Shown here piece after piece: positions 1-64,000 of a DNA stretch of 64,000 nt (its first letter is position 1; each line of letters opens with the position of its first letter). The notes under the pieces were generated by a model. The model saw only the letters and a list, made by a program, of their open reading frames with translations, did no database searches and was not told where the DNA came from. Source of the stretch: Siphlonurus alternatus (Eukaryota > Arthropoda > Insecta > Ephemeroptera > Siphlonuridae); contig OX463778.1 of the NCBI GenBank assembly GCA_949825025.1, positions 22,253,551 to 22,317,550 on the forward strand, in the 5' to 3' direction. Both the position numbers and the translations under genes were made by a program.

Positions 1-126
1 CAAATTGTGAAAGTTCTACAAACATAGTTCTGTTCTCTACTAAAGAATTATTTTGCAAAAATACAATTACATGAAATAAAATAAATAAGATTTAGAATAT
101 AATATAATGCGCAGAGACCCTATATA

Positions 127-418
127 GAGACCTCCGTGTCTTATATGGCCAGGGATTTGATCAGAGCTTCACTCATGGATAAATTATATCCATGAGTGAA
201 GCTCTGATATTTCTTCCATGGCTTCACTGTAACTGAGAGTGGCGGCGCTGCTAAATGTTCAGCACGGCCCGGTTCTTGCTTGCTAAAATTGCCCATGCAG
301 CCATGCATCAGCGAGAACCAGGCCGTGCCGCTGCGATTCAGTGGTGCCGCCACTCTCAGTTACAGTGAAGCTCAGCCAAGCTGGTCAAATTTCTGGCCAT
401 AAGACACGGAGGTCTCTG
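127..418. repeat. fold-back MITE-like element
   Basis: Inverted arms begin with gagacctccgtgtcttat on the left and its reverse complement (ataagacacggaggtctc) on the right. Pairing continues through an inner block with ctgagagtggcggc and its complement. A smaller perfect palindrome (about 158-208, around tcatggataaattatatccatga) sits inside the left arm. No coding capacity and no clear target duplication were seen. Confidence 0.8.
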
Positions 419-722
419 TATAATGCGCGCGCGTTACAGTGCATGGCGCATATATTATATACTGTCCTCAGGCCTCGTGAAGCTCTAAAAAATTCTTTTG
501 GTAAAATTTCTCACTGTAAAGCCGCGTTCATGTACTCGGAAATTGATACAAGGCATTCAACTCGTTTAACGCCATAGTACACGTAGCTCCGTAAGAAATT
601 CTAGGAGACCTTGATTTTGCTACGGCATACCGTAGCAGTTTTCGAATATGTGAACGCGTCTTTTAAGACACAGCTAGAGGTCTGTGGAATAGAATAAATT
701 TATTTCTATGATTAAAATTTGA

Positions 723-771
723 TTGCACAGTATAATATATATATATATATTATTATATATATATATATTAT
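723..771. repeat. AT microsatellite
   Basis: Alternating AT run, interrupted once near the middle by ttattat. Confidence 0.85.
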
Positions 772-2672
772 CATTGCTATAAATAATACACAGCATAATA
801 TAGAAATATCCAATATTCCAAGATAGAACTAATATTAATTTTTTATAATATTATGTACATTTATGTATAATTCTTGATTGTTTTAACTTTAAAATTTATG
901 CATTAAAATAATTATGTGATTAAAAATCATTAACCATGCACCTAGTCTTGTGCATGGTTAAAGATTCATCATAGAACCTATTTCAACTTCAGAATTAATT
1001 ACGACAAACTTATTTTTGCTTGCATCATATGATCATGTCTATAGTCCGCTAATCATCATTTTTTCAAGTAATATTTTATTATTTATTTTTCAAACGATTA
1101 AATTATAATATGACTCTCCTTGTTACCTTCATTGCCTTAATATCCTCATTTAAATGGTGAACCATTTTGAGGACATCAAGGGCCAACAACATATAATACT
1201 TTTTTCCGTTGAGAAAAATTATTATTGTATCTAAACATTTGTTGTATCAGCATCTCAGAACAGCTCATATATCTATAGGACTTGTCCAAATTGATGGCTT
1301 TTCATATATTTACTACATTAATTATTAATTGGTTTAACCATCTCCTAGCTAGCTGATTAAATTTCTCCCAAGGCATATTTTCCAAGCAGATCTCGAGGAT
1401 ACTTAAATTTATAAATTAATTACATATACATAAAATATATATTTGAATTGTTTAATTTAGTTTATTTACAGTATTTGAGTTTTTTGTGTATTAGTTTTCA
1501 TAGTGCACAAATACTAAATACTACAAACATAATTTATTATAAAATTACATTACAATCATGATGCTATACCCATTTTTTTTTTTTTTTTTTACAAATTAAT
1601 ATTGTTGTTATTCCAAATTAGTTAAGTGTAACAAGCTGCACTTTGCTTAACAATTAGTAAGGAATTTTATGATCATGTTGATAGCATAAATTTAAAAGTT
1701 TTCATACTTATTTTAAGAATGCCTGATATCAATTAACACTTGTCTTGTTCAATCACTTTTATAAGCAATGTTACCAATAATCACTGTATTTGAGACTCTC
1801 TGAAATAATTAATAGATAAAAAAAAAAAAAAAAATTATATACTGTCATTGTAATATCAACAGTCATGTATTAATATTGTGTTTGTCTTTTAGCAACTACT
1901 ATCAGAACCAAAAAAGATGTGCCCCTCTGCTTATGGGACTTAAATTGTACGTCATTCAGGGGTACACCTTTTTGAATCTGATAGTAGGAGCCCGATTGTG
2001 TATACGGTGCAGCAAATTGGATTGCAATTTTCAAGTTTCTCAAATTTGCTACTTTTTCTCTCCATCGATGACAAAACAGTTAACATTTTTTTTCTTTATC
2101 AATAAAACCTTATAAGTTTACAGCACAGCATAATTGATGCTGTTTAAAACAAATTTTGTCTTTATCTCCCATGCACTTACATCATATATATCAGCTACAT
2201 TGTCATTACGTTTGGTCTTCATATCGATGGAACACAACTCAAGAAGTTTATATTTACACGCATAAAAACATTCTCCACATATTTTGTCTGCATAGTGTAC
2301 AAAGCTTCACAATGCTATCACTCAAGCTTTGACGCCAAACATCTCTCATCACGTCACCCATAAAGCCTGTGAAAAAAACACACTTATGTCCTAAAAAAGT
2401 AAGTTGGTACAAGAAGAATCAATTACAGAACATATACCATACATAAATTCAGACCTTATATTAATGTTTTTTAGAAAAATTGTAAGAAATGTTAATACTG
2501 TAGTAGAAATATTCTCCTTTATACAGTACACTTTTATTTTCATCTCCCTCCTTTTTTTAAAGGTATAAATATGTAGTTAAATCTGCTAAAAGACATACAT
2601 TCTACCAATGTGAGATAACAAAATATTTGTGTATATTTTATAATATACATTTTATGCCTTTGTTTTAATAAG

Positions 2673-2746
2673 CACATGCGATAGAAAAATATTTGTTGGG
2701 AAGGGAGGAAGGATCGGAAGGAACAAATATTTTTCTATCGTATGTG
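2673..2746. repeat. short hairpin, 25-bp arms
   Basis: Arms 2673-2697 and 2722-2746 are complementary at 24 of 25 positions (cacatgcgatagaaaaatat against its complement), with a 24-nt purine-rich loop. It could be a miniature inverted-repeat element or a pre-miRNA-like fold. Sequence alone does not decide. Confidence 0.6.
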
Positions 2747-3491
2747 TTTCTATCTTCTTTAAATAAATAAATATCGCTTACTGTAGTTCAATTTTTTCAA
2801 ATAATTAATTTGTTTTAATAAAACAATAAAATATTAGATTTTATAACCTACAAAATAATGCTTTTTTTTTCCAGTTGTGCAATGTCCTAAAGAGATTTAT
2901 ATTACTAAAACAATATTAAAAAACAATTACAAAAAACATGTCTTGTGTATATTCTGAAACTTTTTACTCAAACTCACACATTAATCATATCGCTTTTACA
3001 TATTATAATACATAGTCACTCAATTATTCTTCAACAACCAAGTTATTTGTCAAATGCTATTCCAAAAAATGTAACTAGAAAATAGAGATTAAATAGATAA
3101 ACAAATAATATGTATGTGAATAATATAAATATTATTTAAGTAATTACATTTACAGGCCTCTATTTTATTGGTTTTATAAAAATGGGACGATTCAGTTTGA
3201 TGTACTATGTATAAAAGTGGAAGTTGAAAATTTTAACAATATTGAATAGAAAAAAATATATATACATATTAAAAAAAATCTGATCCCTCAGGTGATTCAG
3301 ATTGGATGGACTGGGCTTGAACAATTTAAAAGGAGTGGGAGGAGGCCCTAGACCATCTATGTTGAAACAAAACGGATCTCCGAGAGTACCTGTTAGTGTC
3401 AAACCAAATGGGAAAACTCCCTACTTACTATGTATGTTCAGTATCATCTTTAACAGGGAATTATAATCCACATGTTTTTCTTTTTTTTTTT

Positions 3492-3520
3492 GGGGGGGGG
3501 GTAGGGGGGTGGGGGGGGGG
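3492..3520 (+). repeat. G-rich tract with G-quadruplex potential
   Basis: Three long G runs (10, 6 and 10 Gs) separated by TA and T follow a poly-T tract. This is strongly unlike the AT-rich surroundings and resembles the G/C tracts inside the hAT MITE copies in this window, but no terminal repeats flank it. Confidence 0.6.
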
Positions 3521-3967
3521 AGATAAATGTTATAGTGATATTAGACTTTCCATAAATTGAAACATTGAAAAAGTAGAAGTGATGTACATCCTTTGAATGT
3601 TTCACTGGCCACAAGAAGGGAAAACACTTCACTTTATAAAATTAACAATTAATTAACATATATTTAAATGACAAATGTTCATAAAAAAGAACGGTACCAG
3701 ACTACATTAGATTTACCTACTGTCACCTTTAAATACACATCAGACAACAACAAGAAAATTCTACATATGGGAATTTAACCACACAGTTCTTTTTTTTTTT
3801 TTTTTTTGTTCAAAAATTGTTGTAATTATCTGACATTATCAGTGGCATTAGCACAACTTATTCTTGTAGCCAAAACTATGCTAATGTTATCAGCGTATTG
3901 ACGTATAAGCATATCTTGCACTATTGACATTAATGTATTCTAAGGTAATACAATATTTTCTATTCTA

Positions 3968-3973
3968 TTTATT
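3968..3973 (-). terminator. candidate polyadenylation signal of the MBD-F-box gene
   Basis: An AATAAA on the minus strand, about 190 nt downstream of the stop codon at 4160. This is motif and position only; the region is AT-rich, so chance matches are common. Confidence 0.3.
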
Positions 3974-4159
3974 GCTCTCTATACACTTCTAATATCTACT
4001 TCAATAATTATGTTAAAATAGTAAAACAAAAACACATAAATTTAAAAATAAACAAAAAAATGTGATGTTAAATTAATTAAATGATAAACTTGTGATGATT
4101 AGTTATAGTAGTACGTATTTAAAAGGTACATGTATGTATATGGTGATAACTATAATATA

Positions 4160-7100
4160 CTATTCTTGTTTTCTAAAGTCCCAATCCGACATGGTTTGAC
4201 GCCAAGTGGACTGGAAAGTCACTTTGTTCACTATCACCTTAGTGTTTGGCAAGCCATTGCATAAAGTTGTATTTAGCCTTGACATCGGCAGTAACTCCAG
4301 CTGATCCAGTTTCATCAGGTTCTTCTTGTCACCGGCAATCTCCTCCACTGGCATGTTGTAGTTGGATATATTAGGCACTGGTATGAGTACAGGTATGCAG
4401 TCTTCAGACTCATCACCAGGTGACAAGATACATGCTCGCTTTGTGTGAACCAACGACTGAATGATTCCAATCACTTCATTAGTGACTATCCATGTGAAAT
4501 GTTCTAGATCTTTTAGACGTAATACACCTCGAAGTATTAACTGACATGTCCGAGCACCCTGCAAGACAGATAACAATTAAATTAGAAAATAATAAAAATA
4601 TACATTGCTGATGAAAAATATATAGAAAAAAAATTGAGTTAAGTTTTTTTTTTCCCTCATATTTTTATACCCCACATTTCTTTATTTTCTTTATTTTTTT
4701 TAAAGGAAATGTTAACCGGTAATTTTTTTAACCAAAAGAATTGTTAATGAGTGAAACAACAATCAATAAAAAAAAGTAACAACTCCTAAAACAATTTTTT
4801 TTTTAATTTTTTACTATAAAAAAGTCAAAGACGTAATACAGGTCTACATACTGATTATTAATTATTCATTACTTATTCATGATTATTCATACTGATAATT
4901 AACTTATACTTACATGAGTTACATAGCTGGGCACTATGAGCAGTTTACGAAGGTTGATGCATGAGCCTATGACCTCATCACAGCCTGGGCTTGCCTCTAC
5001 ATTGACCAGCTCAAGGTGAGTCAGTTTGGGCAGGCTGGCCACCGCCGCCAACAGGTGTAGCACTCCATCACGCTCGGCCCCAGACACAGACACCAGCTTC
5101 TCGAAGCGTAGTCTTCGCAGCTGTCTGAGCTGGCACAGAGCCTTGGCCACAAGCGAAGCTTGCTCCACCAGCCCTGGGCAGTCTCCAAGCTCCAGCAGCT
5201 CCAGACTCGTCAGGTATGACAGTGCAGAAGCCACATCGCAGCCAGGGAGCAGACGCACCGACGTCAATGACTGAAGCAGCAAAACATACAATGGAGTATC
5301 GACCTCAATTTTTTTTATTGCAGAAATGAATAGAGGGTGCCAAGTTATGCTACCCTGATTTTTTTCAGATTTTTTAGAGCCTGGGAACTATTTTTAAAAA
5401 AATTATTGAAAGTCCTTTTTGTGACGTCACGCGGCGGCAAGTCCTATATTTTTCTTAAGGAGCGGCGTCTCGTGACTTCACAAAAAGAACTTTCAATAAT
5501 TTTTTAAAAATAGTACCCGTACTCTAAAAAATCTGAAAAAAATCATGGTAGCATAACTTTGCACCCTCTATCCATTTCTGCAATAAAAAGAAAATGAGGT
5601 TGATACTCCATTAGATAAGGGTCTAGTTATAATTTAAACTCACCAATGATAAAATAAGAGTTTAGACCTCTTTTTTTTTTTTTTTTTTTTTTCTTTTTTT
5701 TTTTTGTAGAAATGGATAGAACGTACAAAGGTATGCTACCCTAATTTTTTTTCGGATTTTTTAGAGCCCGGGAACTATTTTTAAAAAATTATTGAAAGTT
5801 CTTTTTGTGACGTCTAGAGACGCTACTTCTTAAGAAAAAGATAGGACTTGCCGCCGCGTGACGTCACAAAAAGGACTTTCAATAATTTTTTAAAAATAGT
5901 TCCCAAGCTCAAAAAAATCTGAAAAAAATCAGGGTAGCATAACTTTGCACGCTCTATCCATTTCTGCAATAAAAAATTTTTAGGTCGATACTCCATTCCA
6001 TTGACAAAGAGGATGCCCGACTTAGAGAATGTTGCCTATTTTTCCCTCTGATTTACTCTTAATACTATACTTTACTGACATCAGAAACATCAATAAAACT
6101 TACCAGCTGCTTGACTTTGCTGATGTAATTCAAGAGTTGGAAATTTTCTAAAGACATTCCATGAAAGCTCTTCAGCCTTAGACCTCGAAGTTCGTGGAGT
6201 TCACCAATGGACTTCAAATTCAGATGATCCCCTCTGCAAAAGAAACATTATATTACCATATTGCTTTCAGAAATTTCTTACATAGTTAATGTTTGAAAAA
6301 TTTCTCGAGGAACTGTACTTCATTCCATGTAAACAATAATATTTAATACTGTACTGTATTAAACTGATAACCCAATTGTATGTCACCAGAGTACCAGAGC
6401 TGCAGAGATCACACACGTTGTTCTATTTTTTGTTCAAAAATTTTAAATTATTACAGTACTGCAGGTACTAAAAAGAGGGGAATGGCTTCAGCTTTTATAT
6501 TTTTATTGAATTTTTTATTGATATACAGTATTTTTATTGATGTATTAAAAAAAATTGTCAAACTTATTATTGAACCAAAAAAATATTACCACCCTAAGCC
6601 ATAAAAAGGAATTTCAGCAGTGGAATGGGGCATTATGTCATCACATCTCGAGGACTACATACTGGGAGGACGGCCTAGGACAACTTATTGAAGAACCTCG
6701 ATACTCGACAATTCTCGCCAACCTTCGGAAAGTCCGATAAATGAGCCACGTGCTCGGGCGGTTTCTTTGAGGACGTCAAAGATTTGACAGCTTGACAGAT
6801 TTGACAGATGGCTAATAAAGCAGCATCTTTGACCGCGGTATCTTTGTAGCTGAGCTGACTCTAGACCAATCAAATGCGATAGAAAAGTCAAGTTCGTGAC
6901 GTCACTGGGTTGAGGAAATAGTGGCGCGTTGGCGGCAAAAAAGTTAGGCCGTCCTCTTGTATGTAGTCCTTGATCACATCTGTGCTTGCACAGCCAAAAG
7001 GGCTGCTCTGCATGCGCCAATGTGATGACAAAAGCCCCACTTCACTACTACGTCTTAGAATTAGAGGGGGGGGGTGCAATAACAAGTAAGCTGAAGCCGT

Positions 7101-10100
7101 TATACTCCTTTAATAAGATAAAAACAACATTAAAAAGAAACAGCTTGTTAAATATTTTGTACTGTCTTACTTGACAGTGATGGCAGTGGCTGAGAGATGC
7201 TCCAGGTACGGACAGGTTTCTGCAACTCTAGCCACCACACTCGCAGGGCAGCGACAGAGGTCAAGGCGGCGTAAAGAGGGTGCTACTCCCTGCAGGGCTA
7301 CACAGAACTCTTGCCACACGGCCTGTGCTTCCTCCTCCCTTTTAGGCAACAGTGTCTTACGAAGATCTAGATGTGTGCTTCCGTGACGCTTCAGAGCAGA
7401 GATACAACCTCTCCAGTCTTGCACCCGAGAGTTTTTCATCCTAATAGAGCTCCACTGTAAAAAGCAAATCATAATTTTAAATTAAAATTTTATATATAAA
7501 ACTAAAAGAAAAAGCACCCTGAATAACTGCTAAATGTGAAAGATGCAATAGTAACCAAAACGAAGTAAAAGTGATGAAAATAATGCTCCAAAATAGACAA
7601 AAATAAATAAACACATGTAACAAAAATAAAGAAGATGGAAAGAAATGAAGATAGTTTGATGCAAAGATTGCCACTGGAAGTAGCTAGCAGATATGTTGCT
7701 TTCTGACTACTTTTCAATATACTAATTAATGTGTAAAAACTGCTCACCAGAGATCTATGCTCCGAGACGTCTCTCCACACTCTGCACACTTGGCTGGCTC
7801 GCAGCAGCTCCTGCACTGTGAGGTAGCGGAACACCCCCAAAAGTGCTTGGTACGAGGCGGACAGTTGCTCCGTGAAACTGAAGCCTCCAGTAGGTGGCGC
7901 TCTTCTCATCACCTCTCGTTGCTTGGACGCACCTTCCTCTGCCGTCCTGCCAGGTCAAGTAGGTTAGTTTAACTGTTATTCTCATTTTGAACAAACTCGT
8001 AACTCAATTTATTGAAAAACAAATTAAAGAATCCAAGATTTGTTTAACTATTTCAGTACAATAGTCAAACAAATCTTGGATTCTTTTTGCCTTTAATTTG
8101 TTTTTCAATAAATTGTCCCAGACTTGCCTTGAAGCTTTATATGAGAATTTAAAATGGATGATCAAAAAGCCAATAAACAAAAAGTGAAACCTTGTTGTAT
8201 CCTTTCATTACAAGACTAAATCTAAATTATTTTAAAATAATTCAACTGCACAAGAAAGTATAATGAAAGAAGCAAGTTTACCATTGTTTTGCTTAAACTG
8301 AACACTGGTATTGGTCACAAGTGGCATCTGATTTTAACTTCCTGACTCTTCATGGACCTGACCTTATCATGTATCACATTTAGAGAAAACAAGAAAAGAT
8401 TTACTTAGGTACAGAAGCTGATGTGCTTGGTGTTGCTGCTATCATGCTTGTCACAGGAACACATGGAGAGGCACCAGTAGTGTTCACCAACATGAACTGA
8501 GGTTGCTGCTGAACTAGCGACTCTTGAGGCTCTGCTGGTGTCATCAGAAACATGCCTCCAGGGTTACCTGGCATCCCTGGCTGATTAACCAAAATGGAGC
8601 CCTTGGGTAGAATTGGGTTTGAACCACCAATCAAGTGAGAACCCACAGTTGGAAGTAATTGGATCGGAGGCTGACCTAAGATTGTCATTGGGGCAGGTGC
8701 TGGTGTCAAGTTTTTATTTGCATCTGTAATATCATTACTATCTGAAGGAACACTAAGAGTAGGTTGTGAATTATTTCTAGGAATTACAATATATTTTTTA
8801 CCATTCATCAGAGCTAAGGATTGTGGTGAAGATTGATCAGTAGGTGGTCTCATGACGGGAGCTGGGGCTGGTTGGAGGGGTGCAAGAGGAGGACGCCATG
8901 CTCCAAAGGAATAGAGCACTTTGCCACCTGCTACTGCTGCGTCAGGCATTGGTACTCGGACGAGCCGCTGTAGCATGGGCATGGGAGCATTCATGCCAGG
9001 AATAGACTCGCCAGGATGAGGCAAACGTTGAAGACGAGGCAATATGTCTGGTGTGTTTGGAGAAGAGCTTGATGCTCCACTCAAACTCATCACAGGTACC
9101 AGAGCAGGTGGGGGAGGAACTTGTTGTAACCTTGGCACGTCGTTGCCTATTTTGGAAGCCATGCTTATTTTCTCCCGACGACAGTTCTGTTAACACAAAC
9201 AAAATCAGTTAATAATGTTAAATTGTATTAATCCTGAATAAATTATGAAACTTACTGGACAGACATAGCCATGTAGGTTCTCAGAGTTTGCAAGAGTAAG
9301 ACCGACACAGACTGGATGATAGAGGCAGACACATACGCTGCACTGTAACGAGGGAATCAACCCAGCAGCACTGGCACAGCGAATAGAGCATGGAGGCGTG
9401 AGTCCCCTGTAACAATATTCATAATACTGAACTCTGCGACTTTTTTTGTCAACAACAATTTAACTCATGAATCAATCAATCAATTCAAGCTTTTTGTTAC
9501 ATTATATGTATACTGCATTTTTGTTAAACTATGCAAATAAATACAGTTTAAGGTAAATCCTGAAATAGATTTTGTGAAAAAGATTGTTGCCCAATTGCAA
9601 TAGATGAGGTCTAACTTTAAGCCAGGCTTAACTTTGTTGATTTTGATTGTTGCAATCTAATCAAAATCAATAAACCTAAGCCTGGATTTATGCAATGAGC
9701 TTACAGGGCGTCAATTTTTTTTATAGGATCAATCAAAAGGGAAGGTTGAAAAATACCCATGTGATTTTTTTTCTTTTATTCATCTTTTTTTTTAATTTAA
9801 AAAGGTTAAGTGACCTGGATCCTCCGTCCAAAATGCCTATGACATCATTACATTATTTGGTCAAGCAAACAATCAACTACATATAAAATTCCTTTCACAT
9901 AGTCCGATTTTATTGCAAAAACATGCCACAACATGTGCCGCAACAAATGTACCGCTATAAGAAAATCAAGTGGAGCTTGATTTTTTTTGCAAAAGTGTTG
10001 CGGCGTGATTGTGAAAGAAGCCTGAAGGGGCATTTCCATGGAGCGTGCAAAGCGAGAGGCTTGACGCGGCGAGAAAGGCACACTTGCTTCAATGTCATAT

Positions 10101-13100
10101 GGCGGCCATGTTGGCGTGGAAAAATCGCTGCGCGATTTAATCGCTGCGGGAAAGCGATTTTTCCACGCCAACATGGCCGCCATATGACATTGAAGCAAGT
10201 GTGCCTTTCTTGCCGCGCCAAGCCTCGCTTTCCACGCTCCATGGAAATGCCCCTTGACGCAAGCTTGCAAAAAGTTAAAAAAAAAAAGTTGAATTGTTGC
10301 TTGTTTATTAATTACATGTTTCTTTGATTGTTTTAGGTGCATTATATGTATAGTGAAGTTATTTAATTGCTTGTATGTCTAAAGAATGTAATGCTGTCTT
10401 AACTAGGCTTTGCAGACGGAGCCTCCAGGTTACTTGATCATTTGATCTCCATTTTAGACATGATGTGGTATTAAAAGGAAGCAAAAATTTCAATGGGGTA
10501 CTATTCAATCTCCTCATTTGATTTTGACCCAAAAAAATGACTCCGTATAAGTTCATTTGATGTTTAACACCTGCTGTTTAGAAGCATATCCCAACCCCAC
10601 TTATCCTGTATTTAACAACAATTAAAATGCACTGGTTTATGTATATTATTATGAAACACAATTATCATTGAGCATAATATGGAATAGGAAGATTAGGATG
10701 AAGAAAGTAATGATGCCAGTGTTTTTCATTATTTTGACAAGTTCAACCTCCTCAGTAATAATTTTATTTGTTCCTTGACTTACTTGGTAGAGCTTCCATC
10801 ATATTGTGCCTCAAGGTTTTGACGAAAAGCCTGGCTGCTCCCTGCATGGCCCCATGCTGATGGAGAGTTGCTGATCTTGCTCACAGACGAGGTCTTGCTG
10901 ACTGCTGAGCTGGCTTTTGCCACCAGTACAGCAGGCTTTGAGCTAGGCGTAATCTTGACAGCACCTGGGACCTGCTTGTTAGCCTCCAAGTCTGTAGGAC
11001 GAGGCATTAGAGATTCCATTGGTACAGTTGTAATCCGTCCTTTTGTAGAAATTTTCAACTTTGGAACCTTCAGTGATTTTGCCTCAGGTGAAGATTTAGA
11101 AGGGCGCTTTAAGACATTAACCTCAGGCTGAAAAATTAATTTAAAAAAATATTACAAAGTTAATTATGAAGTGGAACTTATTTTTAGCGATATAACTAGG
11201 GGAGAGGTATTTTTGAAAGGCTTTATTACAGATAGAGCCTGTAATAAAAAAAATTAAAACATTGAAAATTTATGCTATACAGTTGGGTTAATTGATAGCT
11301 AATTTTTGAAGCAGTACTAATATTACTGTCAATGACTAGCCACTTTCTACAAGAAATGAAAAGGGACAATATTATACAATATTTTTCTCTTTATAACTCC
11401 TCTTTCTATGTTAATAAACCCCCTTTTTCCCGTTAAATAATAACTTGTCTCTACCTTCTTTTTGGCTTCCCTGATGATTTCCAAGTTGGGGTCATTCACT
11501 CCAAGAGGATCCTTGAGAAAGGTAAAGTTTCCAGAAGTTAAATTGTAGTGCTGGTCTTCCACTGTAACATAAACATCAGCATGAGTCAGCATCCATTACT
11601 ACAGTTCTGTATTCTCAACTTACAGTACTCTGCTATTTCTCGAGAGGAGCGTAACTTGCGATTTTCGGGAGTGTAGTAATAAATATCTGCAAGTCTACGT
11701 TTGTTGGAGCCACCATCCACCGTGCTTCGGTACACTATCTCTCGCTTAAACCCTAGGAGGAAAAAAGAAAAAAATAATTACGTAGTTCAGTTTTAGGAAC
11801 ACGGTCTTACAATATGCAGTACAGTATATGATATTAAGTATGGTAAGGTTTTTTTTTTTTTTTTTCTAATAAGCATACAAAAAATTAAGTACTGTACATG
11901 ATACTTTTATTCTGGTAAAGCTCCTTATGGCAATACAAAAATGTTAGTGTGTTAACAAGCTCTATTGACCCACTTATTTCTGTATTTATGTATTATTAGT
12001 TGGTATTTAACTCCCAATCAAGTTGGGGTGGTTAAGCACCAGCACCTGGGTCAAGACGAAGGTGCCCGCCAGATCATGTTTGTGTTATTATTAATATTTT
12101 CTTTGTTTGGTAAACCTAGCATAATGTTGAAAACTCACCATATTGGAATGGCTTCCTGAATGCAGCATTTGTGAGTGGTAGGCTTTGCCTACTTGCAGGC
12201 TTGTTTCTGTTGCGGGGGCTCGCTGAGAGATGACTTGACGTGGAAGAAGGCGCAGGGGAGGGAGCGGTACTCTCCGTCTCCAGGCTGGACACAGACTCTG
12301 ACCTCCGAAGAGACTGTTGCTTCCACCAATCATCTTGCAGATGCACTATGTCCACCGAATCTGTAGAAAGTCAATAAACATCAATAGCATTTCTTTTTAA
12401 ATCCAATCAACTGAGGCAAGACTAACCAAACAAACTAAGAAGCAAAAATTTGGTTAAATTTAATACATCAAATACTGTCCCTCGTCCAGAATAATGAGCT
12501 ATCTGCCTATCATGATTTCATTGCAACAATAAGTTATCTACAATGTCAGGTGAGCGCAATTATGAGCTGTAAATCAGTATAAAATAAAGTTCATAATTGC
12601 GCTCACCTGAAATAGCAGATAGCTCATTATTGCAACGAAATTGCGGTAAGCAGATAGCTCGCTCATTATTCCAGACGAGGGACAATATATAATACTGAAC
12701 TTATAAAAATAAAACAAAATTGTGATATTCTTCCTTTACATTGCAAATTAAGCATGAAAAAGAAGTGTGGGGGGGGGGGGGGATAACTTACCAAATTCTA
12801 CTTTGTTGATGTTAAGCTTTTCAAAATCAATGACCAAAACATTACTCTTTTCATTAGTAAAACCCTCAAAGTCATTATCAAGTTCAGAAAGCTGTAGAGC
12901 ATCTAGGTTTATACATTCCTGGCTCCCAACTGGTGCCGATTTGGTTGACAAATCAAACAATTCCTTGTCCTCATCTAGGCTCCCAACTTTGGTCTTCTCT
13001 GGGATGGAAGGCCCAGTACTATCTTCAACTTCTGGTAACACAAACTGAGCATCTTCATCTGGAGCGTCAATGCTGCTTTTATCTTGCATTTCTTCATCTC

Positions 13101-14049
13101 CAGGTTGATTTTCTACATTAGCTTCAGACTGCTCAAGTTGAGACTCTTCAGTTGAGGTATCAAGCGTATCTTGAGGTTCAATCTTTATTTCTTTTTCAGG
13201 ATGTTTAATATTTTCTAAATCTTCACACTGATTATCCAGCTTCTTGTCAGGCTGCACAAGGGAGGTCTCCGCAGCATCTTCAGGTAGAGTTTCTTCTTTC
13301 TCTGCGGACTGAATTTCACTTACTGATTTTACTTCTGCATTCTTTACAGGTTGTATTCCTGCATTTCCTGTAGTTTGTATTTCTGCATCCTCTGCAGGTC
13401 TTATTTCTGCATTCTTTACAGATCGTATTTCTGCATTTTCTGTAGGTTGTATTTTTGAATCCTCTACAGGTCGTACCTCTGCATTCTTTACAGGTTGTAT
13501 TTCTTTATCTTCTGCAGGTTGCATTTCTGTATCTTTTGTAGGTTGTATTTCTGCATCTCCTGTAGATTGTATTTCTGCAGCTTCTGTAGGTTGTATTTCT
13601 GCATCTTCTGCAGTTTGTATAAGCTTAGATGATACTTCAAGATTTATGTCTACAGAGGAACTCTCTTTGTCAACTTCAGAGTGCAAAGGTGGAGCCTCTT
13701 TGTCATTTTGTGAGTGCACGACTAGATTTTCTGTACTGTCTTGTTTGTTATCATCTTTAGAAAGAATAGACTGAGCCTCCATAGATTTTGTTGCAGTTTC
13801 ATCTTCATCCAACTCTGAACCTACAAGGTGACTGTCATCAATATCAGAGTTCTTAGCTTGAATCTCCTCTTTAGGGATAGTTAATTCAGGGTCGTTTTCA
13901 TCTTGTAATTCATCACTTCCATTCACAGGTGGGGTTTCTCTAGATTTTTCTATTTTACCGTCCAAAGGCAAATCATCCCCAGAGGCTTGAGGTTCCGTTT
14001 TGATGACATCTCCACCTTCTTTTATTGCTGCTCCATTGCTGTCATCCAT
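4160..14049 (-). CDS. MBD-PHD-F-box-LRR chromatin protein (12 exons)
   Basis: Exons (descending): 14049-12792, 12360-12139, 11752-11624, 11561-11455, 11127-10784, 9406-9256, 9186-8405, 7946-7748, 7454-7171, 6233-6104, 5270-4914, 4558-4160. All junctions are GT-AG, phases join, and the sum is 4362 nt (1453 aa plus stop). Residues 1-490 are acidic and low-complexity with ten-residue repeats. An MBD spans about 494-560, with GFKREIVYRS and ADIYYYTP; Arg502 and Arg528 align with the two arginine fingers of methyl-CpG binders. A C4HC3 PHD finger has Cys693, 697, 709, 712, His717, Cys720, 736, 739. An F-box (LLGVFRYLTVQELL, VCRVWRDV) lies near 1030-1070, followed by leucine-rich repeats to the end. 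Inference: a nuclear SCF substrate adaptor recruited to CpG chromatin, laid out like KDM2/FBXL19 but with an MBD in place of CXXC. I do not recognise a named family. The start has A at -3 and G at +4. Confidence 0.9.
5291..5611. repeat. fold-back element, copy 1
   Basis: Terminal arms start with atggagtatcgacctca and end with its near-complement. Pairing runs through attgcagaaatg and aatagagggtgc to a centre near 5450. The element lies in the intron between LRR exons 10 and 11 of the MBD-F-box gene, about 20 bp beyond the exon-11 acceptor at 5273. A related palindrome follows at 5667. Confidence 0.85.
5667..5996. repeat. fold-back element, copy 2
   Basis: A second palindrome with the same internal blocks as copy 1 (ctttttgtgacgtc, attgaaagt, tttctgcaataaaa) and a matching right end (ggtcgatactccat). 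The left end is degraded by a poly-T run. With copy 1 it forms two adjacent fold-backs in one intron. Confidence 0.8.
6470..7113. repeat. fold-back MITE in intron 9
   Basis: The ends pair imperfectly (aatggcttcagctt with aagctgaagccgtt). Strong inner arms (ggactacatac, gaggacggcct and their complements near 6640-6685 and 6935-6985) are offset by an asymmetric middle containing a CpG-rich stretch. Short open frames here are shadows of the repeat. Confidence 0.8.
8005..8115. repeat. compact palindrome, ~45-bp arms
   Basis: caatttattgaaaaacaaat pairs with its exact complement at 8096-8115, and aatccaagatttgttt pairs with aaacaaatcttggatt. There is a loop of about 20 nt. It lies in the intron between exons 7 and 8 of the MBD-F-box gene. 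Confidence 0.85.
10020..10258. repeat. GC-richer palindromic element
   Basis: Arms of about 115 bp meet near 10139. aaggggcatttccatggagc pairs with gctccatggaaatgcccctt, and tcatatggcggccatgttgg pairs with its complement. It lies in the intron between exons 5 and 6. The open frames on both strands here are mirror images of each other and are not genes. Confidence 0.85.
12476..12685. repeat. fold-back MITE in intron 1
   Basis: Ends gtccctcgtcc and gacgagggac are complementary. Inner arms include agctatctgc and caggtgagcgcaattatga with its complement. It lies close to the exon 1 donor of the MBD-F-box gene. Confidence 0.8.
13300..13615 (-). repeat. in-frame 30-bp coding minisatellite
   Basis: About ten to twelve tandem copies of a 30-bp unit encode degenerate ten-residue repeats of the type AEIQPTEDAE / AEIRPVKNAE inside exon 1 of the MBD-F-box gene. 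The unit keeps frame throughout. It makes a flexible acidic tract and is likely to vary in length between individuals. Confidence 0.85.
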
Positions 14050-14083
14050 CTTGAATCATCTGGTGAAAGGCAAAGAGTGTTAC
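14042..14083 (-). promoter_or_regulatory. 5' leader of the MBD-F-box gene with overlapping short uORF
   Basis: A splice acceptor (tttgtttcag) ends at 14084, so the first coding exon begins at 14083 with 34 nt of leader. An upstream ATG at 14059 opens a five-codon reading frame that ends at the TGA at 14044-14042, overlapping the main ATG at 14049 in another frame. The upstream noncoding exon was not located. Confidence 0.5.
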
Positions 14084-17000
14084 CTGAAACAAAAAATGAA
14101 ATAAATTACCACAGAAAATATTCTAAAGAGTAACATACATTATATTTTATGTTGCAAAGAGAATGAATCAACAATTGATGTTCCGGTACACAGTCTATAT
14201 GTAATGCAAAATAGACTTAAGATCACCAAGCTGAGAACGGTAGATCACCAAGTAGATCACAATCTACCAAGCTGAGAATGGATATTTACATGCTATCACA
14301 ATATTTAACAAGTCTTGTTATACCCTGCTGTATTATTTAACAGTAAACTTATTATCTTTCCAAGTTAATAATGTTTTAAAGTGGGATTATCAAATACATT
14401 GTACAGTGTACTGTATGCATATAATATGTAAGGTAAAAATTTATTTATTATCCTTCACTTTTCAAAAGCTGTATTATTCTTACATCACTTTGGTATGACC
14501 AGTTAATTAGGGAAAAGATCAAGCTTGTTTATATTTCACTCAAACTTGATCTTTTACCCCTTTTTTTTAACAATTTATATGTCACGATAAGTGTATCATA
14601 CTTTCTTGTAACACGCTTGACTTTGTAAATGAGATTTAACTAAAAGCTTGTCTTAAATTATGTATTGAAATATATTGTTATAGAGTAACAAGGAAAATAA
14701 ATAAATTCGAGCATATAAGAAACTGAATCTACATAGAAATTGTCTATGTATTCGGTGACAGAAATAATAAAGATATATATTACGGTATGCATACATTATG
14801 TAGGTTCAGGAATAATTCAGTTATCGTGAGGTTACGTTTTTCTATTCCGAAACCGTTTTGCTCTCCCCAACACCTCCCAGACCTCAGAGATCTTAATGTT
14901 GGAGCATAGAGACCTATTTGTGGGTGCAATGTGGACGATCTCAAGGGGGAGGGAGACTGAGCATGCACATAACGGCGCAAGTGGAGGGACGGTAACGTAG
15001 GAAAGTTCCTGATATCAGGTCGAGGAATAAAAAAAACGCACCCAGCACTGTTGGAGCTCAGGTGAGGTGACTCACACACTATTTTCACATGATGGTGTTT
15101 AATACAGCTCCTTTGACGATGCCTCATAAGCATAACATTATCCATCGACAACAGATACGCATTAATAATACTGTTATGTAAACGTACAGTAATGATCCGT
15201 CTTCTCCTTTACTTCTTCTGAGTCAACTTGAACATAATAATACACTGTGTTGCCACTCAGCATGGCAATCAAGTGAGCTATTGATGGCTACTCTGTCTCG
15301 CATGCACGCCAAGTGTCTTAGTCTTTATATGTAAATATACTGTAATGCAAAAAAAAAATAAATAAATATAATGCTCCTATTGAAAGTCTGCTCGGGCTTG
15401 GGCATCATGCATTAATCATGCAGCAGTCTTCAACAGGCTGGGCCTCAAAACTCCAGCCCATGCAGACCTCTGGCTCCTAATGGCCTCTCAAATCTTGAAC
15501 CCATACAGTAATTATAAAAAGTGGCCTTAGCCCCTTTTTACGTGACCCCTGTGGCCTGCATATGCATTATGCCTATATATGTCTTATGTACAGTACTGGT
15601 CTCTTTCCTCCCAGTCCGACCCTACACTATATCTATACATATATGCATACAGTATGCATAACCCAGTGTATTATGCAAATAGTATTTATACTGTACACAC
15701 TGTACATGTATATACATACTGTATTGTATGTTGTATGTATATGCATACTGTACAGTATGCACTGTACAGTATATATGCATAATTATATGATATGTGTATG
15801 CTACGGTAATGGGGTACGAGATAAAGGAGAGGAAATACACGCAATATTTTTGAATTTCGAGAAAGCATTTGATAAGGTGCCACATAATATACTAGTGAAT
15901 AAAATAAGAGAAGCGGCAGGTGAAGAAGGCTTGATAAATTCTATAGAAGATTTTTTAACTGACAGAGTACAGAGAGTCAAGCTAGGGCAAACGTTGTCTG
16001 AGGTAGTGAAGGTTACTTCCGGAGTCCCTCAGGGTAGTGTGCTAGGGCCGCTACTTTTTATTATTTTTATTAATGATATTGTACAGAATTTGGAGTCGGA
16101 GATGAGGCTTTTTGCTGATGACAGCGTAATCTATAGGACAGTAAGTAATAAGCAGGATGAGCAAATTCTACAAAAGGATCTGGAGACAGTGGGTATATGG
16201 ATAGGAGCTAATAAAATGAAGCTTAATGTTGGAAAATGTAGTGTGGTTAAGTTCAACAAAAGAAGGGAGCAAAGTCAGGTTAAATATTTTATGGAGGGGG
16301 AAGAAATCAAATCAGAGGACAAATACAAATATCTGGGAGTAATGCTTCAGTGCAAACTTAATTGGGATGAACATATTAGGTATGTAACCGCAAAGAGCAG
16401 AAGGAATCTTGAGTTTGTAATGAGGAATCTTAAGGGGGCAGGCAGGACAGTAAGAGAAAAAGCATACAAGTCTCTGATTAGACCAATAATGGAATATGGA
16501 TGTAATGCGTGGGACCCGTATAGAGCAAAAGGGAAGAAAGAGATGGAAAAGATACAAAGACGAGCAGCAAGAAGGGTTTTAGAAAAGGGGAACTGGAGCT
16601 TTACCTGTGATAAAAGCAAAATTTATAAGGGAAGAGAGAGTGTGACCAGAATGATAGAACAACTGGGATGGGAGGATCTGGAGGAAAGGAGGAAGCAAAG
16701 TAGACTGACAACAATGTATAAAATAACTAGGAACCAAAAGGGCTGGGAGGAGCTTAGCGATCGTACTGAGGAAGGGCGTTATAAAGGTAGGAGGGACCAT
16801 GATTGGAAGCTGGAGTATAGGAGAAGCAAAAATGATGTGGGCAAGTATTCTTTTTTGAGAAGAACGGTGAGGGAGTGGAATTTGTTGGACTCTGGGCTTG
16901 TGGATGCTCGGAGTGTTGGTGAGTTCAGGGAGGGGCTGAGAGAGTCAGCCGCAAGCAAGCGAGCCACCGTGGTGGAATACCCACAATAGCCGCAAGCAGT

Positions 17001-18037
17001 GGTGTATGCATGTAATGTGTGTACACACTGCTATTTAATCTTTCTTTCTTTCTAGCACACAGTATTAAAAGAATAAAGTTTGTCTTAGGCGGCAGTATGT
17101 ATATGTATGCATACTGTAACATATGCATACAGTTGCACTGGATATATTTAGTAGAAACCTACAACCAGTTCATGCTATCGTCATATCGTCGAAGACCTAC
17201 CGGTACAGGATGCAAACAAAGCGCCATATAAAAATCATAGTAAAACAAGCAACAGTTTACTCAAACTTAATTATTTGAGCCACGCATATAATATGTGCCA
17301 TGGATATACACATGCATAAGCTATTTACCTTTATTAAAACTGCATTGCAGCCGTGCAGTGCCCAGTGGGCCACTTTTTTAAGAACAGAGTAGATTAAATA
17401 ATTAAATGCTGAACGACACAAACGGCTTCCATCCACTGAATCCACTCCCATGAAATGCGGGATTCAGCGGGATGCGATGCGGGATCAGCGGGATGCGGAA
17501 ATCACACTCTTCTGTTTTGGGAATTTGGGATTTGCCTTTTGGTCAGTTTATGGTTAGAAGTTAATTTTACAAGTATTTTAACCGATCTGCACATTAATGA
17601 TTTTCATACTACTTTTATTGGCTTTTCTGGACTATGACATCATACTTAAATAAAATTAACCAATGAAAATAATGAACTGTTTTAAATATTGCGCATGCGC
17701 GGCATTTGATATTTCACAGAAAAAAGATTTCCGATTTTCTGAAGATTTCTGATATTCAAGATTCAAGTCGTGAACACGTTTATAATGGAAAAATGTGAAT
17801 TTATTGTGTTGGAATAAAATATATTATTATGTTGTTCATTAAAACGTATAATTTGATACAATTGTGAACTATATTTCAAAAATTCCAAGGCGTTTCAAGT
17901 TTCAGCATTAATTAAAATCAAAACAGCTGAGCTGATTGAAAATTTATTATTATTTCGTTTTTTTTTTCTTCAAAACTTGTCGGATTCTGTCCTATAATTT
18001 CGGTCTAAACAGGTCTACTGTAAATTAGGGTGAAAAT
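14084..18037. other. intergenic interval between two divergent genes
   Basis: This is the space between the MBD-F-box gene (minus) and ACTR10 (plus). It contains a LINE fragment (about 15814-16989) bordered on its left by cata/tgta-rich simple sequence, and short direct repeats of a gggatcagcgggatgcg type near 17456-17500. A shorter inverted repeat around 14515-14555 is built on gatcaagcttg. Both promoters must lie in here, but none is clearly marked. Confidence 0.5.
15814..16989 (+). mobile_element. 5'-truncated non-LTR retrotransposon (RT ORF fragment)
   Basis: One open frame encodes the reverse transcriptase palm onward: FEKAFDKVPHN, SGVPQGSVLGPLLFIIFIND, and the catalytic FADDS box, then YKYLGV and a C-terminal domain ending near the TAG at 16987-16989. 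The endonuclease and the N-terminal RT motifs are absent, so this is a dead-on-arrival 5'-truncated copy. The motif style is of the jockey/CR1 group; the exact clade is not determined. The frame is intact for about 390 codons, which suggests fairly recent insertion. The same family's 3' ends recur at 18.2, 18.6, 62.7 and 63.5 kb on the minus strand. Confidence 0.9.
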
Positions 18038-20464
18038 ATGCTGTATGAAGGAAGAAATTTGTTGTCAGACAAACCAGTTGTTGTTTTGGATGTTGGAAAT
18101 TCATATACAAAGTAAGACCAATGTTGCGAATGTTGCATAATAATATGTACAGTATTGTGCTATTGTCTTAATTTTTTAAATGAATTTTAATGATTGGAAG
18201 TTGGAAGATCGAGCCTGTTCGTATCCTGCAGATTCCTGCTACTGGATTATCTTCAGTCATGGCGGCAATTGTGGTTACAGTATATCACGGTGGATCGCCT
18301 CATGCAAGGCTGTAATGCTCCTCAACGTACATATGCATACACTTGAAGAATCTACTCTTGAACTCCCCGGAACTGCTCATCTTGATCCATCACCTCCCGA
18401 TCCAGCAGATTCCACTCTCTCAATGTCCTTATGTGAAACGAAAACTTTCTTATATCTCTTCTGCTGCCTTCATACTCTGTGGTCCCTCCCTCCCTCCTAC
18501 CTCCATATCTGCCTAGCTTTCACTGCTACTACACTCATCTCCTCCCACCCCCTTTGTCTTCTGATATTATCTTAAACATTGTAGGCAACCTGACATGTAT
18601 CTCTCCTCCTGCCCTCCAGCGACTTTGGTTGATTGATTTAGATCTTTGATCCAGGCGGCAATTGTGGTTACAGTATGAGGTTACACACGATGGCTCGCCT
18701 CAGGCTATCACTTCTCAGCTTCCTCTTGAACTCCCTAGAATTTACCACCTCCACTACTTCCTGGTCCAGAAGATTCCACTCTCTCACTGGCCTTCTGTAG
18801 ATAAATGAAATTCGCCCACATCACTTCTACTACCCTTGTACTCCAGCTTCCACTCATGACCCCTCCTTCCCTAAAACTGTCATATATCTGCAGTTCTCTG
18901 TCACTTCACTCAACTCTTCATGCCATTTTTCTTCTCTTGTTATTTTGTGCACTGTAGCTGTCTCTCCGAATCTCTCCTCCTGTCCCCCAGCCCAGCTCCC
19001 CAATCATCTTTGTCACACTGTCTCTTTCTACCATAACTCTGGTAACTCTGGTGCTGTCACCAACAAATCTCACCCATGTCCTTCCCAGCAGTCCTTCAAT
19101 ACTTCAGACTGGGACATTTTGGGTATATATTTTGTATATGCATCCTATACAAAATTTACAGCAATCAAATCCTAACACACTTCTGTTCCCTCACCTCCCC
19201 CTTCCCTCCCACCCAGACGCGGATCCAAGGGGGGGGGGGCGATGGGGGCGATCGCCCCCCCCCCAAAAGGCCCCAAAATACATTGAAGGTATTACCACCC
19301 CCCACCCATCGCCCCCCTCCCACCCCAAAATTTAACATTGCGGCATAGGGCACCTCCCCCCCCCCCCCCCCCCCCCAAGCCGCGGGCTGGATCCGCCCCT
19401 GCTCCCACCCTTCCCTCCTCTAACTCCAATAAGGTGCTTTCACATTACTCTATGCATGTCTATCTAGCAACTAATTCAAAGAATAATTATTTTTCATTTA
19501 TTAGATTTTTTTTACAGATGCGGGTTTGCTGGAGAATCTGCTCCACGGTGTATAATTCCTTCAGAGGTGAAATGTAAAACTACCGGCAACATGAAAAAGA
19601 TCTTTCACTATAAAAATAGTGATGAGCTGTACAGCAATTTGGTTGATTTTGTTCACACACTCTACTTTAGGTAACTATAGACATATGTAAATATTTTTGT
19701 TATTTTGTATTTAGTACATTATTTGGACTATCTATTACGTACTTTGTTTGCTGCTACAAAATATAACATTTTAACGTGATTAATAACTGCTGTACATAAT
19801 ATACTACTTATGTAACAAAAAACACTTATATTTTTTCCCAGATATCTCCTTGTTACTCCAAAAGACAGAAAAGTTGTTGTCGTGGAATCCCTGTTGTGCC
19901 CTACAGTAGAGCGAGAGACTTTAGCTCAAGTATTATTTCATCACTATGATGTAAGTTCAGGTAACGAGGAAAATAAAATTTCTATTTTTAAATTGTATTC
20001 TGTTTCAGGTGGCCTCTGTGCTAATGGTGCCTTCTCACCTTGTGAGTCTGTACACGCTGGCGGTACCTACGGCACTAGTGCTCGACGTGGGGCACAAAGA
20101 GGCGGTGCTCATTCCCATTGTAGAAAACACGCCTGTTCTACATGCCTACCAAGCCTTGGCACTTGCAGGCGAGGCTGTTGACAAGTGAGGCTGGATTATC
20201 TGGATTTAACAATTGCACTTGTTATTGTATAGCACTGTCAGTCAGATCAAAATAAATGTTGATTTTTTTTTATTACTAACTTTGCCAGTACTACAGTGAT
20301 CACACTGATCATATCTATAATGTATGATTAACAGTCTTAAAGAACCATTGTAAGATTTGTTATATAGTTAAGTTTAATAACTTTTCTCACACTGCTGATA
20401 ACAACTTATAACACTTCTAACATACAGTATTTACAGATCCATTTAAATCTTAGCAACTTACAAT

Positions 20465-20506
<42 letters not shown>

Positions 20507-21295
20507 ATTGCACTATTCAAAGTAAAATAAAAACACATAAAACAAGACTTCTGGGAATACAGAGCTTTGTTTTGTTTCTTTGTTGCAACTCCTTAAAAAA
20601 AAGTTAAAAATCATTATGGTTTAAAATGAGAAAAATGTATAAGTAATGCTCATTATTGATTAAATGTTTTTATTTTATTTATTATTTTTTTTTTTTCTGC
20701 TTGTGATAAATTATTTTTGGACTAATTCTCAATTAAATTATTTTTTTCTCCTCTTTTTTGCTCTTTGTTCTTCCTTAGGGTGACCAGACGTACCGTTTTG
20801 ACCGGTACAGTACCGTTTTAGAGTACCATGTCCCGGTGTCCCCAAAGAGGCTCTCGGGACGCCTAAATGTACCGCTTTCAGACAAAATTATAAAAGGGAC
20901 ATTTTTTAAAATTTTTATCATAAAAAAAAGAAAAAATTCATAGGTATGTGGCATGTGGTTGTGAATATTTACGAAAATTTACTGACGCAAATGATTTTGC
21001 AACATGCCCCTTATTCTCGATCGCATTCGCAAAACAGCATATTTCTTCAAAATTGCGGAATAGATATTATATATTTTGTATATACGCGCAAGTATGCATA
21101 TACTACGAGAAATAAAGTCACTACTTTTCGATTAAATTTTGAATAAAAAATAAGTAAAAAACACAAAAATATCATGTCTTGATATTGATGATATTCACTT
21201 GATAGAAATTTCCAATAAAATATTAAATTAAAAAAATCGTTCTTATGCATTGTGTCGTGGCTTAGACAAAAATTTCTATGTCATTCTCTCTCTCT

Positions 21296-21328
<33 letters not shown>

Positions 21329-24300
21329 CACAATAATCGTGCATGGATATTACTTAAATAAATGGAAAATAATATGAGGGAAAAACGCCACAAATATTAT
21401 TCATACCATCAAGTAATTTTAGCTGTTATTAATTTTAAGTCCAATTTGAATGCTATAAATTAAATCAATTTAACTTCTTCAGCTATTTCACTTTAACAAG
21501 AGTTCACACTATTTGCAAAATGAACTGCAGTTCGATTAAAAGTATTAATTCAAATTAATTTCTTGCTTTATACTCCATTTTTTTTTGTATAATTTACCTC
21601 GTGACATTATATTAAGTTTTATTTATTTATAAACAAATATATATTGCATTATTTAAGTAACATGTACATTTAGAAATATTGTGAATGGAGACAGAAAATT
21701 TGATAACGAAATTAAAAAAAAAAAAATCAATTTAAAATATTTAAATATAATTTTTGTATTGGGAAAGTATCCTTCGAAGGTATGCTTTTTGAGTATAATA
21801 CATTTCTTGTATTGCTTTTGTTTCTTTTTATTTTACATGTAACTTTACAACATGAATAGAATCGTGGCCAGGCCAAGAAAAAAGGTTAATTTTAGGAAAT
21901 CAACTCACTGGCACAGTTTTCTTGCATGGTGACTATAATAAATCTCTTTTTTTCTAATTCTATGAAAAATGTATATATAAAAAAATGCAATTATTTATAT
22001 TATTTAAAGTAGAGTGAGCGATTGCATAATTTATTATTTTATTTCCTTAAAATATTTTAACCTGCCCTGCTTTATTGAGAACTAAAAACCAAAAAATTTC
22101 ATCTCAAATAGCTTCATCGCAAAAAAATCCCAAAGTTTGTTTTCCTGAGCCCTTTAACATGCAGCCTTATGGAAGAGAAAACAGCGTTTTACTCAAACTT
22201 CGTCTGAACTACGGTATCAATTAAAAGATACGTATAATCTATGACGAAAATTCTTTAATGGATTTTCAAATAAATAAATTTTTTCGGAAAAAAACGGCTT
22301 CTTAAAAAGAAAAAAAAAAACAATTCATTTGAAAATCTATTATGAAAAAAAAAAAAAGTAAAAAAGGGGGCGTGGCACCCAAAAAAATCGCGCCTCCGGT
22401 GGGGATTTTGGCCCTTCAGGCCTCTATCTTGGGGGCATGTACCGTTTTGGACATCAAGATATCTGGTCACCTTATTCTTCCTCCCCCCCCCCCCATTACC
22501 CTCCTCTCACACGCACACTGCTCAGTTTTGATATTTTTTTTTTTCCTCCACAGATCGTTAAGAGCATTTCTTGATGACCAACCGAAGGAGGACATATTTG
22601 TCAAGCCTCCTGAACCACTTCCTGATAATGTTATTGAAGACATTAAAGGTAAGATGTCAAAAAATGAGGACATTAACTAGGATCCTGAAGGAAAGAATAA
22701 GGGGGAGGGGGTAATATAAGGTATAAGGGAAGGAAGTCAGTATTGTTAAAAGGATTCACCATTCCAAATTTCGGGAGGGTCAGAGCAAATTATTAAATAG
22801 TAAACTCCATTAATTCTGACTTCTCAGCAGTTCATATAAAAAATAATAGTAATTAATTTTCAGTTTGTTCAAATATTTTGGATGTGAAAATGATAATATG
22901 AATTTAAATCTGAAATTAATAAGAAGAAGAAAAATGCCATATTAAATAAATGTATTGATGTTGCCACAGTGAGGACATGCTTTGTGACTACTCTGGAGCG
23001 AGCCCAGACGATCCAAGCATCTCAGAAAGAGTCGTCTGTGTCGCCCCCTCCTCCCCCACCCGGGGTCAAGTACCCACTGCGAGGAGAGCGCATTCTCAAC
23101 GTGCCTGGTTTGGCACGTGAGTGTGCCTTTGAGGTTCTCTTTGAGATGGACAATGATCTCATGTCAGTGGCTACCATGGTCTTGGATGCAATCCTCAAGG
23201 TAATTCAATCCACTCAATGATAACTGGATACCATGTACTAACAATGCTTTATCGATGGTCCAGTGCCCTGTGGACACTCGCACGGCCCTGGCGGAGAACA
23301 TCTTAGTAGTGGGCGGCACGTCAATGGCCCTCGGCTTCAAGGCCAGGCTGCAGCAAGAGCTGTTGGACCTCCTGATGACCCCCAACTACCTCTCCAAACT
23401 GTCACTCAAGAGGTTCTGTTTCCACACGCCTCCAGCTCACGAGAACTACGTATGCTGGCTAGGAGGTAAGAAAATATTATCATTGACCGTTACTGTGTGA
23501 GAAAAATGTTTGTTCTTTAATATACTATAACAACAGTACTAAATTAATGTCTTGTTAGTTTGCAAATATTATCTAAACTTTTTTTGCATAACTTATACAA
23601 TATCTTAACATTACTTCATATAGTTCATATTATCTAAAGTCTACATTGACCTACCACTCGTCTGACATCAATCACGTCTCCTATAAGGATAGTATTGGAG
23701 GATAAAATAGAAATTAAAATTGAAAACCCTAAAGCCTGGTTTACGCAGACGCAAAAAAAAAAACTTCTGCGTCAAGCGTCTAGCGTCAAGATTTGGTCTG
23801 TTCTCGCAGAAGCATTTGTCATGCTTCTCGTACTACTTCGGCAGTTATCGGTCACGCTCGCTTGATTTTTTCTTCTCCTTACGACTTCGTAATAATTCGG
23901 CAGTTGTCGGCACTTCTCGGGATCAAATTTCTTTTGGTCAGTTAATTTTCTTTGTTCAGCTTCCGAGAGAGTTGTGAAGACATTTTACAAATTTTAAATT
24001 ATATATTAAATCAAAACAATTTTTCGTTTTCTTCCAAAATCAAGTGAAGATTTTCTAGTTTTGGCGCAATTTCATTGTTTTGAAATGCGCGCATCTCATT
24101 GGGCGGGGGGCGGGGCAGACGCAGAAGCAAGAAGCAAAAGTTGAGAGTTGGTCAACTTTTGCGTCTGCTTCTTGCGTTTGGCGTCTGGATGCGTAAACCG
24201 TGCCATAAGATAACACATACTTCAACTCTAGCGTCTGACGCAGAAGTTTTTTTTTTGCGTCTGCGTAAACCAGGCTTAACAACAAAAATTTGCATTTTAT

Positions 24301-24528
24301 AGAAAGCAACACACAAGTTATTAGATTTTTGTCAGTGTGTGCCAAAAGTGAGATACATGTGAATTTTACCCACCTTGACTGATATGTTTCGTTTCAGGGG
24401 CAATCCTGGGGGCCACCAACACTCTGATTAAGAGGTCCCTGACAAGAGAAGCTTTCCTCAAACAAAAGCGACTTCCTGATTGGTCAGACCTTTCATTCAA
24501 CTGCCCAACTGGTGTCAAGCAAGGATGA
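18038..24528 (+). CDS. ACTR10: actin-related protein 10 (Arp11), dynactin subunit (8 exons)
   Basis: Exons: 18038-18111, 19518-19670, 19842-19950, 20009-20184, 22554-22648, 22970-23199, 23264-23465, 24398-24528. The total is 1170 nt, 389 aa. Collinear matches to animal ACTR10 include KCGFAGESAPRCIIPS (phosphate-loop region), LYFRYLLVTPKDR, VLMVPSHLVSLYTL, RTCFVTTLERA, ENILVVGGTSM and NYVCWLGGAILGA. ACTR10 caps the pointed end of the Arp1 filament in dynactin, the dynein activator for retrograde cargo transport. The protein is somewhat shorter than the human one at the C terminus. The start is the first ATG, giving MLYEGRNLL, which resembles the human PLYEG start. Introns 1, 4 and 7 have been hit by transposons; coding exons are intact. 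Confidence 0.95.
18245..18560 (-). mobile_element. LINE 3'-end fragment
   Basis: The minus-strand translation gives RKFSFHIRTLREWNLLDREV, matching the C-terminal region of the 15.8-kb LINE (RRTVREWNLLD). The 3' tail carries the family block gcggcaattgtggttac in complement. It is 5'-truncated and lies in ACTR10 intron 1. Confidence 0.8.
18645..19040 (-). mobile_element. LINE 3'-end fragment, second copy in ACTR10 intron 1
   Basis: The minus-strand translation contains RRPVREWNLLDQEV and a tail ending at ggcggcaattgtggtta near 18655. It has the same family and orientation as the 18.25-kb copy but is not a simple duplicate of it. The left boundary is uncertain. Confidence 0.7.
19214..19401. mobile_element. 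hAT-like MITE, copy 1 (ACTR10 intron 1)
   Basis: 188 bp, with ends cagacgcggatcc and ggatccgcccctg. It is flanked by an exact 8-bp duplication, ctcccacc, at 19206-19213 and 19402-19409. The interior has long G and C homopolymers, cattgaaggt and the shared block aaaatttaacattg. An 8-bp duplication with CAG-type ends is the hAT signature. Copies 2 and 3 lie at 44632 and 53161. Confidence 0.92.
20474..20501. repeat. TA microsatellite
   Basis: Uninterrupted alternating AT run in ACTR10 intron 4. Confidence 0.9.
20776..22474. mobile_element. non-autonomous hAT-type element, 1.7 kb (ACTR10 intron 4)
   Basis: Terminal inverted repeats tagggtgaccaga and tctggtcacctta are flanked by an exact 8-bp duplication ttcttcct (20768-20775 and 22475-22482). 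Subterminal taccgttttg/gtaccgttttgg blocks support the pairing. No transposase frame is present. It ends only 79 bp before the exon starting at 22554, so it sits next to the polypyrimidine tract of that acceptor. Confidence 0.9.
21285..21328. repeat. CT/poly-T tract
   Basis: A (CT)n run passing directly into about 29 Ts, inside the 1.7-kb hAT-type element. Confidence 0.9.
23733..24276. mobile_element. Harbinger-like MITE (ACTR10 intron 7)
   Basis: 544 bp with inverted repeats of more than 40 bp starting agcctggtttacgcagacgc and ending in the complement. A 3-bp TAA lies at each edge (23730-23732 and 24277-24279), as expected for the TWA target of PIF/Harbinger elements. The arms carry repeated gcgtctg/cagacgc and gcgtca units. 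It lies between the last two ACTR10 exons. Confidence 0.85.
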
Positions 24529-24746
24529 TGAGGATTCTAATCGTGAATTTGTCTTATTTATTTTTGTCTCGCACAATTAATAATGTAGCTAAATGCTTGA
24601 AATTGACTTAATTGTGAGACAAACTGGCTCGCACTCTAACTTATCATGGAAGGAAAAAAGAAGTTGCTAATTTAATTGCATTAAAATTATGCAATATATT
24701 TAATTTTTTATTTATCACAATGTTGCAGCTTATTTATATTGAATGA

Positions 24747-24752
24747 AATAAA
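24747..24752 (+). terminator. candidate polyadenylation signal of ACTR10
   Basis: AATAAA about 220 nt after the stop codon, followed by T-rich sequence. Motif evidence only. Confidence 0.45.
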
Positions 24753-24918
24753 TTTTATTGTTTATAATTATACCAAAAAAATATTTCTAATGTAAGCTTA
24801 TATTCTGTTTAAGCATTTTTTTTCCCCAAAAAACATTAGGATGGATTTCAAAGATTTATTTATTATTTATTTATGAATTAAAATACCAAATTATTAATTT
24901 CACTTTCGAATTTTGATA

Positions 24919-25406
24919 ATGGGGTACTGACCGGTATTTGAGTTAGCAATACTAATAAAAAGTACTGTGGATTCTATGAAGAACGAGCCCTATTAGAGCA
25001 TTCTACGACAATTTGCTGATTTTATATGAATTTTTAAAACTTTTTTTGATGACATCATAGCATTGAATCTTAAATGGGAAAATGCATCAGTTAACATTGC
25101 TAAAATGAAAAGTTATTGAGGTAGGAATTTGAAACCTTCACTAACGTGATTCTAGCACCTAAAAACCTTGCAAATGAAGTTTTGGTTACATTTCAATATT
25201 AAGTATGGGATTTGGTAATGTTAACTGATATATTTTCCCATTTAAGATTCAATGCTATGGCATCATTTTTGAGAGGCTTTAAAAATTCATATAAAATCAG
25301 GAAATTGTCGTAGAATGATGTAATAGGGCTTGTTCTTAATGAAATTCTTGTGCCTTTTGAAATATTGACAAAAACTTGCAACTTATTTTTTGGTCAGTAC
25401 CCTATT
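24919..25406. repeat. fold-back MITE downstream of ACTR10
   Basis: Ends ggggtactgacc and ggtcagtaccct. Long inner arms (agattcaatgctatg and complement, tcatataaaatca and complement) fold at about 25150. No clear target duplication. Confidence 0.8.
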
Positions 25407-27189
25407 CAAATGTATAGTTTATCGTATAATGCTTACGGATTTAGCATGCAAGTTTTATCAAATACAATAAAAACTTGTTATTACACAACTTGTTGTTAGG
25501 TAAAACTTGATTTTGAGTAAAGGACATTGTGATCCCTACAAAAATAATTAAGCATTGCATGGATAGGAAAAACTCAATATAAGGTAATACTTGATATAAG
25601 GTAACCCTAAGTTCTTGGGTCCCTTGACTTTACGTAACAACAAGTTTTTACTGTAATAACTAAACTGTAAACAACCTAATATTGCTTGACATTATAACGT
25701 TTTACTCAAAATGTAGCTCAGATAGTTCTTTTTCAACCAATATAGCCATGTTAAAAAAAGTTACATGTTTGAAATTAGTGAAATTGCACTTGATCGACAC
25801 ACAAGAATGATATTTAATATATTTATACAGTATAATGTATAATATGTTAAAAAAGTGTGATACTAATTTGTTAAATTTATTCAATCTTACCACATGTAGC
25901 TATTTTCTTACTTTTAACTGTTAACAGCTCCGTTTATGAAATTTAAAGCTTAATAATGATTGAATTTCCTACTTTTGTATGCTTGAATGTATCATGAATA
26001 GCAGCTACATGATATTAATCTAAAAATAAACCTTTTGCTTATATATTAAATACATATATTTTTTATTATTTTTTGTTTGTTAATTCCTTGCATGTTGAAT
26101 GATATCTAATATTTTATACATTGGTTATCTGAAAAAATTGCTTTCACAATCAAATTTTAATATTAACTTAATTCTTAGTTTAAAGTGTAAAAAAAAGAGG
26201 AGTTGGAGATTAAAAATAATCATTTTGCATTATTATTTTCATGAATCTTGTGATCTTTTTATTTTAATCTTTGAATTAATTGCCAATTTAATCGCATTTG
26301 GAAAGGTTGGAGGATTGTCCTTTTCTGAATTAGTAACATAAACAGTATATGTCATGCAGCATACAGGAAAATTTACAATACATTAATTAAATTACGTGCA
26401 TTGGGTATACATACCCCTCTTCTACCTGCTTTGGGGGGCAATCTCAGATCACCCTGAATACGTTTTTTTTTTTTTTTTTTCTTAATTTCAAAGATATAAT
26501 ATATAATTTTTTCCATAATATAACATTTTTTTATTCATAATAATTCTACTCACTACATTTTATGGATTACAAAGTGTGCTTTTACACCTCTAGCTATAAT
26601 ATGAGCTAATAATTAAAGCTCATGAGAGATAAACAAGGTTTTAGCATTTGATACATGGTAAAAAAAAATACAGAGACAATCAAGTAACAACACATTTTAA
26701 ATTAGCAGAGTTTACATTAAATTTTTAGGAATTATACTGAAATAGAATAAAAAGAAATAAAAGACATACATACATGATAAAGCAACAACACCATATTAAT
26801 TGAAAAAGTAAAGACATTTAATTACTATTAAGCATCAAGCATTACACTAAAATACAACATGTTTTAATTATAAATTATTACTGTTTTTAACAAATTGTTG
26901 AGTAATAAAATATATACTTTTTGGCACTATATGGAAACACTTTTTCAAAGTTAATTTTTTATACTTTGTTCTTTATATAGACTCTATTATAATTATTATT
27001 TTATATATATTAATTATAATATATATACGCGCGCTGTTCCAAGTTGCTTCCAATTTAATTATCTTATTTTATATTCTTAAGAGCTTGTAATTATATATTT
27101 TAAATATATATTTGTAAACCAACGATAGGTCTTACGTAAAGTAAAAAGATGCCCTGGTTTTTTAACGTCGTAATGGCTGTGTATGAGAG

Positions 27190-27375
27190 AAGACGATGGA
27201 GGGGGGTATTGATCGCGCGAACTCCTCTTTTACTCGCCCACGCCACCGCCGCTCCGCGGTCGCCGCTTGGAGTGCGCGGCCAGTATCTTTAGCCTCCGTG
27301 CACCTGCGGGTTAAATGCACCCTTGCCCTTGACGACTATCATACACGTACGAGAAACATCATGCAAAGCCGTACT
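27190..27375. promoter_or_regulatory. CpG-rich patch, candidate promoter of stoned
   Basis: A short block with many CpGs (gatcgcgcg, ccgctccgcggtcgccgc, gtgcgcggcc) in AT-rich surroundings, about 5.2 kb upstream of the StnA start. It has a small open frame, but that frame lacks any recognisable domain, so I read the block as regulatory or noncoding-exon DNA. Assignment to stoned is positional inference. Confidence 0.3.
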
Positions 27376-29094
27376 GAGGACGCCACAAACTTAACGAATT
27401 TACATTGAGCCAGATTAATGTCTCGATCAGTATATTATAATGTAGTAAAAATATTTAAGTATATAGTCGAATTGCAATTCTACTTAATACAAATTGTATT
27501 TATACAGCACTGGCATAAATTCGACGAATGCGTTGCATTGCAGAATATAACATTTAAAATTATATAAAATATGGATTTAAATATAATATATGAGAGGTCC
27601 TACATATACATATATATTATGCATCTCATATATGATGTGCGTAATGACCAAACGTCGGCTTATAAACTATAATATATATACACATTATTATAATATATAT
27701 GTTGTATAATTATTATATACTGCAAGTATTAACTATATAACTTTCATTTCTTATCTTGCTTCACTGATAATTGACGAGTATGGCGTTTTTAATAATAGTC
27801 AGGACCCCATATACAATATTCTGGAATATATTAAGTATTAAAATGTGTTAACATTTGAAATTTTATTACTCTCCGTATTATTATAATCATATTTTATAAA
27901 AATAGAACTGCATGGGTTCTAACATTATAATATAACATAAAGAATTAAATAAATATAATACTGATTTTTACATGAAAGTTTCAAAAAAAAAAAAAAAAAA
28001 ATCAAAGTGTGGATGATACAGGAAAATATAATATACTGCATTGTACAGTATCGTATTAATTAAATAATATCAATTTAATTAATATCACAATTAAAACATT
28101 ATGCTTTTGAAGATCTATTAGAGTTTTATAAAAATATGATACATATATACAGGCGTTTTTCTTAATTCCATTTAGTAATTCGTAGACTGGCGTAGATAAA
28201 ATTATTAATTGACTTTGTGGATCGAGACAGAAACTCCCGCAGCACCGCGTACTATTTTCCGCATATTTCCTAAAAAAAAATAAAACTGGACGTTCATACA
28301 AGAAAAAAATAGCACACAGAGCTTATATATTAATATAATACATAACATGCATTTTAGGAGTGCAGTAGTTATATATTTAATTTAATCCTTCATAAAATTT
28401 GTTAAGCAATAAATGAAAATAAATTCGCAGCTATAGGATTGACGCACGGATCAAGAAATAATTGAGTAAAAATGTACAACGGCTAGTGCGCCTGGCGGCC
28501 TGTGGTTATAATAGATGAGTAATATATATGTTAAATATACTATATAATTAATTTATAGGATACAGATAGCAATTAGTATAAAAAATTTGATTATTGAGAT
28601 TTATTTTTTATAACCTTTTATATGGCGGCTCGTGAGGGGCGGCTGCTATATAGGACTGAAAAAAATTATTTAAAAACTCAATATTTTCAATTTTAGTAAA
28701 GAAGTTTAGGTATTTTCTTATGACGTCGTCCAGAGTCTCAAAAACTTCCAATATTGAGATCCTATTTTTAATACGTGTTTGAATTCTGTTGATTTAATAA
28801 CAAATCAATAAAAAAAAACTTTCAAGACCATTCAAAAGCTTTGTCTCTTTCAAAGGTTTCAAACAAACACTGTTATTATATTATATATATAGTTAAAATT
28901 AAACAAAAACTAAAGTAAAATTTGAAGTAAATAGAATTCAATACATTATAGTAAATATAAAATTATTCATTATATCGTAGAAATTAGCACTTATAACATT
29001 ATTTTGATATATTAATTTTTGTATACAAGTATGTTCATTAATAATTATAGATTACACATTATGTTGAGCATTTTGCCAGTAGTTCTGTTTGTTG

Positions 29095-29350
29095 GCTGCT
29101 GCAAGAGGGGAGTCGCTACTTTCGTATCACGGGTCGATGTAGTGGAGGGTGTCGATCGATCTTCAGTTCGGGCGGCTAGCAGCACGAGTCTCCTCAGCAG
29201 AACAGAGAAGCGGCGGAGAGGAGCGGAGGCTGCCTCTATATTTTGTGCCACTAGAACTCTGGTGCGCCGAATATGAAGGTACAGCGTGTGTGGATGGCTG
29301 CATGAAGACCTCTTACACGACATGGTTGCTTCCGGCAAAAATTGGAACAA
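29095..29350 (+). other. candidate 5' noncoding exon of stoned
   Basis: A GC-richer block ends in a consensus donor (ggaacaa|gtaagtat at 29350/29351). The next suitable acceptor on the plus strand is gttacag ending at 32548, directly before the StnA leader. The block contains several ATGs. If joined as proposed, one (29320) opens a frame that overlaps the StnA start in another frame. This needs transcript evidence. Confidence 0.35.
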
Positions 29351-31662
29351 GTAAGTATCATAAAATATTAAAATTTCTCTAAAAACTGGCAACCATTTTT
29401 AAAACAAAAATCCGTTCGCCCCTGTAAAGTAGACAACTTTTCATGCAGTAATGTTTAAATGGTTGCATAAAGTTAAAAAAATGTTGTTGTTTTTTTCTTT
29501 CATCTGAATATTCATGAATATGCTCCGTATGACGTCACATTATATGTATCAAAGATTACGTCACAGAAGGGTGGATTGTGATACAGAGGGAGCGATTGAT
29601 ATGAGACATACAATACGCAAGCAGAGGCAGAGCGATCTCATTAATTCACCCCTCTACAAAATACATGCAGTCTTATAGTAAATAGGGGGAAAACAAATTT
29701 AATATTTATAAAAGTTTGCAATTTTAAGTCTATTTTAAGTCAAACAGGTCTAGCGTAATCATAGTATTTGAACTCTTGAGTTTTATTTCAATTAATTCAG
29801 CATTTAACGAAATCTAATACTATATATGGCTTGTCAAGATTTTTTTTAAACAAAAAAATGCAATTTTTTACAACCAATCAATGAATTTCTAAAAATAATT
29901 AATTGATAATAGGTGTTAAATGAAGTCACTGATAGCTCTTTAAAGATGGCGGGTGTTCAGATGTATTGGGGCTACTTAGGAGTTCTTGTATAGTAAATGC
30001 GATAATCTTATATATGGTCAAATCTTATAATTGTTTCTTCATTAAAAATTAGCATGTTTAAATATTGTTAAAGTGGTTAAATATCGTTAAAAAACGTATA
30101 GGGCGGTCAGAAAAACATCCAGTGCTTTCTTCGGCTGCCTTGTATTGATCCCTTCTCGCCGCTAAAAACTACCCCCCGCGTTCACTCCCTCACTGCTTTC
30201 AACAATACTCCTCGTACATTCTTGTAAGTCCAATACTTCTAAGATTACAACCATCAGGTCCTTGTGTTTGGTACATATGAGATTTCTTTCTTTACAATTG
30301 ACTTACGCGAATGTTCCTTTTCTTTGCGCATGTCAAGGAAAATAAAAAGCCATGTTGAAAATACATTTCTTTCACATACCTCAACTACACAGTAAGCGTT
30401 TTATTTCCAATTATGTAAATAACATTATACTTAAATTTTTATAACTTTATTATTATTTATGCATAATGCAGTATTATTTTTAATGTAAATTATGTTATTG
30501 CAAGTCAGTATTTACTGCACTAAAATTTTACAAAATGAATGGTAAGATAATGTAGGTCACGTAGCAGAATTATTTTCACACTTAACTTCTTAGTAGCTAG
30601 TCATCAGGACAATTATTTTATTTTAATTCCCATGTGATTATGCTTTATTTGATTAGTTAATTATGATTGTGTAGAAATAGATGAACATTAAAATGGAAAT
30701 AAAACTTTGTGATTGAAGCATTAAAGTGTAATTAATTAGTACATTTTTATGTATTATATTGTATGCACATAATAAGTATATATAATTTTAACTGCATGCT
30801 CTACTGTATTACTACAAAATATTAGTGTAGAAATGTAAAACTTCGTAAACTATTCGGTGGAAGAGGACTGCACCATTCTGTCATTTTATGATGCAAATGG
30901 AAAGGTCAAAGTTCAGCGTAAAAGTTTAGCCACAGACAGAGATTTCTTTTGTTACTCAAAATCAATAAAACCACAATCGAATGTTTTACTTTAATTAACA
31001 TAAAATACTATGTCTAAGCTCGCAAATACGGATTTTATTAATAGCCAAGAAATAAAATTTATCATATCGATTTTCGTAATGTGTGCGTCATTCATACAAA
31101 AGTATTTAAAATTGTAACCAAATTACGAGACTAAATTAAAGTATATGAGAGTATTTTTTTTTTTATTTATATGTATATTGATTCTTATCTGTCATGAACT
31201 ATTAAAATTACGATAAGAACTAGGAATGTTAATAATGAAACTTCATCACGCTTTCATGTGTATTTCATTTCATACTCTCTGTGAAGAATGCATTTAAGAA
31301 TAAAATATTTATCATTGTTTTGATATTTATAAAAAAAAATGTAACGAAATAATTGTTGTTTTTAGTATGCACTCTTAAAACTTTTATAGTGTCCACCTAA
31401 ATTAGATAACCTCCATAAGACAGCTTACGCTACTTGTTCAGTATAAAAATGTAGCGGAAATTTGCAGTATTAGAAAAGCTAGGCAATTACTTTTTAGCTA
31501 TAAAGAGACTTTTTTTTTAACATGTTCAGATTCAAAAGGCTTTTATTCAGAAAACACGACTTATCACAATACAAGTGACTTTTTAACCAGATCAGCCATA
31601 AAAATATTGAAAATATATTGTTATGCATTGAATAAAAAATACATACGATACATAATTCAACA

Positions 31663-31735
31663 ACATTTTGCCCCTGCAGTATATGTAACCCGCTATGTTT
31701 TCACGCAGAGCAAGTTGCCTAATCGTCTGGGCAGG
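31663..31735. repeat. dispersed degenerate repeat
   Basis: The block ttttgcccctgcagtatatg then taacccgct and, about 25 bp on, aagttgcctaa recurs at 46884-46950 and, more weakly, near 55172-55245. Nature unknown; too short to classify. Confidence 0.45.
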
Positions 31736-32079
31736 AGATCTGCAGTTCGAAACTGAAATATAAATCTTTGTTTCCACAAGAAAATGTTCTTTATTTTCTT
31801 CTTTATTTTTATTCCAGACGTGTGTCCTTCTTTGACCTATAATGTATAATACTTACAAATTTAGCTAACATTCTAGTATTTTAGTATGTTGAAGTACTAG
31901 AGATTATATTTTAATTAGAAGCTAAATAAGTTAAAGGAAATTAACGCGCATTACTCACGTATTAGCCCAGATAGACTATATTCATAATTAAATTAATAAT
32001 TCATAGCTAGTTTCACATACTAAACGATTTAATTATGTAGTGCTTTTATTTAACATCTTATAAATATTATTATTTTTAT

Positions 32080-32196
<117 letters not shown>

Positions 32197-32577
32197 CATT
32201 TTTTGTAAATGCTATCAGTATGTTATCAATGTTTATCGATAATTTTTTAATTTAATAACTCCTGCATTTAATTTCTTGTCAACATGAGAATAATTTAAAT
32301 TTAACTCCGGAGATAATTTGACGCCTGCAAAATTAAAATCTATGCAACTAATTGAGCATGCAAGTCAAGCGGTTAGTCAACATACAGGCGCTATAAAAAC
32401 AGCAATTAAATGCTAGCTGATTCCTTTGGATTATTGTAATAATATCTTGTGAACTTGAGCAATTACCAACACATTTTACAACACTTTTCTTTATACATCA
32501 TTATTAAATAAGAACACATAGCAACGAAAAGTATTGATGATGTTACAGATCGTTAGAGGCGCGAGTGGACGCGGAAT

Positions 32578-35500
32578 ATGCTCAAGATAACCAAGAAAAT
32601 CAAGAAAAAGCACAAGCACAAGCGTGGTAAGGAAGAGGAGCTCTTTACTCCAGAGGAGCTCGAGCGTTATAAGCAGCAGCAAGCCGAGAAGGCTCAGCAG
32701 GCGGCTGCAGCAGCTGCAGCGGAGGCGCTCGACGAAGCAGCAGGAGGCAGTAGTGGGTTCGTCGCGGGGGACGGAGGTGACGAGGCGGGGGAGGCGGCAA
32801 CCGGGGGCGGTGGGTTCGAGGAAGGTAGCGAGGAGTGGCAAAGATTTAAGGCCCTCACTGCTGGAGTAGATGACATCCTCAAAAAGTCACAAGGAGATTT
32901 AGGTCGTATCAAGTCGACAAGCTTTTTCCAGCGTAAACCTCCTGGATTTACAGAACCTGACAAAGAAAAGAAGAAAAGACCTGAGAGGCCTGCTGCACCA
33001 GTAGTTCCAGACAAACGTTGGGTCGGATTTGAGGAAGGAGCTAGAGCTCAGAACCAAGAGGAGCAAGAGAGTCATCCGGTACAACAGGAAGAAGTAGTAC
33101 AAGAAGTACCGGTAGAAACTTTCCCGGAGGAAGAAGAGGAAGACTTAGAACCGGAAGATGACGGATTATTTGACACCTCATATGTTGACGTAGTAACAAG
33201 TGGTGACATCAAACTTGCTTACATACCAGACAGTCCACCACCGGAAGAAGAGGAAGGAGACGATCCATTTGATACTTCTATCGTTGATAAAGTAATTAAA
33301 CCTACTGAAATAATAACAAAAGACGGTAAAAAGAAAACACTTGTAAGTTTAGGTTGTGCTGTTGATGTATTAACAGGAAGATTAGATAAAGCTATACCAC
33401 AAACTATTGTTGCACCAGGTACTAAAAAACGTCGTGTACAACCAAGAGATTTATTATTTGATGACGCTAATGCAGAAGCTCAATCTGATTTATCTCCACC
33501 GGAATTAACAAGTGTCAATGCACCAAAAAGTTTATTAGATGATGATTCAGAAAGTATACCTGATGATTTACCAGTAAACGTAACAGTACCAGTAGCTGTT
33601 ACACCACAACCTATATTAGAAGAATACAAAAAAGAAGATACAAAATCTGATTTGAAGAATTTGGTTGCTGAATTTGATTTAATAAATACAACAGAACAAG
33701 TTGAAACTGTTGTTAGTGAAGAATCTGATGACGAATTTGCTGCATTAGCAGCCGAATCAGTCTCAAAGAGTTACGATCCATTTGATACTTCGGTCGCTGA
33801 AGTTGCACTTGGGGAAGTCACGAAGCAAAAATTCCCCGGCTCTCCTGACGTTGACGTTCTATTAAGAAGCGACTCACCCTCGTGGGACGGAACAGAAACT
33901 TTACAGAAACAACCACCGAGGCCGCCACCTCCACGACCACAACCAATCAGCAGTGGTGCTGAGGTAGATCCATTTGATACTTCTTTTGCAGAAAATCTTG
34001 TACCAGGAAGAGTTGAATTACAACTTATTGAAAATGAAATATTAGGAGGAGTCACCACAAGTGCTCAGGACGACGACGACGATTTTGATTTCGATCCAAG
34101 AGCAGGAGAAGCACAAAATAAAGTAACTGCTCCTGTAATAAGTAGTGTGACCATTCACGTTTCTGCTCCACTAGACGAAGCCGAGGAAGAAGAGAGTGAA
34201 GAGGGTGAACAAGAACAGGAAGATATTCCAGAGCCTGTTGCTTTGCAACCCGCACATCGCGATCTTCTTGGAGGTAGCAGCACAGATTTATCAACTTTAG
34301 CACACGATCCTATTGAACCTGACGTTGAAACAGAATTTGACGTTGGATCAGAAGATTTTGATCCATTTGATACATCAGTTGTAACCGTACTTGCACCAGG
34401 AAAAGCGGAACTTCGTGTGTTAGAAGAAGAATTACTAACACAGCCAGCTGCTGGGACAGTTGATTTAAGTGACGACGAGTTTGATCCTCGAGGTGGTAAC
34501 GATACTAAACCTGATCTTCTACCAACTGGACACTCAGGAACTATAAATTCAACTGCCAATATAACCTCACCGTCGTCTCGTCCAGACTTACTAGGAGAGG
34601 GAGGAGAAAACGACAAGCCACCAATTTTCAAGCCACTTACTCCGCTGCCTGGCAACCAGAACGACGTATCCCCTGGAGATCCGTTCGATACCACATTTGC
34701 TGAGAACATAGCACCAGGAAAAGCAGAACTTCGTTTAATAGAGAGTGAACTTGTATTAAAAAGAAGTCTATCTGACGAAGATTTTAATCCAAGAGACGAT
34801 ACTAGCGCCGCCGCTACAGTTTCTCGTCGTTACTCCGAGGTGCCCTCAGTTCTTCAGGTCATTGCTACATCAGGTCGTCGCTTTTCTGACGTCACTGGTG
34901 ATCACAAACAGCTGCCGCCCTCGAGCTTGCCCTTGCAACGAGTGGCCAGCCCGCCCCCAGACCGTCCGGACCTTCTTGCAGTTGCTGAGGAGGACGAGGA
35001 GGCACCACACAAGCCACTCACCCCCGCGCAAGAGTCAGCCAGGCCCCTAGCGCAACCAGACGACCCCTTCGATACCTCTCAGGTAAGCCAGCTAATTGGA
35101 TATTTCTTTATACATGAGTAGACAAGGAATTGATGCAGAAAAGTCTTTGTATAGCATTTTTATCTCCCATTGCAATTTATCTGAATTTAAATACATAGTT
35201 GGATGAGGTGTAATTCTCAATCAGCTTTACTATATTGTTATTATTACGTGATTATAAACAAGGTGGGTTAAATTAGATTACATTTTAAATATAATTTTAA
35301 TTAGATTTAAATTTTACATTAATTTGTAATAATTTGCAAATTTTATATCATGTCTACAATTCAATATTCTTTAAAATCCACCTTGTACATTATATTTTTA
35401 TACTATATAAATACTAACTATATAATACACATATATATCTAAATAAATTTAGATAAAAAATTCTAATTGTGGAATTTGATAACAATAAAATACTGATAAG

Positions 35501-38500
35501 AAAATAAAAATACTGATTCAATGAAATAACTCAGAAAACAAGATAATGTGATACTTAAAATAGTATCATAGAATTGTATTTTCATTCATATAGTCCCGGT
35601 GACTCATATCGATTGCATGACTCACAGCGACCAAGGCAGGGTGTGTGTGTGACGTAGATCGTATCGTCGTTTCAGAGTGCTGTTTTATGGTAGCATTACC
35701 GGAGTAATTTAGCATCCACATTTCATTGCATTGATTTAGATGTACCTTAATTGCAAGACGATTTGATGTTTCAGTTCTTTGTTCTTTGGTAAGGAATTTT
35801 TTATAATACAATTTGAAAAACATATTTTCGGCATTAATGTAATTTTATAAAGGAAGTAAAAAAAGTCAAGTTGATAAAAGAGTATCATATTTTTGTAATT
35901 CAATTTATTTTAAAAGTTATATATTATTGAGCTGCTATGGAGAGGGAAACAGAGAGATATAGAGATTCATTTATTTTATATAATTTTTATGAATCGTAAT
36001 ATATGTAGTAAATACATTATATTAAAATATAGATATATTTGTATTATTATAATACAAAGCACAGTATAATAAACAAAATCAATTAATTGATTTAATTCTC
36101 GTCCTCTCGCGTATACAGTACACAGTATTATACTATAACGATAGTCAGTATACGAGTATATTATATATTTTTATAATATCATGAATAGAGCATTAGAATC
36201 TATAGGCATAATATCCCATGCAACTTTTTTTAATAAATAGTACTTTTTTCCAATCGAAAATCAGTTATAAATAAGCTTCTTATCCATCTTATTTGCATGT
36301 CACATGGTACACCAACAGCCATCTGGAGCACCCGGCACGATTGTGGTGTACCGTAAGGGGAGCTTAGATGAATCAAAAGTTCAAATGGTTAATTATATGT
36401 CCTTTCAACACATTAGAAGTCCTGAAAGTGCATTTTTATCTTTTGTGCGGGAGGTGTTTTTTTACCTTTTTACTTGTGCGAGTTGTGCGTGCGCGAACGA
36501 AGAGCTTTGACTTTTAAACTTTGATGAACATTATTATTTTATTTCCTTTTTTTTTTTTTTTTTTTTAATTTTAATATATATATATTCAAATAGGACACAT
36601 GCACGATTTTAGAGCAACTTTTTGAAGAATTAAATTTGCCAAAATATAGAATATATATGTTTTATTCTGTATCTCAAATTGATTAATTTATAAGATGATG
36701 GCTAAACTTAAATACTAGAACATAAAATTGTGATGTACACTGTACCTAAAATTTCACCAAACGACAATACAAGCTATAATGAACGAGCATGAAATTAACA
36801 CATTTAGTGTAATTTATTTTAAATAGTAAAGTTTGGTACAAAAATTAATGTTTAAATGTATCATTAGGAAAAGTCTGTTAAATTATAGCAACTTTTGCGA
36901 GCACCTATTTCACAATTTTTGCTGAAATTTATTGAATGTTTATTGAAAATATACTAAAAAATAAAGAATAAAATGTCATGTGTAAAATTTGTATCATATA
37001 TAATCTAGGGACATGATGTGAACATGCACCTGCACGAATAATAAGCTAGAAACAAATTTTGCATAATTAACAGTATGCGGGTCTGTGCATGACAACAACA
37101 CACCAAAAGCATGATACAATTGTATTCTCGCATCTTTGTCTGTGTTATGTGTTAATTAGTGAGTGCATGTCATTGTATATGTACTGTATATTGTGAAGAT
37201 ATTCTATAGTCGAAAATATAGATTAATTCCATCCAACGCTTATTGTGAATTCAGAGCTGTGTCGTACTTTTCTTAATTGTAATTTGATAAAAAAAAAGTT
37301 ATTTACTAATTTTATTAATATCTATTAAAGTGAACCATAATATATATTTTAAAAACATGCTGAAAATTTTTTCCTTCTAGCTTTTTAATTTGAGACAGTG
37401 AGTTGTAAAAATATATTTGAGTATTATAGTATAATTCAATTATTTGTTTTATCTCACTTTTATTTATAACAATTATACATATTTTTAATTTAACGGGGAA
37501 TATACACGTAGGGTTAGGGTGCGATTTACCCTTTGTAGTTTAATACATATTTTTATTAATTATGCATGCACTACTTCAGTGCAATTTGTATTAAATTCTC
37601 AATAGAGAGAGAGAATAAATAGTTTATATGCATTTTACAATTAATTAATCAGTACCCATTGTGGTTTTGAAAAACTACGAGCGTACGCGTAATCCGATCT
37701 CCCTGAAGCCTTAATAGCAGCTCGATACTGAGGTAGTAATACTTGACTCTAATACGCTCTTTATTACCTGCAGTCTGTCCTTGGCAGTGCTGGATCGATA
37801 AATTACAACCATGCAGCGGCAACACAACACATAGAAATTTGTTTCCACTATAGGTTTTGAAATATTACTTAATACATGCAGTTAGTTATATATAGTTCAT
37901 ATTTTCGGTTAAATTTACGCAAAACTATTTGCAGTCTAAAATAATTAAAATTTTAATGAAAATAATTTAATCTATATAGTTAAAAATGTTAAAAATCAGA
38001 CGAAAAGTAAATTTCAAAAGTCATGCGCTGATTTCACTTCAATGTCCATTTCTTAATTCAAATTAGAATTGACCAAAACACCCTAAAAATGAAATTCTAT
38101 TCAGTGAGTTTTAATGAAATTTCCTTCCATTTTTTCTACATAATTTTTAATTTATATTAAATATACATAATTATAAAAAGTGCTTATAAATATTAAAATA
38201 TTAGAGAGATCCATCAGTTTATACATTTATAATTTTTAACAATTTTTATCTCACGAGCTCAAATAATTAATTAGTTAATTAATTTAAATATCTACTATAT
38301 ATGCAATTCATGGAGACTTTATATTTATTATAATTATATTTCTTACTGATACGTACAAACTTTAAGTCAAACTTAAATTTAGTTCTAACATATATTTTTA
38401 ATTAATTTGATTACTTTCCTTTTTAAAACGAATCTCTAACTTATTATAATTATATACTGAGTACCCTACATAGCCTCTTTAATCAATATACCGTATTATA

Positions 38501-38984
38501 TCGCAATCCAAGTAAGAATTTAAATAACGCTGAAAAATATTCTGCACAACTTTTCAAAGCTCACCACAGTAAAAATGTAAATTTTATATAAATGTGTTTT
38601 CAATTGCTCGAAGATTTTCGAGTAATCAAGTTCTCACGTTTTGTTACTCAGGTAAGCCCGGCGCTCGCTCCCGGTCCCGCCGAGCTACGTCAGTTGGAGA
38701 ACGAGCTTCGTATTGACGAGCCACCCGCGCACCTCACGCGCAGCTACACAGACGAAGACTTCAACCCCCGGGACGCCCCAGGTGCAACCCCGGCAGCTCA
38801 ACAACTACCCACGGAGAAACCAGATCTCCTGCATCTTCCTGACGAGGCCGGTGACGACTTCAAGCCCTTGAGTCCTCAGTTAGACGAGGACGACAATCGA
38901 GATCCTTTTGACACATCTTTCGCGGGAGACTTACTCCCAGGTCGAGCAGAACTAAAGTTACTCGAGGCTGAACTAATAGGATAA
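32578..38984 (+). CDS. stnA: stoned A (first cistron of dicistronic stoned mRNA)
   Basis: Exons 32578-35082 and 38652-38984, joined in phase 0; 2838 nt, 945 aa. The N terminus is strongly basic (MLKITKKIKKKHKHKRGK) then ELFTPEELERYKQQQ, as in Drosophila Stoned A. The body carries seven DPFDT motifs (plus a degenerate LFDTS). Most are followed by a spacer, PGxAEL and an ExEL-type helix, and there are repeated DExFxPR boxes. DPF motifs bind the AP-2 appendage; the protein family acts in synaptic vesicle recycling. There is no internal methionine in the whole 945 aa. The leader begins after an acceptor at 32548, and the ATG has A at -3 but C at +4. Stops TAA-TAA end the frame 5 nt (counted from the first stop) before the StnB ATG. 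Exon 2 itself begins GTAAGCC, directly after its CAG acceptor. Confidence 0.93.
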
Positions 38985-38992
38985 TAAATATG
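38982..38992 (+). promoter_or_regulatory. StnA stop / StnB start intercistronic junction
   Basis: Two consecutive TAA stops (38982-38987), then AT, then the StnB ATG at 38990. StnB is in the +2 frame relative to StnA. No splice acceptor or obvious promoter lies between the cistrons, which share one continuous exon. The spacing is too short for an ordinary separate transcript start. Confidence 0.9.
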
Positions 38993-41900
38993 GATTTCGA
39001 AGCTCCAAATCGTGGGGGAAACCCTTTCCTTACTGATGATGATTTCTCTATGCCAGCTGATAATGGAAATATGGCATCAAATCCTTTTCTTACAGGTGAT
39101 TTTGAAATGCCTTCAGATGGAGGTGCTGAACTTAATCCATTTTTATCAGGAGGACAAGATGATTATTATCAACAAGATACAAATAGTTCATCATCAACAA
39201 ATCCATTTGCAATGTTTGGAGTTGAGGAAACTAATGAGCAGACTTTTCCAATGGGAAATGGCGGAGGATTATTTGGAGAGACAGCACCAGCTCCTGCCCC
39301 TCAAGCTGACACAATGGATTTCTTTGGTGCATCGCCGGAGGCTGAAACTCCCGCCCCAGCCCCCGCTCCCGCCCCGCAACCACAGGTTCAAACAGCTGAT
39401 TTCTTTGCCAGTCCTGAGCGGCCCCCACCCCCAATGCGCCCTCAACCTCCAGTTATGACTCCCAGCTCATTAATTCTCACAGGCGAGGCAGTCGAATACT
39501 GCGCAGAGACTGCCACAATCTTCCAGGGAACGGAGGAGCAAGAAGAAGACAAAGCTCCAGCAATGGTACCTGGCCGACCGCCTCCTCCACGACCAGCCCC
39601 ACCCTCTCGTGAAACACAACAGCTCATTTTGAGCGTTACTGGTGCTATGGAAGCCACTTCTTTTGATCTTTTAGATAGATTACGTGCAACAAAAACTCCA
39701 AGTCCCACACCTATTCGTGACCTTCACTCTCCCAGCCCGACACCTGAGATGAATAGAGATTTTCTTGGAGAACAAGAACCAGATTTTCTTATGGGAGATG
39801 ATACTCCTGCACCACCACCTCCATCAGCTACAATAATGCCAGAACAGCCACAAACGGCTTCAAACTTCATGGATATGTTTGGTGGTGGTGACGATGACTT
39901 ACCTCCCCCTCCCGAACCGGAACCAATTCCAGAAATGGCTCCAGCCCCTGCTCCAACAACTGACTTCTTTAGTCTGTTTGGTTCTGAAGAGCCAGCAGCA
40001 GCACCAGTAGTTCAAGCTACCGCTGCACCGCCGCCCCCGAGGCCCCCAGCACCACCTGTTATCGTGAAACCTCTCACGCCACCGCAGGAAGCAGACCTGC
40101 TTGGAGACTTCTCCTCGCCGAACATTGCAGAAGCCAAGGAGATTACTGCGGCACCTACCATTTCGTATTCGGCGCCTACAGTAGCTGCAGCGCCCCCACC
40201 GGTCCCGGCTCCTCCAAGGGTTCCTCCACGTCCTCCAAGCCCGGCAGTTCCTGTACCGATGACTTCGTTCCCCCCACCTCCATCTACAAATGCGTTTTCT
40301 CCACCTGCTACTGTTGCCCCCATAACATCGGTCCCGCCCCCAGTGTCGACGTACCAGTCGTCTGAAGAAGCATTCCCGCCTCCCCCGACAGCGGCTATGT
40401 TCCAATCACCACCAGCCACAGCAGCGTATCAACCACCTCCAGCCATAGCAGCGTATCAATCGCCCCCAGCCATACCAGCGTACCAACCACCCCCAGCAGT
40501 GTATCAACCGCCACCCCCACAAGCCAATACGTTTATGTCTGCATTCGGAGATGCAACAGCGGTAGAAGCAGAACCAGCTCCTCGAAACTCGGACGATTTT
40601 GATGACTTCGCAGCCAAATTTGAGAGTGCCGCTCAGGATGGTGTCGAGACGCGAGGAGGAGAAAACGGAGACCCATTCTTCGACCCCTTTGGATCATCTG
40701 CAGGAACAGGGGGAGGAGGAGGAGGAGCAGGAGCGGATGATGGTAAGTTGAAACATTTGTAAAAATTAAAAATATTAAAATCAATTTAAATAACATTCAC
40801 AAAATATAAAAGTCATAAAGAATATAATTTGAATTATGAATCAGCGCATTGCAATTTTTTTGCAGCATGCATATTTATAATATAAATTATAGTTTCTAGT
40901 CTTAATGATAGATTCTATAAAATAAGATTGGATATCATGGTTATAGCTTGGGGTGCAGAACCCAGTGACACCGGCAAACCCATGGGTTTCGGTGGTGAAG
41001 AGGACACGTTTGACGCGTTCCTCTCTCTCAACGAGCCGCCTCCCGTGCCGCAGAGCACGCCCGCTCGCAACTCACGTCAGGAGAGCGCTGATTCTGACGA
41101 GGGAGCATCTGATTTCTCCATCTTCATCAAGTAAGTGCAAAAACCCGTATTATCATTTTGAACTGCTCTACATGAATCGCTCTTTCTTAGGCCAAAGATG
41201 GGTGGTTTCACGGACAACACCTCGCCCTCACAGCTGCAAGGACCCGTCCCAACACTTGCACCCCCACCTAAGAGCCCTGTGCAAAACTCAGCATTTGCAG
41301 ACAATACTCCGCGCTTCAACCCCTTTGATAACCAGATGATGGGATCTGGCACGGCCGTAGTGCCTGAGGCAATAGCTATCGCTGCTCCAATCAGTGCAGG
41401 TGAGTGAGGTTGTGTTAATATGATTATCAAGTGTTCACGTTACTATAGTATCGTTAATCACTCAATTTTATAGAGAATTTCTATAAAAGAAGAAAATGCA
41501 TGTATTTACATATACATATTATGTACAAATACTTTTTGTGATAGAAATACCAGATTATAGCTATAAAAAAATTGTCTCGTCATAAAGGTGGTTTTCCAGG
41601 GAGTAATGTTGAGCAGGGCTTTTGTCTTTTGTGCGATATATATAGGCGCACAACCTATATATATACTGAAGTTAAAAAACTTTAATAATAATTGTTCAGT
41701 ATAAAAAACGGAGATTGTTTCCATTACCCCTGCTCCGTATGTAAACTGCTTCGTTTAGGTGTTGAATAAGTTGGCTAACCACAAGGCGATATGCTAAAGC
41801 AGGGTGGACAGTTTCGAATTGTTTGTACTGTATTACACGAACACACACAACCACTTTATCGTAGATAATTGTGTTGTTTCTCTTTGCAAATTTAATTACG

Positions 41901-44900
41901 GAAGAGGTGACTGGAATGACAGAGACATATAGCTTTATTAGAAGAAAATTCGTGTCAACTGAGTTATAAGTGACGTTGAAAAATCGATATTCAATTTCCT
42001 CATTACTAACCGTTAATATGAAGGTAGTTTCTGAATTTCACACTACAAAGGATGACAAGCTCATGATTTCATTATTTTTGAAATTTTAGTCATAAAATAT
42101 TCATATCACTTTTAGATCTTCAATTTATTATATTTTAAAGATAAAAAGGTAATCAAGTTTTGCATATTTCAATAAATTAGTTTTTGTATGATTCTATTTA
42201 TTAAATTACTTGCTTCATGGAAAATGAATTAACATTTTTTTTTCTTCTATTATATAGTATGTATAACAGGTGGAAAAAAAGCAACATTGTGTTAAGCAAG
42301 AGCTGCGCATATAAAACTTAATGTTTAATTAAATTTATATATGTTATATGTATGTTATTAGATACTCTCTGGTGTTATTATCTTTATGTAATTGTTATTC
42401 TAATGTATACGTATTGCTATACAATATATAATTATATACATATAAAATTAATTTATAAATCTAGGTCAGAAAATACATAACAACAATATCTAGAATAATT
42501 TAATTAATACTCCCATTTTAATCAAAATTTGCAATTCCAAACAACGCTCTGACGGGGAGTGATTGGTTTGTTTGCTCAGAGATGGCCGTGCCGCCGGACG
42601 CTGGGGTCACTTTCCAGCGCACAGACTCTCAGGAGACACCACAAACACCGCTCTTCGATGACGACGTATCACAACCTCTCGAGGAGTTCCCGCGTATCAA
42701 CTTCACAGACGAAGGTTGGGAGATGCACCTGAGACAACCCAACAAGAAGAAAATCACGGGCCAGAGGTGAGTGAGCACCAACCATCCGATATTTGGAGCA
42801 TGCAATGATACGTGGGTGTTGTTGACAGGTTCTGGAAGAAAGTCTTTGTCCGTCTTGTTTATCAAGGGGATAATCCCGTACTTCAGCTTTCAAACACAAA
42901 GGATGACAAAGATCCTTTCCAAGAGCTTCCTCTTCAACCGTGCTACTCCATTTCTGATATTGGTAAATATATTATTTTATAATATATAGTTATTAAGAAA
43001 TTATTGCAAATTGGATAGTAATTTAAAATCATCTTAATTTAATAGTAAGTCGATGATTTTACAGTTTTTTTAAACCTAAAATACTTAAGGGTAAAAAAAG
43101 GTAACGCCACCAATGTTAAAAAAAAATCCCTCTCACAAAAATTCTGAAAAAAATTTAAAATGTTCTCCTCTATACCCCCTATCAGTACCTAAAATATCAG
43201 GTATACAAATACGATCTAGTTTTTGAGTTATAAATTTTTAAAGTTGACTACTTTAACATGGAGAAATGAAACTCCCATGTTAAATTGGTCAACTTTAAAA
43301 ATTCATAACTCAAAAACTAGATCGTATTTGTGTACCTGATATTTTGCCTACTGATAGGGGGTGTAGAGGAGAACATTTTAAATTTTTTTCAGAATTTTTG
43401 TGAGAGGGATTTTTTTTTAACATTGGTGGCGTTACCTTACCCTTAAGAAAAGTATCATTCATCTTGATGCTTTTTTTAAAATTAAAGCCACATATGTTTT
43501 GTCATGAATTGAGGAAAAATCGAGTCGACATATATAGTTCGATGAAAATATTGATACAATATATATTAATTACTATCTATGTCATATTCATGTAAAGTTA
43601 TATAATTATCTATATATAATTAATAAATAAAATTAAATATTAAATTAAAATATTTATATTTTGTAAATTTATAAAAATAGTAACTTCCTTATTCATGTGA
43701 AACTATTTTCAAATATCAGCTTTGCTATTTTATTATATTATTTTTATTTTGCTATTATTTTCATGAGTTTCTCGTTGCTTAATTTTAAAAATAAAACGAA
43801 GGTCGATTACTGACATTGAGCTCGGTATTGTGCAGGTGCGCAGCAGTTCGACCAGTACGGCAAGATCTTCACAGTAAAGCTGCAGTACGTGTTCTACAAG
43901 GAGCGGCCGGGGGTGCGACCAGGACAGGTCACCAAGGCGGAGCGGATCACCAACAAGCTGAGTCAGTTCGCCGCGTACGCCATTCAGGGTGACTACCAGG
44001 GCGTCAAGGAGTTCGGCAGCGACCTGCGTAAACTCGGCCTGCCTGTCGAGCACGCACCACAGGTCAGTACAACTAAAGGGATTTTAAATGACGATCATGT
44101 TTTATTGTTGTTAAATGTGCCGTTTGTGTGTAAATATAATATATGTAGCATATAAGATGGTTGGTGTCAAGACAATTAACGTTATATGAAACTTGATTAT
44201 TACTAATTTGATGCATATTGATATTAAGAAATAAGTTTTTAACTGTGTAAATTGCAAAAGAATATTTTAAAAACTATAAAGAGAAACGCTGAAAATTAAT
44301 TAATTGATTTCATTTTAAGTTTCTGGACACAAGTTGGTTTACTTAAATCGTTAATTTTATGAGCAGATATTGCTACTAGTTAAGAATTATTCAACTTGTC
44401 AAATAATTTTTATTATTGATGAGCATTTATTTTTCTGTAGTCTCAGAATTGAAGAATATTACATTTTAATTATGATTCGATGTACCATTTCTTGATTGTA
44501 TACAATGTTTTACAATATAAGTACGAAATCAAGTGTTTATAAATGCAGTGATTTATTTCTGTATATTTTTAAGGGATTATATACACTTTTTTTACCCTAC
44601 TACATACGTATATTTGGATTATTTTCTCAACCAGGCGCGGATCCAAGGGGGGGGGGGGCGATGGGGGCGATCGCTCCCCCTAAAAGGTCCCAAAACACAT
44701 TGAAGGTGTTACCACCCCCACCCGTCGCCCCCCCCTCCCACCCCAAAATTTAACATTGCGGGATAGGGCACCGCCCCCCCCCCCCCGAGCCGCGGGCTGG
44801 ATCCGCCCCTGTTCTCAACAAAATTAAAAATAGCATATTATCGTTATGAGTCATATTTAGATTGAATTTTTTTATATACAGTTCAAATTATTTTGTATAA

Positions 44901-47900
44901 AATTTCTTCCTGATTTCTGACAAGCATTTTACAAAAAGGGTTAAACATTATTTTTTGCGGACGATTCTTACGATTATTGTTGTTTTTCTTGTGTCCTCAG
45001 ATTTCTCAGCTGCTGAAGATCGGCTCTCAGAACTACGAGACGATGAAACAGTTCAGCGTGACGATTGAGGAGGCTCTGTTCCGCATGCCGGCACACCGCG
45101 ACCGCGCGCTCAACTACAAGATGGAAGAGGTGCAGATCACGGCCGTGGACGAGCTTTATCTCGAGCAAGACAAGACAGGTCACGTGTGCAAGCAAATCGC
45201 ACGTGTCAGAATCTTCTTCCTCGGTTTCATCAGTGGTGAGCATAGACACAAAAACCTGTCTCAATTTTTTTTAAAATATTCTATATATTATTAAAAAGGC
45301 AAAATTCTTCTGATTCTATACCGAAAATTCACCAAGTTGACCAAGAGTAAACTCAAGTGACACAAATTCAATGATTCCTTCATGTATAATATACAGTAAT
45401 CTTAATAGCACAAGTAAAAATGTCATAAATTTTAATTATAATTTTAATATTACCATTTATTTTTCTCGTACAAAAGCCACTGAATTGTTAAATATTAATA
45501 AAAAATAGGCATCAGCTTCAAGTTAGAAATTATTATTGGCTATTATTGTATATGCAGTAAACAAACAAAATTTATCAATGAGTTATTATAATTATTGGAT
45601 AAGATTACTAATTTCAATTGCCTCTGGAATGTATGCAAGAAAGATTACAAGTATTTTGCAGTCTTTTTTTACCGTTAGTTGAAAGATGTGCTGTCGTCTT
45701 GTTAGTCTAGTGGGAGAAATGGAAAGTGCATTTCACTTTCGTTCGTCGTGGCACAAAAAAAAAAAAAAAAAAAAAAAGACAACATCACAATGCCATGATA
45801 CAATGCTATAAATTTAAGTAAATTTATTGTTTAATATTCATTGAATATTAAAATCCTTTGGTGCCACTTAAAAACACTGCTATATAATTTTGTGCTCCAG
45901 GAATGCCGGACCTGGAACTCGGGGTGAATGACATCATGCGACAGGGCAAGGAGGTGGTGGGTCGTCACGACATCATCCCCGTCATCACGGAAGAGTGGAT
46001 TCGCCTCGAGAAGGTCGAGTTTCACAGCAGCGTGCTCAACAACGAGTACGAGGACACTCGTGTCATCAAGTAGGTTGTCGTCACAAAAGGATTGGACTGA
46101 TCGCAGTATTGATCTCCTTACTGTTTACAGGTTCAAGCCACCTGACGCTTGTTACATAGAATTACTAAGATTCAGAGTTCGACCACCCAAAAATCGAGAA
46201 CTGCCTTTACAATTGAAAGCTGTTATTTGTGTAACTGGAAATAAGGTAATTTGCACAACAATATAGGGCAAACGTACAGTTGTCGCCTTGAAAAATGCCC
46301 TAGCTGCATGTGTTATATTATTACGGATTATTATTATTATGATTAACAAGGCTGCAAAGAGAAAATTTTTGAGGCGACGACTGTACAATCAAAATGACAA
46401 TAAAGTGTTCGTTTGCAGACTTGTATGACTCTCCACGCCCAAAAGATATATGCAACCAGTTACAGAAAATTTGCATTCATGGAGAGTTACATCAAGGCTG
46501 AAGTCAAATATATATATGAATGTTGGTATATAGATTTTGAGTGTATACTTTATTATTGTCCACCATATCGCCATGAGGTTATTGGTAAAGTCATCGCCTC
46601 GGAAAATTTCCCTTTGCGGCCTTGTTAATCACCATGCCCCGTAAGAATAACACAGGGCATGGTGATTAATAAGGCTGCAAGTGGGAAATTTTCCAAGGCG
46701 ACGAATGTAGCATTAAAATTGAGTGCATTAAATTTTGTGGCATATTATAGCACGCAAGGAGAAAATGGCCTTACTTACTCCTTTGTGCCCGCTAAGCAGC
46801 GCCATGTTGCAACATTCTAAATTTATATCCAATCTTCTACATCATCAGACACTCGATTCCGATTCATTAGAAGAAATGGACGCCATTTTGCCCCTGCGGC
46901 ATATGTAACCCGCTTTATTTTTATGATGAAAAAATTGCCTAACATCAAGGCGATATAAACACGTTTTCAATTCGTTTTATAAATCAATATATGTTCTCAA
47001 AGAGAGGCGCTTAAAAGGGGGGGGGGGTAATTAAGAAAATAATGGTGATTAGTTGATAATTTTTGTTTATAGAAATTTGACTATTTTTTAATCAAATTTA
47101 TTTTATCAGTATAATCCTTAAAAGATTTGAAATGTTAACTTATGCTGCCGTTGTGAAGGTTAATCCCTCGCCTCCTCATATTATTTGCAATGATAAACTT
47201 TTCACCAAGAAAAACCATACGCCAGCTCCGGCCAATGAGATCAATATATTCTGACGCAGTTCTGAGTTTCCGAGCTCTTGGGTATAGCTGTGGAGTGACA
47301 AACTCCAGATTTAAAAAGCTAAGTCGTTACATTGTTGTTGTTCAGGTAGAGATAAAGTGCGATATCCTGGTACCTGGATTCTCGAGTCGCAAGCTGGGAC
47401 AAATTCCATGTGAGGACATCATGGTACGCATTCCGATCCCAGAGAGCTGGATCTATCTGTTTCGCGTGGAGAAACACTTCCGTTACGGCTCCGTCAAGTC
47501 AGCTCATCGCAGGTACGTGATAATGAACAATTGAGATCTCATGCAAAGTCAACATTTGGAAATATCAATAAAAAAAAAAAGAACATGTAGAAAATAAAGT
47601 AACAAATGAGTCGAAAAAATGTATTTAAAATTGTGACGTAATTATAAAATAAAAACAACTACAACAGCTGACATTTTACTATGTTAATATATTCAGTTTT
47701 GTTTAATTCATTATTGGGTCAAAATTCATTTGACGTAAAAAAATGTATAATTTTTTTTGTTATAACTACGTATTTAATATTTTACTAACCGAAATAAATA
47801 TTTAACAATAAAATTTAATATATAAATAATGTCATCATAACAATATTATGATGACAGAATATTTATTATAATGTTTATAGGAATTAATTACAAACAAAAA

Positions 47901-49415
47901 ATACTGCCATGCGTATACATTAAATTTACGGTCATTGAAAACTTGATCAAAACTATATAGAAAAGAAAGGATCTTCTATTATATGACCCATGGATATTAA
48001 GTATTAGGAGAGATTAGATAATAAAGAAATATAAATATAAAAAATAAGGTAAATGTTAATAATAACACATTCCTTGAACTGATTAATGTAATTAAAAATC
48101 ACATCTCACGCAAATCAAACTTTATATTTTCCCACTAAGGGTGCTGCTAAAGTTGTCAATTATTTGTAGGACGGGCAAGATCAAGGGCATTGAACGCTTC
48201 CTGGGCACTATGGAGACCATGGAGCAGTCGCTGATCGAGGTGACGTCCGGCAGCGCCAAGTACGAGCACCAGCACCACGCCATCGTGTGGCGCATCAGCC
48301 GGCTGCCCAAGGAGGGACAAGGTGAGTTCCTTGCCAGTGATTGAAGCAACACTAATTTTAATTTCTCCCGTGTCAGTCAAGTAGTTTTGATTTTAAAAGC
48401 TAATTGGATTATTAATGAGGTGGCTCATGCTTATTTTAAAGTTACATTAAAATTTTAAATCCATTTTAATTTTAATTATTAAGATATAGTAGATATAGTA
48501 AATGTATCTTTAACTGATTTAATTTTAATATTCATCTTCATGTTTTAAAAGACAAAACGGACTAAAAAAAAATAGTTTCTTGATAGATACAACATATTTA
48601 AAACTGTCTTTTATGCGAAAATGCAACAATTTTTAATGCAAATCGTGCATGCGAAATATAAAAATAAAAGGTTTCTTTTTGAAATAATAATACATTTGCA
48701 TTTTGTCAAAATAAATAATAAAAAAAAAACATGGAGAGGGGTGGGGGGATTACATTTTCAAGGTGTTTAAATTTATAAGACTGCAAACATGCACATTTTA
48801 TGATGGGAAAAATGTTCAAAATTTACGTTTTATATATTATATGCGAACAGGAATAATAATAGTAAGGTATTATACATTTTTATTTTGCTTTATAAAGGAT
48901 GTCGACGAGTACAAATATTTATTTGTGCGTGTCTAAAAAAAAAAAATGAGCTCTCTTAATACTGTAATTATCTTTAATATCACCATTATATGATATCACT
49001 TATCATAATATAACTTTTAAAAAACGTGTCTATATAAGTATTTAACTTTTTTTGTTCTATTTCAGGTGCCTACACAAATCATGAATTTGTTTGTCGTTTT
49101 ACACTAACATCATATGATCAAATTCCCGATGAACTAGCAAAATATTGTTATTTAGAATTTACAATGCCATCAACACAAGTGTCTCATACAACTGTACGAT
49201 CTCTATCTGTTTGTGGTGACCGAGATGAGGATCCCCCAGAGAAATGTGTGCGTCATTTAGCACGCTTAGAGTACAGGATAGAAATTGAGCACACTCAAGG
49301 TTCAAATCCCAATAGTTACATCTCTGCTACACAAGTGAAGCCCGCAGCAGTACCAGAATCAGTAGCCGAGAAGCCGGAACCGGAAAAAGACTCGGACAGT
49401 GATTCTAGTAGCTAA
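38990..49415 (+). CDS. stnB: stoned B / stonin (second cistron)
   Basis: Exons: 38990-40742 (sharing an exon with the StnA end), 40947-41130, 41191-41399, 42580-42766, 42829-42962, 43836-44062, 45001-45235, 45901-46069, 46131-46245, 47346-47512, 48170-48321, 49066-49415. The sum is 3882 nt, 1293 aa, close to Drosophila StnB. NPF motifs at residues 11-13, 31-33, 49-51 and 71-73 plus a later RFNPFD bind EH-domain proteins. A long Pro/Ala-rich region follows. A stonin-homology and mu-homology domain runs from about residue 778 (RFWKKVFVRLVYQ, QYVFYKERPGVRPGQ, FKPPDACYIELLRFRV, VEIKCDILVPGF, EFVCRFTLTSYDQIP). Function known for the family: clathrin adaptor for synaptotagmin sorting in endocytosis. 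The tail is acidic (DSDSDSSS). The ATG context (A at -3, G at +4) is strong. Confidence 0.94.
43084..43447. repeat. near-perfect fold-back MITE (StnB intron)
   Basis: Arms of about 175 bp start cttaagggtaa and end ttacccttaag. Pairing is nearly perfect through gaacattttaaatttttttc and aaaaactagatcgtatttg to a centre at about 43265. It lies between StnB exons ending at 42962 and starting at 43836. High arm identity suggests a young insertion. Confidence 0.9.
44632..44811. mobile_element. hAT-like MITE, copy 2 (StnB intron)
   Basis: 180 bp, ends caggcgcggatcc and ggatccgcccctg, with an exact 8-bp duplication ttctcaac on both sides (44624-44631 and 44812-44819). The interior is nearly the same as copy 1. 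It sits about 190 bp upstream of the StnB exon starting at 45001. Confidence 0.93.
46272..46389. repeat. fold-back element, diverged copy (StnB intron)
   Basis: Ends cgtacagttgtcgcctt and gaggcgacgactgtac pair, with a diverged centre containing tattattatta. It starts about 25 bp after the donor at 46245. A related palindrome lies at 46584. Confidence 0.7.
46584..46707. repeat. fold-back element, well-paired copy (StnB intron)
   Basis: atcgcctcggaaaatttccc pairs with gggaaattttccaaggcgac. The inner arms ttaatcaccatgccc and gggcatggtgattaa are perfect. It shares the end motif (tcgcct) and the centre (ggccttgttaatc) with the copy at 46272. Confidence 0.85.
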
Positions 49416-49597
49416 GGGTGGGGTAGTAGGGACTGGGTGCACTCCTCCTACCCCCCAGTCTCCTCTTAATTTATGTATTTAAAACGCTATATTAACAGAA
49501 ATATCTATAAACATAAAAAAACGTAAAAAAATATGTATTCAAATTAAATTATATCAGGTGTCATTTATTCCAAGTGTTCATATGTATTATATATTAT

Positions 49598-49603
49598 AAT
49601 AAA
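49598..49603 (+). terminator. candidate polyadenylation signal of stoned
   Basis: AATAAA about 185 nt downstream of the StnB stop. Motif and position only. Confidence 0.45.
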
Positions 49604-52600
49604 ATATGCTAAGATAGGAGGGAGTGTAGTGATATGAAGTTTGATTTTTAAAAGTGGAGCAAACTGAACAAATTATTTTAGCATTTTTTTTTCATAATTA
49701 TCTCACTTTATTAAAAAAACTTTCTCGTAACATTATTTTTCATATTTTTTTGCAGTATAAAAAATACTTTAAATTATAATATGTATAAAACTTGAAAATT
49801 TATATTAAAAAAAAAGACATTAAGCTAATTTATCGCTCTTTTAAGCACCAATTTTATGTGATCAATCTTCTTATAGACGTAATCCCTGAAATTATTATTA
49901 ATATAATTGTATTGTTATATCATAAATATTGATATGCCAACATACGCGTATAATATACCACAATGAACTGTTCCTGGACCATGTACAGAGTTATAATTGT
50001 TTAATTGGTGGTGAATGTAATTAAGTGTGCACATTATTAGCTTGAAATTATTAATAAATAATAATAATAATTAGATTTAATTAGTTATGAACCAAAATTA
50101 AAATATTTGGGTATTGTGAGGCTATAATCTCAAGAATGGAAAAGTGGAACATCTCTCCAGAGGAGCACATATCGACCGATTGGTTCTTGTTAAACCGCTG
50201 TGCAGAGTTTATCAAGTAAATTGTTATCACTCTTAATATAGAGTGCTGGGAAAAGTTGTTTAATAATCGCAGCTATAGTAATATTAAAAAAAAAATAGGA
50301 GAAAATAATTGCTAAAAATTATACTATAAATAGGAGAAAAAAATACAATGTTGTCCATATTTTAGAAACTATAGCTTTAATTTATTTCTTGTCTAAAAAA
50401 CATGGAATTTTGTCATGTGAGCATAGGATTAAAGTTCCTGGATGTTCCCTAAGGACCTTACATAGGAAATTTAAATATTTCCTATTTATTGTCAACTTGG
50501 TCCTACCCTAAAACTTAACTCAGTTTTGGAAATAAATAAAAAATAGTCTATAGGAAAAAAAAATAAATAAGAAACTGTTAGATATTTCAAAGTTTAAAAA
50601 CAATTATAAAAAAAATATATTTTATTTTGCACATATATGAACGTAAATTATAACATTTAATATATTTAATTTTTTTTAATATGGTTTTGATTTTAATCAA
50701 TATGATACTTAATACGTGTCTATTGATTGAATATTTTCAATCACAAGCTCAATTCTTGTGAAAGCAGCAATATACCAAAGACATAAAAAAAGTTATAAAT
50801 GAAATAAATTGAACGTGAAAAAAAAATAATAATAATAATAATAAAAACGATTAAATGTAATCCAGAATAAATGAAGAAAAAATATTTACTATTTTCATTG
50901 TGTGGTAAGTGAGTGTATATTAATATTTATTATTTAATATTATATTTTACAAAACTTTGAGCATTTATTTAATTGCTCAGAATAATTTAAACTGGGAGTT
51001 GATATGTAAGCCTCCCAAAACGAGTGCAATCTAGTCAAATCAAGCGTTTTGGATTTCAACGTTGTCAACACTTGGCCAAAACGTTGTACATAATAAATAA
51101 AATATGTGGTATGTAAGTGTCGTGTTAATTGCTGTAGGAACCCAATGTATGGTAGATATGAATGTTTTTGGAGAAATAGAGTCTCCATGACAATACTGAA
51201 TGCCTACAGAACGTGTACAGTAGATATTATTAAAAATAGAAACCTCCAAAATTTCTTTGTGTTTTATCAGTAAAAACAAAAAAAAAAAAAAAGAATAACA
51301 TAATTATAAACAATGTATTCACCACATAACGGCACAACAATGCAGGGTTCATCTTATTATCTAAACCCCCTGTGTATAGCGTTAAAATTTAGTGTATTAT
51401 CCTACTCTGTAATGTATAAAAACAAAAAACAAAAAACATGGAAAAGGGATATTGTAAAATCCCAAAAATGCTGTAGTAAAATATTATGTATAATTTATTC
51501 TATGATAATTAAGCAGTATTAATTGTATGGAAAGAATAAAAAAAATGCAACGACAAATAATTATTGTTTCATTGCTGTAATATTCCAGCTCGTCAGCTTG
51601 CTTTGATGTGTTGCAGGTGTTCTGAAAATTGAGACAAAAGTCGATTATCAAACGACTCTACTACTCTCAATTTCAAAGTCTTTGGTCAACCATTTTTTGG
51701 TTGGACATATATAGTAAATGAACTTAGAGTACTTAGATGCCTTAAATCATGTCAATATGATCCTATAAAATAAACCAAAGATTCCAAAGAAACACGGAAA
51801 TAAAAATAATATACTGTACTATTTAAAACATAGGTTTACAAAAAATTTCCACTGTATTCCAAGAGTTAAAATATGACATGACTGTATTAAGTTAATGAAG
51901 TCAATTTAATTTCTGCAGTGTAAGAAAAGGTGCTTTTCAAGTAACAACTCGACTAAATAAGCATATTTTCCACACAAAATTTAAAAAATAATTAAATATA
52001 TATATATATATTCCAATTTTAATGTTACAGGTATTGTTCAATAAATTAAAACGACGTAATAATGAAGCAAGTGGTTATATGTTAATCAAATTTAATAAAT
52101 TCGATGATACGAGGGAAATAAATGTTTATTGAATTTAAAATTAGAAATGTATGTGCAGGAATAAATTTGATCGTTTTAAATATATTTTTTTTTCGGTGAA
52201 TGAAATTTACGCTGAACCGAAAATTCAATTTCGGTAGAATATGTGTAATAATAGGCATGGCTTGTTAAAAAGATTAGTGAATTCCATTAATTTGGACGAA
52301 ATAAAATTTGCATGATGTCATGCATGTGCGTCGTAAAATCTTGATGTTATACCCCAAATGTCACTATGCAAATTGCAAATAAACTAACAAAAGTAAGATG
52401 AAAAAATTGTTCATCCTCTTATCAACTTTATAACCCGATGATTTTTTGCTCTTTATGTCTGAGTTTTAAAAGACTGTGTGGCCTGTAGAATTAAATATTT
52501 TAATAATAGCTGTAGTTTTAATTTAAATTAAAAAAGGTAATGTAAAATTATAATGATGTGAAAGCAGGGTAAAAAACAACATTAGCATCATTGCAGCAGT

Positions 52601-53160
52601 TGTATACTTTTCAAGACATGGTTTCACCATCCTTCACTGCCTAACCCTAATTCATGCAGCAATGTAAATATAGAAACGAATTTATTACAAATCATAAGGA
52701 AGAATAAAATAATTATTTATATTTAGCATCAAACCACTGAATCGAAAACTTAATACATACTATAAGTTTTGGAATGCTGTGCATATATTTTTTGTAAACA
52801 TGTTTTAAATAGTAAATCAGTTTTATTTCCGTGTTTCTTTGGTGCACACGTTTCAAATATACGTCAAAGAATATTCAGTTTCCTTTTCCCTAAATGTAAC
52901 GTTATATTAAAATACAACTACGTAAAGCCTAACTCAGTGAGGTGAAAAGAGGGGTCGGGAAGCATTTTCTTATCTTGTTTGAACAGCTAGATGTTTGAAG
53001 TTGTTTGAACCCTTTGCATGAATGACATACATTCGTAATTATTGAGAGATTATACACGACAAAAATATTAACCGCCAACAATTTCTTTATAGCATCAATA
53101 TATAGATGAGAGTTCTAAAAAATACGTGAAAAAATTACATTCTTAACGCTTACGGAGTCT

Positions 53161-53302
53161 CAGGAGCGGATCCAAGGGTGGGGGGGCCCCTAAAAGGTCC
53201 CAAAATACATTGAAGGTGTTACCCCTCCCACTCAAAATTTTAACATTATGGGATACAGCAAACACCCCCCCCCCCCCGAACCGCGAGCTGGATCCGCTCC
53301 TG
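53161..53302. mobile_element. hAT-like MITE, copy 3 (intergenic)
   Basis: 142 bp, ends caggagcggatcc and ggatccgctcctg, with an exact 8-bp duplication cggagtct (53153-53160 and 53303-53310). It is shorter than the other copies through loss in the G/C tracts. It carries paired end changes (gagcgg/ccgctc) that keep the two ends complementary. Confidence 0.93.
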
Positions 53303-54022
53303 CGGAGTCTGCTGGTCTTTACAGAGGCCTGTGTAAAGCGCTGTGTGTTTTGTTGCTGGTCGTTCATCAAAAAGTGACCCCTGAGTAAAGTTCATCATGA
53401 CTTTCGATTTTTCTTTATTCATTTCAAAATTCATAAAATTGTTAATTATTTAATTGCATATTATGTTATGTCATCATAAATTAATTTTTAATTGAAGCTT
53501 AAAGATTAGTTTCCTTTCAATTTTATATCACAAAGACAGAGAGCAATTTTTTCAGATACCGCCTTAATTGCAGCAGCTATATTGTTTTAATTTTTTGTTC
53601 TTCGTAAAAATTTCATTTAATTGATTGCGGAATCAAAATCATATACTATCATGCAGTATTATAATGGTAATCGAACGTGACGCGCGTTCACGAAGCCCCT
53701 TTGGGAAATGAGGGTAGGCAACCCTCCTGACGCGGCAGCTCAAACAATAAAATTGCTTATTGCACCAGGCGTTTCTTTGAAAATGTTGTCATATTAAAAC
53801 TTATAATTGGACAAATATCAGCAAGTACTCTGTTAGCACGTAATTATATGTGTAACAATATATCAATATACAATATAAATTTATAATTAATATTGTACAA
53901 TATTGAATTTATTTAACAGTAAGATATTCCTATTGTATTAATGTTGTAATTGTTGAATCTGTCACTTTGAATTATGATATAAAGCAGCCTTCCTCCCCTC
54001 TCCCCCCCCCCCAAAAAAAAGG

Positions 54023-54025
54023 AAA

Positions 54026-54084
<59 letters not shown>

Positions 54085-54085
54085 A
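54023..54085. repeat. (AAAT)n microsatellite
   Basis: About 15 tandem aaat units. In minus-strand frames it translates as FIYL repeats, which extends an open frame past the HDAC8 exon artificially. Confidence 0.95.
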
Positions 54086-54177
54086 GGAGCTGCATCTGTC
54101 CTTGAACGCACATTTCTGCATACACAAAATATGGCACCTTGCAACCTTGTAAACATTGGGAAAAAAGATTGCCTCAC

Positions 54178-56782
54178 CTGTTATTGTTTTTATCACAGTT
54201 TGCAAGTACTCGGAAGTGTTTAAGTCCTCTCGCATTCCTTCAGGTATATGAAGTTCATATGAGTAGCCACCACCATAGTCCAGGAAGTACTAAAAAATTG
54301 GGATAGATAATTTTTAAAATTAGAATGTTAACAACTTAATTTAAATTATTGACATGATTCTTACCTTGTGTTCAGGAATGTCATTTGCAATTGGTTTGTT
54401 GATGATCAGAGAGGTAAGATATGCCCAAAGTCGAGCAGCGTTTGCAAAATTATACCCTCCTAAAGCATAAAATATTATATATAAAGAACACATATTATTA
54501 TGTGCAAGAAAACTATTTCAAAGTTTTTTTTTTTAATTTAATTAGTAAAAAATAAAAAAGAAAGGAAACAGACAGTTAGCCCTTACCTCCGCCAAGGAAC
54601 AGTGTAGGCAGGTTCCAAGCAAGCACCTGCTCAACACACTGTCCGATGCCTTTTAGAGTGAGAGAGAATTGACCGAGGGGATCTTTGCTGAGCCCGTCAG
54701 CCCCACACTGGACTACCAATGCTTCAGGGGCAAATGCGGCAAGCACCTCCTCTGAAACACTGCACACAAACAAGCAATAAATTTTACACTTTCTTCAAAA
54801 TCTTATCTTCAAAACAGTATAAATCATTTGAAAATAATTTGATTTGGCTATACAATCAATTATCTGATGCATCCCATAAATTGCATTTATGATATTGTAG
54901 CTTACTTTTCATTACAAGCACTACCAAATATACTTTCAAACCATTAATTTAAACATTTAAACAAGTTTGATCGTCTTAACAAATTATCTGACTGTGAGGT
55001 TAGGCAACTTAACCTGCATCAAGGAATTAATTTACATTACAATATGCAGCACTGCATATCGTCATGGTAGCATCCTGGTGTCTAACTTAGTAAAAAGTTG
55101 CCTTTGGTAAATTAAACGCTATATATTACTATACCACTGCAATATGTAGGTGGCAAGATTTTTAAAATTTCATCTTGCCCCTACTGCACACATAATATAT
55201 ATTATAACTCATTACATTTTCATGTTGAACGAGTTGCCTAGCCTCTGAGCTAATCTCTAGCTAGCCTCTAAGCTAGCCTCTAAGCTCTAATGATATAGAG
55301 GAGATATAGAATGATAATTTAAACTTTGAGCCTGGATATTGTGTACTTCAATAATTTTATCTAAAACAATATTTAACATACCTATTGAAGATAGAGGTCA
55401 GACTGGTATCTGACAGACCTGCTCTGAGAGGAACGTTTACAGAGTAGAAGCGTCCAGAGCCCTCACCAACCTCCTCGAGTGCCCCAGAACATGGGAAGAA
55501 GCCAGGCTCAAGCAGGTGCAGAGACAGAGTCATCACACGGCAGTCAGATGCAAATGCCTTCTCCACACCATTGCCTGTTGACATTGGGACGAGAGAAGTA
55601 AAAATAAATATTACTGGATAAATATAAATATAACCAGGTACAGTATTTAATTTATGTCTGTAATTAATTGTACAGTAATAACTTACCGTGATGAACATCT
55701 AAGTCAATGTAGAGGACTCGAGAAAACTTTTCAAGTAACTTATAAATGGCCAGGGCAATATCATTAACATAACAAAATCCTTGTGCTTCAGATCTGAATA
55801 AAAGGGGAAAAAAAATACCTATAATTATATTGATGTAGATTTCAGCTAAATTAATTTAAACAATTTTTTTAAAATTTTGATTTCCAGATGATATAAATAA
55901 TATACTCTCCTTTCTCTCCATCATATCTATAGTATAAATATATGCCCGACATCTCATACAATATGGATATCTATAGCATTGGTAAGTTTTATACTACCCG
56001 TATATATGTCAGTTATGATATTGTGAAAGATATTGACTCACTTCTGAGCATGGTGCCAGCCCCCACACCAGTTAATCGCTCGTTGTGTTCTTGCAGCAGT
56101 CAACTCCTCCGCAGCTTGCAACGAAGCTCCAGCAATAAGCCGAGCAAAATTGAACATTCTGTATAATATTGGGCAGTCGTATTCTGAAAAATACATACAA
56201 ATTGGACTAAATTCACATGACATGCCTGTAGCATAGCACACAGATCAGTTGACATACTGCTTCATCTCTTTCATATATGACATGACAGAGAGGGTATATA
56301 TATATAATAATTATCACATGGGGCAGACTAAAATTATTATTAAGAGTTTTAAAATTACCTAGTCCAAAGCCATCCATCTGGTCCTCAGACTTCTGGCCTG
56401 TTAGATTTTCTTCTTTGTTTGCAACTCTCAAAAAATTTACATAAGATTTCTCATGAAATTTGCAGAGCTCTCGGTGAGAGGCAGGTCTACTAGAAATAAC
56501 TTCTAACTCTGGCAGCAGTTTGTAGGCTTTTATTAAGCTGTGAACCATTGAGGCCTGAAGAGCATGAAAAAGACATAATATATAAGTAAAAAAATTTAAA
56601 ACAAGGAATATAATTATATTGTGTTAGAACAGTTTGATGGTATATATGTCAATGAAATTTTTGTGATTTAATTTCAACCATGCTGTGCATATTGAACTCA
56701 CTCTTCCCTTCAAAATTGGAATTTTGTTACACTGCTTCATTAAATTTTTGTCCCAGATGTAAACTGTTTTTTGGGATGTCAT
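54178..56782 (-). CDS. HDAC8: histone deacetylase 8 (class I HDAC), 3' end incomplete
   Basis: Exons (descending): 56782-56702, 56554-56359, 56183-56042, 55793-55687, 55574-55382, 54759-54587, 54459-54365, 54289-54178; 366 codons plus one base, all phases consistent. Zn-dependent lysine deacetylase. Visible catalytic features: GGWHHA (tandem His), [14 protein letters not shown] (Asp and His zinc ligands), [13 protein letters not shown] (third zinc ligand), LGGGGYN (transition-state Tyr), and GEYDCP matching the substrate-binding Asp loop. RASMVHSL preserves the serine region that PKA phosphorylates in human HDAC8. Exon 1 ([14 protein letters not shown]..) was found by splice and phase. Human HDAC8 ends about six residues after the donor at 54178, so one tiny final exon is missing; reading through gives an implausible FIYL tail. 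No long class IIa extension. Confidence 0.93.
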
Positions 56783-57237
56783 TATAAATGAAGAATTGTG
56801 AATATAAAGGTAAACAGCAGAGAGCTTTCAGACTTTCAAACGCTATCCCTCTTGGCACTCATTTGTTGATATCAGCTGGTTCGACGAGCTGGTTATCAGG
56901 GACGTTGCTAGGGACAAGGGAGCCTTGTCCCGAATCGGGACAAGGCAGTGTTCAACGCATGCGCACTACGCTACTCTAACTGGCGGCATATTATGCAGTT
57001 TTATGCTGCCTTGTCCCGAAGAAAAAGACTCGGGACACGGCACTTTCATATACAAGCGCCATATATCATATATGTAATGTTAATTATATGCTACAGCAGC
57101 GCAACATGTTAACTGCCGGCGCATGGAACAATCGACCGAATTAAGTTAAGATCATATATACTGGAATTAAAATATAAAACTTCAATAAACACTTCAAAGT
57201 ATATAATCAATAATGATATTATAAAAATTATTATTTT

Positions 57238-57240
<3 letters not shown>

Positions 57241-57321
<81 letters not shown>
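57241..57321. repeat. long TA run, left arm
   Basis: About 40 TA units in the left arm of the fold-back element, with further runs at about 57405-57440 and 57545-57624. Mirror runs in the right arm are listed separately. Confidence 0.9.
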
Positions 57322-57327
<6 letters not shown>

Positions 57328-57399
57328 TTTATATACATAAAATATATATAACAAATTAATTTAATATCTTTAATGATGAATTCATCGTGGAATTTTCGA

Positions 57400-57445
<46 letters not shown>

Positions 57446-57548
57446 ACTATTTATTATATTTATATATATATATATGTGTGTATTGAATATATTTTGTTAA
57501 TTTTGGAATTTTAATCATCAATCATATATATATATATACATATATATA

Positions 57549-57629
<81 letters not shown>

Positions 57630-57732
57630 TGATTGAAGATTTTTTATAATATATAATTAATTATATATATAACATAATATTATATATATACTAATTAATT
57701 ATTTTTATTTTATTTATTCACATTAAATATTG

Positions 57733-57888
57733 TCGCGTCTACACGTGGTATAGAGCGTATAGTATATTATATACACGTCCTGAGTTGCATGAGCGCTGTG
57801 GACCCGCATGCACTCGTTGTTGGCCAGCCCAACTCAGGACGTATAATATATTATATATATACGCTCGAATCTACCCTAGACGCGATCC
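57733..57888. repeat. small palindromic insertion in the fold-back left arm
   Basis: Ends cgcgtctac and its partner in tagacgcga pair, as do gagcgtata/tatacgctc and cgtcctgagttg/caactcaggacg, with a GC-richer loop. The right arm of the large element lacks it, so it probably inserted later or was lost from one side. Confidence 0.75.
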
Positions 57889-58029
57889 ATAATATTAAAT
57901 TAATTCATATTGTTGACATCATATAGTAACTGCATGCATGCCTTCATGCAGTATAATATCTTGTCTCGATTGCAGACAGCATCAGCCTTAAATTATAAAG
58001 CTATTTAATTCAACATTCAACGTTAAATC

Positions 58030-60690
58030 GTATATGTTATAGGACTCCCGTGTCCCGAGTGGAGACACGGCAGTATTTTTATATAGTGATTTTCAATTTA
58101 ATAAATTCTATTTTGACTGCCTTGTCTCGATTGCAGACACGGCAGTCTAAAATAAAGCTATTTCAACGTTAAATAGTGTATGTTATAGAACTCCCGTGTC
58201 TCGAGTGGAGACACGGCAGTTTTTTATATAGTGATTTTCAATTTAATAAATTCTATTTTGACTGCCTTGTCTCGATTGCAGACACGGCAGTCTAAAATAA
58301 AGCTATTTCAACGTTAAAACGTATATGTTATAGGACTCCCGTGTCCCGAGTGGAGACACGGCAGTTTTTTTATATATAGTGATTTTCAATTTAATAAATT
58401 CTATTTTGACTGCCTTGTCTCGATTGCAGACACGGCAGTCTAAAATAAAGCTATTTCAACGTTAAATCGTATATGTTATAGGACGTACTCCCGTGTCCCG
58501 AGTGGAGACACGGCAGTTTTTTTATATGGTAAATTTACATTTAATAAGTTCTATTTTGACTGCCTTGTCTCGATTGCAGACACGGCAGTCTAAAATAAAG
58601 CTATTTCAACGTTAAATCGTATATGTTATAGGACGTACTCCCGTGTCCCGAGTGGAGACACGGCAGTTTTTTTATATGGTAAATTTACATTTAATAAGTT
58701 CTATTTTGACTGCCTTGTCTCGATTGCAGACACGGCAGTCTAAAATAAAGCTTTTTTAACGTTAAATCGTATATGTTATAGGACTCCCGTGTCCCGAGTG
58801 GAGACACGGCAGTTTTTCTATATGGTAAATTTAAATTTAATAAGTTCTATTTTGACTGCCTTGTCTCGATTGCAGACACGGCAGTCTAAAATAAAGCTTT
58901 TTTAACGTTAAATCGTGTATGTTATAGGACTCCCGTGTCCCGAGTGGAGACACGGCAGTTTTTTTATATGATAAATTTAAATTTAATGAGTTCTATTTTG
59001 ACTGCCTTGCCTCGATTGCAGACACGGCAGTCTAAAATAAAGCTTTTTTAACGTTATATAAATCGTATATATGTTATAGGATTCCCGTGTCCCGAGTGGA
59101 GACACGGCAGTTTTTTTATATGGTGATTTTACATTTAATAAGTTCTATTTTGACTGCATTGTCTCGATTGCAGACACGGCAGTCTAAAAAAAAGCTTTTT
59201 TAACGTTAAATCGTATATGTTATAGGACTCCCGTGTCCCGAGTGGAGACACGGCAGTTTTTTATATGGTGATTTTAGATTTAATAAATTCTATTTTGACT
59301 CCCTTGTCTCGATTGCAGACACGGCAGTCTAAAATAAAGCTTTTTTAACGTTAAATCGTATATGTTATAGGACTCCCGTGTCCCGAGTGGAGACACGGCA
59401 GTTTTTTTATATGGTAATTTACATTTAATAAATTCTATTTTGACTCCCTCTTGTCTTGATTGCAGACACGGCAGTCTAAAATAAAGCTTTTTTTAACGTT
59501 AAATCGTATATGTTATAGGACTCCCGTGTCCCGAGTGGAGACACGGCAGTTTTTTTATATGGTGATTTTAGATTTAATAAATTCTATTTTGACTCCCTTG
59601 TCTCGATTGCAGACACGGCAGTCTAAAATAAAGCTTTTTTAACGTTATATAAATCGTATATATGTTATAGGCCTCCCGTGTCCCGAGTGGAGACACGGCA
59701 GTTTTTTTATATGGTGATTTTAGATTTAATAAATTCTATTTTGACTCCCTTGTCTCGATTGCAGACACGGCAGTCTAAAATAAAGCTATTTCAACGTTAA
59801 ATCGTATATGTTATAGCACTCCCGTGTCCCGAGTGGAGACACGGCAGTTTTTTTATATAGTGATTTTCAATTTAATAAATTCTATTTTGACTGCCTTGTC
59901 TCGATTGCAGACACGGCAGTCTAAAATAAAGGTATTTCAACGTTAAATCGTATATGTTATAGCACTCCCGTGTCCCGAGTGGAGACACGGCAGTTTTTTT
60001 ATATAGTGATTTTCAATTTAATAAATTCTATTTTGACTGCCTTGTCTCGATTGCAGACACGGCAGTCTAAAATAAAGCTTTTTTAACGTTAAAACGTATA
60101 TGTTATAGGACTCCCGTGTCCCGAGTGGAGACACGGCAGTTTTTTTATATAGTGATTTTCAATTTAATAAATTTTATTTTGACTGCCTTGTCTCGATTGC
60201 AGACACGGCAGTCTAAAATGAAGCTATTTCAACGTTAAATCGTATATGTTAAAGCACTCCCGTGTCCCGAGTGGAGACACGGCAGTTTTTTTATATAGTG
60301 ATTTTCAATTTAATAAATTCTATTTTGACTGCCTTGTCTCGATTGCAGACACGGCAGTCTAAAATAAAGGTATTTCAACGTTAAATCGTATATGTTATAG
60401 CACTCCCGTGTCCCGAGTGGAGACACGGCAGTTTTTTTATATAGTGATTTTCAATTTAATAAATTTTATTTTGACTGCCTTGTCTCGATTGCAGACACGG
60501 CAGTCTAAAATAAAGCTTTTTTAACGTTAAATCGTATATGTTATAGGACTCCCGTGTCCCGAGTGGAGACACGGCAGTTTTTTTATATATAGTGATTTTC
60601 AATTTAATAAATTCTATTTTGACTGCCTTGTCTCGATTGCAGACACGGCAGTCTAAAATAAAGCTTTTTTAACGTTAAATCGTATATGTT
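58030..60690 (+). repeat. tandem array, ~147-bp monomer, ~18 copies
   Basis: Each monomer has two hairpins. One pairs CCGTGTC with GACACGG around ccgagtgga. The other pairs ctgcc-ttgtct with agacac-ggcag around cgattgc. Between them are AT-rich linkers containing aataaattctattttgac and aacgttaaatcgtatatgtt. Copies differ by small substitutions and 1-8-nt indels; neighbouring subsets share variants (for example agctttttt against agctatttc), which suggests local duplication. Confidence 0.95.
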
Positions 60691-60699
60691 TTTTTTATA

Positions 60700-61115
60700 A
60701 AAAAAACTGCCATCTCTCCACTCGGGACACGGGAGTCCAATAACAATACGATTTAACGTTGAAATAGCTTTATTTTAGACTGCCGTGTCTGCAATCGAGA
60801 CAAGGCAGTCAAAATAGAATTTATTAAATTGAAAATCACTATATAAAAAAACTGCCGTGTCTCCACTCGGGACACGGGAGTGCTATAACATATACGATTT
60901 AACGTTGAAATAGCTTTATTTTAGACTGCCGTGTCTGCAATCGAGACAAGGCAGTCAAAATAGAATTTATTAAATTGAAAATCACTATATAAAAAAACTG
61001 CCGTGTCTCCACTCGGAACACGGGAGTGCTATAACATATACGATTTAACGTTGAAATAGCTTATTTATTTTAGACTGCCGGGTACACGTCTGCAATCGAG
61101 ACATGAAGGCAGTTA
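60700..61115 (-). repeat. inverted part of the tandem array, ~3 copies
   Basis: The same monomer as the 58.0-60.7 kb array in reverse complement (ccactcgggacacgggag at about 60718, 60855 and 61008). The junction with the forward array is a T-run/A-run near 60690-60705. The last copy decays into the right arm. Confidence 0.92.
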
Positions 61116-61385
61116 ACAATATGATATGTCATTGCAACTGTATGAATTAATTTAATACACGATGTATTATATTTTAATGTGCATGAATATATATAAATTA
61201 AAATAAAAATAATGAATTGGTTATATATTATATTATTATACAATATTAAAATTATAAAAAATCTTCAAGCATTTAATATATATTATACTGTATATATATA
61301 TACATGAAATATAATATATATATCTTCATGATTGCCATGATCAGTTAAATTCCAATTAACGTAATATATATTCAATACAATTAAA

Positions 61386-61449
<64 letters not shown>

Positions 61450-61533
61450 GAATGTATTATGTTTATATATTATGTATATTTTTATGCCTATATAACAGCT
61501 AGAGAATAAATTAATTATTATAATATACGCCCA

Positions 61534-61591
<58 letters not shown>
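61386..61591. repeat. long TA runs, right arm
   Basis: Two runs (61386-61443 and 61539-61591) that mirror the TA runs of the left arm. Lengths differ, as expected for microsatellites within an old inverted pair. Confidence 0.9.
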
Positions 61592-61594
<3 letters not shown>

Positions 61595-62396
61595 ATAAAA
61601 ATATATAGTATAATTATATTGTATCATTATGCCGGACGATCGATTCCAGCATGCATGATGAATTAATTAAATATATTAATTGTTATATATAATATTTTAT
61701 ATAAAATTAACATATATATCTCATTAATAATATTAATTTATAATATCATTATAATACTTTAAAGTGTTTATTGAAGTTTTATATTTTAATTCCCGTGTAT
61801 ATATATTAATTCAGATAACTTCACGGCGTCACGCGCGGCAGATAACATGTTGCTGCTGTAGCATATTCACGCGGCTTGAAAGTGCCGTGTCCCGAGTCTT
61901 TTTCTTCGGGACAAGGCAGCATAAAACTGCATAATATGCCGCCAGTTAGAGTTACGTAGTGCGCATGCGCGGAACACTGCCTTGTCCCGATTCGAGACAA
62001 GGGTCCCTTGTCCCTAGCAACGTCCGGTTATCAGCTGATCTGAACTTATTAATAAAAGGTTAGCATTTAGTTGTCATACTTTCATTCACTACTGCGCGTG
62101 CAATAGGTTTCAAAGAATTTTCTGTGACATGACGTCATAAAATAGGAATAGGTACGCTAATCAGAGAACTCAAAAGAAAATAATATGCGCAAGTTTAGTC
62201 TTTCTACAAACGTGGTGTACCGGTGTTCAAAAATTTATTTTTTGTACCAGTCGCCTGCATTAAATGCAAATAAAAAATAATAATTATATATGAAATGTGT
62301 GTATGAAAGAAAAAACTTATTTCTACTTCAGTTACTACAACTTCTCTACATTAATTCGGAGCTATAATTGATAGCATTTTGATACAATCGCTAAAA

Positions 62397-62586
62397 ATGT
62401 CCGTCGCTGTAAGAGCTGTGAAAACGTCGCTGCAAAAGAACATTAGCATGTGTCGTACGGTATCAACATCAGCGTCTTGTTATGGCAAGAGAAATTTTAG
62501 GAAGTTCCTTATCTACAACAAACGAGGGACAAGAGCTTTCAAGCAGCAACAAATGGAGAAACCAGATCCAAATATTCCTATTGACA
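62397..62586 (+). CDS. first exon of a mitochondrial protein, mL41-like (partial)
   Basis: ATG at 62397, open for 63 codons plus one base to a consensus donor (gaca|gtaagt at 62586/62587). The N terminus looks like a mitochondrial presequence: MSVAVRAVKTSLQKN, rich in Arg/Lys/Ser with no acidic residue. It then reads CYGKRNFRKFLIYNKRGTRA and ends near PDPNIPID. From memory this resembles the start of insect mitochondrial ribosomal protein mL41, but the family core that would confirm it is not in the window. Later exons must lie past a LINE-filled intron and probably beyond position 64000. It is divergently oriented to HDAC8. Confidence 0.55.
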
Positions 62587-62713
62587 GTAAGTCCGACCTG
62601 ATGGCAATTAATACTGTACTGCAGTACATACAGTATGTACAGTATATAATGCATATCATACACCACATAGCCCGGTTTCGGACCCCCTTAAGACATTAAA
62701 GATAAAATTGAAA

Positions 62714-63438
62714 CTAGGCGGCAATTGTGGTTACACCATGATGGCTCGCCCCAGGCTTTCGCTTCTAAGCCTCCTCTTGAACTCCCCAGTGACGTGTTTA
62801 TACAGGTACACGTACTTCTCACTAAGTTAGCTACTCACATTAACTAACTTTTATTTCTCAGTCTCTCTAAATCTCACAAATCTCTCTCTATCTATTATCT
62901 GCTCATTATAATAGACGTATCTCACTATATGTTAACTACTTACTTTCGTTAACAATTACCTCTCTGCATCTAACGTGTAAAACATTTACAAGGTTAGATG
63001 GAGTAGAAACAACACATCTTATTAGTTCGAAGAGTTCGTCTCAACTGATTTATTACGTTAACATTACATCCAGAGTTGGCGTGAGAGGTGGCGCTCTCCT
63101 AGAGCTAGTGGAAAATATGCAAACTAATATTTATTATTATTTTGAGTGTCTGCAGTAAATACATATTACAAATATACTGCACCCAGAACTGCAGGCCTCC
63201 ACACCTCACGGCTCAGCAGATTCCACTCTCTCACCGTTCTTCTGTAAAAAGAAAACTTCCCCACGTCACTCCTGCTACCCTCATACTCCAACTTCCACTT
63301 GTGGTCCCTCCTTCCCCTATATCCTCCTTTAACTGCCCCCTCGCTCATCTCCTCCCATCCCTTTTCTCCTCTTGTTATTTCATACATTGTTGTGAGACCT
63401 TCTTCCTCAAACGCCTCCCACCCCAGCTCTTTAATCAT
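62714..63438 (-). mobile_element. LINE 3'-end fragment(s)
   Basis: 63166-63438 encodes, on the minus strand, MIKELGWEAFEE and FSFYRRTVREWNLLSREV, the C-terminal part of the same LINE family as 15.8 kb. 62714-62800 carries the matching tail block ggcggcaattgtggttaca in complement. About 350 bp of unrelated sequence between them suggests an interruption or two separate fragments. Confidence 0.75.
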
Positions 63439-63454
63439 TTCCGTTACACTTAGA

Positions 63455-64000
63455 TTTAGATTTAACGATCTGCGGCAAATGTGGCTAAACCACGGTGGCT
63501 CGCAATATAGTGCTCAACGCACTCTTAAATCCCCCGTAACTCTCCGCCCCCACTACCTCGGACAGCAGGGAGTTCCACTCCCTCACTGTTCGGTTTATGA
63601 AGGAGTACTTTCCCACATCACTTCCACTACCCCTGAACTCCAATTTCCACCGATGATCCCCCCTCCCAATATATCTACCTTTTCTAGTTCTGTCACTAAA
63701 CTCGCTCCAACCTGCCATCTCCCTGTTAACTTTAAACAAATTTCCTAATCGGTTGTATCTTCTCCTTTCCTCGAGTGGCTCCCACTCCAAAGTCTGAATC
63801 ATTTTCGACACGCTTTCATAATCCTTCCACACCTTTTTGTCATCTGCAACTAATCTCCATTTTCTCATTCTACCCATAACTCTTCTAGCAGCCCTCCTCT
63901 GAACCTTTTCCAACTCCTTTCCAACTTTCTCTTTCTATAACAATATTATTATCTTTATCAACAAACTTAACCCCTGACCTTCCTAGCACCCTTCTTGCTG
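63455..64000 (-). mobile_element. LINE 3'-end, runs off the window
   Basis: The minus-strand frame 63913-63485 reads EKVQRRAARRVMGRMRKW and KYSFINRTVREWNSLLSEVV, the C terminus of the LINE family. The 3' end at about 63455 shows tandem gatttagattta-type sequence typical of its tail. The frame continues toward the window edge with a likely frameshift near 63915. Confidence 0.85.

Follow-up and report, generated by a model that had tools for sequence, protein, structure and literature searches.

Here we describe a putative stoned locus on the forward strand of a 64,000-nt window of Siphlonurus alternatus contig OX463778.1, in which all positions below are numbered and all features lie on the plus strand. 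The first cistron, StnA, starts in the context GAATATGC and is predicted to be assembled from two exons, 32578..35082 (codons 1-835, ending at the predicted splice donor CTCAG/GTAAGC) and 38652..38984 (closed by a TAA, with a further TAA at 38985), separated by an intron of 3569 nt (35083..38651). These splice sites are predictions from the sequence and the reading frame, and the product would comprise 945 aa (2838 nt including the stop).

The StnA stop and the start codon of the second cistron, StnB (38990..38992), are close neighbors (TAATAAATATG), with a gap of 5 nt between them; the StnB start is in frame +2 relative to StnA, is preceded by TAATAAAT and lies in the context AAATATGG. The StnB coding region (38990..49415) is predicted to contain 12 exons (38990-40742, 40959-41130, 41191-41399, 42580-42766, 42829-42962, 43836-44062, 45001-45235, 45901-46069, 46131-46245, 47346-47512, 48170-48321 and 49066-49415), encoding 1289 aa with 35 Met.

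The identity of both cistrons is supported by motifs and by homology. StnA has the DPF repeats and the lysine-rich start of its homologues, and 325 proteins match it at E <= 1e-3; protein stoned-A of Anabrus simplex (E 5.5e-154) is among the best 120 of these 325. Downstream of it, the predicted StnB carries NPF motifs, NPFL among them, and a C-terminal mu-homology region, its residues 700-1289 being 72-82% identical to stoned-B proteins (best 120 matches listed), homologues in which PF00928 is present. At E 0.01, neither P0002, a homologue of StnA, nor exon 1 of StnB matched a Pfam family. On the grounds of orthology with Drosophila, we assume a dicistronic stoned message.

A leaky-scanning mechanism for Drosophila stoned was reportedly put forward by Wall, Phillips and Kelly in 2005. 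A later study describes the first cistrons of stoned and Snapin as poor in internal AUGs, with reporters pointing to leaky scanning (PMC11892635), and another reports an attenuating effect of in-frame AUGs on the second ORF of Drosophila stoned (PMC3372440). The Drosophila precedent mentioned by the first-pass annotation is broadly borne out, and the mechanism is not new, having already been published for Drosophila stoned. What is added here is a mayfly relative, the extent of the phenomenon in Pancrustacea, a test at synonymous sites and the pattern of the exceptions.

In the mayfly StnA, the reading frame contains a single ATG, that of the Met at position 1, and the 12 further ATGs in the cistron are exactly those that the first-pass annotation had listed; without exception they lie in frame +1, and every frame that they open runs into a stop. 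Past them, the predicted spliced message is free of AUG in any frame from 34037 to 38989 (34037-35082 plus 38652-38989, 1384 nt), up to the StnB start, as had also been claimed. The accompanying estimate that about 20 ATGs would be expected there by chance stands under a base-composition null (20.5 out-of-frame plus 2.8 in-frame; 1000 shuffles) but not when protein and codon usage are held fixed, as in our synonymous shuffles, where the expectation for the last 1380 nt of StnA falls to 11.1. None of 5000 such shuffles reached the observed 0, and over the whole of StnA the 12 ATGs in frame +1 compare with 25.3 expected (0/5000 shuffles). In the same last 1380 nt, all 28 XAY codons standing before G have C as their third base and none has T, whereas before other bases 29 end in T and 19 in C (Fisher p = 1.4e-8). 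Moreover, ATG in frame +1 is the most depleted out-of-frame triplet of the 3′ half of StnA (z = -5.4, among triplets with an expectation >= 3).

Towards the 5′ end, the depletion is weak by gene-wide nulls: the first 1458 nt hold 11 ATGs versus 14.0 expected, the twelfth straddling the cut (synonymous shuffle, p = 0.09; codon-order shuffle, p = 0.17). It is seen when local codon use is taken, within nt 580-1210, where T ends 9/17 XAY codons before G versus 32/34 other pyrimidine-ending codons likewise followed by G (p = 0.001), and 15/20 XAY codons before other bases. The out-of-frame depletion is measured in a single species, because no orthologous DNA was found in viral contigs (query P0002) or genome contigs (query P0008). 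Such an outcome is the expected one for animal genes.

Two neighboring sequences serve as controls. The whole StnB coding sequence has 22 ATGs in frame +1 versus 21.0 expected, i.e., no depletion, and the StnA intron retains 59 ATGs in its 3569 nt versus about 71 expected from dinucleotides, with no sign of purging; the constraint therefore seems tied to the predicted spliced message. Another possibility is that StnB is fed by an IRES, or by an internal promoter within the StnA intron, so that StnA would not be scanned at all. The 3.6-kb intron has room for a promoter; nevertheless, under such a scheme clearing would be needed in exon 2 only, yet exon 1 lacks ATG throughout its last 1046 nt and, past the start, is devoid of in-frame Met over its whole length, which makes this explanation highly improbable. 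A search of 32000-39400 against Rfam gave no family at the gathering score, a result that rules out described RNA and IRES families only.

The residual ATGs open short out-of-frame ORFs: 32870..32902 (10 codons), 33158..33193 (11 codons, with the nested ATG 33182), 33365..33373 (2 codons), 33461..33508 (15 codons, with the nested ATG 33470), 33518..33538 (6 codons), 33539..33577 (12 codons, with the nested ATGs 33542 and 33563), 33728..33748 (6 codons) and, the last of them, 34034..34045 (3 codons). The frames starting at the 12 kept ATGs span 2-15 codons, with a mean of 7.9 and a maximum of 15, versus a mean of 24.0 codons for those that the 42 avoided +1 sites would open; relative to random choices of 12 among the 54 (20,000 draws), this shortness gives p = 0.0002 for the mean and 0.0001 for the maximum. 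Furthermore, a purine occupies -3 in 3/12 kept ATGs versus 25/42 avoided sites (p = 0.036). When the 5′ part alone is considered, the frames of kept and avoided sites differ in length only marginally (mean, 0.04; maximum, 0.03; rank test, 0.19), and the difference in -3 context gives p = 0.053.

As for the start codons themselves, both are preceded by A at -3, while +4 is C for StnA and G for StnB, so that StnB is in the better context at +4 only. An AUG with A at -3 is not a clearly weak one, which counts against a scanning model. In 182/182 StnA sequences with a recognisable start (of 201), residue 2 is Leu or His, from which +4 would never be G; correspondingly, in 112 of the 124 StnB sequences with a placeable start (of 148) residue 2 implies a codon beginning with G. 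Upstream of StnA, a candidate ORF of 17 codons with two tandem ATGs (32537..32590) overlaps the StnA start; if transcribed, it would alter the flow of ribosomes and would likewise count against the model. Its inclusion in the message would require a contiguous 5′ UTR. A TATAAAAA at 32392-32399 might place the transcript start near 32420, and 32549 is the last base of an acceptor-like TTACAG.

The closeness of the two cistrons raises the alternative that ribosomes terminating on StnA reinitiate at StnB in a coupled manner, the AUG depletion being a side effect. The StnB AUG lies just 5 nt past the StnA TAA, and caliciviruses, in which the two ORFs share 1-14 nt, do reinitiate after a long ORF, according to PMC5972666. 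The same source indicates, however, that the calicivirus route requires special mRNA motifs and that reinitiation after cellular upstream ORFs falls with ORF length. Ribosomes from internal in-frame AUGs would reach the same stop, and such AUGs should be neutral under coupling, yet they are the most strictly purged class. We regard this alternative as very unlikely.

The in-frame class can be followed across species. The StnA set used for all orthologue counts comprises 201 sequences from insects, five decapods and an amphipod; a set defined by a stricter pattern (158) left out 38 StnA candidates. No Met beyond the first is found in 154 of the 201, and interior Met amounts to 14 in 174,376 residues, 10 of which look like gene-model debris, whereas the rate in the N-terminal parts of StnB (2.18%) predicts about 3,800. 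Fitch counts (trees of 194 StnA and 145 StnB sequences) give 14 changes to Met out of 31,300 in StnA versus 702 out of 23,429 in the StnB N-termini, with 2327 and 894 exchanges among L, I and V, respectively. StnA orthologues carrying as many internal AUGs as expected, which the first-pass annotation had proposed as contrary evidence, did not occur in the in-frame class of these 201 sequences. Cys (0.43% in StnA versus 0.18% in the StnB N-termini) and Trp (0.22% versus 0.18%) indicate that the depletion is specific to Met. Among the papers listed by literature searches, none treats the absence of methionine from StnA outside Drosophila.

The exceptions are informative as well. Three lineages, represented by P0035, by Temnothorax (P0094 and P0139) and by Dinoponera (P0153), have interior Met that look genuine and count against the scanning model. 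A Met within the last five residues occurs in 33/134 StnA-only sequences, always after Leu, and its -3 position is therefore a pyrimidine. The remaining 67 of the 201 sequences come from gene models that also hold StnB; many of these fusions are probably annotation joins, since the bridges vary from one species to another and a number of the models carry a LOW QUALITY label.

It could be argued that in-frame AUGs were purged to avoid N-terminally truncated StnA made by leaky ribosomes, or that Met is harmful to the protein, StnB being irrelevant in both cases. In its favor, the rule is strictest for in-frame Met, and conservation could be followed for this class alone; nevertheless, the 0/28 XAT codons before G in the 3′ half are synonymous and outside the StnA frame, and would be left unexplained. 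Harm by Met also fits poorly with its presence in the terminal residues and with the undepleted Cys, and we find this reading very unlikely. Chance and composition, in a protein that is disordered, rich in Asp, Glu and Pro and poor in Met, with GC-rich ends, can be granted next to no probability in view of the synonymous shuffles, the Met content of the StnB N-terminus and the tree counts. Frame +2 of StnA (0 ATG versus 1.7 expected) does suit chance: the expectation is just 1.7 because Cys and Trp are rare, and there is no case for a separate purging of that frame. For frames 0 and +1, chance and composition are refuted by the shuffles, the StnB Met content and the tree counts just named; both kinds of shuffle, synonymous and codon-order, and the two controls, StnB and the intron, led to their rejection as well.

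We consider it very probable that the loss of AUGs is explained by leaky scanning across StnA towards StnB, in which short frames, mostly in weak context, are tolerated. Ribosomes would initiate in part at StnA and in part leak past it, and the 40S subunits skipping the StnA start would have to scan about 2.8 kb before initiating StnB. Leaked ribosomes that met an in-frame AUG would be caught in a frame ending 5 nt before the StnB AUG, and such an AUG would therefore be purged. Out-of-frame AUGs in the first half would be tolerated provided that their frames are short (<=15 codons) and mostly in weak context; after such frames, 40S subunits could resume scanning and would have at least about 1.4 kb in which to pick up initiator tRNA again. 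The selection to let ribosomes scan past StnA proposed by the first-pass annotation is in this way sustained by the synonymous depletion of the 3′ half and by the undepleted StnB and intron, and further by the short, mostly weak-context residual frames and by the near absence of interior Met in the 201 StnA sequences. More tentatively, and at somewhat less than even probability, the whole StnA family of arthropods may have been held free of Met since before the split of insects and malacostracans, the reason lying in the use of its coding sequence as a scanning track of about 3 kb to the next cistron and not in the function of the protein itself, with the short weak frames of the first half acting as reinitiation-permissive way stations that tune StnB.

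Comparable arrangements exist elsewhere. One is the orthologous stnA/stnB locus of Drosophila melanogaster, whose first cistron is reported to be AUG-poor like that of the mayfly; a mayfly relative, the synonymous depletion of the 3′ half, the short residual frames and the extension of the in-frame rule to crustaceans are measured here. ORFs I-III of rice tungro bacilliform virus and badnaviruses are subject to leaky scanning, which covers about 900 nt of long ORFs without internal AUGs; these systems are viral, their path is about one third of the StnA length, and homology is not implied. Green-algal bicistronic loci, unrelated to stoned, have fewer AUGs ahead of ORF 2 and a weak ORF 1 context, with leaky scanning backed by mutation in vivo, according to PMC11892635.

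The occurrence of StnA in crustaceans contradicts two papers of 2012 that restricted it to insects. If the scanning interpretation is true, the architecture of one mRNA can strip an amino acid from a protein family throughout insects and crustaceans, and the stoned message would constitute a natural test of the distance that 40S subunits can scan in animals, here some 2.8 kb of sequence on which other ribosomes are translating. In turn, the exceptions, found in weak contexts or in the last codons, hint from an evolutionary perspective at which AUGs scanning ribosomes can ignore.

The stoned locus occupies positions 32578-49415 of the plus strand, and open frames run throughout both its cistrons, StnA (32578 to 38984; two predicted exons, 945 codons) and StnB (38990 to 49415; twelve predicted exons). 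Stoned-A proteins from many insects match StnA in protein searches, and StnB residues 700-1289 are 72-82% identical to stoned-B proteins among the 120 matches listed. A midpoint-rooted StnA tree places the window beside P0001, a protein found in these searches (support 0.98), with two Cloeon dipterum models as the next branch (0.98); a midpoint-rooted tree of StnB C-termini likewise joins the window to Cloeon (support 1.0). A mayfly or near relative is therefore the probable source. Orthologous to the published Drosophila stoned case, the locus belongs to a kind of system that is already known. Around it, a long TTTA tandem run was spotted by eye at about 32080-32195, ~400 nt upstream of StnA; an open frame carrying a reverse transcriptase domain (15562-16986; PF00078, E 6.9e-22) is probably a retroelement, and an inverted repeat in an StnB intron (43098-43438; two 164-nt arms, 95% complementary, 13-nt spacer) looks like a palindromic mobile element.

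The first-pass annotation had claimed that StnA carries methionine solely at its start, that 12 further ATGs all lie in frame +1 relative to StnA, and that none occurs in the stretch ahead of StnB. All of this was reproduced: there is one Met in 945 codons, the 12 ATGs open frames of 2 to 15 codons, and the 1384 spliced nt preceding the StnB ATG contain 0 ATG. Under a null model of 5000 synonymous shuffles, in which the protein and its codon usage are held constant, frame +1 of the whole StnA has 12 ATGs vs 25.3 expected (0/5000 shuffles that low) and its last 1380 nt have 0 vs 11.1 (0/5000 shuffles reached 0). The first 1458 nt hold 11 vs 14.0 expected (p = 0.09; codon-order shuffle, 0.17), and frame +2 has 0 vs 1.7 expected.

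The sharpest test is codon choice, since an XAY codon (third base T or C) produces an out-of-frame ATG solely if it ends in T and G follows. Over the last 1380 nt, XAY codons before G end in C in 28 of 28 cases and those before other bases in 19 of 48; T is the third base in 50 of the 70 non-XAY codons that precede G and close with a pyrimidine. At nt 580-1210, in the AT-rich part of exon 1, a final T is less frequent in XAY codons before G (9/17) than in other codons before G with a final pyrimidine (32/34; p = 0.001), and XAY before non-G bases is T-ending in 15/20; avoidance is therefore present there as well, though partial. An internal promoter or IRES supplying StnB would not require exon 1 to be clear of AUGs, which counts against it; a purge driven by the avoidance of truncated StnA is also disfavoured, as it would not act on out-of-frame AUGs. 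StnB has 22 +1 ATGs where 21.0 would be expected, and 59 ATGs stand in the StnA intron vs ~71 predicted from dinucleotides; judging by these two controls, the constraint seems to track the spliced StnA message.

Of the 54 potential +1 sites in StnA, 12 are ATG and 42 are avoided. The 12 kept open frames averaging 7.9 codons vs 24.0 for those that the 42 avoided sites would open, and among 20,000 random draws of 12 sites the mean was as low in a fraction of 0.0002 and the maximum in 0.0001. When the comparison is confined to the 26 sites of the 5′ part, the length effect falls to 0.04 (mean) and 0.03 (maximum), with 0.19 in a rank test. A purine at -3 is found in 3/12 kept vs 25/42 avoided sites, with p = 0.036 overall and 0.053 for the 5′ sites, and G at +4 in 0/12 vs 4/42.

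The near-absence of internal in-frame AUG extends well beyond Drosophila. Three protein searches, which together listed 280 proteins, gave 200 relatives, 133 of them StnA-only proteins and 67 cut out of models also containing StnB; with the window they form a set of 201, a sample with at most 120 matches listed per search and with close relatives repeated. Named sources include a mayfly, a katydid, grasshoppers, termites, stick insects, thrips, bugs, lice, beetles, wasps, ants, bees, moths, butterflies and flies, as well as five decapods and an amphipod. A second Met is absent from 154/201 sequences, and interior Mets number 14, in 9 proteins, over 174,376 residues, where the 2.18% of StnB N-terminal parts (148 sequences minus the last 620 residues of each) would predict ~3,800; Cys and Trp show no depletion in the same comparison. 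The canonical-start subset (182 proteins, 158,504 residues) has 9 interior Mets in 6 proteins. Because the sequences are kin, changes to Met were also counted on a tree: 14/31,300 in StnA, some of which may come from the initiation codons of truncated models, vs 702/23,429 in StnB N-termini. Coupled termination-reinitiation at the StnA stop and StnB start, under which in-frame AUGs would be neutral, is counted against by this purge. Passages of two 2012 papers leave StnA without relatives outside insects; the six crustacean homologues (P0258, P0261, P0266, P0272, P0273, P0280), all with Met only at position 1, contradict that statement.

Model errors appear to account for 10 of the 14 interior Mets, in five of the nine proteins: P0003 seems to continue past the end of exon 1 into intron sequence, P0186 and P0201 to have foreign starts, and P0247 and P0264 to carry non-homologous local stretches. 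The others are P0035, Dinoponera P0153, and Temnothorax P0094 and P0139, which share one site. In these three lineages the preceding residue is Pro, Pro or Cys, so that by the genetic code a pyrimidine occupies -3, as ~28-35% of StnA residues would likewise impose; this is consistent with scanning, though with three events suggestive only. Met within the last five residues (33/134 StnA-only sequences; 8 parsimony changes) is invariably ESEL-Met, whose AUG would open a frame only one to three codons long; the Leu before it implies, by the genetic code, a pyrimidine at -3. Five wasp proteins have their second Met at residue 5, adjoining the start, and in three proteins an upstream extension shifts the customary start Met to 18. 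As a group, these exceptions would fit scanning.

Start contexts differ between the cistrons at +4. In 182/182 canonical starts the second StnA residue is Leu (82) or His (100), which makes +4 a C or a T, and residue 2 of StnB is encoded by a G codon in 112/124 placed starts; both starts in the window have A at -3. Leu and His are dissimilar, yet both have codons that place C at +4; selection may be acting here on the start context and not on the protein. A tandem ATG pair at 32537-32590 opens a 17-codon frame overrunning the StnA start and, with TATAAAAA at 32392, might be a genuine upstream ORF taking ribosomes beyond the StnA AUG.

At both ends of the StnA intron lies a 12-nt direct repeat, CTCAGGTAAGCC (35078-35089 and 38647-38658; a unique pair within the window). 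Because it covers both boundaries, a donor-like GTAAGC opens exon 2 immediately 3′ of the acceptor, the arrangement of recursive splice sites, and re-splicing from it would take out the StnB start. Among the database models, 67 (e.g. among P0124-P0275) carry StnA and StnB as one predicted protein of 1,538-2,528 aa, which may be either a genuine fusion or a join made in annotation; in many wasp, ant and bee models the bridge retains ESEL[MIV](x)K or N ahead of the StnB start, as would be expected of an intron with a GTAA donor containing the StnA stop.

In leaky scanning, ribosomes would pass the StnA start, travel through StnA and start StnB. An in-frame AUG would then be the most harmful, as a ribosome trapped there would terminate just ahead of StnB; scanning would also account for the loss of out-of-frame AUGs close to StnB and the survival of short, mostly weak frames far upstream. 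This reading, already advanced in the first-pass annotation, is favoured, since it explains the in-frame purge, the 3′ out-of-frame loss and the short weak 5′ frames. It is puzzling that so long a region is cleared: yeast reinitiation requires far less than 1.4 kb, and for this reason local AT pressure may be partly behind the graded tolerance.

The Drosophila precedent, also mentioned at first pass, is stated in the part of PMC11892635 that cites Wall et al. (2005): the first cistrons of stoned and Snapin have a deficit of internal AUGs, their start contexts diverge from consensus, and reporters pointed to leaky scanning. In-frame AUGs attenuated the second ORF, according to a passage of PMC3372440 citing the same work. 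RTBV, as described in part of PMC5902531, has the same layout, over 900 nt, and a short ORF within its ORF II is harmless. The AUG depletion of this mayfly StnA is confirmed and well explained, as a striking and widely conserved case of a known mechanism.
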